A stretch of DNA of 64,000 bases from Ectothiorhodospiraceae bacterium BW-2 (lineage in GTDB: Bacteria; Pseudomonadota; Gammaproteobacteria; Thiohalomonadales; Thiohalomonadaceae), in assembly GCA_008375315.1 (NCBI GenBank), contig CP032507.1, positions 3,806,071 to 3,870,070 of the forward strand. The letters are read 5' to 3'. Below are positions 1-64,000 of the stretch, piece after piece. Each line of letters begins with the position of its first letter. The stretch's first letter is position 1. The notes under the pieces were generated by a model. That model had not been told where the DNA came from. It searched no databases and saw only the letters and a program-made list of their open reading frames with translations. The position numbers and the translations under genes were made by a program.

Positions 1-2
1 TA

Positions 3-686
3 CTGACCGAACAATCCGATAAGCTAAAAGCCAAATATCAGCGCCGATCAAAACTGCGAGCGCTCGCCAACACGACCCGTAACCCGCATAAACGCGAGCA
101 CATTCGTCGCTTTAACCTTGGGCGCAAAAAGCTAAACCGGCAGATGGACAAAACCCATGCAAGCATCCGTGATGTGGTGTTTCAGTCGGTTCATAAGGTT
201 GTTGATAAAGCCGCCGTGATTGCGGCGGAAGACCTCACCGCCCCGATGTCGGGCAAGTCCTTCGGCAAGAACGTCAATCGTCGGCTGGCAAGCTGGACGA
301 AAGGCGTCATTGCCGAAGCACTTGATAGTGTTTCAAGCCGCAGAGGTTCTGCGGTCGTTCTGGTCAATCCTGCCTACACATCGCAAATTGATTCCCGCAA
401 CGGATGCCTACTCGGCAAACGCCAGGGGGATCGGTTTTACTGTTTCGACGGGGTTGTGTTGCAGGCAGACCAGAACGCTGCGCGAAACGTGCTGGCACGG
501 TTGTCCGATCTTGACATCGATCGGTTCATGCCGTACCGACAGGTGAAGACGATCTTGCAAGCGCGGACTGAGCGCCTCCGGTTGGGACTGCTCAACCAGG
601 ACTCCAGTTGCTCGCCCGTACGGGTGTTATCAACGGAGAGCGAATTACCGAAAAACTGCCATGAGCAACTTTGCTTAGGTTTTTAG
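3..686 (+). CDS. TnpB-like IS200/IS605-family protein, 3' part (5' end outside window)
   Basis: The frame is open from the left edge, so the protein starts before the window; about 227 residues are visible. It resembles the C-terminal half of TnpB, the RNA-guided nuclease of IS200/IS605 and IS1341-type elements. The RuvC glutamate lies in VIAAEDLTAP and the last RuvC aspartate in LQADQNAARNVL. The first RuvC aspartate would be upstream of the window. Between them, where TnpB normally carries a four-cysteine zinc ribbon, the sequence is YTSQIDSRNG followed by DRFYCFDG, so the CxxC pairs are missing. No tnpA is visible. The tail after the last RuvC motif runs to the stop and may overlap the guide-RNA scaffold, as in known TnpB elements; that is inference. 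Family assignment is good; activity is unknown. Confidence 0.82.
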   Translation: MTEQSDKLKAKYQRRSKLRALANTTRNPHKREHIRRFNLGRKKLNRQMDKTHASIRDVVFQSVHKVVDKAAVIAAEDLTAPMSGKSFGKNVNRRLASWTKGVIAEALDSVSSRRGSAVVLVNPAYTSQIDSRNGCLLGKRQGDRFYCFDGVVLQADQNAARNVLARLSDLDIDRFMPYRQVKTILQARTERLRLGLLNQDSSCSPVRVLSTESELPKNCHEQLCLGF

Positions 687-698
687 GAACAGAGAGCA

Positions 699-887
699 GT
701 GTCAGGCATCAACCCCTACCAATATATGCAGCAGCTTGCGGCCCAAATCGACTCGATGGAGACACCGGAGCGACTAAATCGTGCCCTAGATGAGATGGAG
801 TATCTGTTTGAGATCATTCCCCCCGAACTACAATCCCCAGCCGAGGAGCTCATTGCCCGCCTGCGCCAAAAATTGGGACTCAACTAG
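699..887 (+). CDS. small conserved-looking protein of unknown function (62 aa)
   Basis: I do not recognise this gene. It starts at a GTG 12 bases after the TnpB-like stop, with a purine-rich AGGAACAGAGAG before it. The product is a short acidic, amphipathic, mostly helical protein with no cysteines and no membrane segment. Its TAG stop overlaps the GTG start of the next gene in the string TAGTG, which implies translational coupling and supports it as real. It probably acts with the next gene. Function is unknown. Confidence 0.65.
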   Translation: MSGINPYQYMQQLAAQIDSMETPERLNRALDEMEYLFEIIPPELQSPAEELIARLRQKLGLN

Positions 888-1750
888 TGACGCCTCCCGT
901 CTGCCGCTGCTACGCCCTGCGGCGACTCAACCCCTTTCTCGGTCTGATTCAGGTCGTCGAGAGCGCCATGGGGCGAGCGCTCTCTTTTAACGGCCTCAAC
1001 TGGGAGATTGAGGTTAAGAGTGACCGCACCCCAACGCTATGGGGCTCGCTGCCACAACCCTCTGAGACCGCCTACTTTCGCTACGGCCTCTGGTCTGCGA
1101 GCGAAGGGCTAGCGACCCGCAGCTACGCCTCCCACTACGACAATAACGGCCTGCGCCCCCGTGCCGATGAGGTTGTTGCCGCCGTGCAAGCTTCACTTAG
1201 TCAGCTACCGTTTGCGCTAGCCGACAGCCACGAACTATGGCTGCTCGATCAAGAGCAGGGGCTCCCCCTAGCGCTTATCGCTGCGGTTAGACCCGAACAG
1301 AGCAGACCGAAACCGGAGCCAAGACGCTGGAGTGCCTGCCTTAGCAGTGATATTCCCAGCCAACCGAGCTACCCCAATGGCGATGCGTTAACCGCGCTAG
1401 TCAAGGCGCGGGTCGGGTTCAATATTCGTAAAGAGTGGATTGAGCGCCATAGCGATGGCAGTGGTACGGTGCTACGAACCCAAACTAGGCTCGCCGCAGA
1501 GCACCTCTCCCCGCTGCTACTTAGCCGCCACTGGCCAGAGGCCTCACAACCATTAGTCGAAAACTACTTTAACTGGATTGCACCAGTACTGCTGACCCTA
1601 CCCCATCTATCCGCAGAGCTCAGAGGCCATCTGGAGCAACAGCTACACCGCTGCGCCGCGACGATAGAGCACCACTGGCGCCTCTACCCGACGATGATAG
1701 AGCCACAACTAATCACCTCGGCACGGGTGCAGAGTAGGCTACAGCCTTAG
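887..1750 (+). CDS. hypothetical protein coupled to the preceding small gene (287 aa)
   Basis: Unrecognised protein of 287 residues starting at GTG 887, which overlaps the upstream stop. An alternative ATG lies at 968 (MGRALSFNGLNWEIEV), but the stretch before it (RRLNPFLGLIQVVESA) looks like folded protein, so I keep the longer form. It has no signal peptide or membrane helix and reads as a soluble cytoplasmic protein with many Trp and Arg residues. The middle (about residues 140-165) is Pro/Arg-rich and could link two domains; the C-terminal third is helical. No catalytic motif is evident. With the 62-residue gene it forms a two-gene unit of unknown role. Confidence 0.7.
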   Translation: MTPPVCRCYALRRLNPFLGLIQVVESAMGRALSFNGLNWEIEVKSDRTPTLWGSLPQPSETAYFRYGLWSASEGLATRSYASHYDNNGLRPRADEVVAAVQASLSQLPFALADSHELWLLDQEQGLPLALIAAVRPEQSRPKPEPRRWSACLSSDIPSQPSYPNGDALTALVKARVGFNIRKEWIERHSDGSGTVLRTQTRLAAEHLSPLLLSRHWPEASQPLVENYFNWIAPVLLTLPHLSAELRGHLEQQLHRCAATIEHHWRLYPTMIEPQLITSARVQSRLQP

Positions 1751-1845
1751 TTATAGCGCCAAGACTCAGGAGAGCTATTCCCCTACGATAGCGAAGCTGC
1801 TACCATGCTACCCACTCTATTAACCCAAAGACTGAGGTGAGAATC

Positions 1846-2667
1846 ATGCCAATCCGTAACACACTCTATTTTTCACTCCTCATTCTGCTGCTGCTCTACC
1901 TCCCCCCAGCCACCGCTGCTGAGCCGCTCATCTTCTCCGCCGCCCCCACCCAAAACCGCCTAACCGCCGAAGCGCTCTATCAACCGCTAGTCAGTTATCT
2001 ACAGGCAAAGAGCGGCCAGAGTATCAAACTGGAGCTAGAGAGCCACTTCACTAGCTATACATTCAAAGTTCGTAGCGATAAATATGACATTCTGTTCGAT
2101 GGCCCCCACTTTGTCGGCTGGCGCATGGATGTTAAACGGCACACTCCGCTAGTTCGACTCCCCGGCGCAATACAGCTAGCGGTGGTGGCTAGCAAGCGCT
2201 CTAATATCGGCTCACTTGACGATCTCCGCCTCGGTCGGGGACGGGTCTGCGCCTTTCCACAGCCGAATATGTTAACCATGATCTTTTTGGACCAGTTCCC
2301 CAATCCGCTCCAGCGACCCCATTTAATCCGCTCGCAGGGGTTTAGCGAACTAGAGCAGTGTCTGCGCAGCGGTCGTGGCGATGTGGCGCTGATGCCACTC
2401 AATCAGTGGCAAACCTTGGCTAACCCCGACTTCATCTCACTCGATTTTCCCCCCCACACTTACCCTAACCGCACTCTTACCGTTAGCTCACGGGTCGATA
2501 AGGCGACCGCTGAGAGTATCAAACAGGCGCTGTTAAGTGGTGAGGGGGCGGCAGTGGCCAACAATATTTTGACCCTCTTTAACGCCGCCCGCTTTGAAGA
2601 GGCCAATCCGGCAGAGTATCAAGGACTCGGCAAACTGCTAGCGAGTGAGTATGGCTTCCGCTACTAG
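1846..2667 (+). CDS. PhnD/SsuA-type periplasmic substrate-binding protein
   Basis: A signal peptide at residues 1-24 (hydrophobic LYFSLLILLLLYLPP, then an Ala-rich cleavage site) is followed by a binding-protein fold starting PLIFSAAPTQNRLTAEALY. This opening, with a later DILFDGPHFVGWRM segment, matches PhnD-like proteins, which bind phosphonate, phosphite or related oxyanions for ABC transporters or serve as the sensory domain of kinases. No permease or ATPase gene is adjacent, so it may be a stand-alone sensor or partner protein. I chose ATG 1846 over GTG 1837 because TGAGGTGAGA sits at the right distance before the ATG. Its end overlaps the next gene, so the two are probably cotranscribed. 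The ligand is unknown. Confidence 0.8.
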   Translation: MPIRNTLYFSLLILLLLYLPPATAAEPLIFSAAPTQNRLTAEALYQPLVSYLQAKSGQSIKLELESHFTSYTFKVRSDKYDILFDGPHFVGWRMDVKRHTPLVRLPGAIQLAVVASKRSNIGSLDDLRLGRGRVCAFPQPNMLTMIFLDQFPNPLQRPHLIRSQGFSELEQCLRSGRGDVALMPLNQWQTLANPDFISLDFPPHTYPNRTLTVSSRVDKATAESIKQALLSGEGAAVANNILTLFNAARFEEANPAEYQGLGKLLASEYGFRY

Positions 2668-3316
2668 AACGACTCTCTTCACGCTGCTATCGATGCTTGC
2701 AACTCAGGTGCTAGCAGAGGATCGCTGGTATGCCATTGAGATGGTGCTATTTCTGCACAAACCCTTAACCCAGGCAGTTACAGAGCAGCCCTCACCGCTT
2801 CGTGTCGAACCGCTACTACGGCAGTTTGCCGTTGCCACCCCGCTACTCGGCCCTGCTTTGGATAGCACCACTGGGCGTCCACTCCCCTTTAGTGAGGTCG
2901 CCTCAGAGCAGCGGCAATTTAGCAAAGTGGCTCGTAGTATTCAGATCTCCAGCCGCTACCATCGACTCTATAGCTACGCTTGGTACCAGCCCGGGCTCTC
3001 ACAACGCCAAGCGGTAACGCTGCGACTGACCCCTCCTGGGTGGCGTCGGGATCGAGCCCCTTTTATCGAAACGGTAGCAGATGAGAGTGGGATAAGCCAC
3101 CAAATCGAGCTCGATGGCACCGTCACGGTCTCACTCTCTCGCTTTTTGAATATCGATCTCAACCTGCTCTATCGCCACAGTCGTAGCGATGGCCAGAGTC
3201 GCAACTACCCGATACAGACGCTGCGCAAGATACGCAGTCGGGAGATTCACTATATCGATCATCCCCTAGTCGGTATCGCCATTCGTGCCGAACCGGTGAG
3301 CTTCGCCGCCGAGTAG
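2645..3316 (+). CDS. csiV: CsiV-family peptidoglycan-binding protein
   Basis: The product has a signal peptide (TTLFTLLSMLATQVLAED) and then DRWYAIEMVLFLHKP, the usual opening of the CsiV family. The C-terminus carries LRKIRSREIHYIDHPLVG, the family's conserved end block. CsiV in Vibrio cholerae is a periplasmic protein that activates the lytic transglycosylase MltG-related cell-wall response to D-amino acids; that is family knowledge and the exact role here is inferred. The start is GTG 2645 or the in-frame ATG 2651, both inside the end of the upstream binding-protein gene. In many gammaproteobacteria csiV sits beside mfd; here it does not. It ends 6 bases before the convergent gspN. Confidence 0.75.
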   Translation: MSMASATRTTLFTLLSMLATQVLAEDRWYAIEMVLFLHKPLTQAVTEQPSPLRVEPLLRQFAVATPLLGPALDSTTGRPLPFSEVASEQRQFSKVARSIQISSRYHRLYSYAWYQPGLSQRQAVTLRLTPPGWRRDRAPFIETVADESGISHQIELDGTVTVSLSRFLNIDLNLLYRHSRSDGQSRNYPIQTLRKIRSREIHYIDHPLVGIAIRAEPVSFAAE

Positions 3317-3322
3317 GCCAAC

Positions 3323-4087
3323 TTACTTCAGCCGCCGCTCGCCACGAATTCGGGTCACACCCTCTCTATCGGGGCGCTTAAAGAGCGCCAGCGAGTTCGC
3401 TAGCTGGCGATCATTGCGATCTCTGGGGGCAATGTCGATACTCCATTTGAGCAGATTGGCTTGGGTCATCGTCGCCTCCCCACCAAACGACATATCGCCC
3501 CCCTCATTACTCAATTCAGCCCGCAACACCTGCTCCGAAGTGGTCGATAGCTGAGCTGTGACCGTGCCAAAACTTATCTGTCGCGGCACATTGGTCGCGG
3601 CATTCACCCAGCGAATCGTCCCCTGAATCTCCTGCCACTGTGTTAGCGTCGCCCGTATCAGCGGCAGATCGACCAGCAGTTGCCCCTCCAACACAAACGG
3701 CATAAAGGGGACGAAACGGGTCACATCGGTAACCAATAGCTGCCCCTTTGCCTCGGTCAGAATCACCCCGGCAAGGTTCAAATAGCTCTCCCCCTGCAGA
3801 TAGCTCTGCATCTGGGGTGACCAGCGCCAACTACCCCCCGCCTGTAGGGCTAATAGCGCTCCCCAGCGAGTACGCCACTGCACAGCGCCAAGCGGTTGAC
3901 TCGCATAGAGTAGCTCATCACTCTGCCCCTGCCAGAGACTCCCCCGTAGCTGCCTAAGCTCCAGTGGCAAGTTAGCTCTAAGCTGCGACTCATACTGCTC
4001 ATAGACCAGAGCCGCCGGCAGCCGTAGCAGTAGAGCGCCACTTAATAGCAACAGAAACAGCGAACTGTACCCCAATAGTCGTCCCAT
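3323..4087 (-). CDS. gspN: type II secretion system protein N (GspN)
   Basis: A 254-residue inner-membrane protein with one N-terminal membrane anchor (SSLFLLLLSGALLLRLP) and a long periplasmic beta-rich domain, including LPLELRQLRGSLWQG, typical of GspN. It is the last of four gsp genes and its ATG overlaps the gspM stop (TAATG). GspN is an accessory component of the general secretion pathway that moves folded proteins across the outer membrane. It is dispensable in some species. Length and gene order match the family. Confidence 0.88.
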   Translation of the reverse strand: MGRLLGYSSLFLLLLSGALLLRLPAALVYEQYESQLRANLPLELRQLRGSLWQGQSDELLYASQPLGAVQWRTRWGALLALQAGGSWRWSPQMQSYLQGESYLNLAGVILTEAKGQLLVTDVTRFVPFMPFVLEGQLLVDLPLIRATLTQWQEIQGTIRWVNAATNVPRQISFGTVTAQLSTTSEQVLRAELSNEGGDMSFGGEATMTQANLLKWSIDIAPRDRNDRQLANSLALFKRPDREGVTRIRGERRLK

Positions 4088-4575
4088 TATCCCGCCTCCC
4101 TGCCGACAACTAAGCGGGTATTAACCCGACCTAGGGCATCACTTCTCTCTACCACCAGACTATCTATCGTGAGGTTATGGCGCTTATCGAGCTGGTCAAT
4201 CCAGCTCAATACCTGATCAAAAGCCGCCTCTTTAAGCCGAATCTGGACTCGGCTCCCCTCCGGTTGCACCCTCTCGATATTGTCACCGAGCTGAAACTGC
4301 TTCAAGGTTCTATCGACAATCGTCAACAGCGGTTGCGAACCTGCCCCCCCCTGTTCGGTTGCACGCTGCTGTAACTGCTGCACAACCTCCGCCGCCTGCG
4401 CCATCCAAGCTAAATCGCGCTCTAGGTTAATAACGCTCTGCTCTAGCTGTTGTGACTCTTTGACCACCGGCTCCCACAGCACGAGATAGAGCAGTAGCAT
4501 CAACAGCACCCCGCCACCGAGCATGATTAGCCACTGCTCTCGGGACTGTAAACTATTCCAATAGTCACGCATCAC
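4087..4575 (-). CDS. gspM: type II secretion system protein M (GspM)
   Basis: A 162-residue bitopic protein. A short cytoplasmic start (REQWLIML) leads into a single membrane helix (GGGVLLMLLLYLVLWEPVV) and a periplasmic coiled coil plus ferredoxin-like domain. The segment LKEAAFDQVLSWIDQL is the family's C-terminal hallmark. GspM pairs with GspL in the inner-membrane platform that links the GspE ATPase to the pseudopilus. It overlaps gspN by one base on the 3' side and lies 3 bases after gspL. Confidence 0.92.
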   Translation of the reverse strand: MMRDYWNSLQSREQWLIMLGGGVLLMLLLYLVLWEPVVKESQQLEQSVINLERDLAWMAQAAEVVQQLQQRATEQGGAGSQPLLTIVDRTLKQFQLGDNIERVQPEGSRVQIRLKEAAFDQVLSWIDQLDKRHNLTIDSLVVERSDALGRVNTRLVVGREAG

Positions 4576-4578
4576 TCT

Positions 4579-5778
4579 CTACTCCTGCGCCATGGTAATC
4601 ACAATTCGACTATTAACCCCGCTGCGACCCGATGTAGCGCTCTGCACACTCATCACCAGCCCTTGCTGCTGTAGCTGCTGTTTTAGCCGATCCAGCGTCG
4701 GCAGACTCTCTAGCATGAGATCGATCTCAAGCGCACTCTGCTTATAGCGCAGGATAGTCAGCGTGCTGCCGGGCGTAGCGGCAATAATCGGCATTGAGAG
4801 CGCCATTAGGTCGATAAAACCCTGCTGCGCCTTAGGCTGCTGCATGTTTGCTAATCGACGCTCCATCTGTAATTTGGCGTTGACGATATTGCGTGCATCG
4901 GGAAAGGTCTCGCGATAGAGCTGCTCAATCTGCTGCTGCAGCGCCTGCTCCTGTGTTAGTAGCTGCTGTCGCTTAAATAGGTTATCGGCCATTAACAGCG
5001 CCATTAGCGTTAGCAGCAGTAGCGCCGCGTTACGCCATGGACGCAGATAGCGCCCCCAACCACTTTGGCGACTATAGCGCCCCTGTAGCAGATTGACCGC
5101 CGCAGGTAGCTGCGCTAGCTGCCCAGCCATCAATCCAGCGACCCCCTCCGGCGGCAACGGCTCCTCTACCCGTTCGATACTCTCTGGCAGATCGGTCTCA
5201 ATCGGTTCACCATACCAGTAGATCTTTTCGGGCCGCTGCGATGCCTCTTCTGCCTCTAGCAGCGCCGGTAGCAGCGCCCCTAGCTGGGTCGTCGCTAAGC
5301 GCGTGCCGCGATAACGGCCAGTTCTGAGCCACCCCTTATCGCCCTCAACCACCACCGACCAGCTCTGCTCCCGCCACGGCAGTAGCAGTAGATCGGGCAC
5401 TAGCCGATAGAGCGCAAACCCGACCCCCTCAGCTAACTGCAACCACTGCTGCATGAGAGCATTGGAGGTGACAGCCACCTGTTGTCGCTGCCACTCGCGG
5501 CCAATGAGGGCAAAATGGAGCGCCTCCACCTCCTGACAGAGCTGCTCCTCAAGCGCATAGGGGAGTGCCTGCAGTAGCTGCTGGCGCGAACGGCTGGGGA
5601 TCGAAATGTCGGTTAACAGTAGCTGCTGTACCGGCACCACAAGCACCACTCGACTCTGACCGGTAGCCGGCGGGCTCTCGCCCCGTGCTAGCTTCGGCGC
5701 CGCACCGCGCTGATGGCTGAACCAAATGAAGTGATTCCACCCACTATCGGGAATCACGGTATAACTGGAGATAGACAA
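4579..5778 (-). CDS. gspL: type II secretion system protein L (GspL)
   Basis: A 399-residue bitopic protein. Residues 1-240 form the actin-like cytoplasmic domain that docks the GspE ATPase (VVLVVPVQQLLLTDISIPS, LPYALEEQL). A single membrane helix follows (AALLLLTLMALLMADNLF, about residues 262-280), then a periplasmic ferredoxin-like domain that pairs with GspM. The start is TTG 5778, one base from the gspK stop, with no better ATG nearby. Length and architecture are normal for the family. Confidence 0.92.
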   Translation of the reverse strand: MSISSYTVIPDSGWNHFIWFSHQRGAAPKLARGESPPATGQSRVVLVVPVQQLLLTDISIPSRSRQQLLQALPYALEEQLCQEVEALHFALIGREWQRQQVAVTSNALMQQWLQLAEGVGFALYRLVPDLLLLPWREQSWSVVVEGDKGWLRTGRYRGTRLATTQLGALLPALLEAEEASQRPEKIYWYGEPIETDLPESIERVEEPLPPEGVAGLMAGQLAQLPAAVNLLQGRYSRQSGWGRYLRPWRNAALLLLTLMALLMADNLFKRQQLLTQEQALQQQIEQLYRETFPDARNIVNAKLQMERRLANMQQPKAQQGFIDLMALSMPIIAATPGSTLTILRYKQSALEIDLMLESLPTLDRLKQQLQQQGLVMSVQSATSGRSGVNSRIVITMAQE

Positions 5779-5779
5779 A

Positions 5780-6763
5780 TTAATTAAATTCCCGTGTTCT
5801 CAAAATAACCTGCACCACCTCTTGTGGCGTTTTATAGAGCAACGATTGCCACAGGCGCTGCACATGGGCTATCTGCACTGCGGTCTGTAACAGAAAGTAG
5901 TCGCTGCTAACTTGGATCTGGCCTAGATCGATCGCTTTATCTTTAAAGGCGGTGTGCTGCCCCACCTCCTCTAGCGATTCAAATGCCGCTTCGGTACGGC
6001 GGGTAATAATATCTTCGGCATCCATTGCCGAGATCTTATCACTTATGCTCTGCAATATCTCGACTGTGGCCCAGTTTATGTTGATTTTACTCCCCGAAGG
6101 GAGCGCGGCAATATAGGGCTTAAGGGTATCGAACCACGCCTGCTCCACCCCATAGACTAGCCGTAACTCCTCCAGATCGACCATCGACCGGTTCGGGGTG
6201 CGATACCCGCCACCATTGTCGCTCATATAGGCTAAATCTTCAGCGCCGTTAGGAAAGGTCACCTCCATGTCACTGTCGAGCCAATCGATAATCGCATCGA
6301 TAGGGTCGCTATCGAGTTTAAGCAGCGTTAATAGTCGTTTAAACTGCTCAATCGCGGCAGGATTCGCTCTCCCCTCGGCTCCGATGAGATTATTGAGGTT
6401 AAACCGAGCCTGCAAGTCCATCAATAGCTCGGCCGACACCCACCCCCCCTCAATCTCCTCCTGATAACCGACGCTGGAGATAGCAGCAAACTGCTCGTAC
6501 TGCTCGCGGGTTAAAAACTCAAGTTGCTCCCAGTAGCTCTGTAGTAGTGGCGTGGCGTGATCCTCAATCGCATAGTGGTAGAGTCGCGCCTGCTCGGCGT
6601 GGAGCAGGTTGGCGGTTCGATGAATATCGAACTGCTGTCGCGAAACCATATTGACCGCTAAAAGGGTCGCTAACGCCACCACCAGCATCGCCGTAATGAG
6701 CGCCACGCCCCGCTGCCTATCCCTAAACGGCACCTTGCTACCGCCCCGCTTCGTCAAAAACAT
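5780..6763 (-). CDS. gspK: type II secretion system minor pseudopilin GspK
   Basis: A minor pseudopilin that caps the type II secretion pseudopilus with GspI and GspJ. The prepilin site is DRQRGVALITAM, with cleavage expected after the Gly, followed by the hydrophobic helix ALITAMLVVALATLLAVN. The large alpha domain (SAM-like helices, DAIIDWLDSDMEVTFPNGAED) holds acidic residues that bind calcium in known GspK. I place the start at ATG 6763; a TTG at 6790 would add nine residues. It is the first gene of this operon; gspC-J and the GspE and GspF of this system are not in the window, so the secretion genes are dispersed or lie elsewhere. Confidence 0.9.
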   Translation of the reverse strand: MFLTKRGGSKVPFRDRQRGVALITAMLVVALATLLAVNMVSRQQFDIHRTANLLHAEQARLYHYAIEDHATPLLQSYWEQLEFLTREQYEQFAAISSVGYQEEIEGGWVSAELLMDLQARFNLNNLIGAEGRANPAAIEQFKRLLTLLKLDSDPIDAIIDWLDSDMEVTFPNGAEDLAYMSDNGGGYRTPNRSMVDLEELRLVYGVEQAWFDTLKPYIAALPSGSKININWATVEILQSISDKISAMDAEDIITRRTEAAFESLEEVGQHTAFKDKAIDLGQIQVSSDYFLLQTAVQIAHVQRLWQSLLYKTPQEVVQVILRTREFN

Positions 6764-6863
6764 ACCGTTACCCACTTCAAACTTAACCAAGAAGCGCTTA
6801 CAATAGCGCCCCGCTAACCTTAAGCCCCATACGATACCATAGAATCAGCCACAAGGAGGATGA

Positions 6864-9191
6864 GTGAAAAAACGCAAAGGTCGTAGCAGCCGTACCGCCG
6901 TGGTCAGTGAATCGGCACTGCAACAACAGATTGCTAGCTACCGAGAAAACCAAAATTACGCCGAGGCGATTAAGAGCTTCAAACAGCTCCTAAAGATGGC
7001 TCCTGAGACCGATAAAATTGAGTTAGCCGAACTCTACCTAGGTAGAGCCCAGCAGCAGGCGCAGCAGGGGCGCTACAAAGATGCGAGCATCACTTGGGAG
7101 AACCGCCAGCCCACTCTCGCCGCCGAGTCCGACCCGAGCCTGGGCGACTATCTGCTCTGGTTGCTCGCGGGTGGTAGGCATGAGCGGCTCATCAATCTCT
7201 GCGGTCAGGAGGCCTACGCTAGCTTGATAGCGCAGCAGCCTGAGCTACAGGCTCGTCTCTTTGCCCTGCTGCTGGCCAAACCTGAGCTCCACTCCCTACT
7301 TGCAAAGTCGAGACCCGACTGGCTGCCGCCGCTACAGCAGGCAGAGGCGCTACTTCAAAGCTACTGCCACGGCGGCAGCAGTGAGGCCCTAGAGCCGTTG
7401 CTAAAACAGATCCCCTTTCGCTCGCCGCTGCGGGGGTGGGCACAGCTACTGCGCCTGCTATTGAGCTATGAGGCCGGCGCAACAAGCCACGAGCTAGAGG
7501 GCCAGCTATCGCGCCTAAAGAGCAATCCAACCTACGCCCTACTCACCGCGCCGTTGCAAGCCGATGAGAGTGATCATCGCGTTAATCTCGGTCGCTATGG
7601 AACAAAGATCAGCGGCTACACCCCCCAGCAGCAGGAGGCACTAACGGCGCTGCAGCAGATAGATGAGCATGATAACACGCTCTTTACCCTCATGCTGCGC
7701 CACCACCGCACCATCGGCAGCGACTATGTCAAAGAGCAGCTACGCCACTGGTTACCGCTGTTAACCCCGCAACACCTCGAGCGCTATATCCATATCTTTA
7801 AAAATATCTCCAAAGATGAACAGCTACGCATTGCCGCTCTAGGAGAGGATGAGCACTACTACCCCAACGCGGATGAGTTGTGGCAGGGCTATCAGAAGAG
7901 CTTTAATATCAACGACCCTCAGCAGCGAATATTGGCGGCCATGGTACAGCACCATCGCGCTAAACAGTGGCTAAACTGGGATAATAGACACCAGTCGGTT
8001 AAGACGGCAAAAGCCATTGTCAAGCTACTGCGAGAGGCGATTGACCTATACCCTGAACAGATTGAGAGCTATGAGCTACTGCTACTCGCCTATCGAAGCT
8101 ATAGTGACTACAGCGATAAAGATATCAATCAACTCTTAACAGAGTCGCTACAGCAGTTTCCCAACAATGTCACCCTACTGACCGAGGCCGCCCTCGCCGC
8201 AAGTCAGCGCAGCAGCCATAAGAAGGCGGCCACTTATGCCACAAAAATTTTAGCCGTCGATCCTATCAACACCACCGCCCGCACTATTTTAGTGAACGCC
8301 CACCTCTCCCACTTTCAAAAAGTCTTTAAACAGCAAAAGTGGCACCTAGCCGAAAAAGAGCTCGAACACGCTCAAAAGTATGATCGTAAAGGGAGCCGAG
8401 ATCCGCGACTACCGATTAATCGAGCACTGCTCGCCAACTTCCACCACAAAAAGCGCGATATCGCGATAGAGCAGCTCCAAAGTGCCCTAAAACGGTGCCA
8501 TGACAACCTACTCGTCGCCTCGGTACTCATCGATTTAGAGTGCCGCAAGCTCAATATTGATCCAAAGCTCTACACCGCCTCCACCTCCCTAGAGGCCAAA
8601 AAGAGCCTACTACCGATGCCGATTGAGGACAAACTCCCTACAGAACAGCAGTTCGAACAGCTATTGGTCACCCTTAAAAGCGCCTACGACACCCTCCCTA
8701 AGGAGGTTCACGGTACCTTTAGGCGCTGGTATGAGTGGCTAAAAAAGTGTGATTTGGATATGACTAGCGAGAGCCTCTGTTTAAGCTGCTGTCGGCTGTT
8801 ACATGAGATGAACCAAGATAAACTGCTGCTAGATTTCGCCAACTATGGCACGCTAGAGTGGCCTGATCAGATACTGTTTGAGTTTTACTGGATTGTCGCA
8901 GAGTGTGAGTGTGATCCAAAGCAGGCTGTTGATGTCTATGGGGAGGAGATGATGGATCTCGCTGATCAGGCCTATGAGCTAAATGATCGCCACACAGCCT
9001 CAACGATCCGCTCTTATATCGCCCAAGCCCTCCCCCCTCCCCCTGATTTGAGAGGTTTTGATCTTTCCGAACAGCTAGATAAATTGGCAATGGCACTCTT
9101 TGGTACCTCAGAGCCAACCACTGAGCAGATCGACCAGATCATAAAGATGGGGCCCAATGCCGTTATGAAGGCGCTGCTCAATTTAGAATAG
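6864..9191 (+). CDS. large helical-repeat (TPR-like) protein heading an Hsp70 operon
   Basis: A 775-residue soluble protein with a GTG start 4 bases after a near-perfect ribosome site (AAGGAGGA). The N-terminus is strongly basic (MKKRKGRSSR), then helical pairs such as YAEAIKSFKQLLKMAP and SHKKAATYATKILAVDP look like tetratricopeptide repeats, at about residues 25-100 and 390-530. The C-terminal part is helical with several Cys (LCLSCCRLL). There is no signal peptide or membrane helix. It is followed 52 bases later by J-like, GrpE and Hsp70 genes on the same strand, so it is probably a client adaptor or scaffold for that chaperone set. That role is inference from order; I recognise no named family. 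Confidence 0.75.
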   Translation: MKKRKGRSSRTAVVSESALQQQIASYRENQNYAEAIKSFKQLLKMAPETDKIELAELYLGRAQQQAQQGRYKDASITWENRQPTLAAESDPSLGDYLLWLLAGGRHERLINLCGQEAYASLIAQQPELQARLFALLLAKPELHSLLAKSRPDWLPPLQQAEALLQSYCHGGSSEALEPLLKQIPFRSPLRGWAQLLRLLLSYEAGATSHELEGQLSRLKSNPTYALLTAPLQADESDHRVNLGRYGTKISGYTPQQQEALTALQQIDEHDNTLFTLMLRHHRTIGSDYVKEQLRHWLPLLTPQHLERYIHIFKNISKDEQLRIAALGEDEHYYPNADELWQGYQKSFNINDPQQRILAAMVQHHRAKQWLNWDNRHQSVKTAKAIVKLLREAIDLYPEQIESYELLLLAYRSYSDYSDKDINQLLTESLQQFPNNVTLLTEAALAASQRSSHKKAATYATKILAVDPINTTARTILVNAHLSHFQKVFKQQKWHLAEKELEHAQKYDRKGSRDPRLPINRALLANFHHKKRDIAIEQLQSALKRCHDNLLVASVLIDLECRKLNIDPKLYTASTSLEAKKSLLPMPIEDKLPTEQQFEQLLVTLKSAYDTLPKEVHGTFRRWYEWLKKCDLDMTSESLCLSCCRLLHEMNQDKLLLDFANYGTLEWPDQILFEFYWIVAECECDPKQAVDVYGEEMMDLADQAYELNDRHTASTIRSYIAQALPPPPDLRGFDLSEQLDKLAMALFGTSEPTTEQIDQIIKMGPNAVMKALLNLE

Positions 9192-9243
9192 CTTTTTACC
9201 CTCTATTCTTGTTTACGCTTTTGCCACACCGACTGGAGCAACT

Positions 9244-9576
9244 ATGACCCCATTTTCCATTTTAGGCCTTGATGAGTCGATTGATGACGATGAGCAGATT
9301 AAACTCGCCTATCTCACCAAGACCCGCCAATTCCCCCCCGATCACGCGCCGGAGGCGTTTCAGCGCATTCGTCAAGCGTATGAGACCATCGCCACCGCCA
9401 AACAGCGGCGCCACTATCAGCTCTTCTACTGCGCCCCTTGTCAACCTAAGGAGGTGATCGCCCAGCTCAACCAACAACAGCGCAACCCCTTTGAGCGTCC
9501 AGATGAGGCCGCCCTGCGCCAAGCGCTGTTAACGGCTGCAACCACCCTCTCCTCTGCCACGACTCAGGAGGCGTAG
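9244..9576 (+). CDS. short J-domain-like protein with PPD in place of HPD
   Basis: A 110-residue protein whose first 65 residues follow a J domain: FSILGLDESIDDDEQIKLAY (helices I-II), a loop, then EAFQRIRQAYETIATAKQRR (helix III). The loop reads QFPPDHAPE, so the invariant His of the HPD motif needed to stimulate Hsp70 ATPase is Pro. Related short J-like proteins with PPD loops occur beside Hsp70 genes, so this may be a subfamily trait and not decay. The rest of the protein is a short Gln/Ala-rich tail without zinc-finger or client-binding domains. It is 3 bases upstream of grpE and belongs to the same operon. Confidence 0.8.
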   Translation: MTPFSILGLDESIDDDEQIKLAYLTKTRQFPPDHAPEAFQRIRQAYETIATAKQRRHYQLFYCAPCQPKEVIAQLNQQQRNPFERPDEAALRQALLTAATTLSSATTQEA

Positions 9577-9579
9577 CCG

Positions 9580-10230
9580 ATGCAAAAGGAGGAGTTACTC
9601 AGCGCCTTTAGCCTCTACCTTGATCGGGTTGAGCCGGAAGAGGGGCTAAAAGAGCAGCCGATCGATCTCCATACCCTACTCACTGAGATGGCCGCCCTGC
9701 GCACTGAGGTAAAGACCGAATCGCGACAGTTTAAGGGGGTATTAGAGGAGTTTCACAAACTCTATGAGATCACCGAACAGAGTCAACAGCAGCTCAACCA
9801 GAGTCGCGATCACCAGCGCCAGCTACAACAGCAGTTTCAAGAGAGTCGCCTGCGTGATATGCTACTCGACACCCTAGAGCTCTACGATCGAATGCATCAT
9901 GCCCTAGAGCAGCTAAACAACTACCAGCCTGGCCTCTTCAGTCGTCATCGGGATCAACAGTTTATCGAAGCGGTACGACAGGGGCAGCAGATGACTCTGA
10001 ACCGTATCGAACAACTCCTCGAACGCTATCAGGTAGAGCCGCTGCAAGCTATCGGTCGGCTACTCGACCCCCACACTATGCGAGCCGTCGAGACAGTAAA
10101 AAATCCGAAGTTAGCCGATGGCACTGTCTGTAGCGAACAGCGGCGCGGTTTTCTATGGAACGGTACGCTGCTACGCACAGCTGAGGTCAGCGTCAATAAA
10201 CTTACCCCCACATCACAGGAGAACAATTAA
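9580..10230 (+). CDS. grpE: GrpE-family nucleotide exchange factor
   Basis: A 216-residue protein with a long N-terminal coiled coil (MAALRTEVKTESRQFKGVLEE and onward, about residues 28-95) and a C-terminal beta-wing domain containing GRLLDPHTMRAVETV and GFLWNGTLLRTAEVSVN, which correspond to the GrpE signature. GrpE releases ADP from Hsp70. The ribosome site AGGAGG precedes ATG 9580. It is more divergent than a housekeeping GrpE and, with the Hsp70 three bases downstream, looks like a dedicated exchange factor for this operon. A canonical grpE probably exists elsewhere in the genome. Confidence 0.85.
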   Translation: MQKEELLSAFSLYLDRVEPEEGLKEQPIDLHTLLTEMAALRTEVKTESRQFKGVLEEFHKLYEITEQSQQQLNQSRDHQRQLQQQFQESRLRDMLLDTLELYDRMHHALEQLNNYQPGLFSRHRDQQFIEAVRQGQQMTLNRIEQLLERYQVEPLQAIGRLLDPHTMRAVETVKNPKLADGTVCSEQRRGFLWNGTLLRTAEVSVNKLTPTSQENN

Positions 10231-10233
10231 CTT

Positions 10234-12003
10234 ATGACTAGCGAGACGATTATTGGTATCGATCTAGGCACCACCAACTCTGAAGTCGCCGTCGTTGAAC
10301 ACGGTAAAGTGACCGTTATTCAGGATCAACACAGCAGTGTCGTCCCCTCGGTCGTCGGTCTGGACGATAATAATCAACTGCTCATCGGCGAGGCGGCTAA
10401 AAATCAGTACCTACTCTACCCCGAACGGACTATCCGCTCGATTAAGCGCCGCATGGGAGAGGAGGTCAGCCTCCCCTTAGGAGAGCAGAGCTACTCTCCA
10501 GCCGAGATCTCAGCGATGATTCTACGCCACCTAAAGGGGCTAGCTGAATCCTATCTAGGAGAGACTATCTCTAAAGCGGTGATTACCGTTCCAGCCTACT
10601 TCTCCGACGCCCAACGCCAAGCGACCCGAGAGGCAGGAGAGATTGCCGGTCTCGAAGTGGTGCGCATTATTAACGAACCGACCGCTGCCGCGCTCGCCTA
10701 CGAACCGCAACAGAGTCGAAGCAGAGTGCTCGTCTATGATCTCGGCGGTGGTACCTTCGATGTCTCAGTCGTCAATATGGAACAGGATGTGGTTGAAGTC
10801 CTCTCTAGCCACGGCAATAACCACCTCGGCGGCGACGATTTTGACCAAGCAGTGGTCGATTATCTGCTCGAATATCTTAAAGATGAGCACGATCTAGAGA
10901 TTAGCGCTGATCGCAAAGCGATGGCTCGTATTAACCGCGCGGCCGAAAACGCCAAAATCGCCCTCTCCGATCAGCCCTACATCACCATCGCCGAGGAGTA
11001 TCTAACTGAAAAAGAGGGTCAACCGTTCCACCTGTCGTTAGAGTTCTCTCGCCATAAATTTAATGAGCTAATTAATGACTATATCGTCGAAACGCTCGAT
11101 GCAACCCACACCGCCCTAAAAGATGCCGGTCTGACCGTTAGCGATATCGACAAAATCCTACTCGTCGGCGGCAGTACCAAATCCCCCGTCATTCGCGAGC
11201 GGCTCTATAGCGAGTTTGGGCTCGAAGCGCACGGAGAGATTAACCCCGATCTCTGTGTCGCTACCGGTGCCGCCGTCCAGGCCGGTCTCATCGGCCATGC
11301 CGATATCTCCACCATTTTGGTCGATATCACCCCCTATAGCTACGGCACTAGCTGCCTTGGCGAACTCGACGGCCAACTGAGCAACGACCTCTATATACCG
11401 ATTATTCGCAAAAACTCGGCACTGCCGATTAATAAAAGCGAAGTCTTCTACACCAATGTCGATAACCAAGAGACCATCTTAGTCGATGTCTATCAGGGGG
11501 AGAGTCGGCACGCCTCCGAAAACGACCTCATCGGCGAGTTCCATGTGCACGGGCTACAGAAGGTGCCCTCAGGCAATCCGATTATCATCAACTTTGATCT
11601 CGATCTTAACGGTATCTTAAATGTCACCGCCAAGGAGAAGAGTAGCGGTCTTAGCAAAAGCATTACGATAGAAAATGCCCTAGCTAAAGCCGATGCGACA
11701 CAGCTATCGGCCTCAAAAGAGCGTCTAAACGCCTTCTTCGCTAGCGAAGATGGTGACAGTGGTCAGAGCAGCGACAACGCCACAGCAACAGAGTCAATGA
11801 GCGCCACCCCCTCGCCACAGAGCCCTACTGATGAGCTCATTGCCCAAGCGGCCGCGCTGTTAGAGTCGGTCTCTGAGGATGATCAGGAGGATATTAATAG
11901 CCTTATTAAGGCGATTAACAGCGCTAAAGAGGATGGCGATAACGAAGCGGTCACCCGCTACAGCGAAGAGCTGCAAGATATTATCTACTACCTGCAGAGC
12001 TAA
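10234..12003 (+). CDS. accessory Hsp70 (DnaK-like) chaperone
   Basis: A 589-residue Hsp70. The nucleotide-binding domain carries phosphate motifs GIDLGTTNSEVAVV and VYDLGGGTFDVSVV, the linker-side signature ILLVGGSTKSPVIRERL and the adenosine region; the substrate-binding beta domain spans about residues 375-495 (GILNVTAKEKSSG). The helical lid is short, with a Ser/Thr/Pro-rich insert, and ends IIYYLQS with no EEVD- or EEVKD-like tail. That is about 50 residues shorter than housekeeping DnaK. The operon supplies its own J-like protein and GrpE, so this is a specialised chaperone machine. I leave out the dnaK symbol because the housekeeping gene is likely elsewhere. Confidence 0.93.
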   Translation: MTSETIIGIDLGTTNSEVAVVEHGKVTVIQDQHSSVVPSVVGLDDNNQLLIGEAAKNQYLLYPERTIRSIKRRMGEEVSLPLGEQSYSPAEISAMILRHLKGLAESYLGETISKAVITVPAYFSDAQRQATREAGEIAGLEVVRIINEPTAAALAYEPQQSRSRVLVYDLGGGTFDVSVVNMEQDVVEVLSSHGNNHLGGDDFDQAVVDYLLEYLKDEHDLEISADRKAMARINRAAENAKIALSDQPYITIAEEYLTEKEGQPFHLSLEFSRHKFNELINDYIVETLDATHTALKDAGLTVSDIDKILLVGGSTKSPVIRERLYSEFGLEAHGEINPDLCVATGAAVQAGLIGHADISTILVDITPYSYGTSCLGELDGQLSNDLYIPIIRKNSALPINKSEVFYTNVDNQETILVDVYQGESRHASENDLIGEFHVHGLQKVPSGNPIIINFDLDLNGILNVTAKEKSSGLSKSITIENALAKADATQLSASKERLNAFFASEDGDSGQSSDNATATESMSATPSPQSPTDELIAQAAALLESVSEDDQEDINSLIKAINSAKEDGDNEAVTRYSEELQDIIYYLQS

Positions 12004-12005
12004 TC

Positions 12006-12413
12006 GTGACGCGCTGTCCTGTCTGTCGCGCCCGCGAACCGGGCGCTCAATGCCCTCGCTGCGGCACCGATTTTAGCTCAATTATCGCCCTTCAGGCTGA
12101 AGCTAAAACGCTGCTGCAACAGGGGATATGGCTTGCTGGACAGCGCGAATATAGCAGCGCACTCAAACGGCTACACAGAGCCAAACAGCTCCACGATACC
12201 GAACTGACACGCCACACAATGGTGCTACTCCATGAGCAGTTACTAGAGCTAACTTTAAAGGCGATGCTCGACGAGCAGTGGTCGGTCGCCACCGGCTATA
12301 CGGAAGCCATTTTAGCCACCCAGCCCCACCACCCATTAGCTAAGGTCATGCACCAATTTAGCTTGCAACACTCTCCCGCCCCCCCTAACCCTAACGACAC
12401 AGGTTACTGGTGA
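12006..12413 (+). CDS. zinc-ribbon plus helical protein, last gene of Hsp70 operon
   Basis: A 135-residue protein starting at GTG 12006, two bases after the Hsp70 stop. The first 22 residues are a zinc ribbon (CPVCRAREPGAQCPRCG, two CxxC knuckles); the rest is two or three helical hairpins resembling tetratricopeptide repeats (QREYSSALKRLHRAKQ). No enzyme motif is seen. It likely works with the upstream Hsp70, for example in client recognition, but no known family is recognised. Confidence 0.75.
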   Translation: MTRCPVCRAREPGAQCPRCGTDFSSIIALQAEAKTLLQQGIWLAGQREYSSALKRLHRAKQLHDTELTRHTMVLLHEQLLELTLKAMLDEQWSVATGYTEAILATQPHHPLAKVMHQFSLQHSPAPPNPNDTGYW

Positions 12414-12474
12414 CAGTCACAACCGTTACCCTCCATCACCACCTCTGCGAAAACTATTTTTTTATAGCTATAAC

Positions 12475-15126
12475 TTATTGCTTTTTAAAAGTGACTTTTT
12501 TAGCGGGAATGACTGGTTGCTCTAGTCGCTGCAGCGCCGGTTGGATTAAGTTGGGTTCAAAGATAGCCCGATAGATACCCTTAACATTGAGAATAGAGAG
12601 CATCTCTTGTCTCTCATACCCCATATCAGGCTGCACAATATATTGAACCAACCCCTCCTTCGAACGCATCATTTTTTCATAAACACTTAAAGAACGCACA
12701 GGAATTTCTGGGCTATCCATCACCCTATCGACGACTAAACCTATCAGTTCGACATTATGATAATCATCTTGAAACTTGGTCACAACAATAGAGTCACACT
12801 CTTTATCGTACTTATTATCCCCTCCGACTAGCGCTCTTAGTGAAACGACAGGAATAGTCTGCTTCATAAACGAGATCAGACCAAGATAGTGTGAGGCTGT
12901 TCCCATCACTTTTGTCACCTCCTGCCCGTTAATCGAACAGATAATGGAGTGTGATTCGATGCCATAAAGGCGCTGATTAACCAAAAAGGTCGATATCTCC
13001 ACCGTCTCCTCCCCTCCGTGAAGTTTAGGATAGAGAAAACTCGTTTTTATATTATAAGGCGTCCCCTCCTGCTGGTTCGGCGTCTGACTCTGACTTACCT
13101 CGCCAATCGAAAAAAAGATCAGCGCGACAACATCATTTTTATATATATCACTGGTTTTATACTCACGATAACCCGCGCTCATTTGGGCGCCAACAACATA
13201 GTATCCCCCCTCTATCTCGACAATATCTGACAAACTCTCGCCACTATTAAGGGTAAAAAATCTATCATCTAGTTTCAAAATAGAGCCTATCGGATAGTCT
13301 GAATTCGTGGTAGCAATAACACTTTTATGACGATCAGCAAAGATACCATAACAACCACGAATCACCTCCCCTCTTCCATCCTTAGGTAGCGCATCGCTCA
13401 ACATAGCATAGAACTGTGGTTCCGAATCGAAGACTATCGCGATACCGCCAACGGTGCGACCCTCTTTTATATCCGTAATCGCAGCGCCATAGATATAGGT
13501 ATATTTATCGTTATAGAGATGGCTAGGTTTAAATGGACTCACAGTATAGTGCTGGCTATTTGTAAGCGAGAGCGTTTCGCTAACCCACGAGACCGACAGA
13601 GATGTGCCAACTAGCTGAGCCTCTGCGCTATTAGAGACAGCGACAATCTTACCGTTACGATCATAGACAATCAGATTCGTATAGACAGTATAAAGATTAT
13701 TAATATAGCTAAGTATGTTAGTTATCGTTGCCACCTCTGAAGGGTGTAGCTCCCCTGCTGCCAAAATTTGACGAAAACGGGAAGTTAAAGCCCACCAACG
13801 GCAGTCGTTAGCCCTCTCATAAAGATTTCGATCCATAATATCGACCGCCAACATGGCGTGAAACTCAGCATCCTCCAAAAAAGAGGAGATAACAGTCTGA
13901 TTAAGATTAGCGATAGACTCCTCAAACACCTGTTTAGTTTTAGCTCCCGTATGGGATATCTCGTTCAATAGGCTTTTAGAGAAGGAGTTATCTCCCGTTT
14001 TAGTATTGGCAATTTGTACATTACCATTCCATACTGTGACATCTAAATCGCGTTGAATTCTATCTGCCTGACGGGGAATATCCACTAAATCATCTGCAAA
14101 GAGTGTCGAGGCACTGACAACCTTTTTCATCATCACACTATTAATTTGCTTTTGAGTTTGATTAACACTCACCCGAAAGGCGGAGTCGAGAGGCACCATA
14201 ACATGACCAAACCACCCTAAGCCGGTAAAGCCCTCATACCCCCGAGTTGCGCAGGTTTTAGCCAAATACTCTCTCCCCGCAAAATGGATAATCTGATAGG
14301 GTTTATCGAGAACTTTTGGCAACGAGCAGCCGCACGGAATATGGTAGGGATCGCTAGAGGCGATCACCTCCCCGTCACTATTTAGCAGCGTGATTTCAGC
14401 CCAATCCTCCTCATCAAGAAGGTTATTAAAGACCCCCTTCATCTCATTTTCAAAACGAAACAGCAGGCACAGTACGCCTAATACCGGTGAACCTGCGTCA
14501 TTACTCTCAGTAACTCTGTAAGCATAAATCAGCGCACGCCCTTGGTTAGGAGAGATATCAGAGTAGCGATAGACCTCAACATAGTCGAGAGGGGTTCTAA
14601 CCGCCTCATCAAGCAGAGGATCTTCTGAGTGTGTGAGCGGGTTATTATGATCTAGTTGAGCTAATAGCGTACCCTCTTTAGAGAGCAGAACAATATTGTG
14701 ATAAACAGAATATTTGGAAACATACTCATTAAATCTATTGGTTATCTTAGATAAGAGCGTCTGTTTTCTGTTTTGGTCTAAATGACTACCTCTCATCTCT
14801 TGTATAAAAGCGCGAATATCATCATCAGTCGCTAAAAAACCGATGTCAGCTGTGCGTTCAAACAGATTTCTAATCACAATATCGACGGCAACCTGAGCTT
14901 TTGCCTCCATCTCTGAAGTGAGTTTATTGAGCGTTTCGTTCGTTAATCGCTCTAACAGTCTGTCGGTCAAACTCTGAAATCCTTTTCTAGTCTCTGTCAT
15001 ATCCATACCAATATTGGACATCTGCCCTAAAAGCGTCAATAGATTCCAACGCTCTGAGAGAGTAGTTAGCGAGGCCCTATAGGCCTCAACTTCTGGCATT
15101 TTTGAGATAAAATAATTTATATTCAT
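12475..15126 (-). CDS. double-Cache sensor protein with C-terminal CheW domain
   Basis: An 883-residue protein. Two related sensory segments are visible: VDIVIRNLFERTADIGFLAT (about residue 82) and VDIMDRNLYERANDCRWWAL (about residue 426), each followed by PAS/Cache-like blocks such as YHNIVLLSKEGTLLAQLD and YTNLIVYDRNGKIVAVSNS. A CheW-like domain occupies about residues 705-860 (TVEISTFLVNQRLYGIESHS, TIPVVSLRALVGG). No membrane helix or methyl-accepting hairpin is evident, so it appears to be a cytoplasmic sensor coupling a ligand directly to a chemotaxis kinase array. The gene and its upstream region are richer in A+T than neighbours, suggesting transfer. It converges on the Hsp70 operon. 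No other chemotaxis core genes are adjacent. Confidence 0.82.
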   Translation of the reverse strand: MNINYFISKMPEVEAYRASLTTLSERWNLLTLLGQMSNIGMDMTETRKGFQSLTDRLLERLTNETLNKLTSEMEAKAQVAVDIVIRNLFERTADIGFLATDDDIRAFIQEMRGSHLDQNRKQTLLSKITNRFNEYVSKYSVYHNIVLLSKEGTLLAQLDHNNPLTHSEDPLLDEAVRTPLDYVEVYRYSDISPNQGRALIYAYRVTESNDAGSPVLGVLCLLFRFENEMKGVFNNLLDEEDWAEITLLNSDGEVIASSDPYHIPCGCSLPKVLDKPYQIIHFAGREYLAKTCATRGYEGFTGLGWFGHVMVPLDSAFRVSVNQTQKQINSVMMKKVVSASTLFADDLVDIPRQADRIQRDLDVTVWNGNVQIANTKTGDNSFSKSLLNEISHTGAKTKQVFEESIANLNQTVISSFLEDAEFHAMLAVDIMDRNLYERANDCRWWALTSRFRQILAAGELHPSEVATITNILSYINNLYTVYTNLIVYDRNGKIVAVSNSAEAQLVGTSLSVSWVSETLSLTNSQHYTVSPFKPSHLYNDKYTYIYGAAITDIKEGRTVGGIAIVFDSEPQFYAMLSDALPKDGRGEVIRGCYGIFADRHKSVIATTNSDYPIGSILKLDDRFFTLNSGESLSDIVEIEGGYYVVGAQMSAGYREYKTSDIYKNDVVALIFFSIGEVSQSQTPNQQEGTPYNIKTSFLYPKLHGGEETVEISTFLVNQRLYGIESHSIICSINGQEVTKVMGTASHYLGLISFMKQTIPVVSLRALVGGDNKYDKECDSIVVTKFQDDYHNVELIGLVVDRVMDSPEIPVRSLSVYEKMMRSKEGLVQYIVQPDMGYERQEMLSILNVKGIYRAIFEPNLIQPALQRLEQPVIPAKKVTFKKQ

Positions 15127-15289
15127 AATAGGTTGACTTTATAATTTAGTTAAACTTATTAATTAAGCAAATGCCATACCTATTTTTTAATATATTTTAT
15201 ATATCAATCTTATTCTATCTATTGACTCTCCATAGAGCTAGGCTAATTGTCCACTTCCCGACACAATCCGACTATTGAATAGTCGCCGT

Positions 15290-16603
15290 TCATTCCCTCT
15301 CAATAGAGCGGCGAAATCTATGCAGCTGCGTTTTGCGAATTTTATCTAGGTGCAGATTGTAGATATCGGCGGGAAAGAGAAACTCGGCCACCCCACTATC
15401 AAACAGCCGTCTGACTTCATACTCATCATGGGAGATACCGCGCTGATAGCGGTAGTTAAGATAGGTCTGATTAGTGTGAATAATAAACTCGACCCGTAAT
15501 CCACCGAGGCGGGCAAAAAACTTTAACATCGGCGTGCTAGAGCTACTACCGGTAGAGGTCGCGTGATATCTCCCCCCGGTAAGGGTATCGCTAATATCCT
15601 CTAGCACCATCACCGAGTCGTGTCTTACCGCCGCTTTAGTCAGATGGCGCATAAAGCGCTTAATATCGGCGATACTATCGAGTACAGCCATCAACCCTAA
15701 CTCATCATCGACGGCGACAGCAGGATTTTTCTCATTTTTACGCAACAGCTTGATAATTTTTGCCGCTGCATCCTTTTTTCTAACCGAGACATAGACCGGG
15801 ATCTGACGCTCCCCTTGCTGAAACAGCCGTCGTTTGATGAGAGTAACCTTCTCCCGCTCTCCTCGGCGCTGCGGTGGATGGTTAATATCACTCTCGATCA
15901 CCTCAACACTCTCACAGCTAAACTCCGTTTCACTATGGGTGCTATGGAGCCAGGCGGTCTCTACCTCACCAATTTTTAATCGAGGCGTCCAGACATAGCG
16001 GTTAAGAAAATTTAAAAAGGCAGCAAACTTATTTTCGATATCGGTTTCGCGCTCCCGTTGATCAATGGAGGCGGCTAGCCCCATGAGGACTAACTTGCGC
16101 TTAGCTTCAAAACGAACTTTTTTATCGTAACGGCTATCAAAGATCAGTAGCAGCAGCTCGATCGGGTTATGAATCGTTTCGATTTCGTTACTAATCTCAA
16201 TACTCGATTCGTAACCGTTAAAGACTCGCTGTTGCAGGTGGTTAATCACCTCATCGGCACTCGCAGCATAGCGATAGATACGGTTAGCGATCTCCCTATG
16301 CTCCCCCTCAATCGCATAGAGATTAGCCAACAGGGCGTAGGCGCGTTGGGTACGGCCAGCTAGCTGGCTACTCTCAGAGAGCAGTGGGTGGATTTCGGCA
16401 AACGAATCAATCTGCAGCAGATCAAAAATATGGGCTCGAACGGAGCGATATTTGGTCACCGTCACCGGTTCGTGGCAGAAGCGCTTCACCCAAGCTCTGG
16501 AGTGGAGAGTCACTATCCGTCCGAAATTGAGCTCATTAGTCACCGCAAAGGGGCCGTTCTGCTTCATGGCGGTAAAGATGGAGTTGTCACCGACAATGCT
16601 CAT
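15290..16603 (-). CDS. unknown protein with RelA/SpoT synthetase-like C-terminal region
   Basis: A 437-residue soluble protein; ATG 16603 is preferred (GGAG ten bases upstream), with a TTG at 16630 possible. Residues 60-210 are helical. The C-terminal half resembles the RelA/SpoT nucleotidyltransferase: VSVRKKDAAAKIIKLLRK recalls the basic helix before the active site, VDDELGLMAVLDSIADI recalls the D-x-x-G-x-R strand, and GGLRVEFIIHTNQTYLNYRY recalls the VE(I/V)Q(I/V)RT strand. The catalytic-type Asp and Glu are there, but the Arg of the first motif is replaced by Met. It may therefore be an inactive or altered pyrophosphotransferase. The similarity is by eye only. No hydrolase HD domain is seen. 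Confidence 0.6.
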   Translation of the reverse strand: MSIVGDNSIFTAMKQNGPFAVTNELNFGRIVTLHSRAWVKRFCHEPVTVTKYRSVRAHIFDLLQIDSFAEIHPLLSESSQLAGRTQRAYALLANLYAIEGEHREIANRIYRYAASADEVINHLQQRVFNGYESSIEISNEIETIHNPIELLLLIFDSRYDKKVRFEAKRKLVLMGLAASIDQRERETDIENKFAAFLNFLNRYVWTPRLKIGEVETAWLHSTHSETEFSCESVEVIESDINHPPQRRGEREKVTLIKRRLFQQGERQIPVYVSVRKKDAAAKIIKLLRKNEKNPAVAVDDELGLMAVLDSIADIKRFMRHLTKAAVRHDSVMVLEDISDTLTGGRYHATSTGSSSSTPMLKFFARLGGLRVEFIIHTNQTYLNYRYQRGISHDEYEVRRLFDSGVAEFLFPADIYNLHLDKIRKTQLHRFRRSIERE

Positions 16604-16768
16604 AAAGTACAGACTCCGCAAAGGTTGCAATAGGGGGGACTATTTTACCGATGATCGACGATTTTTTCGAGCTATTGCCTCGTCAGCAGAGAAGTCTCCT
16701 CGGTAGTCAATCGCGTAGATGCCCGCGCCCTCGAAACCGATCAAGTCGGCCATGGGGATAAGAACAGT
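16604..16768. other. 165-base gap without a supported gene
   Basis: Between the RelA-like gene and the YaiI-family gene, both on the minus strand. It contains only very short open frames, no clear hairpin terminator, and no repeat that recurs elsewhere in the window. Promoter and leader of the RelA-like gene should lie in its left part. Confidence 0.4.
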
Positions 16769-17278
16769 TTAACCGATCTCATCCTCCGCCCTAGCGCGCC
16801 CCCTAATGCCCGCTAACCAGCGGTCAAGATGATCTGCGAACGCCTTTCTATCGTTCTGACTCAGCGGGGGGGGGCCACCGGTCTGCACCCCACTCGCTCG
16901 CATCGTCTCCATAAAGTCACGCATATTGAGTTTGGCGCGTATATTACCCGCTGTCATCCAGTCACCGCGCGGCGAGAGGGCGTTCGCCCCCTTGTCGATC
17001 ACCTCGGCAGCTAGCGGAATATCGGCCGTAATCACAATATCGCCGCTATCTACCTGTTGAACTATCCAGTTATCGGCAATATCGAATCCAGCACCCACCC
17101 TGTGCAATCCGATATTGGCCGCTCTTGGCACAGTTATCGCGTGATTCGCCACTAACTGCAACGACACGCCAGTCCGTTTGGCTGCTCGAAACAGAATCTC
17201 CTTAATCACAACCGGACAAGCATCGGCATCGACCCAGATAGCGGGTCGCCTATGCTCAATGATTCGCCCGATGCTCAA
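16769..17278 (-). CDS. yaiI: YaiI/YqxD family protein (DUF188, PIN-like)
   Basis: A 169-residue protein with the family opening [17 protein letters not shown] and the blocks [19 protein letters not shown] and [21 protein letters not shown], which define YaiI/YqxD proteins. These have a PIN-like nuclease fold with conserved acidic residues, but their cellular role is not established. The start is TTG 17278, 14 residues before the usual family start, inside the end of acs; no ATG fits. The overlap suggests translational coupling with acs. Confidence 0.9.
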
Positions 17279-19202
17279 TCAGATCCTCAACCACAGAGGG
17301 ATCGGCCAGCGTAGAGGTATCACCTAAGTTATCGAGCTCATTGGCGGCAATTTTGCGCAAAATTCGCCGCATAATCTTACCCGAACGGGTTTTCGGCAGC
17401 CCATGCGCCCACTGAATCACATCGGGTGAGGCGATTGGCCCAATCTCTTTACGCACCTGCTGTACCAGCTCCTTTTTCAGCGCATCGGTCGGTTCAACCC
17501 CAGCCACGGGAGTCACATAGCAGTAGATACCCTGCCCTTTAATATCATGTGGAAAACCGACCACCGCAGCTTCAGCCACCGCCGCGTGCAGTACCAGCGC
17601 CGACTCGATCTCAGCCGTGCCCATACGGTGGCCAGAGACATTGAGCACATCATCCATCCGCCCGGTAATCCAGTAGTAGCCATCCTCATCACGACGGGCG
17701 CCATCGCCGGAGAAATATTTGCCCGGATAGGTCTTAAAGTAGGTATCGATAAAGCGTTGGTGGTCGCCATAGACCGTCCGCATCTGGCCTGGCCACGGGC
17801 GTAACATCACCAGCGCCCCTTCGGTAGCCCCCTCCAGAATCTCGCCGCTTTGCGGATCGACTAGCGCCGGCTCAATCCCAAAGAAGGGTCGAGTCGCCGA
17901 GCCCGGTTTCAGCGCTGTCGCTCCCGGCAGCGGCGTAATGAGATGGCCGCCAGTTTCGGTCTGCCACCAAGTATCGACAATCGGGCAGCGCCCCTCGCCG
18001 ATAACATTGTAGTACCACTGCCACGCCTCAGGATTAATCGGCTCACCCACTGTGCCTAACAGCCGTAATGAGCTGCGGCTAGTCCGCTTTACCGGCCCAT
18101 CGCCATCACGCATTAACGCCCGAATCGCAGTCGGGGCGGTATAGAAGACCGACACCTGATGCTTATCGACCACCTGCCAGAAGCGAGAGGTATCGGGGTA
18201 GTTCGGCACCCCCTCGAAGGAGAGGGTCGTCGCCCCATTAGCCAGTGGCCCATAGACCAGATAGCTGTGACCGGTCACCCAGCCGACATCAGCGGTACAC
18301 CAATAGACATCCCCCTCTTGCAGATCAAAGGTATATTTAGTCGTCATCGCCGCATAGAGCAGATAGCCACCGGTCGTATGAAGCACCCCCTTCGGCTTAC
18401 CGGTAGAGCCGGAGGTATAGAGGATAAACAGCGGATCTTCAGCGTCCATCGGCTCCGGCGGACAGTCGGCAGCGACCAGAGCCATCGCCTGGTGATACCA
18501 GATATCTTTCGTCTCATCCCAAGCGATATCGCCGCCGGTATGTTTGACCACCAAGACGGTAGTAACGGCAGGACACTCGGTCAACGCCTTATCGCAGTTC
18601 GCTTTCAACGGCACATGCTTACCTCCGCGCAGCCCCTCATCAGCGGTAATCACCACGCGGCAATCGGAGTCGAGAATACGATCTTTGAGCGATTCGGGCG
18701 AAAAGCCACCAAAGACAATCGAGTGAACCGCCCCGATACGGGCACACGCGAGCATGGCATAGGCCGCCTCAGGAATCATCGGCATATAGATGCAGACCCG
18801 ATCCCCTTTAGCCACTCCACGAGCTTTAAGGACATTGGCCAGCTTGCTCACTTCGGTGTGGAGCTGACGGTAGGTGATCTTCTTATCGACCGATGGATCA
18901 TCCCCCTCCCAGATAATCGCCACCTGATCGCCGCGCTGCTCTAAATGGCGGTCGATACAGTTGTAGCTAACATTAAGCTTCCCCCCCTCAAACCATCTAA
19001 TATGCAGATCCTCTTCGGCGTAGCTCCAGTCGAGCACCTTATCCCAAGGCTTATCCCAACTTAAAAACTGCTCAGCCTGTTCGCCCCAAAAGCCCTCGGG
19101 ATCGTTAATTGAGCGGTGGTACATCTCTGCATAGCTCGCCTCATCAATTAAGGCAGCCTTAGCAAACGCAGCAGAGACGGGGTAGATTTTCTCATCGGCC
19201 AT
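17256..19202 (-). CDS. acs: acetyl-CoA synthetase (acetate-CoA ligase)
   Basis: A 648-residue AMP-forming ligase that makes acetyl-CoA from acetate, ATP and CoA. The P-loop-like motif [20 protein letters not shown], the WWQTETGG motif, the hinge [18 protein letters not shown] and the C-terminal [18 protein letters not shown] are all intact; the Lys in SGKIMRR is the catalytic residue that is acetylated in known enzymes. Length matches the family (about 650). It lets the cell use acetate or recycle it. It is followed by the overlapping yaiI-like gene. Confidence 0.98.
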
Positions 19203-19335
19203 AGATATAGCGCTCCTCTTGTAGTCAGTCGGTTATCAAATCAACCGCACCAATTTTACATGAAACTGTGTCAGGCGTATGAAACTAAGCCCTCATTTTG
19301 CAAAAAAAACGCCCCCACCGCCCCCTCCCTCCCTC

Positions 19336-19353
19336 CATGACTATTCAGTCATG
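19336..19353. repeat. 7-base perfect inverted repeat upstream of the chemoreceptor
   Basis: CATGACT-ATTC-AGTCATG lies about 115 bases before the chemoreceptor start, in the acs/receptor divergent region. It could be an operator or a small hairpin; no regulator can be named. Confidence 0.35.
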
Positions 19354-19467
19354 CACAATTTTTGTCGATTAAATATAGCCATGAGACTACTCATGCAGCG
19401 CCACTTATGGCAAGCTAACCCCTATGTCAATACAGAAGAGAGTGACACGACTTGGAGAGCATTAACT

Positions 19468-20997
19468 ATGAAGATTAACCTGCCGGTTAATGAACGCGAA
19501 ATCGACTACGACAGCCACACGGAGATTATCTCCACCACCGATCTCAAAGGTCGCATCGACTCGACCAACCAAGACTTCATCGCCATTAGCGGCTATGAGA
19601 GCGAGGAGTGCCTTGGCCAGAGCCATAACCTAGTGCGCCACCCCGATATGCCACCCGAAGCGTTTGCCGATCTATGGCACTACCTCAAAGAGGGCAAAGC
19701 GTGGATGGGGATGGTCAAAAATCGCTGTAAAAATGGCGACTACTACTGGGTTGACGCCTTTGTCTCGCCGCAATATACCAACGGCCAGATCGACGGCTAC
19801 CAATCGGTGCGCTTTAAACCAAAGCAGGAGTGGGTAACCCGCGCGAGTCAGCTCTACCAAAAAATAATGCGTGGCAAATCGGAAGATGACAGACGCCGCT
19901 CCCAACTAGATGAGATCAAACTACAACGCTTCCCCCTCGGTTTAGGGGGGAAATTAACCCTTGCCACCCTCCTCCCCCTAGTGCCGCTGCTGCTATTTCT
20001 GCTGCTTCTCAATCCCCACCAGTGGTGGCTCAGCCTAATCGCTATCGGCACCACCGCCCTCCTGATCTCGTTGATAATCCACTGGCTCATCACACCCATC
20101 AAAAAGCTGGCTAACATGTCAGAGCGGCAGGCCAATAACCCGTTAGCCCGCTATATCTACACCGGTCGCAACGATGAGGTGGGGCAGCTCGCCTACGCCT
20201 ACCTATTCAATACCGCTAAATTGCGCACTGCCATGGGACGGGTGAGTGACTCATCCAATGTCCTAGAGCGCTCCGCCTACGAAATTGCCCACGGCAGCAA
20301 CGATCTCTCCCAGCGCACTGAAGAGCAGGCCTCCTCCCTACAACAGACCGCCTCCAGCATGGAGCAGATGACCTCAATCGTCAAACAGAACGCCGATAAC
20401 GCCCGCCAAGCCAACCAGTTAGCCGCCGGTGCCCGCAATCAAGCCGAAGAGGGGGGCAAAGTAGTCAGCCGTGCGGTTGAAGCGATGAAGGAGATTAGCA
20501 CCTCCAGCAAGAGCATTGGCGATATCATTAGCGTCATTGACGAAATCGCCTTTCAGACCAACCTACTCGCGCTCAATGCCGCCGTTGAAGCGGCTCGCGC
20601 TGGCGAACAGGGTCGCGGCTTTGCCGTTGTTGCCGGTGAAGTTCGCACGCTAGCAGGCCGCAGCGCCGAGGCGGCTAAAAAGATTAAAGAGCTCATTAGC
20701 GACTCACTCGCTAAGGTCGAACACGGCTCACAACTGGTCGATGAGTCGGGTAGAACGCTGCGTGAGATTGTAACCAGCGTCAAAAAAGTGACCGATATCA
20801 TGGCCGAAATTGCCGCCGCCAGCCAGGAGCAGGCAATAGGTATTGAACAGGTTAACAAAGCAGTCATGCAGATGGATGAGATTACCCAGCAAAACGCCGC
20901 GCTAGTCGAACAGACCGCGGCAGCCAGTGATGAAATGGTCTCTAAAGTGAAGATGCTTTCGGGACTCGTACTGCAATTTAAAATGAATGATGAGTAA
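19468..20997 (+). CDS. Aer-like PAS methyl-accepting chemotaxis protein
   Basis: I start the gene at ATG 19468 (MKINLPVNEREIDYDSHTEI), the standard opening of Aer-like receptors, with GGAG upstream; a longer frame from 19279 is unlikely. The product is 509 residues: a PAS domain (about 20-115; FIAISGYESEECLGQSHNLV), two adjacent membrane helices (about 165-210), a HAMP-like region and a signalling hairpin with the invariant core EIAFQTNLLALNAAVEAARA. In E. coli Aer the PAS domain binds FAD and reports redox state; FAD binding here is inferred. It stands upstream of the partner-switch operon but 91 bases separate them. Confidence 0.95.
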   Translation: MKINLPVNEREIDYDSHTEIISTTDLKGRIDSTNQDFIAISGYESEECLGQSHNLVRHPDMPPEAFADLWHYLKEGKAWMGMVKNRCKNGDYYWVDAFVSPQYTNGQIDGYQSVRFKPKQEWVTRASQLYQKIMRGKSEDDRRRSQLDEIKLQRFPLGLGGKLTLATLLPLVPLLLFLLLLNPHQWWLSLIAIGTTALLISLIIHWLITPIKKLANMSERQANNPLARYIYTGRNDEVGQLAYAYLFNTAKLRTAMGRVSDSSNVLERSAYEIAHGSNDLSQRTEEQASSLQQTASSMEQMTSIVKQNADNARQANQLAAGARNQAEEGGKVVSRAVEAMKEISTSSKSIGDIISVIDEIAFQTNLLALNAAVEAARAGEQGRGFAVVAGEVRTLAGRSAEAAKKIKELISDSLAKVEHGSQLVDESGRTLREIVTSVKKVTDIMAEIAAASQEQAIGIEQVNKAVMQMDEITQQNAALVEQTAAASDEMVSKVKMLSGLVLQFKMNDE

Positions 20998-21088
20998 TTT
21001 TTTGGTTACAATAGCGGCGGAGCAGAGTCGAACGCCCGATAACTGCCCCTTAAGATAACCAATTGCACGACACTACAGGAGATAATTC

Positions 21089-21394
21089 ATGGGCATTACT
21101 ACACAAATATCATCCGATGGCGCACAGATGACGATTAAACTACCCGCTTCGTTTGACATCGGTGTCAGCAAGGAGTTTCGCAACATCAAAAATAGTGCCG
21201 CCACCGGCTTAAAAAAATTTGTCATCGACTTTAGCCAGACCGAACACATGGATAGCTCCGCACTCGGTATGCTGCTGCTGCTACGCGAAGAGTTAGGCGG
21301 GGATACGGTCAATATTGAGCTGCACCACTGCTCAGAGACTATTCGTGAACTACTGAAACTAGCTCGATTTGACGACCTGTTTACCATTATCTGA
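21089..21394 (+). CDS. STAS-domain anti-sigma factor antagonist
   Basis: A 101-residue single STAS domain like SpoIIAA/RsbV. The switch segment is VIDFSQTEHMDSSALGMLLL; the second Ser in DSSALG aligns with the phosphorylated serine of SpoIIAA. In partner switching, an RsbW-type kinase phosphorylates this serine and a PP2C phosphatase removes it. The kinase-like ATPase (21847) and the phosphatase (24375) are encoded two and four genes downstream. ATG 21089 follows AGGAG. This is the first gene of the operon. Confidence 0.92.
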   Translation: MGITTQISSDGAQMTIKLPASFDIGVSKEFRNIKNSAATGLKKFVIDFSQTEHMDSSALGMLLLLREELGGDTVNIELHHCSETIRELLKLARFDDLFTII

Positions 21395-21408
21395 TCGTCA
21401 CCCCCCCA

Positions 21409-21777
21409 ATGCCCTCAAAAACCACAGTTCTAGCGGTCGATGACGAGCCACTCAACCTGGAAATTCTGGCAGAGATGTTAGGGGAGGAGTACCGCATTAT
21501 CACTGTTGAGTCGGGGGAGGCCTGTCTGCAACAGCTAGCACACTCCCCCCCCGACATTATTCTGCTCGATATCAATATGCCCGGTCTGAACGGCATGGAG
21601 GTCTGCGCCCGCATCAAGGCCGATCCTAACACCCGACATATCCCCGTACTCTATATCTCGGCACTCTCTCGGCCTGAAGAGATCGAGCAGGGGCTTCGTA
21701 GCGGTGCTGAGGGGTATATCACCAAGCCCTTTTATGAGGATGAGCTTATCGATAAACTGGAGACGGCGCTTGGTTAA
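21409..21777 (+). CDS. stand-alone receiver-domain response regulator
   Basis: A 122-residue single receiver domain. The acidic pair is AVDDE, the phospho-acceptor Asp is in IILLDINMPGLNGME, and the Lys is in GYITKPFYEDEL, so all active residues are present. There is no output domain, so it works by protein contact, as CheY does. It lies 14 bases after the STAS gene and before a receiver-ATPase, and may be phosphorylated by the histidine kinase two genes on. Confidence 0.93.
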   Translation: MPSKTTVLAVDDEPLNLEILAEMLGEEYRIITVESGEACLQQLAHSPPDIILLDINMPGLNGMEVCARIKADPNTRHIPVLYISALSRPEEIEQGLRSGAEGYITKPFYEDELIDKLETALG

Positions 21778-21846
21778 CCCTGATCCCTCAACCGTTGCAA
21801 CCGTTAACCGCCGCCGCCCCGCCTCGATCTCAAACTAGGAGCGCCT

Positions 21847-22761
21847 ATGTCTGCCGACAATATTCTCATTGTTGACGATGAAGAGCTGAATATCGATATT
21901 CTGCAAGAGTATCTGCTCGAAGATAACCCCGACTATAAAATCGATACCGCCTACAGCGCAGAGGAGGCGTGGCAGAAGCTGCAACAGGTTCTCCATACCC
22001 CCGCCGAGTTCGATCTCATTCTGCTCGATAGGATGATGGATGGCATCGACGGCATCGAACTGGTCAAACGGATGAGCGAAGTCTCCTCACTGCGCCACAT
22101 TCCGGTCATACTACAAACGGCCAAAGTTTCCCAACCCGATCTACTCGCAGGGATGGAGGCGGGTGCCTACTACTACCTCACTAAACCGTTCGATGATCGC
22201 ATCCTCTGGTCGGTAGTCCGCCGAGCGCTACGCGATAGAGAGACCTATAAACAGCTACAGCGCGATATCTCCACCCTAGAGAAGATGATGCTAGCGCTCG
22301 ATAGCGGCACTTTTCGCTGTCGCGATATCAATAGCGCCCGCAACCTCGCCGCCCTTATCGCTAACGCCTACCCCAAACCCGATAGCGTCATTACCGGCCT
22401 ACAGGAGCTAATGATTAACGCCATTGAGCACGGCAATCTCCATATCAGCTACGAAGATAAGTCGAGCTACTACCGCGATGGAGTCTGGGAGGAGGAGATT
22501 AACCGTCGCCTAGATCTCCCCGAAAATCGGCACAAATATATCACCATTGAGTTTGAACGCAGTGAGGAGGAGATTCGAACCACCATTAGCGATATGGGTG
22601 AAGGTTTCGACTGGTCGAGCTACCTCCATTTCGATCCAGCCCGAATACTCGATAACCATGGCCGAGGGATCGCGATCGCCAACAACCTCTGCTTTCATGA
22701 GCTACAGTATCAAAACGGCGGCAGTCGCGTCTGTACCATCTTTCGGCTCAACGAGGCGTAG
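21847..22761 (+). CDS. receiver domain fused to RsbW-type ATPase (candidate anti-sigma/switch kinase)
   Basis: A 304-residue fusion. Residues 1-130 are a receiver with DDEE, phospho-acceptor Asp in FDLILLDRMMDGIDG and Lys in YYLTKPFDDR. A linker helix follows, then an ATPase domain without a phospho-accepting His helix: N box GLQELMINAIEHGNLH, G1-like ISDMGEGFDWSSYL and G2-like NHGRGIAIANNL. This is the SpoIIAB/RsbW type of kinase, not a normal histidine kinase. It would phosphorylate the STAS protein and bind a sigma factor or other target when not engaged, under control of its own receiver. The target is unknown. It starts after TAGGAG. Confidence 0.88.
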   Translation: MSADNILIVDDEELNIDILQEYLLEDNPDYKIDTAYSAEEAWQKLQQVLHTPAEFDLILLDRMMDGIDGIELVKRMSEVSSLRHIPVILQTAKVSQPDLLAGMEAGAYYYLTKPFDDRILWSVVRRALRDRETYKQLQRDISTLEKMMLALDSGTFRCRDINSARNLAALIANAYPKPDSVITGLQELMINAIEHGNLHISYEDKSSYYRDGVWEEEINRRLDLPENRHKYITIEFERSEEEIRTTISDMGEGFDWSSYLHFDPARILDNHGRGIAIANNLCFHELQYQNGGSRVCTIFRLNEA

Positions 22762-22770
22762 GCCCTGATC

Positions 22771-24363
22771 GTGTCACTCGATATCTGCTGCTATCAGATC
22801 GTACTCGACCACCTAACAACCGGCGTGATGCTACTCGATGAGCACCACACCATTCTCATCGCCAACACCCCGTTAGCCCAGCTCTTTCACCACACGACTA
22901 CCGCACTTCGCGGCCAGAGCTACCAACAACTCACCGGTCAAGCCACCCCCCCCGATTCAGAGCAGAAGAACAAGTGTTGCCTGACCCTACCGTTAGAGGG
23001 GGGAACTCGTCGCACCCTTGAGATAAAACGGCTACCACTCGCGTCCCCCCCCTCCTGCATGGCAGGATATCAGCTACTCACAGCCACCGATATTACCGTA
23101 CAAAAAGAGCAGCAGAGGCAGAGCGAACAGACTATGCTCGCGCTCATTGATGCAGAAAACGCCGAAAGTCTCTTTATGAGCAACATGAGCCACGAGCTAC
23201 GCACCCCGATTCACGGTATTAGCGGTATGCTACAGCTCATCGCTAACGAAATTAGCCCCGACTCTGAACGGGGCCACGAATATATTATGCAGGCCTGGAA
23301 CAAATCACAGGAGCTAACTCGGGTAGTGGACACCATTCTCGACTTCTCCCACATTAGCGCCGCCGACTTTACCCCCAAAGTGGCCCCCTTCTCATTAAAC
23401 TGGCTGTTAATGGAGCTAATCGATGAGTATCGCCAAGACGCCTCCCACAAGGGGCTAACCCTAGAGCTACAGCACGACACCACACTACCGGAGTGGCTGT
23501 TAGGTGATCGCATTCGGCTGCAACAGGTCTTAATCAACCTGCTCTCTAACGCCATCAAATTCACCATTGAAGGTCAGATCAGCCTAGCTACCCACGCCCT
23601 TACCAGCGATGAAGAGGGGAGCTGCCGCATCCGTTTTAGTATCAGCGATAGCGGTATCGGCATTGAGGCACAACATTTAGAGTCTATTTTCAAACCGTTC
23701 TGGCAGGTCGAACGCACCCGCCAGCGCCGCTTTAGCGGTACCGGCCTCGGGCTAACTCTTAGCGAACAGATTATTCGCAATATGGGCAGTGAACTGCGGG
23801 TAGAGAGCGAACCGAACCGAGGTAGCTGCTTCTACTTCGAACTCACCCTCCCCCTCTCCACCACCACCCGCCCGCCATCAACAGCAGACATCGACGCCCT
23901 CGTCGAGAGCGATCTGTTCGATGATGATGACACCGAACTATTTACTACCGAACCGGCACCGGCGCCGCGCCACAACAGCCTTAAGATCGCCGATGAGGCT
24001 AAAATTGTCCAACTACAGCAGCTAATGGGAGACCGTTTTACCACGCTACTCACCACCTTCTGTCAAGATGCGTCACAAAAAATAGATCGCCTAAAACAGT
24101 GTCAAACCCCAGCCTGCCGACACGACCTACTTATTGCTCTAAGAGGCAGTAGCGCAGCGGTCTCTGCTACCGAACTAGAACAGCTCTGCCACCACCATGA
24201 GCAGCAGTTACGACAAAACCCAGCGTCTGAAGATGACAGCTATGATAATATCGTCATCGAACTGATTGACGCCCTTGCCCGCTTTGAAAACTACAGCCAA
24301 ACCTACCTATCGCTATCATCCGCCAGAGAGACTCCATGCCCGTCGTACCACCAAATAGATTAA
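22771..24363 (+). CDS. PAS histidine kinase with a C-terminal HPt-like domain lacking the His
   Basis: A 530-residue kinase starting at GTG 22771. Residues 1-110 form a PAS domain (TTGVMLLDEHHTILIANTP); the HisKA motif is NMSHELRTPIHGIS with the phospho-His at SHE; the ATPase has N box QQVLINLLSNAIKF, G1 ISDSGIGIE and G2 GTGLGLTLSEQII. There are no membrane helices, so it is cytoplasmic. The C-terminal 100 residues resemble an HPt four-helix bundle, but the HxLKGSS site reads IALRGSSAAV, so the phosphorylatable His is absent. The kinase probably phosphorylates the receivers encoded on either side. Confidence 0.9.
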   Translation: MSLDICCYQIVLDHLTTGVMLLDEHHTILIANTPLAQLFHHTTTALRGQSYQQLTGQATPPDSEQKNKCCLTLPLEGGTRRTLEIKRLPLASPPSCMAGYQLLTATDITVQKEQQRQSEQTMLALIDAENAESLFMSNMSHELRTPIHGISGMLQLIANEISPDSERGHEYIMQAWNKSQELTRVVDTILDFSHISAADFTPKVAPFSLNWLLMELIDEYRQDASHKGLTLELQHDTTLPEWLLGDRIRLQQVLINLLSNAIKFTIEGQISLATHALTSDEEGSCRIRFSISDSGIGIEAQHLESIFKPFWQVERTRQRRFSGTGLGLTLSEQIIRNMGSELRVESEPNRGSCFYFELTLPLSTTTRPPSTADIDALVESDLFDDDDTELFTTEPAPAPRHNSLKIADEAKIVQLQQLMGDRFTTLLTTFCQDASQKIDRLKQCQTPACRHDLLIALRGSSAAVSATELEQLCHHHEQQLRQNPASEDDSYDNIVIELIDALARFENYSQTYLSLSSARETPCPSYHQID

Positions 24364-24374
24364 CCCCCCCTAGC

Positions 24375-25496
24375 ATGACCATTCTAATTGCCGATGATGA
24401 TCTCATTAATCGGATGGTATTAGAGGGGATGCTACTTGAGTCGGGCCATACTGTCCTGATGGCAGAGGATGGACGCAGCTGTATTGAGCGCTTTATTGAG
24501 GCGCGTCCCGATCTCATCTTAATGGATGTGATGATGCCGGAGATGGATGGCTACCAAGCCACCCGCCAAATTAAGGCCTACGCTGACGAAATGGGCTTTT
24601 TTATTCCCATCATCTTTCTGACCGCCATTACCGATGAGGAGGGGTTAGCGGCCTGTATTACCGCCGGTGGAGATGATTTTCTCACCAAGCCGTTTACGAA
24701 GGTGATTTTGCTCTCAAAAATTCAATCGATGCAGCGCCTCTCCCACCTCTACCAGACCATTAACCAACACAAAGAGGAGATGATCGCCGAGCAGGAGACG
24801 GCCAAAATTGTCTTTAATCGCCTCATTGAGATGGGCTCTCTCACCCAGCACGACAACTTCAAATATGTCAACTCCTCCATGTCGCTATTTAACGGTGATC
24901 TACTCATCGCCTCCGATCTACCCGATGGTAGCACCTGTGTACTGTTAGGGGATGCGACCGGCCACGGCCTACCTGCGGCACTCGGTACCATGCCGGTATT
25001 TGATACCTTCTATTCGATGTGCAGCAAGGGGATTGAGCCGGAGAAGATCATCTCCACCTTAAACGATAAGCTCAAAGCACGACTACCGGTGCAGTACTTT
25101 ATCTGTGCCGCTCTTATCCATATTAGCGCCACCAAAGAGCGCGTTGATATCTGGAACTGTGGTCTGCCCGAAGTGATCGTTTACTCCCCATCGAACTCAA
25201 GCATCACAACCAAAGTGACCGCCACCGGCCTGCCGTTAGGGATTCGGGCCGGCGTGGAACTCAAATCGATCTCCATTCGCGTTGAGACCGGCGATCGCCT
25301 CTACGCTTACTCCGATGGCATCACTGAAGCGAGATCGCCCGCCGGTGAGATGTTCGGCAAACAGCGACTAGAGGCCTGTTTTCTGCAAAATAGTGCCCCA
25401 GAACGGTTATTTGAAGAGATTTTAGCGACGATAGAGCGCTTCACCGCCGGACTCTCACAGGGGGATGATCTGACAATTATCGAAATCTCGCTGTAG
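24375..25496 (+). CDS. response regulator with SpoIIE/RsbU-type PP2C phosphatase
   Basis: I favour ATG 24375 (MTILIADDDLINRMVLEG) as the start because it begins the receiver; ATG 24336, overlapping the kinase gene, would add 13 residues. The receiver (1-125) has DDD, phospho-acceptor Asp in LILMDVMMPEMDGY and Lys in FLTKPFT. A coiled linker leads to a PP2C-type phosphatase (about 165-373) with the metal-binding Asp in NGDLLIASDL and the motif LLGDATGHGLPAAL, plus YSDGITEA near the end. Such proteins dephosphorylate STAS antagonists when their receiver is phosphorylated. It completes the set needed for a partner switch. Confidence 0.92.
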   Translation: MTILIADDDLINRMVLEGMLLESGHTVLMAEDGRSCIERFIEARPDLILMDVMMPEMDGYQATRQIKAYADEMGFFIPIIFLTAITDEEGLAACITAGGDDFLTKPFTKVILLSKIQSMQRLSHLYQTINQHKEEMIAEQETAKIVFNRLIEMGSLTQHDNFKYVNSSMSLFNGDLLIASDLPDGSTCVLLGDATGHGLPAALGTMPVFDTFYSMCSKGIEPEKIISTLNDKLKARLPVQYFICAALIHISATKERVDIWNCGLPEVIVYSPSNSSITTKVTATGLPLGIRAGVELKSISIRVETGDRLYAYSDGITEARSPAGEMFGKQRLEACFLQNSAPERLFEEILATIERFTAGLSQGDDLTIIEISL

Positions 25497-25562
25497 AGCA
25501 GATCAGTCAACACGCCGCTAGCCTAGCACCAAATCGGTGCACTCCTGCCCTGTAACGAACCA

Positions 25563-25579
25563 TTCAACTCGCTATTGAA
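25563..25579. promoter_or_regulatory. inverted repeat, possible enhancer site
   Basis: TTCAA-N7-TTGAA lies about 95-110 bases upstream of the sigma-54-type promoter, the distance at which enhancer-binding activators of sigma-54 usually bind. No activator is encoded nearby. This is inference from position and symmetry only. Confidence 0.3.
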
Positions 25580-25672
25580 CGCCATCGCTTAGAGCAGACG
25601 CAAACCGTCATTCCCTCTCACTCTCTATAAAATCATAGCGTTATCGGCGCTATGGCGATAGCCAGCCTCTAC

Positions 25673-25688
25673 TGGCACACAATCTGCT
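25673..25688 (+). promoter_or_regulatory. sigma-54 (RpoN) promoter candidate
   Basis: TGGCAC-ACAAT-CTGCT matches the -24/-12 consensus TGGCAC-N5-TTGCW with one mismatch in the -12 box, and the essential GG and GC pairs are exactly 10 bases apart. Transcription should begin near 25699. It faces a set of hairpins and a terminator, not a protein gene. Confidence 0.55.
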
Positions 25689-25698
25689 TTACCCATAC

Positions 25699-25813
25699 CA
25701 ACTGGCAGTGACGCTGGTTACCGCTTTCAGGCAGTGCCTGAAATCAAATGTAGGTTGTTATGGGTTTTGGACAGCGGCACCGCCCCCTTAGGGTCACGGT
25801 GCCGTCTTTTTTT
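25699..25813 (+). ncRNA. putative sigma-54-driven small RNA (about 115 nt)
   Basis: From the predicted start the RNA folds by eye as stem-loop 1 at 25700-25719 (7 pairs, two G-U), stem-loop 2 at 25725-25743 (8 perfect pairs, loop AGT), a 32-base unpaired stretch rich in G and U (25744-25775), and a terminator hairpin at 25776-25803 with seven U. This layout of two hairpins, an open seed and a Rho-independent terminator is that of Hfq-binding trans-acting RNAs such as the Qrr RNAs, which are also sigma-54 dependent. The sequence does not match any RNA family I can identify. It converges on the 3' end of rpoS, stopping 2 bases short of it. Confidence 0.5.
25776..25813 (+). terminator. Rho-independent terminator
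   Basis: GGCACCG (25776-25782) pairs with CGGTGCC (25797-25803) and is followed by GTC and seven T. The T tract is only on the plus strand side, so it ends plus-strand transcripts: the small RNA, or the partner-switch operon if that reads 280 bases beyond its last gene. Confidence 0.9.
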
Positions 25814-25814
25814 C

Positions 25815-26771
25815 CTAATCGTGTTCATCGGGATAGAGGACATCCCGCTCTAATTTGCGCTGCTGAATGATTTTACGCAACTTTTGTAGCGCCTCATTCT
25901 GAATCTGGCGCACCCGCTCTCGGGTGATATCGAGATCGATACCGATCATCTCCAGCGTCTGTGCAGGGTAGTTATGCAGTCCGAAGCGGCGCAGCACCAC
26001 TTGGCGCTGGCGCAGGGTTAAATGGGTTAACCAAGTATCGACCAGCGCATGTAACTCCTGATCTTGTATCACTTCAGAGGGATCGGGCTGTAACTCATCA
26101 ATCAGCGTATCGGCTAGCGTCAACTCCCCCTCTCCCGCTAACGGCGTATCGATGGAGCTGTTTCGCTCGCTCAGCTTCAACAGCCGCTCGACCTCCTCTA
26201 GTGGCTGATCGACCGCTTTGGCAATCTCATCACAGCTCGGCTCGTGCTCAAGCTGCTGCGCTAGCTGCCGCGCTGCTCGCAGATAGGTATTAATCTCTTT
26301 TAGGATATGCACCGGCAGCCGCACAGTGCGACTTTGATTCATAATCGCCCGCTCAATCGTCTGCCGAATCCACCAAGTCGCATAGGTCGAAAAGCGAAAG
26401 CCGCGACGCGGATCAAACTTCTCGACCGCATGAATCAGCCCTAAGTTGCCCTCCTCAATCAGATCCGGCAGCAGCACCCCCCGATTGGTAAATTGTCGTG
26501 CAATTTTGACCACCAGACGCAGATTGGCCTCAATCATACGCTGCCTAGCCTCTCGATCTCCCGTCTCGATCTTTAGCGCCAGTTCGATCTCCTCCTCTGC
26601 ACTTAGCAGCGACTTAAACCCGATCTCGCGCAGATAGATTTGGATGGTGTTAACCTCGGCACTCATTGTGCCCTGCTCTATGGGGAGTGAGACTTCGCTC
26701 TCGATATCTACATCGGTATCGGTATCCATACCAGTTTGAGGCGGCTGTGGGCTCACCACAAACTCACCCAC
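25815..26771 (-). CDS. rpoS: RNA polymerase sigma factor RpoS
   Basis: A 318-residue stationary-phase/general stress sigma factor. Region 1.2 starts [17 protein letters not shown]; region 2 has [20 protein letters not shown] and [20 protein letters not shown], with core-binding and -10 recognition residues; region 3 has [16 protein letters not shown]; region 4 has [19 protein letters not shown]. Length is close to the E. coli protein (330). The frame begins at GTG 26771; an ATG at 26729 is possible because no strong ribosome site decides. It is downstream of nlpD, whose gene normally contains the main rpoS promoter. A convergent partner-switch operon may control it. Confidence 0.97.
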
Positions 26772-26786
26772 GACCGCCAGCTCAGC

Positions 26787-27860
<1,074 letters not shown>

Positions 27861-27866
27861 ACCAAA

Positions 27867-28448
27867 CTACCCTATCTGATAGAGCAGTAACCCCACCCCA
27901 ACCAGAGCCACTACCCCCCAACCGATCGTATCGACATGACGGCGCAGGGCACGCTCCATCGCCTCCCCCCCCCACCAAATCAACCCAGCTACCAGATAGA
28001 AGCGGGCGCCGCGCCCAATGAGTGAGGCGATCATAAAAGGTAACAGCGCCATCTGAAACAGACCGGCGGTAATGGTAAACATTTTATAAGGGATCGGCGA
28101 AAAGCCGGCCAAAAAGACCACCCACACCCCCCAAGCATCAAACCAAGCGCCAGCAGAGTCGATTTTATCCATATAGCCCAGCCGCTGTAGCAGCGGCTCA
28201 ACCAGATCAAACGCCCACAAGCCGATAAAGTAACCCAACACGCCGCCTAATAGCGAGGCGATAGTAGTGATAAAGGCGAACCGCCACGCCCTCTCCGGCT
28301 GCGCTAGAACCATCGGCGCTAGCATGACATCGGGTGGAATAGGAAAAAAAGAGGATTCCGCAAAACTCATGCCGGCCAGCAGATGGGGTGCCTTTGGGTG
28401 AACAGACCAGCGCATCACTCGCTCATAGAGACGGCTAAAAATCGCCAT
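27867..28448 (-). CDS. yqaA: YqaA/DedA-family membrane protein
   Basis: A 193-residue inner-membrane protein with the SNARE-associated (VTT/DedA-like) pattern: MSFAESSFFPIPPDVMLAPM re-entrant start, then SLLGGVLGYFIGLW and FLAGFSPIPYKMFTITAG. DedA-type proteins are linked to lipid carrier flipping and membrane homeostasis; the YqaA branch lacks a settled role. Its ATG overlaps the pcm stop (TAATG). Gene order surE-pcm-yqaA-nlpD-rpoS is seen in many gammaproteobacteria. Confidence 0.93.
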   Translation of the reverse strand: MAIFSRLYERVMRWSVHPKAPHLLAGMSFAESSFFPIPPDVMLAPMVLAQPERAWRFAFITTIASLLGGVLGYFIGLWAFDLVEPLLQRLGYMDKIDSAGAWFDAWGVWVVFLAGFSPIPYKMFTITAGLFQMALLPFMIASLIGRGARFYLVAGLIWWGGEAMERALRRHVDTIGWGVVALVGVGLLLYQIG

Positions 28449-29107
28449 TATCGCATCGCTCCAGTTAACATCGGTACAAAAGAGGCCGCCTCGACCACAC
28501 TATCGTGAAACTCCCCCCCCTGCCGATAGAGGGTGTGTAGCTGCTGCTGCGAACTCCCTAGCGGTAACACCATCACTCCCCCCTCTGCTAGCTGTTGTAG
28601 TAGCGTCTGTGGTAGCTGTGGCGGTGCGGCAGCGACAATAATGGCATCAAACGGCTGCTGCTGTGGCCACCCCTCATAGCCATCCCCATGGCGCAGACGG
28701 ATATTGGTAAAGCCTAATTGAGTGAGTCGATTTCGTGCCCGAGTGTAGAGGGCACCGATCCTCTCAATGGTATAGACCTCAGCGATTAATGAGGCGAGAA
28801 TGGCCGTCTGATAGCCGCAACCGCTACCAATCTCTAGCACCTTGCGCGGTCTCACCTCTAGCAGCAGTTCGGTCATACGGGCCACGGTGTAGGGGCGGGA
28901 GATAGTCTGACCATAGCCGATAGGGAGGGTAGTCTCCTCGTAAGCACGGTGGGAGAGCGCCTCATCGACAAACAGATGGCGCGGGGTAGAGGCGATCACC
29001 TCCAATACCTGCTGATTGGTAATCCCGCGCTGCTGTAGCGTGTAGCGTAACCGATCGCGAGTCCGCTGCGAGGTCATGCCACTGCCATAGAGCTGCTGCG
29101 CTATCAA
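28448..29107 (-). CDS. pcm: protein-L-isoaspartate O-methyltransferase
   Basis: A 219-residue SAM-dependent enzyme that starts repair of isoaspartyl damage in ageing proteins. Signature segments are [20 protein letters not shown] (substrate loop) and [18 protein letters not shown] (SAM-binding motif I). The start TTG 29107 overlaps the surE stop (TTGA); an in-frame ATG at 29077 ([10 protein letters not shown]) matches shorter annotated starts. The surE-pcm overlap is conserved in relatives. Confidence 0.97.
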
Positions 29108-29877
29108 GATTTCTGTTCCTGCATTAAGCCGATCCAGCGGGCAATCCCCGCGAGCGAATCGTGGCGAGTCAGATCGACCACCACCGGCGAGACCGAGACC
29201 TTATGCTGACGAATAGCGGCAAAGTCGGTCCCCTCACCACAATCGGCCTCACCACCACTCGGGCCGACCCAGTAGATAGCCTTGCCTCGGGGGTCGTAAC
29301 TGCGCACCATCGGCTCTGCACGGTGGCGACTACCGAGCCGAGTCGCGACCACCCCCTCGATCTGCTCTAGCGGTAGATCAGGAACATTAATATTCAAAAT
29401 TGTCTGCGGCGGCAGCGGGTGGCTATCGATCTGCTGCAGAATCTGTAGCGTATAGTAAACTGCACTTTGAAAGTGGCTCACTTCATGGTGAGAGGTGACC
29501 GAGGCTAACGAGACCGCGATGGCAGGATAGCCGAGAAAACGCCCCTCCATCGCTGCCGCCACAGTCCCAGAGTAGAGCACATCGTCACCAAGATTGGCAC
29601 CGTGGTTGATACCGGAGATCACCATATCAGGATCCCCCTCTAGCAGACCAGTCATCGCAAGGTGAACACTATCGGTCGGGGTGCCATCGACCGCCCAAAA
29701 ACCGTTGCCACTACGCTCAGCCCGCAGCGGCCTAGTGAGCGTCAGCGAGTTACTCGCCCCGCTACGGTTGCGATCGGGGGCAACCACCTGTAGCTCATGG
29801 TCAATGGCCAAGGCATCGGCTAGGGCGATAATCCCTTCGGCCTGATAGCCGTCATCGTTACTTAACACTATTTTCAT
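29104..29877 (-). CDS. surE: 5'/3'-nucleotidase SurE
   Basis: A 257-residue metal-dependent nucleotidase. The active site is [16 protein letters not shown] (Asp pair), the Ser/Asn site is [11 protein letters not shown] and the second Asn is in [16 protein letters not shown] start at ATG 29877, which gives the family's standard N-terminus; a frame from 29913 would add 12 residues. SurE dephosphorylates nucleoside monophosphates and is tied to stationary-phase survival, in line with its position in the rpoS block. Confidence 0.97.
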
Positions 29878-29944
29878 CGAATCGAATCTGTTCTTGTGGG
29901 GTAAAATCGTCATTTAACCCAAACATCATACCAGTTTATCGCCC

Positions 29945-30529
29945 CTACGGCAGCAGCAGCAGCAGCAGATAGAGCAGCCACAACGAGCCGAGTAGCAATC
30001 CCCCCCCCAACCAGCGGCTCTGTTGCAACAACTTCTGCTCAAATCGGCTCAGAGGTTGCAGCAGTTCGCGGCTAGATATCCAGCGGTTAGCTCGCAGCTC
30101 AAGCTGTTTTAACAGGCTCGGTCGCCAATAGACCATGAGCCCAATGATGAGTGCAAACAGATGGCTACCCCATAGCAGCAGCAGCAGCGCCCCGTAGAGC
30201 CACTGCCAAAAGGGGAGCCAGTGGGGGTTGTAGCGCAGATCCTCCGCCTCCAGCTCCCCTTTGGCATAGAAGGCCAATAGGTAGAGAACGGCGGCCGCAA
30301 AGAGTGCCACAACAGCCCCCACCGCCTCATGGCGGCGGTAGAACCAAGCGTCGATATAGCGGGGACGATCTATCGGCTCTAGTAGCTGCTGTGACCAAAA
30401 CCAGCTCCACACATTTCGCTGTAGCCAGACCATTCGCTGCGGCCACAACATCAGCCCCACTGCTAGCAACAGGGTGAAAAGAGCGATTGCCACTAACAGC
30501 CACACCCCAAGTATCCATAAACTATCCAT
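29945..30529 (-). CDS. unknown multi-pass membrane protein with internal repeat
   Basis: A 194-residue protein with four hydrophobic helices, starting at ATG 30529 after GGAG and overlapping the gene before it by 8 bases. Two segments resemble each other: GLMLWPQRMVWLQRNVWSWF then LLEPIDRPR, and GLMVYWRPSLLKQLELRANR then LLQPLSRFE, each after a membrane helix. This suggests an internal duplication. It is last in a pilus-type operon but I recognise no family. The C-terminus is a Leu-only helix (LLYLLLLLLP). Confidence 0.75.
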   Translation of the reverse strand: MDSLWILGVWLLVAIALFTLLLAVGLMLWPQRMVWLQRNVWSWFWSQQLLEPIDRPRYIDAWFYRRHEAVGAVVALFAAAVLYLLAFYAKGELEAEDLRYNPHWLPFWQWLYGALLLLLWGSHLFALIIGLMVYWRPSLLKQLELRANRWISSRELLQPLSRFEQKLLQQSRWLGGGLLLGSLWLLYLLLLLLP

Positions 30530-31061
30530 CCGGGGTCTCCAGTAGGTAGGCATCTAGCGTCTGTAGCTCAATACCGCGCAGATAGGCCGCTTCACCCATA
30601 TGATGCGGATGGTAGCGAGCCACCACCATAAATCGAATCGTGGTGCGCTCGCCGAGCGGAAACCAGAACGCCTCCGTCTCGCCGATACGATAGATCAACT
30701 GCCCGGTGCTGCGTTCAAAATACCAGCTTCGTAGCGCCAGCTCGCTCTCGTTCACCGACTCAATTTCGCCGCCATAGTTAGGGGGGCGCGTCCCCAACCA
30801 CTCGATAGGATTGGCACGATTCATCGCCGCTAGTTCAGCCACGCCGCCTCGTACCACTCGCCGCGACATCTCAGTCCCTAGGGTACTTTTTAAGACCCCC
30901 ACCATCCACTGTACGTGGGTACGCTCGGCGCTAATACGAAGCTGCCAAATCGTATCTAACGCCACCCAGATGAGGGTCATCACCCCCGCTAGCACTAGCA
31001 GCCACTGGTAGAGCCTCACCTCCCGCCGCTGACGACGAAACTGCTGCATTGAGTCGGTCAT
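30522..31061 (-). CDS. pilus-biogenesis-like membrane-anchored protein (MshF-like)
   Basis: A 179-residue protein with one N-terminal membrane helix (LYQWLLVLAGVMTLIWVALD) and a periplasmic domain with NPIEWLGTRPPNYGGEI and SWYFERSTGQLIYRIGE. The pattern N-P...PPNY.G...WYFD-like is seen in accessory proteins next to MSHA-type assembly genes, but the match is loose. The start ATG 31061 follows GGGGGAG. It lies 9 bases after the GspF-like gene. Confidence 0.65.
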   Translation of the reverse strand: MTDSMQQFRRQRREVRLYQWLLVLAGVMTLIWVALDTIWQLRISAERTHVQWMVGVLKSTLGTEMSRRVVRGGVAELAAMNRANPIEWLGTRPPNYGGEIESVNESELALRSWYFERSTGQLIYRIGETEAFWFPLGERTTIRFMVVARYHPHHMGEAAYLRGIELQTLDAYLLETPDG

Positions 31062-31070
31062 AGACTCCCC

Positions 31071-32300
31071 CTACCCTTTAGCCATGCCGGTCAGCTCCCA
31101 CATCGGCAGGAAGATCCCCAATGCCAACACCCCGACAATCGCCCCGACCGCCGCCAACATAATCGGCTCTATCGCAGCGCTCAACTTTTCAACATCATAC
31201 TCCACTTCGCGCTGATAGTAGTCGGCGACCTCAGAGAGCATATCATCAATCGCCCCCGTCTCCTCCCCAACCGACATCATCTGTAGCGCTAGTGGGGTAA
31301 ACATTCCCGTTTGGGTGGCGGTATTGGTAATCGAATCGCCCCGCTCAATGCCACTGCGCATCGAGAGCACCTTTTCGGCAATATAGTCATTATCGACCGC
31401 CTGCGAGACCACAATCAGGGTCTGAATAATCGGCACGCCACTGCGGCTCGACATCGAAAAGGTACGGGCAAAACGGGCCAGAGCGGCGCGATGGAGAATA
31501 GGGCCGACCAGCGGCAGTTTAAGTTGCTGTTTATGCCACATCATCCGCCCCGGCTTGGTCTTAACATAGTAGATCACCCACACCACCAGCAGCGTCAGTC
31601 CCACTCCCATATAGCGCCAGTAGGCGACAAAGAAATCGGAGACGGTAATGAGTAGTTTGGTCTGCCACGGCATATCCATCCCCATGCCATCAAAGACGCC
31701 GGAGAAGGCGGGAATAACATAGATATTAACCACCGCGAGTGCGATCGAAATCGCAATGAGAACAAAGGCAGGATAGCGCAGCGCTGAGGCGATCCGTTTG
31801 CGGGTCTCGCGCTCCATCTCCAGATAGTTACCGAGTTGAAAAAAGGCCTCATCGAGTTTACCGGTGTTCTCCCCCACCCGCACCATACTGATCATTAGCG
31901 TCGGAAAGATATCGCTGTGGCCAGCCATAGAGGTCGCCAGATCACGCCCCGACTCCAGACCGCGGCGCATATCATCCATAATCGCTTTAAGTACCCGATT
32001 TTGGGTGGTCTCAATCAGCCCGGAGATGCCACGAATAATCGGCACCCCCGCCTTGGAGAGGGAGTACATTTGGCGACAAAATAGCACTAAATCGTCTAAC
32101 TGCGGCCGCTTTTGGTTCAGCTTCTCTAGCCACTCACTCAGACCGGGGCCGCGACTGGCTAACTCAATTTCGGTAATCGTAATCGGGGTGCTGCCTTGGT
32201 TGCGCAGTAGCGTCGCGACCGCATCGACAGAGGCCCCCTCTATCTCACCGCTCACCATCTCCCCGCCCCGACCTCGGGCACGATAGCCGTAGTGTGGCAT
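31071..32300 (-). CDS. mshG: type IV pilus/MSHA inner-membrane platform protein (GspF/MshG family)
   Basis: A 409-residue polytopic protein with the duplicated T2SSF domain: first repeat around LVLFCRQMYSLSKAGVPIIR (residue 69 on), second around ARFARTFSMSSRSGVPIIQT (about 272 on). Three membrane helices are visible near 170, 220 and 380. It sits under the assembly ATPase and passes on rotation to add pilin subunits. The 3-base spacing to the ATPase gene and the neighbouring MshF-like gene favour an MSHA-type pilus over type II secretion, although this family is hard to split by eye. Confidence 0.88.
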   Translation of the reverse strand: MPHYGYRARGRGGEMVSGEIEGASVDAVATLLRNQGSTPITITEIELASRGPGLSEWLEKLNQKRPQLDDLVLFCRQMYSLSKAGVPIIRGISGLIETTQNRVLKAIMDDMRRGLESGRDLATSMAGHSDIFPTLMISMVRVGENTGKLDEAFFQLGNYLEMERETRKRIASALRYPAFVLIAISIALAVVNIYVIPAFSGVFDGMGMDMPWQTKLLITVSDFFVAYWRYMGVGLTLLVVWVIYYVKTKPGRMMWHKQQLKLPLVGPILHRAALARFARTFSMSSRSGVPIIQTLIVVSQAVDNDYIAEKVLSMRSGIERGDSITNTATQTGMFTPLALQMMSVGEETGAIDDMLSEVADYYQREVEYDVEKLSAAIEPIMLAAVGAIVGVLALGIFLPMWELTGMAKG

Positions 32301-32303
32301 CGG

Positions 32304-34388
32304 CTACTCCAAGGGGACTAAGGTTAATTGGCCCAAATCAAAAGCGCTCCGTTTGGGCGGTGGCTCAGGTGCCCTAGGTGCAGGCTCGGGTAGTGGTTCT
32401 AGTGGTTCTAGTGGCTCTAGCGGTTCAAATTGGGGCGATGGTTGCGGCTCAGGTGCTACGGGTAGCGGCTCTAGTAGCTCAAACGAGACTGTCGTCGCCG
32501 TATCGGTGTCAGGTTGGGATATCGCCTCAAACAGGCTCTCTGGCAGCGGCTCTAGCGGCTCAAAGGCGATGGCGCTAGATGTTGGTGTCGGCGTCGGTAC
32601 TGGTGTCGATAAGTTCGCTACCGGTGCCACCGCCTCCCTCTCTGTCTTCTGCTGCTGCCGTTTAAGCTGCGAAAGCGAATCGTCCCCCGATATCCGAATC
32701 ACCTCCTCTAAGGTGGTCACCCCCTGCTTCGCATACTCAAGGGCATTAATCGATAGGGTGGTAAAGTCGGGATCGTTTAACGCCGCCCGAGCAAAACCGT
32801 TTGTATCGTTCATTCGCAGTGCATCGATCATATCGTCGCTCATCTCCAGTAGCTCAAAGACCCCAATTCGCCCGCGGTAACCGGTATTATTACAGAGGTG
32901 GCAGCCGCTCCCCTGCTTAAATGTCAGCCCCTCTAGCCCCGCCTCGCCCCCTAAAGTCGCCACCAGCCAGCCGTGCTCTTGAAGGTTAGGATCGTGCTCC
33001 AACACACAGTTATCGCATACTCGCCGCACCAGCCGCTGAGCGATAATCGCCTCTAGTGAGGTGGCGACCATAAAGCCGGGGATCCCCATATCGATTAATC
33101 GAATCGCAGTGCTAACCGCATCGTTAGTATGCAGCGTCGAGAGGACTAAGTGGCCGGTAATCGCCGCTCTAAGGCCGATTTCGGCGGTCTCCTGATCGCG
33201 CATCTCGCCAATGAGCACGACATCAGGATCTTGTCGCAGCGCCGTACGCAACACAGTGGCAAAGGTTAACCCTATTTGGGCGTTCACCTGCACCTGATTC
33301 ACCCGTGGCAGACGATACTCAACCGGATCTTCGACGGTAATAATCTTCTTCGACGGCTCGTTCAACTCGGTTAGTGCGCCATAGAGGGTGGTGGTCTTAC
33401 CACTTCCAGTCGGCCCGGTCACCAGCACTAGCCCGTGCGGTTTGCGGATATGGCGCTTAAAGCGCTCTAAGATCTCCGCCGGCATGCCGATTTTACTCAA
33501 CTGCAAGGTGCCGCCGGTCTGATCTAGCAGCCGCATTACCACCGCCTCACCCGAAGTTAATGGCATCGTCGAGACCCGCACATCGATGCTGCGATCGCGC
33601 ACGCGAATATTAAAGCGCCCATCCTGCGGCAGCCGCTTTTCGGAGATATCGAGCCCCGACATCAGTTTCAACCGTGAGACCAACGCGCCAGCAATACGCT
33701 TCTCCTTCATCACCTGCTCCTGTAGCTGGCCATCGATGCGTAGCCGAATCCGTAGGGAGCTCTCATCCGGCTCGATATGGATATCAGAGGCACCGACATG
33801 CACGGCATCATCGAAGATACTCTGTAGCAGCCGCACAACCGGTGCTTCGCTGGTATCGGAGGTCGAGAGGAGATCTTCGAGAGTGTAGTCGGTCGCGGTC
33901 AGCTCCTGATTGAGCTCTTCGGCTAGCGAGTCGAGTACCGCACTGCCGCTGCTGCGATAGACGGTATCGAGCGTGGTGACCAGATCGGCCTCACGCACAA
34001 TCGCTAGCTCCAGATTATGGGGCTGGACGAGTTGACTTAGCTCATCGTAGGCGAAGATATCGGTCGGATCGGCCATGCCGACCAGAATGGTGTTGGTACT
34101 CTTGTTGATACTTAACGCCACGGCGCGATAGCGGCGGGCGGTATGCTCTGGAATCAGATTGACCACTTCGGCGTTGTATTGAAAGTGGCGCAGATCGATT
34201 TGGGGTAGCTTTAGCTGTTGAGCTAAAAACTCCAGTAGCTGATCTTCGGAGATGTACTTCAGCTCGATTAGCTGCTTGCCGAGCTTTAGTTTGCTCTGTT
34301 TTTGGGCCGCTAAGGCAGCCATTAACATATTTTCGGTAATCAGGCCGTTATCGACCAGTAGATCACCTAAACGCAGTTTCTGTTTCAT
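32304..34388 (-). CDS. mshE: pilus assembly ATPase (MshE/GspE family) with Pro-Glu-rich tail
   Basis: A 694-residue ATPase. Residues 1-150 are an MshEN domain; LRLGDLLVDNGLITENMLMA and the related LKLGKQLIELKYISEDQLLE are the two tandem motifs that bind cyclic di-GMP in MshE. The motor has Walker A GPTGSGKTTTLYGAL, an Asp box ITVEDPVEYRL, Walker B DVVLIGEMRDQETAE and a zinc site (CDNC then CHLC). After about residue 570 there is an unusual tail of roughly 120 residues rich in Pro and Glu, with EPLEPLEPLEPL repeats. It is first in the pilus operon. Confidence 0.92.
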   Translation of the reverse strand: MKQKLRLGDLLVDNGLITENMLMAALAAQKQSKLKLGKQLIELKYISEDQLLEFLAQQLKLPQIDLRHFQYNAEVVNLIPEHTARRYRAVALSINKSTNTILVGMADPTDIFAYDELSQLVQPHNLELAIVREADLVTTLDTVYRSSGSAVLDSLAEELNQELTATDYTLEDLLSTSDTSEAPVVRLLQSIFDDAVHVGASDIHIEPDESSLRIRLRIDGQLQEQVMKEKRIAGALVSRLKLMSGLDISEKRLPQDGRFNIRVRDRSIDVRVSTMPLTSGEAVVMRLLDQTGGTLQLSKIGMPAEILERFKRHIRKPHGLVLVTGPTGSGKTTTLYGALTELNEPSKKIITVEDPVEYRLPRVNQVQVNAQIGLTFATVLRTALRQDPDVVLIGEMRDQETAEIGLRAAITGHLVLSTLHTNDAVSTAIRLIDMGIPGFMVATSLEAIIAQRLVRRVCDNCVLEHDPNLQEHGWLVATLGGEAGLEGLTFKQGSGCHLCNNTGYRGRIGVFELLEMSDDMIDALRMNDTNGFARAALNDPDFTTLSINALEYAKQGVTTLEEVIRISGDDSLSQLKRQQQKTEREAVAPVANLSTPVPTPTPTSSAIAFEPLEPLPESLFEAISQPDTDTATTVSFELLEPLPVAPEPQPSPQFEPLEPLEPLEPLPEPAPRAPEPPPKRSAFDLGQLTLVPLE

Positions 34389-34408
34389 CGACAGTCGTTA
34401 GCGTGCAG

Positions 34409-35380
34409 TTAGCAGCCACACCTAGGCGTTTGGGTGTTGAGCTGTAGTGACCCTCTCAACTCGCTCAAACTGAGCTGGTGCTGCTGCAGATAGTCGGCGA
34501 TCCCTCGATTAATCTTTGGGCAGATGAGTGGATCGTAAAATAGCGCCGTGCCGACCCCTACCGCTGTCGCACCGGCGATTAGAAACTCAATTGCGTCATT
34601 CGCCGAACTCACCCCTCCCTGACCGATAATCGGAATTTGGTGCGCTTTGCATACCTGATAGACCTGATGCACTTTTAATAGCGCCACCGGCTTAATCGCC
34701 GGCCCCGATACCCCCCCCTGATTGTTACCTAGCACCGCACGACGAGCATTGATGTCGATAGCCATCCCCATTAAGGTATTGATCACCGCTAGAGCGTCAC
34801 TACCGGCCTCAAGACAGCGGCGGGCATTGTCGGCAATATCGGTCTGATTCGGGGAGAGTTTGGTAATCAACGGCTTAGTAGTTACCTTGCGCACGGCCGC
34901 GACCACTTTCGCTGACATCTCAGGATCGTTGCCAAAGGCCGCCCCCCCGCGCTTAACATTAGGGCAGGAGATGTTGATCTCGACCGCATCAATGGGCGAG
35001 TTATCAAAAATTCGCGCCACCTCAACATACTCCTCTAGCGTAGAGCCGGAGAGGTTAGCAATAAAGCGGGTCTCACTAAAATCGAGCTGCGGCAAGATCG
35101 TATCGACCACATATCGCGCCCCCGGATTTTGCAGACCGATAGCGTTTAACATCCCCTGTGGCGTCTCATAGAGGCGATGCGGTGCGTTACCGAGCCGTGG
35201 CTCTAGCGTCGTCCCTTTAAGGCAGACGGCACCGACCTCCCGATTAGAGAACCCTTCGATACGGGTGTACTCCTCCCCAAAACCGACACAGCCAGAGAGC
35301 AGCACTAGCGGCGAGCTCATCGACAGACCACAAAAATCGAGCGCTAACGCGGGCAAACTATTCGCTTGTTCACTACTCAT
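34409..35380 (-). CDS. pyrD: dihydroorotate dehydrogenase, class 1B-type catalytic subunit
   Basis: A 323-residue TIM-barrel flavoenzyme that oxidises dihydroorotate to orotate in pyrimidine synthesis. The catalytic base lies in EINISCPNVKRGG: Cys instead of the Ser of membrane-bound class 2 enzymes, which marks class 1. FMN-binding segments include TKLSPNQTDIAD, GGVSGPAIKPVALL and IIGQGGVSSANDAIEF. Class 1B enzymes normally need a PyrK subunit with FAD and an Fe-S cluster; none is encoded next to it. Most gammaproteobacteria use class 2, so this is notable. Confidence 0.93.
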   Translation of the reverse strand: MSSEQANSLPALALDFCGLSMSSPLVLLSGCVGFGEEYTRIEGFSNREVGAVCLKGTTLEPRLGNAPHRLYETPQGMLNAIGLQNPGARYVVDTILPQLDFSETRFIANLSGSTLEEYVEVARIFDNSPIDAVEINISCPNVKRGGAAFGNDPEMSAKVVAAVRKVTTKPLITKLSPNQTDIADNARRCLEAGSDALAVINTLMGMAIDINARRAVLGNNQGGVSGPAIKPVALLKVHQVYQVCKAHQIPIIGQGGVSSANDAIEFLIAGATAVGVGTALFYDPLICPKINRGIADYLQQHQLSLSELRGSLQLNTQTPRCGC

Positions 35381-35422
35381 AGGAGATAATGGGCCATCCT
35401 CAACCTGAATCTATCTACAACA

Positions 35423-35884
35423 ATGCTGCATATTATTCTCTACCAGCCAGAAATTCCACCCAATACCGGTAATATTATCCGCCTTTGTGCCAATAGCGGT
35501 GCCCGCCTGCACCTCGTTGAGCCGCTAGGTTTTCAGTGGGAAGATAGCCGCCTGCGCCGAGCTGGACTCGACTACCACGAATTTGCCTCGGTCGGTCGCT
35601 ACCCCTCGCTAGCGGAGTGCCGGCGACAGAACCGCTTTAACACCCTCTATGCCTGTACCACAAAGGCCAAACAGCACTACCATCAGGTGAGCTATCACTC
35701 TAACGATGCGCTACTGTTCGGCCCCGAAACTCGTGGCCTACCCGATGAGATACGGCAGCAGTTCAGTAGCACTCAAATCCGTATTCCGATGCGAGCCCAA
35801 AGTCGCAGCCTCAACCTCTCTAACGCCTGTGCGATTATCCTCTACGAGGCGCTACGGCAGCTCGGTTTTGAGTCGATTGGCTAG
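35423..35884 (+). CDS. trmL: tRNA (cytidine/uridine-34-2'-O)-methyltransferase TrmL
   Basis: A 153-residue SPOUT enzyme that methylates the wobble ribose of certain tRNA-Leu. Motifs include YQPEIPPNTGNIIRLCANSG at the start, LFGPETRGLP (SAM knot) and IPMRAQSRSLNLSNACAI at the C-terminal knot. Length matches YibK/TrmL. Its 3' end overlaps mnhG tail to tail by about 50 bases. Confidence 0.96.
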   Translation: MLHIILYQPEIPPNTGNIIRLCANSGARLHLVEPLGFQWEDSRLRRAGLDYHEFASVGRYPSLAECRRQNRFNTLYACTTKAKQHYHQVSYHSNDALLFGPETRGLPDEIRQQFSSTQIRIPMRAQSRSLNLSNACAIILYEALRQLGFESIG

Positions 35885-36215
35885 GCGATAACTCCTCATC
35901 GGTCGCTGACTGCGACCGCTCGCGCCGCTGATGCTGTAGATGGAGCGCCGATTTGGCCATCACATGGGCACTAATCGGGGTGGTAACAAACAGGTACATC
36001 GCAATGAGCACCTCATGTAGGCTCAGTTCAGAGCTGTAGAAGATAAAGTAGAGGGTCGAGGCGATTAACAGCGATCCCACCCCAAGCGTCGTTGCCTTAG
36101 TCGCACTATGGAGCCGAGTAAAGAAGTCGGGCAGCTTAACTAAGCCGATAGAGCCGACTAACACAAAAAACGACCCCAATAACACCAATAGCGAAATAAT
36201 TAGCTCAAAGACCAT
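35835..36215 (-). CDS. mnhG: Na+/H+ antiporter subunit G (MnhG/MrpG)
   Basis: A 126-residue membrane protein with three helices and the family stretch SIGLVKLPDFFTRLHSATKATTLG. It is the last gene of the Mrp operon and overlaps the convergent trmL. The C-terminal 25 residues are polar and coded within that overlap. Mrp complexes exchange Na+ for H+ and need every subunit. Confidence 0.95.
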   Translation of the reverse strand: MVFELIISLLVLLGSFFVLVGSIGLVKLPDFFTRLHSATKATTLGVGSLLIASTLYFIFYSSELSLHEVLIAMYLFVTTPISAHVMAKSALHLQHQRRERSQSATDEELSPSQSTQNRAAVAPRRG

Positions 36216-36219
36216 CCGC

Positions 36220-36489
36220 CTACTCCATAATATCGCCGCGCAGCAGATACTTACTTAGCGCCACGGTACCAATAAACCCCATCACAGCGATGAGTAGCGC
36301 CACCTCAAAATAGAGCCCATTCTCTAGGTAGAGACTGACCATAATTAACAGGGCAATGGTATTAATATAGAGCGTATCGAGCGCTAAAATTCTATCGGGC
36401 GAGCTCGGCCCCCGAATCAGACGATAGAGGCTCAGTAATAGCGCGACAGAGACCAGAAAAAAGCCTAACGGCAAAATATAACTTAGCAT
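36220..36489 (-). CDS. mnhF: Na+/H+ antiporter subunit F (MnhF/MrpF)
   Basis: An 89-residue protein with three membrane helices and the conserved RLIRGPSSPDRILALDTLYI segment. It overlaps mnhE by 7 bases and is 4 bases before mnhG, in standard Mrp order. Confidence 0.95.
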   Translation of the reverse strand: MLSYILPLGFFLVSVALLLSLYRLIRGPSSPDRILALDTLYINTIALLIMVSLYLENGLYFEVALLIAVMGFIGTVALSKYLLRGDIME

Positions 36490-37019
36490 GGATCAAAGAT
36501 CTCCATTAACGACCTCTCATAACGCTGCTTAATTAAAGCGACCTCCTCTTCGACCGAATCGACCGAGAGGCCATGAACAATCAGAAAACGCTGATCTTCA
36601 CTTAAATCGCAACTCACTGTGCCGGGCGTTAAGGAGATAGTACTCGCCAAGACACTAATACCGACCGGATCGCGAATATCGAGCGGCACTTGAAACAGCG
36701 CCGGTTTTAGGTGGTGGTTAGGAGAGAGCACCTGCTTGGCCACAATGATATTGGCAACTACAATATCGACCATCACCAGCGCAATAAAGCGAATAAAAAC
36801 CGTAAAATGTCTAAAATGGACCGGCTCATCCCAAAACGAAGAGGTAAAGAAGGGAATCACAATCGCCAACAGCGAGCCGAGTACGACATGGCCCGGCGCA
36901 ACGGTATTATTCAATAGCAGCCAGACTAGCAGCAGCAGCAGCGATAGAATCGGGTGGGGTAACAGTCGCCGCCGCTCCTGTTGGGAGGGGGGGGGGGAGC
37001 TCTCTACCGCTCTATCCAT
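36483..37019 (-). CDS. mnhE: Na+/H+ antiporter subunit E (MnhE/MrpE)
   Basis: A 178-residue subunit. I start it at ATG 37019, which follows AGGAGG inside the end of mnhD; a frame to 37085 would only read mnhD in another phase. Two helices lie near residues 25-60 and 80-105, and the cytoplasmic domain has ISLTPGTVSCDLSEDQRFLI and VHGLSVDSVEEEV, family hallmarks. Confidence 0.94.
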   Translation of the reverse strand: MDRAVESSPPPSQQERRRLLPHPILSLLLLLVWLLLNNTVAPGHVVLGSLLAIVIPFFTSSFWDEPVHFRHFTVFIRFIALVMVDIVVANIIVAKQVLSPNHHLKPALFQVPLDIRDPVGISVLASTISLTPGTVSCDLSEDQRFLIVHGLSVDSVEEEVALIKQRYERSLMEIFDPC

Positions 37020-37020
37020 C

Positions 37021-38529
37021 TTAACGAACCTCCTGTGGTAGCACCGCCTCAAGATAGAGGCTACCCTCAAATAGCGAAGCGGCAATCTGATCAGTTAACT
37101 GCGTCATCGGCCAAGCCAACGCCACCAGTAGCGGCGAGGCCGCCAACAGAACCAATATTGGGGTTAACATCAGCCACGACCAGTGAAACTCTGTCGTCTC
37201 ACTCTCAGCACGGGTCTCATAAAAGAGCGCCGAGCCGGTTCGTGCTAACGACACCACCATTAACAGTGTGGTTATCAGCACCACAGTGATAATTAACATC
37301 GCCTGCGGGTGTAACAAGGCCGCTTTCAAAATCATCACCTTACCCAAAAATCCCGATAGCGGCGGCAGACCGGAGACGGCAATAGCGAACAGAAAAAAGA
37401 GCGCCCCAAGCGACACTAAATGGGTAAAGGGCGGCATCCATTTAGTAATCATCGCGCTACCCCGTCCCTGGATCAGCAGATCGGCCAGTAAAAATAGCCC
37501 GCCGGCAATGAGCGTCGAGTGTACCGTGTAGTAGATCGCGCCACTGAGTGCCTGTGGGGTATTGATACCCACTGCCACCAGTAGTAGCGCCACCGACGCT
37601 AACACCAGATAGGCGATCTGCCGTCGAATATCGACCGCGCTCATCACCCCAAACGCTGCCATCACCAGAGTCACTAACCCAAGCGCGAGTAACCACGGCG
37701 CATGGAGTCCAGCTAGCTCACCAGCCTCGGCACCAAAGAGGGTACCATGAACTCGAATAATGGCATAGATACCGACCTTAGTCATAATCGCAAATAGCGC
37801 CGCCACCGGGGCGGAGGTATGGTGGTAGGCACTAGGTAGCCAAAGATAGATCGGAAAAACCGCCGCCTTCAGTCCAAACACCACCAGCAGCATCAACCCC
37901 GCGACCGCCACCACGGTGACACTCTCAGAGGGTAGCTGGGCAATTCGTAGCGCCATATCGGCGATATTGAGCGTTCCGGTCATGCCGTAGAGGGTACCGA
38001 TAGCAAACAGAAACAGTGTCGAACCGACCAGATTAACGACAACATAGTGGAGCCCTGCCCGAGTCCGCTGCCGCCCCTGACCATGGAGCAGCAGACTATA
38101 GGAGGCGAGTAGCAGCACCTCAAAAAAGACAAATAGGTTAAATAGATCGCCAGTCATAAAGGCACCATTAATGCCAAATAGCTGGAACTGAAACAGCACA
38201 TGAAAATAGTGCCCCTCTCGATCGGTGCCTCGGCCAACGGCATACCACAGCGCCATAAGTGCCAACAGCGCGGTCACCACCACCATAAGCGCCGATAGTG
38301 GATCTAGTACCAAGATGATCCCGAAAGGGGGCGACCAGCTCCCTAACGCATAGATCTGCGCCCCCTGCTGCAACGCCTGCTGCAATGCATAGAGGGCAAG
38401 CACCAACCCAAACGCCGTCGCCAGTAGTGAAAAGAGCCGTAGCCACCCCGGCATCAGTCGCTGTAGCAGTAGCAGTAGTACCCCAGCCAACAGCGGCCAT
38501 AATAGAGGTAGAATCGGTGCGTGGTTCAT
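37021..38529 (-). CDS. mnhD: Na+/H+ antiporter subunit D (MnhD/MrpD)
   Basis: A 502-residue proton-translocating subunit related to NuoM/N of complex I, with about 14 helices. Key segments are GDLFNLFVFFEVLLLASYSL (conserved Glu in TM5) and GLKAAVFPIYLWLPSAYHHT (Lys in TM7 and broken-helix region). It is fourth from the 3' end of the operon. Confidence 0.96.
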   Translation of the reverse strand: MNHAPILPLLWPLLAGVLLLLLQRLMPGWLRLFSLLATAFGLVLALYALQQALQQGAQIYALGSWSPPFGIILVLDPLSALMVVVTALLALMALWYAVGRGTDREGHYFHVLFQFQLFGINGAFMTGDLFNLFVFFEVLLLASYSLLLHGQGRQRTRAGLHYVVVNLVGSTLFLFAIGTLYGMTGTLNIADMALRIAQLPSESVTVVAVAGLMLLVVFGLKAAVFPIYLWLPSAYHHTSAPVAALFAIMTKVGIYAIIRVHGTLFGAEAGELAGLHAPWLLALGLVTLVMAAFGVMSAVDIRRQIAYLVLASVALLLVAVGINTPQALSGAIYYTVHSTLIAGGLFLLADLLIQGRGSAMITKWMPPFTHLVSLGALFFLFAIAVSGLPPLSGFLGKVMILKAALLHPQAMLIITVVLITTLLMVVSLARTGSALFYETRAESETTEFHWSWLMLTPILVLLAASPLLVALAWPMTQLTDQIAASLFEGSLYLEAVLPQEVR

Positions 38530-38533
38530 TCAG

Positions 38534-38854
38534 TTACTTCCCATCAACATGATCGCTATCAAACTCGCCTCTAGCTTTCAAAGAGAGCACAATCACAAAC
38601 GCCGTCATCGCAAAGCTAATCACAATCGCCGTTAAGACCAGCGCTTGGGGCAGCGGGTCGGCGTAGTTAACCACACCCGGCTGTAAAATAGGGGCTTGGT
38701 TTAAGGTTAATCTCCCCATCGCGAACAGAAACATATTCACCGCATAGGCGAGCAGCGTCAACCCCAGCACCACTGGGTAGGTGCGTGCCCGCAGGGTTAA
38801 AAAGACCCCAGCGACCGTTAAAATGGCAATCATGAGCGCTAGAACAATCTCCAT
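38534..38854 (-). CDS. mnhC: Na+/H+ antiporter subunit C (MnhC/MrpC)
   Basis: A 106-residue NuoK-like subunit with three membrane helices and the block DPLPQALVLTAIVISFAMTA, which holds the conserved QALVLTAIVI motif. It is one base after the A/B fusion gene and 4 bases before mnhD. Confidence 0.96.
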   Translation of the reverse strand: MEIVLALMIAILTVAGVFLTLRARTYPVVLGLTLLAYAVNMFLFAMGRLTLNQAPILQPGVVNYADPLPQALVLTAIVISFAMTAFVIVLSLKARGEFDSDHVDGK

Positions 38855-38855
38855 A

Positions 38856-41696
38856 CTACTCCTCCTCGCTAGCTGAACTCTGCAGCGCAGCCGAATAGCG
38901 CTGCGATTGGAGACTCAGCTTACCCAACTCCACCAAAATAAGCACCGTTGCCCCAACCACGACCAGAAAGACCCCCAAATCGAACGCCATAGCGCTGGCT
39001 ATCTCAAATTTTCCCACCACCGGCCAGTGGAGATAGCTAAAGGCGGAGGTGAGGAAGGGGTAGCCTAACGCCATTGAGACCACTCCGGTCACGGTAGCAA
39101 TCAGCAGCCCTAGCGCAATGAGGCCATCTTTCTCAAACCGTAATCTAGCGCTAGTCCACTCAATACCGTTAACCAAATACTGCACAATGAGCGATACAGC
39201 GGCAATGAGGCCGGCGATAAACCCCCCTCCTGGTAGATTATGCCCCCTTAAAAAGATATAGACTGCCACTAACAGCATTAACGGCAAAATGAGTCGTGTT
39301 AAAATCTTCATCATCGGCGGATGCATCACATGCGACCACGGCAGCCCCTCCTCATTCTGCTGCGGTGCATAGAGGCGCAGCCCCTGTAGCATAGCGAAGA
39401 TGCCTAACCCAGCTAGCCCCAAGACGGTAATCTCACCTAAGGTATCAAACCCACGAAAATCGACCAAAATCACATTCACCACATTAGTCCCCCCACCGCC
39501 GGGCAGGGCGTTCTCAAGAAAGTAGCTCCCAATGGAGTCCACTTCGCGAGTCAACACCGCCATCGTCAAGATAAACACCCCCACACCACAGGCGATAGAG
39601 AGCAGCCAGTCACGCCAGACTCGTAAACGACTCGACTCGTGCGGCAGACAGGACTGCGGCAGGTAGTAGAGTGCCAGCAGAATTAGCACCACTGTCACCA
39701 CCTCCACACTAATTTGGGTCATCGCCAGATCGGGGGCTGAAAAGCGAACAAAGACTAAAGTCACAATCAGCCCCACCACGCCTATCGTCATGAGGGCAAT
39801 AAAGCGCTGTCGATGTAGATGGACTGTCACCGCAGTCGCCGTCAGCAGGATGATAAGCGCCACTAGCGCCACCCAATCGAACGGCAACAGCTCCCGCTCA
39901 CCCCACAAGGGGGAGTCACCATAGAGGAGAAAGCCCGCTCCTAGAGCGATCAGAGCAGTGACCATGAGCGTCGCTACCATGCTCTGTAACGAGCCGCGAT
40001 CAACCCGTGAGGTCAGCCACTGCGACAGCGTAAAGAGCGACTCAACCAAGGCTCTATAGGGGACTCTAGCATCTATCGGCTGCACCACCCGTTCGTACCA
40101 TGCAAACAGCCGTTGACGCCGAAAATAGATCGCTATGCCACCGACAAAGGCGATCACACTCATCAGTAGCGGTAGCGTAAAGCCGTGCCACAGCGACAGC
40201 GAGTAGTCTGGCGGGGGGGCTTGCAACGCATCGGTGACCGCCACCGCTAGCAGCGGTGCCACGGTATAGAATGGCAGCGTTCCGACAGCAAAGCAGGCGA
40301 TCACTAAAATATCGACCGGAATTTTCATGAACCGAGGCGGCTCATGCGGCACTCTGTCGAGATTATGGTGATTTTTGCCACCAAAAAAGACATCGTGAAT
40401 AAAACGCAGCGAGTAGGCGACCGAAAAGACCCCAGCTAGCGTTGCTAACAGTGGGATCATAAAATTAAAGATACCACTATCGGTCAAGGCGCGTTCAAAA
40501 AACATCTCCTTACTTAAAAAGCCGTTGAGTAGCGGCACGCCGGCCATCGCCGAGGCGGCCACCATTGCCAAGGTCGCCGTATGGGGCATGTAGTGCCACA
40601 ACCCGTGCAGGCGGCGCATGTCGCGGGTACCGGTCTCATGGTCGATAATGCCCGCCACCATAAAGAGCGACGCCTTAAAGGTCGCATGGTTAATAATATG
40701 AAAGATAGCCGCCACCGCCGCTAAGGGGGTCGAAAAGCCGAACAGTAGCGTAATCAGCCCTAAATGGCTAATCGTCGAGTAGGCCAGTAGTCCCTTCAAG
40801 TCGTGCTGAAACAGCGCAGTAAAGGCGCCTAGTAGCAGCGTTGCCATGCCGGCGGTCGAGACCAGCACTGTCCACTCGGGAGTGCCACTGAGTACCGGAA
40901 AGAAGCGGGCCAAGAGAAATATCCCCGCCTTAACCATCGTCGCCGAGTGGAGGTAGGCCGAAACCGGCGTCGGTGCCGCCATCGCGTGCGGCAGCCAGAA
41001 GTGGAACGGAAACTGTGCCGATTTGGTAAACACCCCAAGCAGAATCAGCACCACCATTGGGGTGTAGAGCGGGTGGTTGATAATAAGCTCCCGTTGAACC
41101 AGAACCTCGCTCAACTGGTAGCTACCCACGATATGGCCCAACATCAGTACACCAGCTAATAGCGCCAAACCACCTGCACCGGTCACTGTTAGCGCCATTT
41201 TTGCCCCATCGCGACCATCGGGGCGATACTGCCAGTAGCTAATGAGCAAAAATGAGCTCAGGGAGGTTAACTCCCAAAAGAGCACTAGCTGGAGCAGATT
41301 CTCCGACAGCACAATCCCCAGCATCGAGCCCATAAAGAGCAGCAGGTAGCCATAGAAGCGCCCCATACAATCTTTAGAGGAGATATAGTAGCGGGCATAG
41401 AGAATAACCAACAGGCCAATGACCAAAATCAGCAGCGCAAACAGTAGCGCTAGGCCATCGAGCCGAAACGCGAACGACAGCCCAATCGAGTCGATCCAGC
41501 GCCACGACTGCACCAGCGTCTGACCAGCCATGACAGGCTCAAGTAGCTGCAATAGCTGTAGCAGCGCCAACAGCGTAAACAGCCCCGCCCCCCAAGCGCT
41601 AGCGATTCGATTCTTTCCGGCAAGCCAAGCCACAACCACTGCGCCAATAAATGGCAGCAGTACCACAGTCGGTAACGAAAAACTCGGTGATATCAT
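38856..41696 (-). CDS. mnhA: Na+/H+ antiporter subunit A fused to subunit B (MnhAB/MrpAB)
   Basis: A 946-residue polytopic subunit. The first 500 residues are NuoL-like (SENLLQLVLFWELTSLSSFL with the key Glu; GVFTKSAQFPFHFWLPHAMA with the Lys); residues 600-780 hold the MrpA C-terminal part; residues 790-940 are MrpB (VYIFLRGHNLPGGGFIAGLI, VGKFEIASAMAFDLGVFLVV). No separate mnhB exists here, so this is the fused form seen in several gammaproteobacteria. It is the first gene of the operon. The complex supports Na+ and pH homeostasis, in keeping with the solute-synthesis operon upstream. Confidence 0.96.
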   Translation of the reverse strand: MISPSFSLPTVVLLPFIGAVVVAWLAGKNRIASAWGAGLFTLLALLQLLQLLEPVMAGQTLVQSWRWIDSIGLSFAFRLDGLALLFALLILVIGLLVILYARYYISSKDCMGRFYGYLLLFMGSMLGIVLSENLLQLVLFWELTSLSSFLLISYWQYRPDGRDGAKMALTVTGAGGLALLAGVLMLGHIVGSYQLSEVLVQRELIINHPLYTPMVVLILLGVFTKSAQFPFHFWLPHAMAAPTPVSAYLHSATMVKAGIFLLARFFPVLSGTPEWTVLVSTAGMATLLLGAFTALFQHDLKGLLAYSTISHLGLITLLFGFSTPLAAVAAIFHIINHATFKASLFMVAGIIDHETGTRDMRRLHGLWHYMPHTATLAMVAASAMAGVPLLNGFLSKEMFFERALTDSGIFNFMIPLLATLAGVFSVAYSLRFIHDVFFGGKNHHNLDRVPHEPPRFMKIPVDILVIACFAVGTLPFYTVAPLLAVAVTDALQAPPPDYSLSLWHGFTLPLLMSVIAFVGGIAIYFRRQRLFAWYERVVQPIDARVPYRALVESLFTLSQWLTSRVDRGSLQSMVATLMVTALIALGAGFLLYGDSPLWGERELLPFDWVALVALIILLTATAVTVHLHRQRFIALMTIGVVGLIVTLVFVRFSAPDLAMTQISVEVVTVVLILLALYYLPQSCLPHESSRLRVWRDWLLSIACGVGVFILTMAVLTREVDSIGSYFLENALPGGGGTNVVNVILVDFRGFDTLGEITVLGLAGLGIFAMLQGLRLYAPQQNEEGLPWSHVMHPPMMKILTRLILPLMLLVAVYIFLRGHNLPGGGFIAGLIAAVSLIVQYLVNGIEWTSARLRFEKDGLIALGLLIATVTGVVSMALGYPFLTSAFSYLHWPVVGKFEIASAMAFDLGVFLVVVGATVLILVELGKLSLQSQRYSAALQSSASEEE

Positions 41697-41851
41697 CTAA
41701 ACAGCAACCGCCCTGTCATCAGTTAAATACCTAGCGCCGATTCTAACCCGAACGCTCCTCGCAATGACAGCAAAATTAGCCCTCTATCGACTATTCTCTA
41801 TCCAGCACCGCTATAGATTGCAACAACCTCTATGGAAGTTAGGCATCCCCC
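41697..41851. other. 155-base gap between the solute operon and mrp operon
   Basis: No gene, clear terminator or promoter could be assigned. It should hold the 3' end of the phosphorylase transcript and the promoter for the Mrp operon. Confidence 0.35.
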
Positions 41852-43597
41852 CTACTCATACACCACATTGGTAATCCAGAGAGTTTGATAGGGCTTTAAC
41901 TCCACCGTCTCATTAAACTGCTGATAGCGGTAGCCACTGATCAGATCCTGCCACTCATCGGTCACAATCAGATTGAGCTCCGAGAGGCGAAATAGCTGCG
42001 GCTCGGCACTGATATTATTAACCGCAAAGATACTCTGCCGCCGATCAGGGCTCTGACGCCAAAAGGCGAAGATGGCACAGCCTAAATGGAGGGTAAACTG
42101 GGTCGCATTAGGGTGAAACGCCGGCTGCCGTTTACGCAGAGCAATTAACCGCCGCAACCGATCTAGCACCTGTCGCTGACGGCTCGTCTCATCCTGTAGC
42201 AGCACCTCTAGATGGGCCATCGACCACTGGTGGCGATTAATATGGCGGTTATGGCCACTATGCTCCATGCGTTTATAGTCATTGCCGGTGGCGATAAGCG
42301 AGTGGATATAGAAAGCGGGGATCCCCTCTAACGCCAACATAATCGCATGGGCGGCGATAAAGCGTTCAATCTGCCAGCGATCTCTCCCCGCAGCACTCCC
42401 AGAGAGGGCATCGAACAGGCTAATATTGATCTCATAAGGGCGCCTCTCCCCCCCCGGCAGCGAGCGCCACGAGACCCGTCCGCCAAACTGCTCCATGGTG
42501 GTAGTCAGAGTCGTTAACTCCTCATCGCTCAGTAACCCCTCGGCCGGTCGCAGGCCGATACCATCGTGCGAGGCGATAAAGTTAAAGTAGCAGGTGCCAT
42601 TTTGCGCCGGCGGCATACTCATTAACCAAGTTTTTAGATGGGTCGCATCGCCACTAATTAGCGTATGCAGCAACAGCGGCGGCAGAGAGAAGTTATAGAT
42701 GGCGTGCGCCTCGTTGGCGTTGCCAAAATAGGAGAGGTTCTCCCGATTCGGGATATTGGTCTCGGTAATCACCATCGCCTGCGGGTTCCGCTGCTCAATT
42801 AACAGCCGCAGCAGGCGGATCACTTCGTGCGTCTGCGGCAGATTAATGCAGCTACTGCCGTTCTCTTTCCACAAAAAAGCGACCGCATCAAGACGAAAAA
42901 TGGTTATCCCCCGATCGAGATAGTAGCGAATAATGGTCACAAACTCAGCTAACATCGCCGGATTAGCAAAGTTAAGATCGATCTGATCGGGGCCAAAGGT
43001 ACACCAAAGATACTTTTTCCCCTGTCGCGTCTCCACCTCGCGCAGGAGCGGTGTGGTGCGTGGCCGCACAACCTCGCTGTAGTCCCCCTCAGGATCGGCT
43101 TCAATAAAGTAGTGGCAGCCAACCCCCTCCCCCTTACGAAAGTTCTCAAACCAGCGGCTGCGGCTAGAGCAGTGGTTAATCACGACATCGGCCATCAGCC
43201 GGTAGTCTCGGGCAATCGCCTCGATATCGGGCCACTCGCCTAACGCCTCATTCACCTGCAGATAGTCGATAACGGCAAAGCCGTCATCAGAGCTCCAAGG
43301 AAAGAAGGGTAGGATATGGACAGAGTTAATGCTCTGACGCAGGTAGCGATTTAAAAAGCGGTGCAGCGTCTTTAACGGCTTCTCCCCCGGTGCCTGTAGG
43401 GTATCGCCATAGGTGATGAGGGCGATATCGGCCTGACTCCAGCGATTTTGATTCGGCACCAACGGTTCAGCCGCCGCCGCCACCCCCATTAGAGCTAGTA
43501 ACTGCTGCGCCAATTCAGGCAGGTAGGCTTGCTCGCCGTAGATCTGGCACAGGTGGTGCTGTAGTCGAGTGGTGATATCATCTAGTTGTGTCTGCAC
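41852..43597 (-). CDS. GH13_18 phosphorylase (glucosylglycerate/sucrose phosphorylase family)
   Basis: A 581-residue glycoside hydrolase family 13 barrel of the sucrose phosphorylase branch. The nucleophile Asp is in [15 protein letters not shown], the acid/base Glu in [16 protein letters not shown] and the third Asp in [16 protein letters not shown]. The N-terminal LITYGDTL and [18 protein letters not shown] are typical of the branch. Because the adjacent gene encodes a glucosyl-3-phosphoglycerate synthase, the likely reaction is reversible phosphorolysis of glucosylglycerate to glucose 1-phosphate and glycerate. Sucrose or glucosylglycerol phosphorolysis remains possible. It is 25 bases after the synthase gene. 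Confidence 0.87.
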
Positions 43598-43622
43598 GGT
43601 CGCTGCTCCCTATCGCTTTAGG

Positions 43623-44846
43623 TTAATTTCCATATTCAGCCATATCGGCATCCACTGCCGTTAGTAAGCGGGAGAAGATGTCGGGCGCTGCACTCACCAC
43701 TCGATTCCAAGCGGGAATAAACGGCTTCTCCATCGGATTATCAAGAAAGGCATCGCCGGCGGTAATGATATTTTGCGCAAAGAGCTCCACCGCCTGCTCT
43801 TCGCGGTGGGTGTCATAGTCTAACCCGTTCATAATCGCATCGTTACGGTAGGTTTCGACAAAGTCGAGCGCAATCCGAAAGTAGGCCGCCTTAATCGAAC
43901 GAAAAGTCTCGCACGAGAGCACCACCCCATGCGTCGCTAGTTTACGAAAGATCGCTTTGGCGATATCGACTGACATCTTCGATAGCCCCTGCTGCTGATC
44001 CTCTACCGAGAGCTGCTGGTGTTTATGGTCATAACACTCGGCAATATCGACCTGACAGAGACGGTTGGTCGCGTAGTTGCGTTTCATCTCTGACAATACC
44101 CCTATCTCCAGCCCCCAGTCGCTAGGGATACGAAGATCGGTCAGTACATCACGCCGCATCGAAAACTCCCCAGCAAGGGGGTAGCGGTAACTGTCGAGAT
44201 ACTCCAGATAGTCGATAGCCCCTAAACTCTTTTTTAACGCCCGTAACAGAGGGGTGACTAGCAACCGACTGACGCGGCCATTCATCTTGCCATCGGCAAC
44301 CCGCGCATAGTACCCCTTGCAAAACTCGTAGCTATAGTTAGGATTCGCCACCGGGTAGATGAGCCGCGCCAACATATCGCGTTCATAGGTAATAATGTCG
44401 CAGTCGTGCAGCGCGATCGACTCAACGCTATCTGAGGCGAGAAAGTAGCCCATGCAGTACCAGACATTGCGCCCCTTGCCCGCCTCCTTAGGCGCTAAGC
44501 CTAGCGCCGCTAGCGATGCATCGATCTCCCTCAGTCTCGGGCCATCGTTCCATAACACCCGTACACGCTGCGGCAGACGGGAGAAAAACTGCAGCGCATG
44601 GCGATATTGACTCTCATCGGCTCTATCTAGACCAACCACAATTTCGCTTAAGTAGGGCACCTGCTGTAGCTCGGTCACAATGGTCTCTAAAGCCTGCCCT
44701 TGTAGCTCTGAATAGAGCGAAGGGAGCAGCAGCCCTAGGGGCCGCTGGCGGGAGAACTCCAGCAGCTCTCGCTCTAGCTGCTCCACCGGACGCTGATTGA
44801 GATTATGCAGCGTGGTAATAATGCCATTTTGGTAAAAATCGGCCAC
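43623..44846 (-). CDS. gpgS: glucosyl-3-phosphoglycerate synthase-like glycosyltransferase
   Basis: A 407-residue GT81-type enzyme. Donor-site segments are LSEIVVGLDRADESQYRHAL, GKGRNVWYCMGYFLASD and the metal-binding IALHDCDIITYERDML; EFCKGYYARVADGKMNGRVS and YPLAGEFSMRRDVL complete the acceptor region. It joins glucose from an NDP-sugar to 3-phosphoglycerate, the first step to the compatible solute glucosylglycerate. The partner phosphatase (48970-49794) lies 4 kb upstream on the same strand, separated by the Rpn gene array. Confidence 0.86.
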   Translation of the reverse strand: MADFYQNGIITTLHNLNQRPVEQLERELLEFSRQRPLGLLLPSLYSELQGQALETIVTELQQVPYLSEIVVGLDRADESQYRHALQFFSRLPQRVRVLWNDGPRLREIDASLAALGLAPKEAGKGRNVWYCMGYFLASDSVESIALHDCDIITYERDMLARLIYPVANPNYSYEFCKGYYARVADGKMNGRVSRLLVTPLLRALKKSLGAIDYLEYLDSYRYPLAGEFSMRRDVLTDLRIPSDWGLEIGVLSEMKRNYATNRLCQVDIAECYDHKHQQLSVEDQQQGLSKMSVDIAKAIFRKLATHGVVLSCETFRSIKAAYFRIALDFVETYRNDAIMNGLDYDTHREEQAVELFAQNIITAGDAFLDNPMEKPFIPAWNRVVSAAPDIFSRLLTAVDADMAEYGN

Positions 44847-44963
44847 TGTTCACTCCTCTGTCTGTGCTATCTATGCTGTTAATTGCTCTCTGTTATGGGA
44901 CCTGTTCATCAACCAACTAGCCGAACGCCTGACGCGAGAGATTGATGGAGTGGCATCTAGTGG

Positions 44964-44986
44964 GGGGTGGGTTTCAAACCCGCCCC
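44964..44986. repeat. GC-rich palindrome at the downstream end of Rpn copy 1
   Basis: GGGGTGGGTTT-C-AAACCCGCCCC forms an 11-pair hairpin with one G-U pair. Related palindromes stand at 46036-46056 and 47928-47948, each between Rpn copies, and a right half-copy is at 46845-46860. All are followed by CTACGAAACCCG and the start of an Rpn 3' end. It behaves as part of the Rpn gene unit, perhaps as a terminator or mobile end. Confidence 0.8.
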
Positions 44987-45019
44987 TACGAAACCCGAAA
45001 ACCGCTATCCATTGCCCAC

Positions 45020-45999
45020 TCAGTGAAATAGATCTTCGGGCTTTTCAGCGGTCAGGATGCGTTCGGACCAATGCAGCAAAGTGTCGGCATCGGCCTGTTC
45101 GATCCTCCCTATAGCCTCACTAGGTACCGTGCCAAATTTAGTTTGCATTAGACGGATGAGTATATTTGCCTCACCTTGTTGCAAGCCTTGTTGCACATAT
45201 TTATCGATAAATGTCTGCATCAGTGGTTCTCCATCGGGTAGGGTCTGTAATGCTTCACGCGCTTCGGTTTCGCTAACTCGTTCCGTGGCTTGTACATAGT
45301 AGCGCAATAGGCACTCTAATACATCTACCGCTGTGGCGCGATCTTGAATTTGCCGGATTAGGTCAATCAGCTCTAGCAGTCGCTGTAGCGGTTGCTTATC
45401 ATAGATATAGCGTAACGCTAATGAGGCCATACGGGTCAACACCTCCCCTTTGAGTTCCAGTTTTCCGTGGGGGAGATGTCGTGTAGATCGTAACGAAATT
45501 GGGGGATATAGGGGGTGAGTGCTGCGGGGAGTGGTCGGATTAGGGCTTGATAGTCGCGGGCTATATTCCAGCGCGATTGGCCGTGGTAGAGCACTATCGG
45601 ATAGACCGGCGGCAGGTATTTGGCTTTCGGATTCTGTTTGCGATAGGCCTCTGCACTAAGCACTTGATAACGAAGTAGTTGTAGCGCCACCCAGCGGTCG
45701 GGGGTGCTTTTGTGGTCAAACAGCAGGTAGATGTGAACCCCTTCTGGCCTCTCCTCCTCGGATAGGTCGGGTTCATGACGATACTCTACGCGATAGACTA
45801 GATCTGAAAACGATTTGCGTAGCTCTTTGCTGACATAGCTATCTTTGGCGATGGTCAGGGTGCTCATATCTAGGAGGGCGACTATCTCGTTCGGTAGGTA
45901 GTGTTGCAGGTAGTCTTGCGCTAGCTCTTTGCGTTCGAAGTTCTCGCGAAAGAAGCGATCGTGGGGGTCGGTGAGGGTGGTGTGGGGCGGTTTTTTCAT
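45020..45999 (-). pseudogene. Rpn/transposase_31 family gene, copy 1, frameshifted
   Basis: Homologous over its whole length to copies 3 and 4, but one G is missing from a G run at 45469-45473: five G where intact copies have six, or C plus five. The N-terminal part (45436-45999, DPHDRFFRENFERKELAQ, with LLFDHKSTPDRW) ends in a wrong-frame tail; the C-terminal part (45020-45442) is intact. The family is a PD-(D/E)XK nuclease linked to DNA breaks and recombination (RpnA in E. coli). It encodes LIRLMQTKFGTVPSEAIGRI, like copy 3. A sequencing error in the G run cannot be excluded. Confidence 0.85.
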
Positions 46000-46035
46000 G
46001 TGGTAGTTTTGATAATTTTTGGCAGCTAGTATCAA

Positions 46036-46056
46036 GGGCGGATTTGAAACCCGCCC
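46036..46056. repeat. GC-rich palindrome between Rpn copies 1 and 2
   Basis: GGGCGGATTT-G-AAACCCGCCC, one A-C mismatch. The sequence from here into copy 2 is the same as at 47928 onward between copies 3 and 4, showing that the pair was duplicated as a block. Confidence 0.85.
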
Positions 46057-46083
46057 CTACGAAACCCGCTATCCATTGACCAC

Positions 46084-46844
46084 TCAGTGAAATAGATCTT
46101 CGGGCTTTTCGGCGGTCAGGATGCGTTCGGACCAATGCAGTAAAGTGTCGGCATCGGCCTGTTCGATCCTTGCCATCGTCTCACCAGGTACTATGCCAAA
46201 TTTGGTTTTCAGTTGGCGGATGAGTATATTTGCCTCACCTTGTTGCAAGCCTTGTTGCACATATTTATCGATAAATGTCTGCATCAGTGGTTCTCCATCG
46301 GGTAGGGTCTGTAATGCTTCACGCGCTTCGGTTTCGCTAACTCGTTCCGTGGCTTGTACATAGTAGCGCAATAGGCACTCTAATACATCTACCGCTGTGG
46401 CGCGATCTTGAATTTGCCGGATTAGGTCAATCAGCTCTAGCAGTCGCTGTAGCGGTTGCTTATCATAGATATAGCGTAACGCTAATGAGGCCATACGGGT
46501 CAGTACTTCCCCTTTGAGTTCCAGTTTTCCGTGGGGGGAGATGTCGTGTAGATCGTAATGAAATTGGGGGATATAGGGGGTGAGTGCTGCGGGGAGTGGT
46601 CGGATTAGGGCTTGATAGTCGCGGGCTATATTCCAGCGCGATTGGCCGTGGTAGAGCACTATCGGATAGACCGGTGGCAGGTATTTGGCTTTCGGATTCT
46701 GTTTGCGATAGGCCTCTGCACTAAGCACTTGATAACGAAGTAGTTGTAGCGCTACCCAGCGGTCGGGGGTGCTTTTGTGGTCAAACAGCAGGTAGATGTG
46801 AACCCCTTCTGGCCTCTCCTCCTCGGATAGGTCGGGTTCGTGAC
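46084..46844 (-). pseudogene. Rpn/transposase_31 family gene, copy 2, N-terminally deleted
   Basis: This copy matches copy 4 almost exactly (both encode RQLKTKFGIVPGETMARIEQ) but stops abruptly at 46844, in the codons for HEPDLSEEE. About 65 N-terminal codons, the start and the leader are gone and the sequence joins directly to the right arm of the palindrome and then copy 3. The truncation removes the first conserved Asp of the nuclease fold. A start at 46728 could give a 214-residue remnant with no complete active site. Confidence 0.88.
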
Positions 46845-46886
46845 ATTTGAAACCCGCCCCTACGAAACCCGCTATCCATTGCCCAC

Positions 46887-47891
46887 TCAGTGAAATAGAT
46901 CTTCGGGCTTTTCGGCGGTCAGGATGCGTTCAGACCAATGCAGTAAAGTGTCGGCATCGGCCTGTTCGATCCTCCCTATAGCCTCACTAGGTACCGTGCC
47001 AAATTTAGTTTGCATTAGGTGGATGAGTATATTTGCCTCACCCTGTTGCAAGCCTTGCTGTACGCCTTGCTGTACGCCTTGTTGCACATATTTATCGATA
47101 AATGTCTGCATCAGTGGTTCTCCATCGGGTAGGGTCTGTAATGCTTCACGCGCTTCGGTTTCGCTAACTCGTTCCGTGGCTTGTACATAGTAGCGCAATA
47201 GGCACTCTAATACATCTACCGCTGTGGCGCGATCTTGAATTTGCCGGATTAGGTCAATCAGCTCTAGCAGTCGCTGTAGCGGTTGCTTATCATAGATATA
47301 GCGTAACGCTAATGAGGCCATACGGGTCAGCACTTCCCCTTTGAGTTCCAGTTTTCCGTCGGGGGAGATGTCGTGTAGATCGTAACGAAATTGGGGGATA
47401 TAGGGGGTGAGTGCTGCGGGGAGTGGTCGGATTAGGGCTTGATAGTCGCGGGCTATATTCCAGCGCGATTGGCCGTGGTAGAGCACTATCGGATAGACCG
47501 GCGGCAGGTATTTGGCTTTCGGATTCTGTTTGCGATAGGCCTCTGCACTAAGCACTTGATAACGAAGTAGTTGTAGCGCCACCCAGCGGTCGGGGGTGCT
47601 TTTGTGGTCAAACAGCAGGTAGATGTGAACCCCTTCTGGCCTCTCCTCCTCGGATAGGTCGGGTTCATGACGATACTCTACGCGATAGACTAGATCTGAA
47701 AACGATTTGCGTAGCTCTTTGCTGACATAGCTATCTTTGGCGATGGTCAGGGTGCTCATATCTAGGAGGGCGACTATCTCGTTCGGTAGGTAGTGTTGCA
47801 GGTAGTCTTGCGCTAGCTCTTTGCGTTCGAAGTTCTCGCGAAAGAAGCGATCGTGGGGGTCGGTGAGGGTGGTGTGGGGCGGTTTTTTCAT
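46887..47891 (-). CDS. Rpn-family recombination-promoting nuclease/transposase_31, copy 3
   Basis: An intact 334-residue copy starting at ATG 47891 (MKKPPHTTLTDPHDRFFREN). N-terminal PD-(D/E)XK domain: conserved Asp in LRKSFSDLVYRVEYRHE and D-x-K in IYLLFDHKSTPDRW. The C-terminal half is helical and ends with a YVQQG repeat region and a short helical tail. It has two extra QQG-type tetrapeptides (24 bases) compared with the other copies. Related E. coli Rpn proteins cut DNA and raise recombination. It has no clear ribosome site. Confidence 0.9.
   Translation of the reverse strand: MKKPPHTTLTDPHDRFFRENFERKELAQDYLQHYLPNEIVALLDMSTLTIAKDSYVSKELRKSFSDLVYRVEYRHEPDLSEEERPEGVHIYLLFDHKSTPDRWVALQLLRYQVLSAEAYRKQNPKAKYLPPVYPIVLYHGQSRWNIARDYQALIRPLPAALTPYIPQFRYDLHDISPDGKLELKGEVLTRMASLALRYIYDKQPLQRLLELIDLIRQIQDRATAVDVLECLLRYYVQATERVSETEAREALQTLPDGEPLMQTFIDKYVQQGVQQGVQQGLQQGEANILIHLMQTKFGTVPSEAIGRIEQADADTLLHWSERILTAEKPEDLFH
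47052..47087. repeat. 12-base tandem repeat inside Rpn copy 3
   Basis: Two perfect GCCTTGCTGTAC units followed by a degenerate GCCTTGTTGCAC unit; copies 1, 2 and 4 have only the last. The insert encodes extra VQQG repeats on the minus strand and keeps the frame. Replication slippage is the likely source. Confidence 0.9.
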
Positions 47892-47927
47892 GTGGTAGTT
47901 TTGATAATTTTTGGCAGCTAGTATCAA

Positions 47928-47948
47928 GGGCGGATTTGAAACCCGCCC
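47928..47948. repeat. GC-rich palindrome between Rpn copies 3 and 4
   Basis: Same sequence and context as 46036-46056. The 37-base leader between the palindrome and the ATG of copy 3 is also identical to that of copy 1. Confidence 0.85.
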
Positions 47949-47975
47949 CTACGAAACCCGCTATCCATTGACCAC

Positions 47976-48956
47976 TCAGTGAAATAGATCTTCGGGCTTT
48001 TCGGCGGTCAGGATGCGTTCGGACCAATGCAGTAAAGTGTCGGCATCGGCCTGTTCGATCCTTGCCATCGTCTCACCAGGTACTATGCCAAATTTGGTTT
48101 TCAGTTGGCGGATGAGTATATTTGCCTCACCTTGTTGCAAGCCTTGTTGCACATATTTATCGATAAATGTCTGCATCAGTGGTTCTCCATCGGGTAGGGT
48201 CTGTAATGCTTCACGCGCTTCGGTTTCGCTAACTCGTTCCGTGGCTTGTACATAGTAGCGCAATAGGCACTCTAATACATCTACCGCTGTGGCGCGATCT
48301 TGAATTTGCCGGATTAGGTCAATCAGCTCTAGCAGTCGCTGTAGCGGTTGCTTATCATAGATATAGCGTAACGCTAATGAGGCCATACGGGTCAACACTT
48401 CCCCTTTGAGTTCCAGTTTTCCGTGGGGGGAGATGTCGTGTAGATCGTAACGAAATTGGGGGATATAGGGGGTGAGTGCTGCGGGGAGTGGTCGGATTAG
48501 GGCTTGATAGTCGCGGGCTATATTCCAGCGCGATTGGCCGTGGTAGAGCACTATCGGATAGACCGGTGGCAGGTATTTGGCTTTCGGATTCTGTTTGCGA
48601 TAGGCCTCTGCACTAAGCACTTGATAACGCAGTAGTTGTAGCGCTACCCAGCGGTCGGGGGTGCTTTTGTGGTCAAACAGCAGGTAGATGTGAACCCCTT
48701 CTGGCCTCTCCTCCTCGGATAGGTCGGGTTCGTGACGATACTCTACGCGATAGACTAGATCTGAAAACGATTTGCGCAGCTCTTTGCTGACATAGCTATC
48801 TTTGGCGATGGTCAGGGTGCTCATATCTAGGAGGACGACTATCTCGTTCGGTAGGTAGTGTTGCAGGTAGTCTTGCGCTAGCTCTTTGCGTTCGAAGTTC
48901 TCGCGAAAGAAGCGATCGTGGGGGTCGGTGAGGGTGGTGTGGGGCGGTTTTTTCAT
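47976..48956 (-). CDS. Rpn-family recombination-promoting nuclease/transposase_31, copy 4
   Basis: An intact 326-residue copy; start ATG 48956 lies 13 bases after the stop of the HAD phosphatase gene, so it is read as part of that operon. Domains as in copy 3: Asp in SFSDLVYRVE, D-x-K in LLFDHKS, C-terminal YVQQGLQQGEAN. It differs from copy 3 mainly in its last 60 codons. Unlike copies 1 and 3 it lacks the 37-base leader and the palindrome upstream, so its left neighbour sequence was probably lost at insertion. Confidence 0.9.
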   Translation of the reverse strand: MKKPPHTTLTDPHDRFFRENFERKELAQDYLQHYLPNEIVVLLDMSTLTIAKDSYVSKELRKSFSDLVYRVEYRHEPDLSEEERPEGVHIYLLFDHKSTPDRWVALQLLRYQVLSAEAYRKQNPKAKYLPPVYPIVLYHGQSRWNIARDYQALIRPLPAALTPYIPQFRYDLHDISPHGKLELKGEVLTRMASLALRYIYDKQPLQRLLELIDLIRQIQDRATAVDVLECLLRYYVQATERVSETEAREALQTLPDGEPLMQTFIDKYVQQGLQQGEANILIRQLKTKFGIVPGETMARIEQADADTLLHWSERILTAEKPEDLFH

Positions 48957-48969
48957 GAAACAAGGCCGG

Positions 48970-49794
48970 TTACGATAACCACCACTCTACCGCCTCAATC
49001 CACCCCATTGGGGCCGGTTGTCGGGTGGTATAACAGGCTCGATTGAGTACTAGAGCCGGTTTAGGGGGATTAATCACCACGGCAGCCGCCTCCGCCTGCT
49101 CCAGCATCGGGCGATCATTCTCACTATCGCCCAGCGCCAGCGTCCGCCACGACGATGTCGGACTAAGCGGCAACAGCAGATCGGATAGTCGCTGCAACGC
49201 GCGTCCCTTATCGCAGCGATCGCCAATATGGACAAAACGCCCGCCTCGGGTCACCACCGCGCCGCTCTCCTCTAGCCGTTGACGCAGAGCCTGATAGTCG
49301 CTATCGCTACCGTGCCAGCAGAGCGGTTCGCTATAACGGCGCTGTGATGCCAGCTCCGCCTCGGCCAGACTTAAGCCGGTCGCTGCAGCAATCGCCGCCA
49401 CCTCCAGCCGACTCCAAGGGGTAAAGCTGTGTTGCAACTCGGCCGGTAGCTGCTGCAGTCGCGACAGCCACTGCTGTCGTGGGCCACTGAGTTCTAGCAG
49501 CGCATACCCCTGCAGGCGCGGCAGCTCATCGGTTAGCAGCTCTGCATAGTCGGGAGTATCGGGCAGTGCAATCGCCGCCCCATTTTCGCAAATAAAGGGC
49601 CAGCGCCGTTCAAAAGGGGGGGGGTAACTAAACGCCGCCAGCTCGGCAAAGGTTTTGCTACTATTGAGCACCACCACAACCCCTTGCTGCGCTAAGCGCT
49701 GCAATAGCGGCCTAGCCGCCGTCCAGTGATAGTCGTGGTGGTTAAGCAGCGTACCATCTAGATCAGTACTAATAAGTAATCCGCTATTCACCAC
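48970..49794 (-). CDS. HAD-family glucosyl/mannosyl-3-phosphoglycerate phosphatase
   Basis: A 274-residue HAD phosphatase of the MPGP family. Motif I is LISTDLDGTLLNHHDY, motif II VVVLNSSKTFAEL, and motif IV ALGDSENDRPML. The family removes the phosphate from mannosyl- or glucosyl-3-phosphoglycerate. With the GpgS-like gene in the same operon, the likely product is glucosylglycerate. It lies 9 bases after the glycerate kinase gene. Confidence 0.88.
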   Translation of the reverse strand: MVNSGLLISTDLDGTLLNHHDYHWTAARPLLQRLAQQGVVVVLNSSKTFAELAAFSYPPPFERRWPFICENGAAIALPDTPDYAELLTDELPRLQGYALLELSGPRQQWLSRLQQLPAELQHSFTPWSRLEVAAIAAATGLSLAEAELASQRRYSEPLCWHGSDSDYQALRQRLEESGAVVTRGGRFVHIGDRCDKGRALQRLSDLLLPLSPTSSWRTLALGDSENDRPMLEQAEAAAVVINPPKPALVLNRACYTTRQPAPMGWIEAVEWWLS

Positions 49795-49803
49795 TCAGAA
49801 CCA

Positions 49804-50691
49804 TTAAAGCGGACGATTAGTGTCACAATGGCTGATTTGGCGCGACTCATTCAGGGCGTAGCAGAAGTGACAGCGGGCAGGGAGCTGCCGCAGCGCGTGT
49901 TCGGTTAGGCGCTGGTAGTGGTGAATAAAGCGCTCCATCGCCGTCGGCTGTAGCAGCGGGGTCGAAACGCCGGTTTTGGCCGCCAACTTCTGCTCCTGCT
50001 CCATGCGCCAGCCATAGACCGTCTCGAACGATGGTGCCTGCAACATTAACCAAATATCGCACTGCTGATAGAGCGGCTCATAGGCAACCGCGATTTGGTG
50101 ATTGACATAGTGGCGCCATACGCCGTCACTATCCTCTTGCGCCTCTAGCCGATTCAGCGGTTGAACTAACTCAGCCTGCGACTGCGGCGGAGTTCCCCAG
50201 CACCACCCTTCAAATAGCACCACGCCGACCGGTGTGGTCTGTTGTGGCCACTCACTAACGGCAAAGGGGTTATCGCAGCGCTTATCGAAGCGGGGTAGCC
50301 TAACCTCTCCTAGCCGAGATAGCTGCTGCAATAGCGTATGCGCTAGTGACATATCGTGCGTGCCCGGCACCCCTCGGGTCTGTAGCAGCGGGTGAATCTG
50401 CTTAGCGAGCTGCTGTCGTGCACGCGATGAGAGGTAAAAATCGTCTAGCGATAGCGTCGCAGAGCTTAACTGCCGCTGCTGTAACGCTAACGCTAGATAG
50501 GCGGTTAAGGTCGATTTGCCCGATCCTTGCGAGCCGTTAATGCCGACGATAATCGTCCGATCTACCGCTCGCTGGTATGCCACAATCGCCTCAACCGCTG
50601 GCGTAAACCACGCCTCTGCCGCTGTTACATAGGCCTCAGGTAGCTGCTGTTGGCTTAAAAACTGTTGGTAACTCTCCACTCGACTGTCCAT
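49804..50691 (-). CDS. D-glycerate 3-kinase-like P-loop kinase
   Basis: A 295-residue kinase with P-loop IIVGINGSQGSGKSTLTAYL and the segments LSLDDFYLSSRARQQLAKQI and RFDKRCDNPFAVSEW, as in plant-type glycerate kinase and YggC/YfhG-like proteins. VVLFEGWCWGTPPQ is also characteristic. It would convert glycerate, released by the GH13 phosphorylase, back to 3-phosphoglycerate, the acceptor for GpgS. It is the first gene of the solute operon. Confidence 0.86.
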   Translation of the reverse strand: MDSRVESYQQFLSQQQLPEAYVTAAEAWFTPAVEAIVAYQRAVDRTIIVGINGSQGSGKSTLTAYLALALQQRQLSSATLSLDDFYLSSRARQQLAKQIHPLLQTRGVPGTHDMSLAHTLLQQLSRLGEVRLPRFDKRCDNPFAVSEWPQQTTPVGVVLFEGWCWGTPPQSQAELVQPLNRLEAQEDSDGVWRHYVNHQIAVAYEPLYQQCDIWLMLQAPSFETVYGWRMEQEQKLAAKTGVSTPLLQPTAMERFIHHYQRLTEHALRQLPARCHFCYALNESRQISHCDTNRPL

Positions 50692-50707
50692 TAAACATGA
50701 TAGGGCG

Positions 50708-51025
50708 TTACGGCAGTGGCAGTGGGGGGAGATGATCGGTAAACTTCAGATAACCGTAGAGCAGTAGCGCGGTTAATGCAATCCCGATGACCCCCATCAC
50801 TATCGGCACAAATTGACGCTGGCGTACCCCCCGCATAATCCAGTAGCTCTCCAGACCGACAAAGCCGGCAGCGGCCCCATAGGCGATGAAGAGCCCCTTA
50901 GGTTCCATTGAGGAGAAGAGGATCGCCACGATATAGAAGGTAAAGGCGATTCCGACCGGAATCATGCTAAAGATCCAGCTCTCAATCATCTGTGAACTGT
51001 TTTGAGGCGTGTCGTTACTTGCCAT
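50708..51025 (-). CDS. small membrane protein of unknown function (105 aa)
   Basis: Three predicted helices (IPVGIAFTFYIVAILFS, GLFIAYGAAAGFVGLESYWI and VMGVIGIALTALLLYGYLKF), a polar N-terminus and a Pro-rich end. It starts after a purine-rich site and lies 34 bases after malic enzyme and 16 before the glycerate kinase, so it may link the two transcripts. No family recognised. Confidence 0.7.
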   Translation of the reverse strand: MASNDTPQNSSQMIESWIFSMIPVGIAFTFYIVAILFSSMEPKGLFIAYGAAAGFVGLESYWIMRGVRQRQFVPIVMGVIGIALTALLLYGYLKFTDHLPPLPLP

Positions 51026-51059
51026 TATAGACTCCGTTAGTTGTGTTTCATTTTGTTTA

Positions 51060-52136
51060 TCAGTTAGTTACCTTTGCCGCATCGAACACCGCAGCGGCAA
51101 CCTGCTGATGCAGGGTTTTATCGATACCGTTAGCCACCAGCGCCCTGTCAGGTGCCAACTCGGCTAGCCTGACGGCAGCGGCAATTTTCATCGCTTGGCT
51201 GATGTGGCTCGCCTCAGCATCAAGCGCACCACGAAACAGCCCCGGAAAGGCGAGCATATTGTTAACACTCTTGCCATCAAGCGCCACTAGCGCCCCATGG
51301 GCTAACGCCACCTCCGGCTCAATTTCGGGGTCGGGATTGGTGAGCGACAAAATGATCTGTCCTGCTCTAACCCACTCCGGTTTAATCAACCCCTTTACCC
51401 CCGTCGTGGTCACGACAATATCGGCCCTAGCCATCACCTGCTCTAGCGTCGCCCCCTCCCCCCCAAGGCTCTCTAAGCGGGCGGTAGCTGCGGGGTTAAT
51501 ATCGCTCCCGAGCACTTTGGGCATACCGTAGGCCAGTAGCAAAGAGCAGATACCGATACCGGCCGCCCCTAACCCGATCTGGCCAAAGGTCGCCTGCTGT
51601 AAATCGATGCCATGCAGCTTAGCCGCCTTGAGCAGCACCGACAGAACCACCACCGCTGTCCCGTGCTGGTCGTCGTGAAAGACCGGAATATCGAGCCGCC
51701 GTTGTAACTCTGCCTCAATCTCAAAACAGTTCGGCGCGGCGATATCTTCTAACAAAATCGCCCCAAACGAGGTCGCAATCGCCGCCACGCTGTCGATAAT
51801 GACCTTAGGCTCTGAGCTTTGAAACAGAATCGGCTGGCAGGAGATAGCGGCAAATTGGGATAAAATCGCCGCCTTACCCTCCATTACCGGTAGGCCGGCT
51901 AGCGCCCCAATAGGGCCTAACCCCAAAATCGCACTGCCATCGGTAACAATCGCCACGCTGTTACCTATATTGGTGTAGCGTCGCACCAAAGCGGGGTCGG
52001 CCGCAATCGCCTGACAGACCTTCGCTACACCGGGGGTGTAGATTTGGCGCAATAGCGCTTCACTCTCAATCGCTACTTTAGAGACCATCTCAATTTTGCC
52101 ACCTAGGTGGCGCTGAAAAACCTCATCCTGCTCCAT
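51060..52136 (-). CDS. malic enzyme (NAD(P)-dependent, oxaloacetate-decarboxylating)
   Basis: A 358-residue short-form malic enzyme that turns malate into pyruvate and CO2. Segments: IYTPGVAKVCQAIAADP (substrate Tyr), GPIGALAGLPVMEGKAAIL (catalytic Lys), LEDIAAPNCFEIE (metal acids), DIPVFHDDQHGTAVVVLSV, and the Rossmann loop GQIGLGAAGIGI. I start at ATG 52136; a frame reaching 52226 would add 30 residues unlike the family. It has no phosphotransacetylase-like extension. It diverges from ribF. Confidence 0.93.
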   Translation of the reverse strand: MEQDEVFQRHLGGKIEMVSKVAIESEALLRQIYTPGVAKVCQAIAADPALVRRYTNIGNSVAIVTDGSAILGLGPIGALAGLPVMEGKAAILSQFAAISCQPILFQSSEPKVIIDSVAAIATSFGAILLEDIAAPNCFEIEAELQRRLDIPVFHDDQHGTAVVVLSVLLKAAKLHGIDLQQATFGQIGLGAAGIGICSLLLAYGMPKVLGSDINPAATARLESLGGEGATLEQVMARADIVVTTTGVKGLIKPEWVRAGQIILSLTNPDPEIEPEVALAHGALVALDGKSVNNMLAFPGLFRGALDAEASHISQAMKIAAAVRLAELAPDRALVANGIDKTLHQQVAAAVFDAAKVTN

Positions 52137-52286
52137 ATCGCACCTTTCAAACCTCTCAATTAGCCGCAAGGGGCGCTTATGGTAACCGATTCTGTCGCCA
52201 ATAGGCCAAAATTCCTGCCGCTGCATAGATTGTCACCGCTATTGTCGTTACAATCGCCCTTTTGACAAACCAGTGACAGGGAGCCT

Positions 52287-53228
52287 ATGGAGTTAATTCG
52301 CGGTCTGCACAATTTACGCCCACGCCACCACGGCTGTGTCGCCACCATCGGCAACTTTGATGGCGTCCATTTAGGGCACCAGGCGGTGCTAGGCCATCTG
52401 GCCGCACAGGGAGCTAGACTCAACCTCCCCACCACAGTGATGACCTTCGAGCCGCAACCGGCCGAATATTTTCAGCGCCCTCAACTCCCTCCCCGACTCA
52501 CCCGCCTGCGGGAGAAGATAGGCGCGCTACGACACCTCTCGGTGGATCGGATCGTCGTAGTCAAGTTTAACCCCACCTTCGCGGCGATGAGAGCCGACCG
52601 TTTTATCGAACAGCTCTTAATTCGTGCCCTAGGGGTCAAATTTCTGGTCGTTGGCGATGACTTTCGCTTCGGTGCCGATCGTAGCGGCGATTTTCAACTA
52701 CTCACCGAGGCGGGCGAGCGAGCCGGCTTTCAAGTTGTCACAACACAGACCTTTGCTCTGGGCGAGGCGAGGGTGAGTAGCACCCGCATTCGCCAAGCGT
52801 TAGCCGCAGACGATTTTGCCACGGCAACAGAGCTACTAGGCCGCCCCTATCGCATGAGTGGCCGAGTTGCACACGGAGCCCAAAAGGGGCGCACCATCGG
52901 CTTTCCGACTGCCAATATTCTGCTCCATCGCAAAGCCTCACCACTACACGGCGTCTTTGCAGTTAAGCTGTATGGCATTGGCGCTGAGCCGCTACAAGGT
53001 ATCGCCAACCTCGGCAACCGTCCGACTGTCGATGGCCACAATACGCTGCTAGAGGTACACCTATTCGACTTTAACCGCGATATCTACGGCTGCTATGTCG
53101 ATGTCGATTTTCTGCATAAAATTCGTAATGAGCAGAAGTTTGCCTCGTTTGAGGCGCTAAAGAGCCAAATTGAGGCCGATGCCGCCGCCGCCCGACAGTG
53201 GCACCAGCAGCAGGCAGCGACTCCCTAA
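52287..53228 (+). CDS. ribF: bifunctional riboflavin kinase/FMN adenylyltransferase
   Basis: A 313-residue enzyme making FMN and FAD. The adenylyltransferase half has CVATIGNFDGVHLGHQAVL and the ISSTxxR-like VSSTRIRQALAADDF; the kinase half has GRVAHGAQKGRTIGFPTANI and the NRPTVDG segment. It is directly upstream of ileS, the usual ribF-ileS order; lspA would normally follow ileS but does not. Confidence 0.97.
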   Translation: MELIRGLHNLRPRHHGCVATIGNFDGVHLGHQAVLGHLAAQGARLNLPTTVMTFEPQPAEYFQRPQLPPRLTRLREKIGALRHLSVDRIVVVKFNPTFAAMRADRFIEQLLIRALGVKFLVVGDDFRFGADRSGDFQLLTEAGERAGFQVVTTQTFALGEARVSSTRIRQALAADDFATATELLGRPYRMSGRVAHGAQKGRTIGFPTANILLHRKASPLHGVFAVKLYGIGAEPLQGIANLGNRPTVDGHNTLLEVHLFDFNRDIYGCYVDVDFLHKIRNEQKFASFEALKSQIEADAAAARQWHQQQAATP

Positions 53229-53275
53229 GACCCACCGGCCCCCTCCCCGATTAAATAATAGTTGAGACCATCGCC

Positions 53276-56125
53276 ATGAGTGACTACAAAGAGACCTTAA
53301 ACCTACCTAAAACTGACTTCCCGATGCGCGGCAATCTGCCCAAGCGCGAACCAGAGCTGCTCGCTTGGTGGGAGAAGATTCGCCTCTATCAGCAGCTGCG
53401 TCAGGCAGGTGAGGGCAGAGAGAAATTTATCCTCCACGACGGCCCCCCCTACGCTAACGGCGATATCCATATCGGCCACGCGGTCAATAAGATTCTTAAA
53501 GATATGATTGTCAAATCGCGCACCCTATCAGGATTTGACTCCCCCTATCTCCCCGGCTGGGACTGCCACGGCCTGCCGATTGAGCTACAGGTCGAGAAAA
53601 AGCTGGGGAAAGCGGGTAGCGCCATTAGCGCCGATGAGTTTCGCCAAGCGTGTCGCGACTTCGCCACCGCGCAAATGAACGGCCAGCGTGAAGATTTTAA
53701 GCGTCTAGGGGTGATCGGTGACTGGGAGACCCCCTACCTCACCATGAGCTACCAAAATGAGGCCGATATTGTCCGAGCGCTCGGGGAGATTATCGCCAAA
53801 GGCCACCTCCATCAGGGCTCTAAGCCGGTCCACTGGTGTACCGACTGCGGCTCGGCGCTAGCGGAGGCGGAGGTCGAGTACGAAGATAAGGCCTCACCGG
53901 CGATCGATGTCCGCTTTAGCGTTGCCGATCGAGCCGATCTACAGCAGCGCCTCGGCGAGTTAACCGCCCCACTTCAGCCCAATACCCATATCGTCATCTG
54001 GACTACCACCCCTTGGACACTACCGGCTAACCGCGCTGTCGCCCTCCACCCTGACCTCGACTATGTGCTGCTCAATACCCACAGCAGTGAGTTCGGAGAG
54101 GAGACCCTCATTCTGGCCGAGGGGCTATACGAAGAGGCGCTACATCGCTACGAGATAGCACAATTCGAGATTATCGGCCGCTGCAAGGGGGCTCAGTTAG
54201 AGCATCTCTCCCTACACCACCCCTTCTACGATTTTAGCGTCCCTACCATTTTAGGCGACCATGTCACCTTAGAGGCCGGTACTGGCGCGGTTCATACCGC
54301 CCCTGGCCACGGTCAGGAGGATTTTATCGTCGGTAAACAGTACGATCTGGAGGTCGCCAATCCGGTCGGTAACGATGGCTGTTTTCTGCCCGATACCGAG
54401 CTGTTCGCCGGCCTACATGTCTTTAAGGGCAATCAGGCCGTCATTGAGGTGCTACAGCAGCGGCAAAAATTGATCAAAGTCAAACAGATTCTCCATAGCT
54501 ACCCCCACTGCTGGCGCCATAAAACCCCCGTTATCTTTCGCGCCACCCCGCAGTGGTTTATTAGCATGGAGCAGCAGGGGCTACGGCGAGCCGCGCTAGA
54601 GCAGATTAGCCAAACCCGCTGGCACCCCGACTGGGGGCAGGCAAGAATTGAGGGGATGATCGCCAACCGCCCCGACTGGTGTATCTCGCGCCAACGCAAC
54701 TGGGGGGTGCCGATTACCCTCTTTGTCCATCAACAGAGCGGTGAACTCCACCCCCGCACCGCAGAGCTATTTGAGACGGTGGCGCTGCGAATCGAACAGG
54801 AGGGAATTAACGCTTGGTTTAACCTCGATCCGGCTGAACTCTTAGGCGATGAGGCTCCCGACTACCATAAGGTCACCGACACGCTCGATGTCTGGTTCGA
54901 CTCCGGTGTCACCCACTCGACCGTGCTACTGCGCCGCGACGAGCTACAGCGCCCAGCCGATCTCTATCTCGAAGGCTCCGATCAGCACCGCGGCTGGTTT
55001 CACTCCTCGCTACTCACGGCGGTGGCCATGACCGGCCAAGCGCCCTACAAAGAGGTTCTAACCCACGGCTTTACCGTCGATGCGAAGGGGCAGAAGATGT
55101 CAAAATCGAAGGGGAATGTCGTGGCACCGCAGAAGGTGATTAACACCCTTGGTGCCGATATTTTGCGCCTCTGGGTCGCCTCTACCGATACCAGTGGCGA
55201 GATGGCCATCTCCGATGAGATATTAAAGCGCACCGCCGATGCCTACCGCCGTATTCGCAACACTGCCCGCTTTCTGTTGGCCAACTTAGGCACCGGTGAT
55301 GAGAAGCCGCGTGCGTTTGATCCCGCTACCGACATGATCCCCCCCGAACAGCTACTAGCGCTCGATAGCTGGGCGGTAACGAAAGCAAAAGCGCTGCAAC
55401 AGGAGCTACTACCGGCGTTTGAGAACTATGAGTTTCACCAAATCTACCAAAAGGTGCACAACTTCTGCTCGGTCGATATGGGATCGTTCTATCTCGATAT
55501 CCTAAAAGATAGAATCTACACCACCGCTGCCGACTCCCTGCCTCGCCGTTCGGCTCAAACGGCGATTTACCATATCCTCCATGCCATGAGTCGCTGGTTA
55601 GCGCCGATCTTAAGCTTTACCGCCGAGGAGATTTGGCAGCAGCTACCAGGAGAGCGCAGTGAGACCATCTTTTTAACCGAGTGGTACTCCTTTGCGCCCA
55701 TGGATAGCTCCCCCATGGGGCTCGACGACTGGAGTGAGCTGATGGAGCTACGCGATGCGGTCAATCGAGAGTTAGAGCAGCTACGCAATCGGAAGATAAT
55801 TGGTGCTAACCTGCAAGCAGAGGTGACCCTCACCTGTCGCGGCAGGCTCTATGAGCGGCTCCGACAGCTCGAAGATGAGCTACGATTTGTGCTGATCACC
55901 TCGGCAGCAACGCTGATTGAGGGGGCGGCAGAGAGCTCGGCGGCAGCCACTACCCTCAAAAGTGGGGCGAAGGTGGTCATTGTCGTTGAGGCGAGCAAGC
56001 AGGCCAAATGTAGCCGCTGCTGGCACTATCGCGAGGATGTTGGCCAGCACCCCGACCACCCTGAGCTGTGTGGCCGCTGTCTCGACAATATTAGTGGTCG
56101 TGGCGAAGTGCGCCGTTTTGCCTAG
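53276..56125 (+). CDS. ileS: isoleucyl-tRNA synthetase
   Basis: A 949-residue class I synthetase. HIGH motif: [24 protein letters not shown] motif: [12 protein letters not shown]; the editing domain lies between ([16 protein letters not shown]). The C-terminal zinc ribbon is intact ([10 protein letters not shown], then CGRCLDNI). Length is normal. ATG 53276 is 47 bases after ribF. Confidence 0.99.
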
Positions 56126-56130
56126 TCTCA

Positions 56131-56178
56131 CTCCACCTCGGCCCTCCTCTAGCGCTAGTGGAGGGCTAGGAGGTGGGA
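56131..56178. terminator. long hairpin between convergent ileS and cyclase genes
   Basis: CCACCTC and GCCCTCC on the left pair with GGAGGGC and GAGGTGG on the right, around the palindrome CTAGCGCTAG. The near-perfect stem of over 40 bases stands just after the ileS stop and overlaps the cyclase 3' end. There is no T tract, so it may block read-through or RNA decay rather than act as a classic terminator. Confidence 0.6.
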
Positions 56179-57473
56179 GAGCGGCGCAGACGAGATACCT
56201 CAAGCGGATGCTCATGCCCCTTCACCTGAATCGACTCCGGTTCACTCCACTGTTCGCTGCGACAGCCGCTATGGCGCAGGGTACGCTCCTCCACCACAAT
56301 CTCCCACACCTTAGCCGCCGCACAGAGACGAGCGGCCAAATTAACGGTATCGCCGATAATGGTAAAGTCTTTGCGATCCTCCGAACCGATACTACAGGCC
56401 AACACATCACCCGCCTGAATACCAATACCGATGCCACGATACAACTCCATCGGTAACAGCGTATCGATAATCTCTTCAGCGGCTAAAACGGCACTTCGCT
56501 CCCCCTCTGCGCCATCGAACTGCGCCAATACGGCATCCCCAATCAACTTATCAACATCGCCGCCATACTTTTTAATAATCTCGATTTGAATCGACATCAC
56601 CCTATTCAGATAATCGATCACCTCCGCCGGTGGCAAGCTATCGGCTAGACTGGAGAAGGAGCGAATATCGGAGTAGTAGATCGTCGTCGCGATGCGTACC
56701 GGCTGAATCTCTCCGGTTGCCGAAGCAGAGGCGATAGAGGCGGCCTTAATCGTACTGAAAGAGACAAACTGCTCCAACTTTTTACGCACCGAGATCAAGG
56801 CGTCAGAGCGCTCATCAATATCGGTCTGGGCCTGTTTAATCAATCGGGTAAGATAGGTAAATAGCCCCCAAAACAGCAGTGTAGGGACGATAATGGTCGG
56901 CAGAAAACTCTTAAACAACAGTTCATCTAAGTAGTCGCTCTTTTCGTAGAGCTCAAACACCAGCCGAACCTGACCGCTACTATCAAGCAGAGGGATATAG
57001 AGCTCATTTTCACCCGCCTCCTCCTTGGGCAAAATGAGCGGGATACCGCGCCGAAACACAGGATCGAGTGTTGCTTTATTCTCAAACTCGCCAATACGCT
57101 CCTGTTGGGGGCTGTAGAGTAGCACTCGGTTGGCATTATAGAGCTTAAAACGATCCGTACGGCTATCCACAAGCAGGTTATTGATGGTAGTCATGAGCGC
57201 CGCACCACGCTCACTTTGAATAAACAGATCTGGATGGCGCGACTCTATCAGCTCGCGCCATGGAGCCGGGGAGGCCTTTTGGAGACTAAGTTCAATGGTT
57301 TCGGCACGATTTGCCGCCAAACTAAGGTAGATATTTTCGGTTAAAGTGTGAACTCCCCACAGGGCCAAACCCATTAAGACAGCCATGGAGAGCACCAGAC
57401 CCGGAATAATGCGGGAGTAGAAGAGGCGCTGTAGAGGGAACGCCTTTTCCGGCGGAGCAAGATTGATCATCAT
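56166..57473 (-). CDS. membrane-bound class III adenylate/guanylate cyclase
   Basis: A 435-residue sensor cyclase starting at ATG 57473 (AGGAAG upstream). One helix at about 25-45 and another near 203-222 flank a periplasmic sensor domain; a coiled linker leads into the cyclase domain (about 262-420). Metal-binding Asp residues lie in TIYYSDIRSFSSLADS and DKLIGDAVLAQFDG; DFTIIGDTVNLAARL carries the transition-state Asn-x-x-x-Arg. No HAMP domain is clear. It makes cAMP or, less likely, cGMP in response to an unknown signal. Confidence 0.93.
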   Translation of the reverse strand: MMINLAPPEKAFPLQRLFYSRIIPGLVLSMAVLMGLALWGVHTLTENIYLSLAANRAETIELSLQKASPAPWRELIESRHPDLFIQSERGAALMTTINNLLVDSRTDRFKLYNANRVLLYSPQQERIGEFENKATLDPVFRRGIPLILPKEEAGENELYIPLLDSSGQVRLVFELYEKSDYLDELLFKSFLPTIIVPTLLFWGLFTYLTRLIKQAQTDIDERSDALISVRKKLEQFVSFSTIKAASIASASATGEIQPVRIATTIYYSDIRSFSSLADSLPPAEVIDYLNRVMSIQIEIIKKYGGDVDKLIGDAVLAQFDGAEGERSAVLAAEEIIDTLLPMELYRGIGIGIQAGDVLACSIGSEDRKDFTIIGDTVNLAARLCAAAKVWEIVVEERTLRHSGCRSEQWSEPESIQVKGHEHPLEVSRLRRSPTS

Positions 57474-57578
57474 GGTTAACTTCCTGTTTGGTTCCTCAAG
57501 AGGGCTAAATTCGGCCAAGTCTAACAGATAATGACCGATAAACTTGCAGCGCGCCGCTACCCAATTTAACATATCTCA

Positions 57579-59756
57579 ATGATCCCAGCCCCCTCCCCCC
57601 TAACCATTTTGCAGCAGCAGTTTGGCTACGATAACTTTCGTGGCCATCAAGCCGCTGTCATTGATACCCTCATTCGTGGTAACGATGCGCTAGTACTGAT
57701 GCCGACCGGTGGCGGTAAATCGCTCTGCTACCAGATACCGGCCATGGTTCGTAACGGCGTGGGGGTGGTGGTCTCGCCTCTTATCGCCCTCATGCAGGAT
57801 CAGGTCGATGCCTTACGGCAAAACGGTGTCGCCGCTGCCGCGCTTAATTCAACTTTAAGGATGGAACAGGTGTGGGAGATTGAGCGCCAGCTACAACAGG
57901 GGGAGCTCGATCTGCTCTATATCGCCCCCGAACGACTACTGCTACCGGCCACATTGACGCAACTACAGCAGCTTAAGATCGCCCTATTTGCCATTGATGA
58001 GGCCCACTGCGTCTCACAGTGGGGACACGACTTTCGTCCCGAATACACCGAACTATCGCAGCTACAGCGGCTCTTTCCGACCGTCCCCCGCATCGCCTTG
58101 ACCGCCACAGCTGATGAGACAACTCGCAAAGAGATTATCTTTCGCCTAGGATTAGAGCAGGCGCAACAGTTTATCAGCAGCTTTGATCGCCCCAATATTC
58201 GCTACCACATTCAAGAGAGTCGCGGTAATGCGAAACAGCAGCTACTACAGTTCATTCAGCAGCAGCACTCACAAGAGGCGGGTATTGTTTACTGCCTGTC
58301 GCGCAAAAAGGTCGATGAGACCGCCGCTTGGCTCTCGGCCCAAGGGTTAACTGCTCTGCCCTACCATGCCGGTATGGTAGCTGAGCTGCGACTAGCGCAC
58401 CAGCGCCGTTTTCTGCATGAGGAGGGGGTGATTATTGTCGCCACCATCGCCTTTGGCATGGGAATAGATAAACCTGATGTCCGCTTTGTCGCCCACCTTA
58501 ACTTGCCAAAAAGTATCGAGGCCTACTATCAAGAGAGTGGTCGCGCCGGACGAGATGGCCTACCGGCCGATGCTTGGATGCTCTACGGCCTACAGGATGT
58601 GATTACCCTGCGTCAGATGCAGGCCGAATCGAGTGCCGATGAGCAACATAGACGAATTGAGCGCCACAAGCTCGATGCGATGCTAGCGCTATGCGAGACT
58701 CTACAGTGTCGTCGCCAGCAGCTATTAAGCTACTTTGGCGATAGGCTAGAGCAGCCGTGCGGCAACTGCGATACCTGTCTAGAGCCACCTAAGAGCTGGG
58801 ATGCCACCGTTGCGGCACAAAAAGCGTTATCGTGCGTCTATCGAACCGGACAGCGTTTTGGCGTCAACCACTTAATTGATGTGCTGTTAGGGGCCAATAC
58901 CGACAAAATTCGCCGCTTTGGCCACCAGCAGATCTCGACCTATGGCATTGGCACTGAGCTCAATCAACAGCAGTGGCGCAACCTCTATCGACAGCTCATC
59001 GCGTTAGGACTCTTAAGTGTCGATATTGAGGGGCATGGGGCGATTCACCTAACCGAGGCGAGTCGCCCGGTACTACGAGGCGAGCAGCCGCTAATCTTAA
59101 GGGAGCAGCAGCGCAAAACCGATCAACCCACCCAACAGCGGGCGCACTCAAACCTTAACGAGGCGCAGCAGCCGCTCTGGCAGGCACTTAAGGCGCTACG
59201 CAAACAGCTAGCCGATGAGCAGGGGGTGCCCGCCTTTACTATTTTTCACGATGCGACACTCATTGAACTCATCGCCCACCACCCCACCTCACTGCAACAG
59301 TTCGCGACCATTCACGGCATCGGTCAACATAAATTGACACAGTATGGCGAACCGTTTCTGGCGCTACTACAGCAGTTTGAACCGACCGATAACGCCAATC
59401 TCCTCTCCCCCTCCTCCCCTCCCTCATCACGGCCACCATCTAGCCTCACCGATACCGCTACCCTCTCGCTCGAACTCTATCAGCGCGGCTTAACGGTTGA
59501 GGCCATCGCCATTGAGCGAGGACTCAAACTAGGAACTATCTATAGCCACTTAAGTCAGGCGATTGGGAACGGAACGCTCGATGTGATGGCGGTCACAGGT
59601 CTCTCTCAGCAGCAGTTCGATCTTATCTACCAAACGATGGAATCGATGCGAGACATGGAGGAGAAGAACCGCCTAAAGCCGATCTATGAGGCGCTAAATG
59701 GCACCTTCTCATACGAGATTTTGCGCTGTGTTCAAGCCGCAATAACCCAAAACTAA
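57579..59756 (+). CDS. recQ: ATP-dependent DNA helicase RecQ
   Basis: A 725-residue 3'-5' helicase of the RecF repair pathway. Walker A is [15 protein letters not shown], the Asp-Glu box is [19 protein letters not shown], motif VI is [17 protein letters not shown]. The zinc domain has a Cys in [15 protein letters not shown] and CGNCDTC; a winged helix and an HRDC domain (about 520-600) follow. An extra C-terminal helix-turn-helix ([20 protein letters not shown]) lies at about 635-700. Length is longer than the 610 of E. coli because of this. Confidence 0.98.
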
Positions 59757-59857
59757 CTTTGCGCTATCCCAACGGCGATGGGCGGCCTGACGCTTTCGGC
59801 GCATCCCTCTCTCGTGTTAAACTACCCTTTTCACCGTAACAGGAGTTATCCAAAGAT

Positions 59858-60358
59858 ATGACATATCGCTCAATATCCCGCCTCGTTTTAGGCGTCGCGC
59901 TACTCTCACTCGCGGCGCTCTCTGGCTACACACCGCACGAAGTACGCGCTGACAGCCTCAACGAGGGGGTCTCAATTCAACACGGCTGGGTAAGAGCCGT
60001 CCCCCCGACCTCGCGGATGTCGGCGGCCTATATGCAGCTACAGAACCACGCCACCGAGGAGGATCACCTAGTCTCAGCCACCTCAGATGTCGCCAAGGTA
60101 GTCGAGCTACACAATGTGCGCAAACATAGCGGCATGATGGAGATGTATCAGGTCAAAAGCATCGGTATTAGTGGCGGCAGTACGACTGAGCTTAAACCAG
60201 GCTCCTACCATATTATGCTGATCGATTTAGTCAAGCCACTCAAGGTGGGCGATCAGATCTCGCTGACACTCAACTTTATGAATGGGGGTGCCCAAACCAT
60301 CACCCTGCCGGTGAAAGAGGGCGGGATGATGAGAATGCCACAGGGGGGCAACCACTAA
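59858..60358 (+). CDS. periplasmic copper chaperone PCu(A)C
   Basis: A 166-residue exported protein with a signal peptide (LGVALLSLAALSGYTPHEVRA), then the domain beginning HGWVRAVPPTSRMSAAYMQL. Copper ligands follow the family pattern: His in VVELHNVRKHSGMMEMYQV with nearby Met, and His-x-Met in GSYHIMLIDLVKPL. Such proteins deliver Cu(I) to the CuA or CuB site of cytochrome oxidase. No SCO partner is adjacent. It has AGGAG before ATG 59858. Confidence 0.93.
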   Translation: MTYRSISRLVLGVALLSLAALSGYTPHEVRADSLNEGVSIQHGWVRAVPPTSRMSAAYMQLQNHATEEDHLVSATSDVAKVVELHNVRKHSGMMEMYQVKSIGISGGSTTELKPGSYHIMLIDLVKPLKVGDQISLTLNFMNGGAQTITLPVKEGGMMRMPQGGNH

Positions 60359-60782
60359 AATCTTACGGTCAACTGACTACCGCCGCCCAGATCGACGCTG
60401 CTGTCACTCAATCCCCGTAACAGATAGAACGACTCCCCGCCTCTAGGCTGTACTTCACACTCACGGTGCTATCCCCCCGTCCCGACTGGGTGACGGTGGT
60501 GGTACTAGTCGCCACACTCACCCCATCCACCACGACGCTCCCCTCCGGCCCGCTCCAGCGAGTTAGGCTGGTGGTCGCTCTTAAGCTCCACTGTCCGCTG
60601 CGCCAGCCCAGAGCTAGCGGGAGGGAGATCATCTCGGTCGCGATCGATAGGCCATAATCGCCACGACTAACATCGATTCCACTGGTCACGCTCCAAGGCA
60701 GAGGAGCGGCTGCCGCAACAGCGTCAGGAGTGACAAACACAACACTCAGTAGCAGTGGCGCTAAACGGGTAGATATCAACAT
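60355..60782 (-). pseudogene. small outer-membrane beta-barrel-like gene, frameshifted near its 3' end
   Basis: The frame from ATG 60782 gives a signal peptide (LAPLLLSVVFVTPDAVA) and alternating beta strands (WSVTSGIDVSRGDYGLS, WSLRATTSLTRW), ending after 124 residues at 60408. If one G is added to the run of four at about 60433, the frame continues as ESFYLLRGLSDSSVDLGGG and ends in QLTVRF at 60355, a C-terminal Phe strand typical of outer-membrane barrels. So a one-base loss, or a sequencing error, is likely. The restored end overlaps the copper chaperone stop tail to tail. It lies downstream of the DUF5666 lipoprotein on the same strand. Confidence 0.65.
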
Positions 60783-60799
60783 CGGGCTGTTAATGGCTC

Positions 60800-61834
60800 C
60801 TAAGGTCGGATAGGTCGAATGGGACGGGGCGGCAATCCCCCCCCTCTCTCTAGCGGCAAGGGGCGCTCTAGCACCGCACCTTCTGGACGAGCTGGCCGCA
60901 ACGGCAGAGGAAAAGGGGGCTTAGGAGGGCGATTAGCATGGGGATCGTAGCGCAGATAGCGTATCTTTAGGCGCGAGGGGGGCAGCGCCTCAAACGGCAA
61001 GCGATGCAGCCCCATCAGCGGGTAGAGCGATCTCTCCCCCTCCCCTCTCGGGGCTGATAGGCGACGCTGTTCAATCGATAGCTGCCTTAGCGGCTGTAGT
61101 GAATCGAGCGATAGCTCTGGCTCAATCGTTGTGGTGCGTAAAATGCCTTGGCGATACTCTCCCCGCACCACCACCGCCTGCTCACGCCATGAGGAGGGCT
61201 GCGGCAGCAGCAGCGGCTGCTGGCCGATGGTCGTCTGCCCATCGGGCTGTTCGGTGACAACACCGCGCAGTAGCACCATCGCGGCCGGCTCAATCGGCTC
61301 AATTGAGGTTGCGTAGATTTCACCACTCTCGCTACGAAGACCGGAGATCCTCAACCACTCCCCCGCCTTGTAAGTAGAGGACACTGCCGATAGCTCCTCT
61401 AAGCGAACCGTCTGCCCTAGCACTATTAATAGCTTATCGGCTGCCTCGTAGTGGCTAACCGGCCCACGCAGTTGATCGATAATCTCCACCTCTGTCGCCA
61501 CCAACGGCTCAGTCGCCCTCCCCCGCGCCACCACTCGTAGCTGCTGCCCTAACGCCAGCGAGGCCACGGTGGAGGGACGGCCATTACGCTGATAGTAGGT
61601 CTGCTCATCTAACTCAATATGCAACCCATTGACCCAAATACTACCGAAGGCGGTTAGAGTCCCCATCACTCCCGTACCGCCTAGCCCCCGCTCCTCGCCA
61701 TCGCTTAAGAGCACCCCAGTGCCCCCTAGCCCCCGCTCAGGTGTCGTTCCGCTCACATCAGGATAGGTCGGGCTAACGCAACCGCTAAGAAACAGTAGCC
61801 CCGATAGCACCACCCGTTGCAGCCATCGCATCAT
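60800..61834 (-). CDS. DUF5666-domain lipoprotein
   Basis: A 344-residue lipoprotein (lipobox LLFLSGC). The N-terminal part has a doubled Gly motif, GLGGTGVL and GLGGTGVMGTLTAFGSIWVN, and three DUF5666 barrels with the pattern LALGQQLRVVARG, VEIIDQLRGPVSHYE and GEWLRISGLRSE. The C-terminal 60 residues are Pro- and Arg-rich. Function is unknown. It follows the DUF6502 gene by 2 bases and precedes the barrel-like gene by 17, so the three likely form one unit. Confidence 0.85.
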   Translation of the reverse strand: MMRWLQRVVLSGLLFLSGCVSPTYPDVSGTTPERGLGGTGVLLSDGEERGLGGTGVMGTLTAFGSIWVNGLHIELDEQTYYQRNGRPSTVASLALGQQLRVVARGRATEPLVATEVEIIDQLRGPVSHYEAADKLLIVLGQTVRLEELSAVSSTYKAGEWLRISGLRSESGEIYATSIEPIEPAAMVLLRGVVTEQPDGQTTIGQQPLLLPQPSSWREQAVVVRGEYRQGILRTTTIEPELSLDSLQPLRQLSIEQRRLSAPRGEGERSLYPLMGLHRLPFEALPPSRLKIRYLRYDPHANRPPKPPFPLPLRPARPEGAVLERPLPLERGGGLPPRPIRPIRP

Positions 61835-61836
61835 AG

Positions 61837-62685
61837 CTAGCTCTCCTCCCTCTGCCGGCTCTCCCCCTCCCCCGACTCTTGATAGTAGTAGAGCCCAAAG
61901 GTCATACGCCCCCTCTCGCCCGATTGCTGATCATCCACTTTTGCTAACGCTAAGGCTTGGCGATTAAGCTGTTGTAGCAGCGCTAGCCCCTGCTGTCGGC
62001 TCACCTCTCGCAACTGCTGAAGCGACGCTTCGCTCAAACCATCATAAAAGAGTGCCCGATCGATAAAGGGCTCCTCTCGATGCCGCAGATTATGCACCCC
62101 AGCACTCAAATGATCGCGTAGATTGCGCCCAAAGAAGTGGAGTAACTCCTCCTCCCCCTGTTGCGGTACAAACGCCTGCTGTCGCAACACCACTCGCTGT
62201 TCGGCGTCGATCTCGACTAGTCCAAGTCGTAACCAGTCATCCAGCACCGAACGGGGGCGAACATCCCGACTGACTGACTCCACCAGCGACTCAAAATCGA
62301 CCCCCTGCTCACTTTTGCGCGGCAGCGGCAGCGGATTACCCTCAGCATCGCTGTAGCTCGGCTCTCCTAGCCACAGCGCCAATAGCCGAGTACCGAGTGA
62401 AATATGGCCGGCAGGGGGCTCCGACAGCAGTGGCTGCTCTAACTGCCGTTTAATCTCCTTACGATGAATACCGGTCGCGAGCGATAAGGCGCTCATATTA
62501 GCCTTGCCCACTTGGGCCGCTTTCGCCTCTTCAATATAGAGCGGACGCAGTTGATCTATCAACATCGGCAGAGTAACCCCTTGTTGTAAAAGCAGCTTCA
62601 CTAGCGGTCGCAGTAGCGTTCGCACTGCTTTTAATAGCTGCTGTTGTAGTTCGGTTAGTGGCACAGTCAACTCCTCTTTAGCCAT
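61837..62685 (-). CDS. DUF6502-family protein
   Basis: A 282-residue cytoplasmic protein opening with LQQQLLKAVRTLLRPLVKLL and a helix-turn-helix-like SALSLATGIHRKEIKRQLEQ, features of DUF6502 proteins. A middle region with LDDWLRLGLVEIDAEQRVVL resembles a winged helix, so a regulatory DNA-binding role is possible. It heads the three-gene unit with the DUF5666 lipoprotein. Confidence 0.82.
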   Translation of the reverse strand: MAKEELTVPLTELQQQLLKAVRTLLRPLVKLLLQQGVTLPMLIDQLRPLYIEEAKAAQVGKANMSALSLATGIHRKEIKRQLEQPLLSEPPAGHISLGTRLLALWLGEPSYSDAEGNPLPLPRKSEQGVDFESLVESVSRDVRPRSVLDDWLRLGLVEIDAEQRVVLRQQAFVPQQGEEELLHFFGRNLRDHLSAGVHNLRHREEPFIDRALFYDGLSEASLQQLREVSRQQGLALLQQLNRQALALAKVDDQQSGERGRMTFGLYYYQESGEGESRQREES

Positions 62686-62761
62686 CCATCCCCCAAGTAT
62701 AGCTCAAAAATGTGAAAAATTCCCACAAATTTCTTCAGTGAAATGGGTAGGCGTTAGGCGT

Positions 62762-62787
62762 AAAAAAACCCGTTGTCACACGGGTTT
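62762..62787 (-). terminator. Rho-independent terminator of tRNA-Val
   Basis: On the minus strand AAACCCG pairs with CGGGTTT around an 8-base loop and a run of T follows. It stands 40 bases after the tRNA 3' end. Confidence 0.9.
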
Positions 62788-62826
62788 GAGTGGGTTGGGT
62801 TGGTGATAGGGTGCTGAAAGTAGATC

Positions 62827-62903
62827 TGGTAGTCGCGATTGGATTTGAACCAACGACCCCTACCATGTCAAGGTAGTGCTCTAACCAACTGAGCTACGCG
62901 ACT
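62827..62903 (-). tRNA. tRNA-Val (anticodon GAC)
   Basis: A complete 77-base cloverleaf with encoded CCA. The acceptor stem AGTCGCG/CGCGACT is perfect, the D arm GCTC-AGTTGGTTA-GAGC and the T arm (TTCAAAT loop) are standard. The anticodon loop TTGACAT in stem CTACC/GGTAG gives GAC, reading GUC and GUU. It closely resembles E. coli valV/valW in the central part. Confidence 0.98.
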
Positions 62904-62918
62904 TTTGAATTGGCAGGC

Positions 62919-62946
62919 ATTATAACCGGAAAAAAAATTGTGTCAA
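62919..62946 (-). promoter_or_regulatory. sigma-70 promoter of tRNA-Val
   Basis: On the minus strand TTGACA (62941-62946) and TATAAT (62919-62924) are both perfect, with a 16-base spacer. Transcription would start near 62912, eight or nine bases before the tRNA. Confidence 0.92.
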
Positions 62947-63020
62947 CAGGTTTTTTAACCCATTGAATTTAAATTAAATCTACTAGCTGCAGTTCAGATC
63001 ACTGTTCATTGCTCTCAGCT

Positions 63021-63779
63021 CTACTTCCAGTAGGAGAGCCCATATTTTGCCAAAATCTGTTCGAGCTCGCCCGATTTTTTCATGGCCACAATCCCTTTAG
63101 ATAAAATATCGGCGTATGTTTTTGACTCTGCAAGGGCTGGGGAGAAGGCGATATAGAGCTTATTCGCGTCGCCTTGATCACCGACGTGTTCGATTTTGTC
63201 GCTCACCCCCATCTCTTTCACTTTTTGCATGAAGACATTCGAATCTTCAACCAAAACATCCACTCTACCGGCCAATAATTTTTTGATATTTTGATCCAAG
63301 GGTGTTTTACCAAAGACATGCTCGGTGATTTGGGGGTGTTTGGCAAAAAAGTCATCTAACTCCTCTCCAAAGGAGTAGTCCTGAATAATACCCACCTTCA
63401 GGTTAAGCAGTGATTCGAGCCCCGTATAGCGCCAAGCTGATCCTTTTTGCACAAAAAAGGAGTTTTTGGAGACGCCAAACTCCTCGTCAGGAAAGATGAA
63501 GTCGGGGGCATCCTCAATATAGGCACCAATGACGGCACTATATTTACCCTCTCGGGTCTCCTTTAACGCTCTATTCCACGGCATAATCAAATAGTTAACA
63601 CTATGGCCAGCTTGGGCAAAGGCCTGTTGAGCAATCTCTATTCCATAACCTGGCATGGCCGAATTCGGCACACTGTTATAGGGTGCCCACTCATCCGCCA
63701 CAATCGTAATCGTATCCGCTTTGACTAAATTAGCCAAGAGCAGTAGTACCGCTAACACAATCATATTTGCACGCATCAC
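63021..63779 (-). CDS. periplasmic solute-binding protein, family 3
   Basis: A 252-residue amino-acid-type binding protein. Signal peptide VLAVLLLLANLVKAD; domain start TITIVADEWAPYNSVPN; GYGIEIAQQAFAQAGHSVNY; MPWNRALKETREGKYSAVIG. This form, with PWxRA, is the kind found as free-standing binding proteins of unknown ligand in marine and sediment gammaproteobacteria. No permease or ATPase is next to it. GGAG precedes ATG 63779. Confidence 0.9.
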   Translation of the reverse strand: MMRANMIVLAVLLLLANLVKADTITIVADEWAPYNSVPNSAMPGYGIEIAQQAFAQAGHSVNYLIMPWNRALKETREGKYSAVIGAYIEDAPDFIFPDEEFGVSKNSFFVQKGSAWRYTGLESLLNLKVGIIQDYSFGEELDDFFAKHPQITEHVFGKTPLDQNIKKLLAGRVDVLVEDSNVFMQKVKEMGVSDKIEHVGDQGDANKLYIAFSPALAESKTYADILSKGIVAMKKSGELEQILAKYGLSYWK

Positions 63780-63812
63780 AATATCTCCGGATAGTCATTA
63801 AAAAGTTGAAGC

Positions 63813-63825
63813 GGGTAGCCTACCC
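63813..63825. repeat. short palindrome upstream of the binding-protein gene
   Basis: GGGTAG-C-CTACCC, 34 bases before the start of the family 3 binding-protein gene. It could be an operator or leader hairpin. Nothing else is recognised from here to the window end. Confidence 0.35.
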
Positions 63826-64000
63826 TCAAATTATTAATTTCTGACTACAATTTGTTTACAAGTCGTTTAATAAATTAAGAGGTTGCTCATCGTTTCGCCC
63901 TTTTTTGGTCTCCTACCCCCCCCCACAGCGGTGGAAGGTCGGTTGCGCAGGTTTTTCTTTGGGATTGGGATAGAGTCGGTTACACTGGCCTCTGACATCA

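Follow-up and report, generated by a model that had tools for sequence, protein, structure and literature searches.

A candidate NtrC- and sigma-54-dependent non-coding RNA gene beside rpoS in Ectothiorhodospiraceae bacterium BW-2

Described RNAs that resemble the proposed rpoS-side transcript

The Qrr RNAs are short and structured, have a sigma-54 promoter and a terminator, and are controlled by LuxO in Vibrio. RsmZ of Pseudomonas lies, like the RNA proposed here, downstream of rpoS. NrsZ of Pseudomonas aeruginosa is an intergenic non-coding RNA that responds to nitrogen limitation through NtrB/C and RpoN (PMC8395346), and its published motif is ACAGGCAG (PMC9308961). Similarly, CrcZ of Pseudomonas is an RpoN-dependent intergenic RNA, and its activator, CbrB, belongs to the NtrC family (PMC8395346). 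NfiR of P. stutzeri, a stated homologue of the Rfam family P11, is controlled by NtrC and lies beside nasA (PMC6606865). Finally, ANTAR targets follow the rule of a hairpin with an A1/G4 hexaloop (PMC3369931).

The window analyzed here is a 64,000-nt stretch of a single 4.07-Mb contig. Within it, a 318-bp gap (25497-25814) lies between a partner-switch operon and rpoS. The operon encodes STAS, receiver, receiver-HATPase, histidine kinase-Hpt, and receiver-SpoIIE proteins; its last gene (24336-25496, plus strand) encodes the receiver and SpoIIE/PP2C phosphatase (Pfam Response_reg and SpoIIE). The rpoS gene (25815-26771, minus strand; stop codon 25815-25817) was recognized by NCBIfam RpoS equivalogs above their cut-off and is convergent with the proposed non-coding RNA of about 115 nt (25699-25813, plus strand), whose start is predicted from the -12 element and whose end is taken from the terminator. 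Profile matches identified NtrC (TIGR01818, 735 bits, cut-off 558.6) and Hfq (103 bits) in the genome, with ntrC located 125 kb from the proposed RNA gene. The gene adjoining rpoS in the nlpD position (26787-27860) has a long Thr-Pro dipeptide repeat linker, encoded by a simple repeat in the DNA through which long frames are open on the opposite strand as well.

Judged by analogy, NrsZ is the nearest known RNA in behavior. Compared by the published motif alone, seven of the eight bases of ACAGGCAG (CAGGCAG) are found within hairpin 2 of the proposed RNA, an overlap that is suggestive at most. NrsZ is, however, a processed RNA of 226 nt encoded beside ntrC, whereas the proposed RNA has about 115 nt and lies beside rpoS. 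CrcZ is similar as an RpoN-type intergenic RNA with an NtrC-family activator, but it is 407 nt long and has many A-rich Hfq motifs, while the proposed RNA is short with a G/U-rich open part. RsmZ has many GGA motifs and is under GacA control; the RNA described here contains one GGA and gave no Rfam match. The initial annotation had also drawn a parallel with the Qrr RNAs, which held for the architecture (a sigma-54 promoter, a short structured RNA, and a terminator) and failed for the control, with LuxO acting in Vibrio and NtrC proposed here. The Qrr models of Rfam found nothing on the gap, either at gathering score or at E<=10. With no Rfam match and nothing pointing to LuxO, Qrr identity was rejected.

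No Rfam family reached its gathering score when the covariance models were run on the gap. At relaxed thresholds, P11 (RF00625) gave a full-length match of 23.8 bits (E 0.0022), under the gathering score of 70 bits. This match was carried by the sigma-54 promoter, by the GGACA before the terminator, and by the terminator itself. Indeed, P11 and NfiR share with the proposed RNA NtrC sites, a sigma-54 promoter of the form TGGCAC-N5-CTGC, and GGACA before the terminator. In contrast, RNAs of the P11 type have paired A1/G4 hexaloops, the last of them being GGAC[AAAGGC]GUCC, and lead into nitrate/nitrite assimilation genes, while the gap RNA has a single hexaloop and no such gene. Because the second hexaloop and an ANTAR protein are both missing, membership in P11/NfiR was rejected. 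The A1/G4 hexaloop of hairpin 1 had also raised the possibility of an ANTAR target; this was rejected as well, since no ANTAR protein is encoded in the genome.

Across 369 genomes, P11 appears to be a leader, seemingly driven by sigma-54, that contains hairpins with A1/G4 hexaloops as well as a terminator. One same-family genome has a P11 element directly 3' of an ANTAR gene; other elements precede nitrate-transporter-like or nitrite-reductase-like genes (nrtA-like and nirB-like, names assigned by reading the translations). P11, and hence NfiR, thus looks like the leader of a nitrate/nitrite assimilation operon (for example, G008 C1:2606721-2607309); Rfam describes it merely as a Pseudomonas sRNA. 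When an NrsZ gene was looked for in one genome that matched P11 strongly, no sigma-54 site was found 3' of its ntrC. ANTAR proteins are encoded in 10 of 20 family genomes, and none is encoded in BW-2, whose genome is complete.

Predicted promoter and enhancer elements of the gap

The top-scoring sigma-54 site of the window, TGGCACACAATCTGCT followed by TT, was found at 25673-25688 on the plus strand. It reads TGGCAC-ACAAT-CTGCT, a -24/-12 promoter with the GG-N10-GC spacing of RpoN sites, just as the initial annotation had described it. In a shuffled 64-kb window, only 0.08 sites scoring at least as high are expected. The pattern TGGCAYN5YTGCW matches the genome 31 times, against 5 times for the reversed pattern, and its intergenic matches sit ahead of nifH, nifU, flgG, the P-II gene, and a pilin-like gene. 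The gap site resembles those ahead of nifH, nifU, flgG, the PII gene, glnA, and urtA elsewhere in this genome. A weight matrix built from ten training sites, the gap site being left out, gave it 18.1 bits, where the training sites span 18-26; this matrix is not independent of TGGCAYN5YTGCW because its training sites were partly picked by that pattern. Among the near-misses to the sigma-54 pattern were two minus-strand copies of TTGGCATAGTACCTGGT (46183-46199 and 48075-48091), 1.9 kb apart and identical over at least 22 bases.

Upstream of the promoter we found a perfect NtrC box, GCACC-AAATC-GGTGC (25526-25540), that the initial annotation had not named. Its center lies at -165 from the predicted start, inside the range of 80-200 bp expected by comparison with this genome's nitrogen genes, and we propose it as the enhancer. 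Perfect boxes of the form GCACC-N5-GGTGC occur nine times in the 4.07-Mb genome (twice for the reversed control). Six are within genes, and the three intergenic ones precede glnA, precede urtA, or lie in the rpoS-side gap. At glnA and urtA, a sigma-54 site that carries one deviation comes after the box (centers at -105 and -112). Alone among the 30 other sigma-54 matches, the PII gene is preceded by a near-perfect NtrC box (-179); the sigma-54 promoters of nifH and nifU have NifA-type sites and not NtrC boxes. Thus glnA, urtA, and PII serve as positive controls, and nifH and nifU as negative ones. When the gap was shuffled 20,000 times, an NtrC box arose in 15 shuffles and a sigma-54 site in 56, with both together in none. 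On this sequence evidence, the promoter at 25673-25688 is very likely dependent on both NtrC and sigma-54. NtrC often works from two boxes, and the single clear box of the gap counts against an NtrC-driven RNA gene. Both nifH and nifU are present in the genome, whose sigma-54 promoters divide cleanly between NtrC and NifA boxes.

A dyad, TTCAA-N7-TTGAA, had earlier been singled out as the place where an activator would bind. It is present at 25563-25579, but it does not stand out, because the gap contains 12 five-base dyads where 2.8 are expected. The activator is probably NtrC, at 25526-25540, and not a protein at this dyad. In addition, an IHF-like site with one mismatch, AATCATAGCGTTA (25631-25643, plus strand; 0.19 expected in the gap), lies between enhancer and promoter and is weak evidence.

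Predicted transcript ends, folding, and search for relatives

From the -12 element, transcription is predicted to start at 25699. This position may be shifted, since NfiR starts 29 bp from its sigma-54 site and not 12 bp (PMC6606865). A strong intrinsic terminator (25774-25813, plus strand) with T7 at 25807-25813 ends the RNA about 2 nt short of the rpoS stop codon. The reading frames of the proposed RNA contain no ATG with a Shine-Dalgarno sequence, and by this reading there is no credible ORF after the promoter. No terminator of the upstream operon was found between 25496 and 25774, and part of the proposed RNA may be the operon's 3' UTR because the operon lacks a terminator of its own in the gap.

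Hairpin 1 (25700-25719, plus strand), AACUGGC[AGUGAC]GCUGGUU, has seven pairs and the hexaloop AGUGAC; hairpin 2 (25725-25743, plus strand), UUUCAGGC-AGU-GCCUGAAA, has eight pairs and contains CAGGCAG. These are followed by a G/U-rich open segment (about 25744-25773, plus strand), the proposed base-pairing region. All of these elements, like the terminator with its seven T, were recovered where the initial annotation had placed them. Over hairpin 1, the minimum free energy fold favors a different pairing. Without the terminator, hairpins 1 and 2 are no more stable than shuffled sequences (z -0.2 to -0.4) and are thus not evidence of selection; the RNA from 25697 with the terminator has a z of -1.6 to -1.7.

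An overlooked 12-nt inverted repeat changes this picture. Its 5' arm, ACCCATACCAAC (25691-25702, plus strand; 11/12 complementary), pairs with GTTGTTATGGGT at 25754-25765, where the 3' arm, GUUGUUAUGGGU, is part of the proposed seed. Because of this pairing, moving the start to 25691 or 25688 lowers the z to -3.3 to -3.5 without the terminator and to -4.4 with it, and folds lacking the arm have a z of -1.4 to -1.8, against -4.4 when it is included. Apart from this outer stem, no fold at the RNA is strongly significant; a comparable inverted repeat occurs in 2.7% of shuffled gaps. An RNA starting at 25699 cannot form it, because the 5' arm lies mostly upstream, with its first 8 nt ahead of that position. 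There are three readings: transcription begins further upstream than predicted, the stem is part of a read-through RNA of the operon, or the repeat is due to chance. In the computed folds, the 3' arm is unpaired with a probability of 0.64 in the short RNA and of 0.10-0.31 in the read-through RNA, which suggests that exposure of the seed may depend on where the transcript starts.

The BLASTN comparison with related genomes proposed in the initial annotation brought up no homologue: the gap against 55 other genomes and the RNA against 368 other genomes of the class both gave only short chance matches. A covariance model built from the single sequence had a best foreign E of 0.024 per genome across the 368 genomes, as chance predicts, and found nothing at the rpoS loci of relatives. 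No equivalent RNA was seen 3' of rpoS at 15 readable family loci or 3' of SpoIIE homologues in relatives, nor was an NtrC box with a sigma-54 site seen at the rpoS or SpoIIE loci of relatives. Nor do these genomes conserve the order of genes around rpoS or around the SpoIIE homologue. Homologue searches have little power here because RpoS identity among family members is about 57%. The host genus is represented by no second species in the collection used. As far as these collections go, the RNA seems to be lineage-specific.

Proposed regulation and competing explanations

A sigma-54-dependent small RNA, as put forward in the initial annotation, is well supported, and more strongly than could have been known at that point, because a perfect NtrC box lies upstream and is arranged as at glnA, urtA, and PII; the activator and the Qrr analogy are the parts that did not stand. 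With somewhat better than even confidence, we favor a non-coding RNA gene in its own right that belongs to the nitrogen regulon, is driven by NtrC and sigma-54, and gives a trans-acting, NrsZ-like RNA of about 115 nt. Speaking against it, the genomes searched gave no homologue or syntenic counterpart, and with that no conservation or covariation, and hairpins 1 and 2 alone are no more stable than shuffles. When nitrogen is limiting, phosphorylated NtrC would bind the box at 25526-25540, the DNA would loop, perhaps with the help of IHF, and sigma-54 polymerase would be activated at 25673-25688. Transcription would then begin near 25699 and stop at 25807-25813, and the G/U-rich open part of the resulting RNA would pair with targets in trans, while Hfq would occupy the terminator tail. 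What the DNA shows directly is the set of promoter elements, the terminator, and the absence of a credible reading frame. That the promoter fires, and does so on nitrogen starvation, we infer from glnA, urtA, and the PII gene, where the grammar is identical; pairing in trans with Hfq is suggested by the architecture, including the U tail of the terminator (T7), and by the presence of Hfq in the genome. When the open segment was surveyed for pairing around the starts of window genes and of nitrogen genes, the glnA leader came top, with pairing at -36 to -7 (z -2.8; P 0.02-0.03, uncorrected for the genes tried), and may be taken as a lead only. The start of rpoS ranked an unremarkable 5 of 43.

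As an alternative, the RNA might act in cis, as an antisense RNA or by convergent transcription, the NtrC-driven transcript overlapping the rpoS 3' UTR and tuning rpoS mRNA in nitrogen-starved cells. The two genes are convergent, with the RNA ending just before the rpoS stop codon, and the first terminator-like signal 3' of rpoS, a minus-strand hairpin with a T-rich tail (25654-25634), lies beyond the entire RNA. The strong terminator, however, halts the RNA ahead of the rpoS coding sequence, shared terminator regions are common among convergent neighbors, and the neighbors of rpoS differ among relatives; we regard such control in cis as rather unlikely. Slightly less credit still goes to the partner-switch operon simply ending in this segment, as its 3' UTR and terminator, with sigma-54 and NtrC motifs arising by chance. 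The lack of any other terminator between 25496 and 25774, and a most significant structure that requires bases upstream of the predicted start, both agree with it, but the finding that no shuffled gap contained both motifs together and a layout like that of glnA, urtA, and PII do not.

Two further explanations are weaker. If the RNA were a relic or a variant form of a nas/nirB leader (P11, NfiR) with ANTAR-type hexaloop hairpins, this would explain the weak full-length match, the single A1/G4 hexaloop hairpin close to where one is expected, and the GGACA right before the terminator. We disfavor it as very improbable: the score is far under the cut-off and is owed to promoter and terminator, GGAC[AAAGGC]GUCC and an ANTAR protein are absent, and the next gene is rpoS, on the opposite strand. 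Most improbable of all is a promoter that drives a small protein; a 27-codon GTG frame (25708) does lie inside the RNA, but with a leader of 9 nt, it has no ATG, Shine-Dalgarno sequence, or homologue, and it continues into the terminator.

The outer stem also allows a more elaborate proposal, which we think unlikely, in which one segment gives two RNAs with opposite seed exposure. Read-through from the operon would fold the long stem and hide GUUGUUAUGGGU, whereas a start from the NtrC/sigma-54 promoter, lacking the 5' arm, would free it, so that the RNA would be active only under nitrogen starvation. As an antisense to the rpoS 3' UTR, the active RNA would couple the nitrogen state with the general stress response. 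Start-dependent seed exposure would be the unusual aspect of this locus.

Returning to the stand-alone, NtrC-driven RNA gene, the NtrC box narrows a general guess of a sigma-54 RNA to a specific regulon assignment. The gap RNA is plausibly a new, lineage-specific, experimentally unverified example of an already known kind of regulatory RNA. If real, it would give a gammaproteobacterial lineage that carries nitrogen-fixation genes a non-coding RNA under nitrogen regulation, and would place nitrogen control physically next to rpoS.
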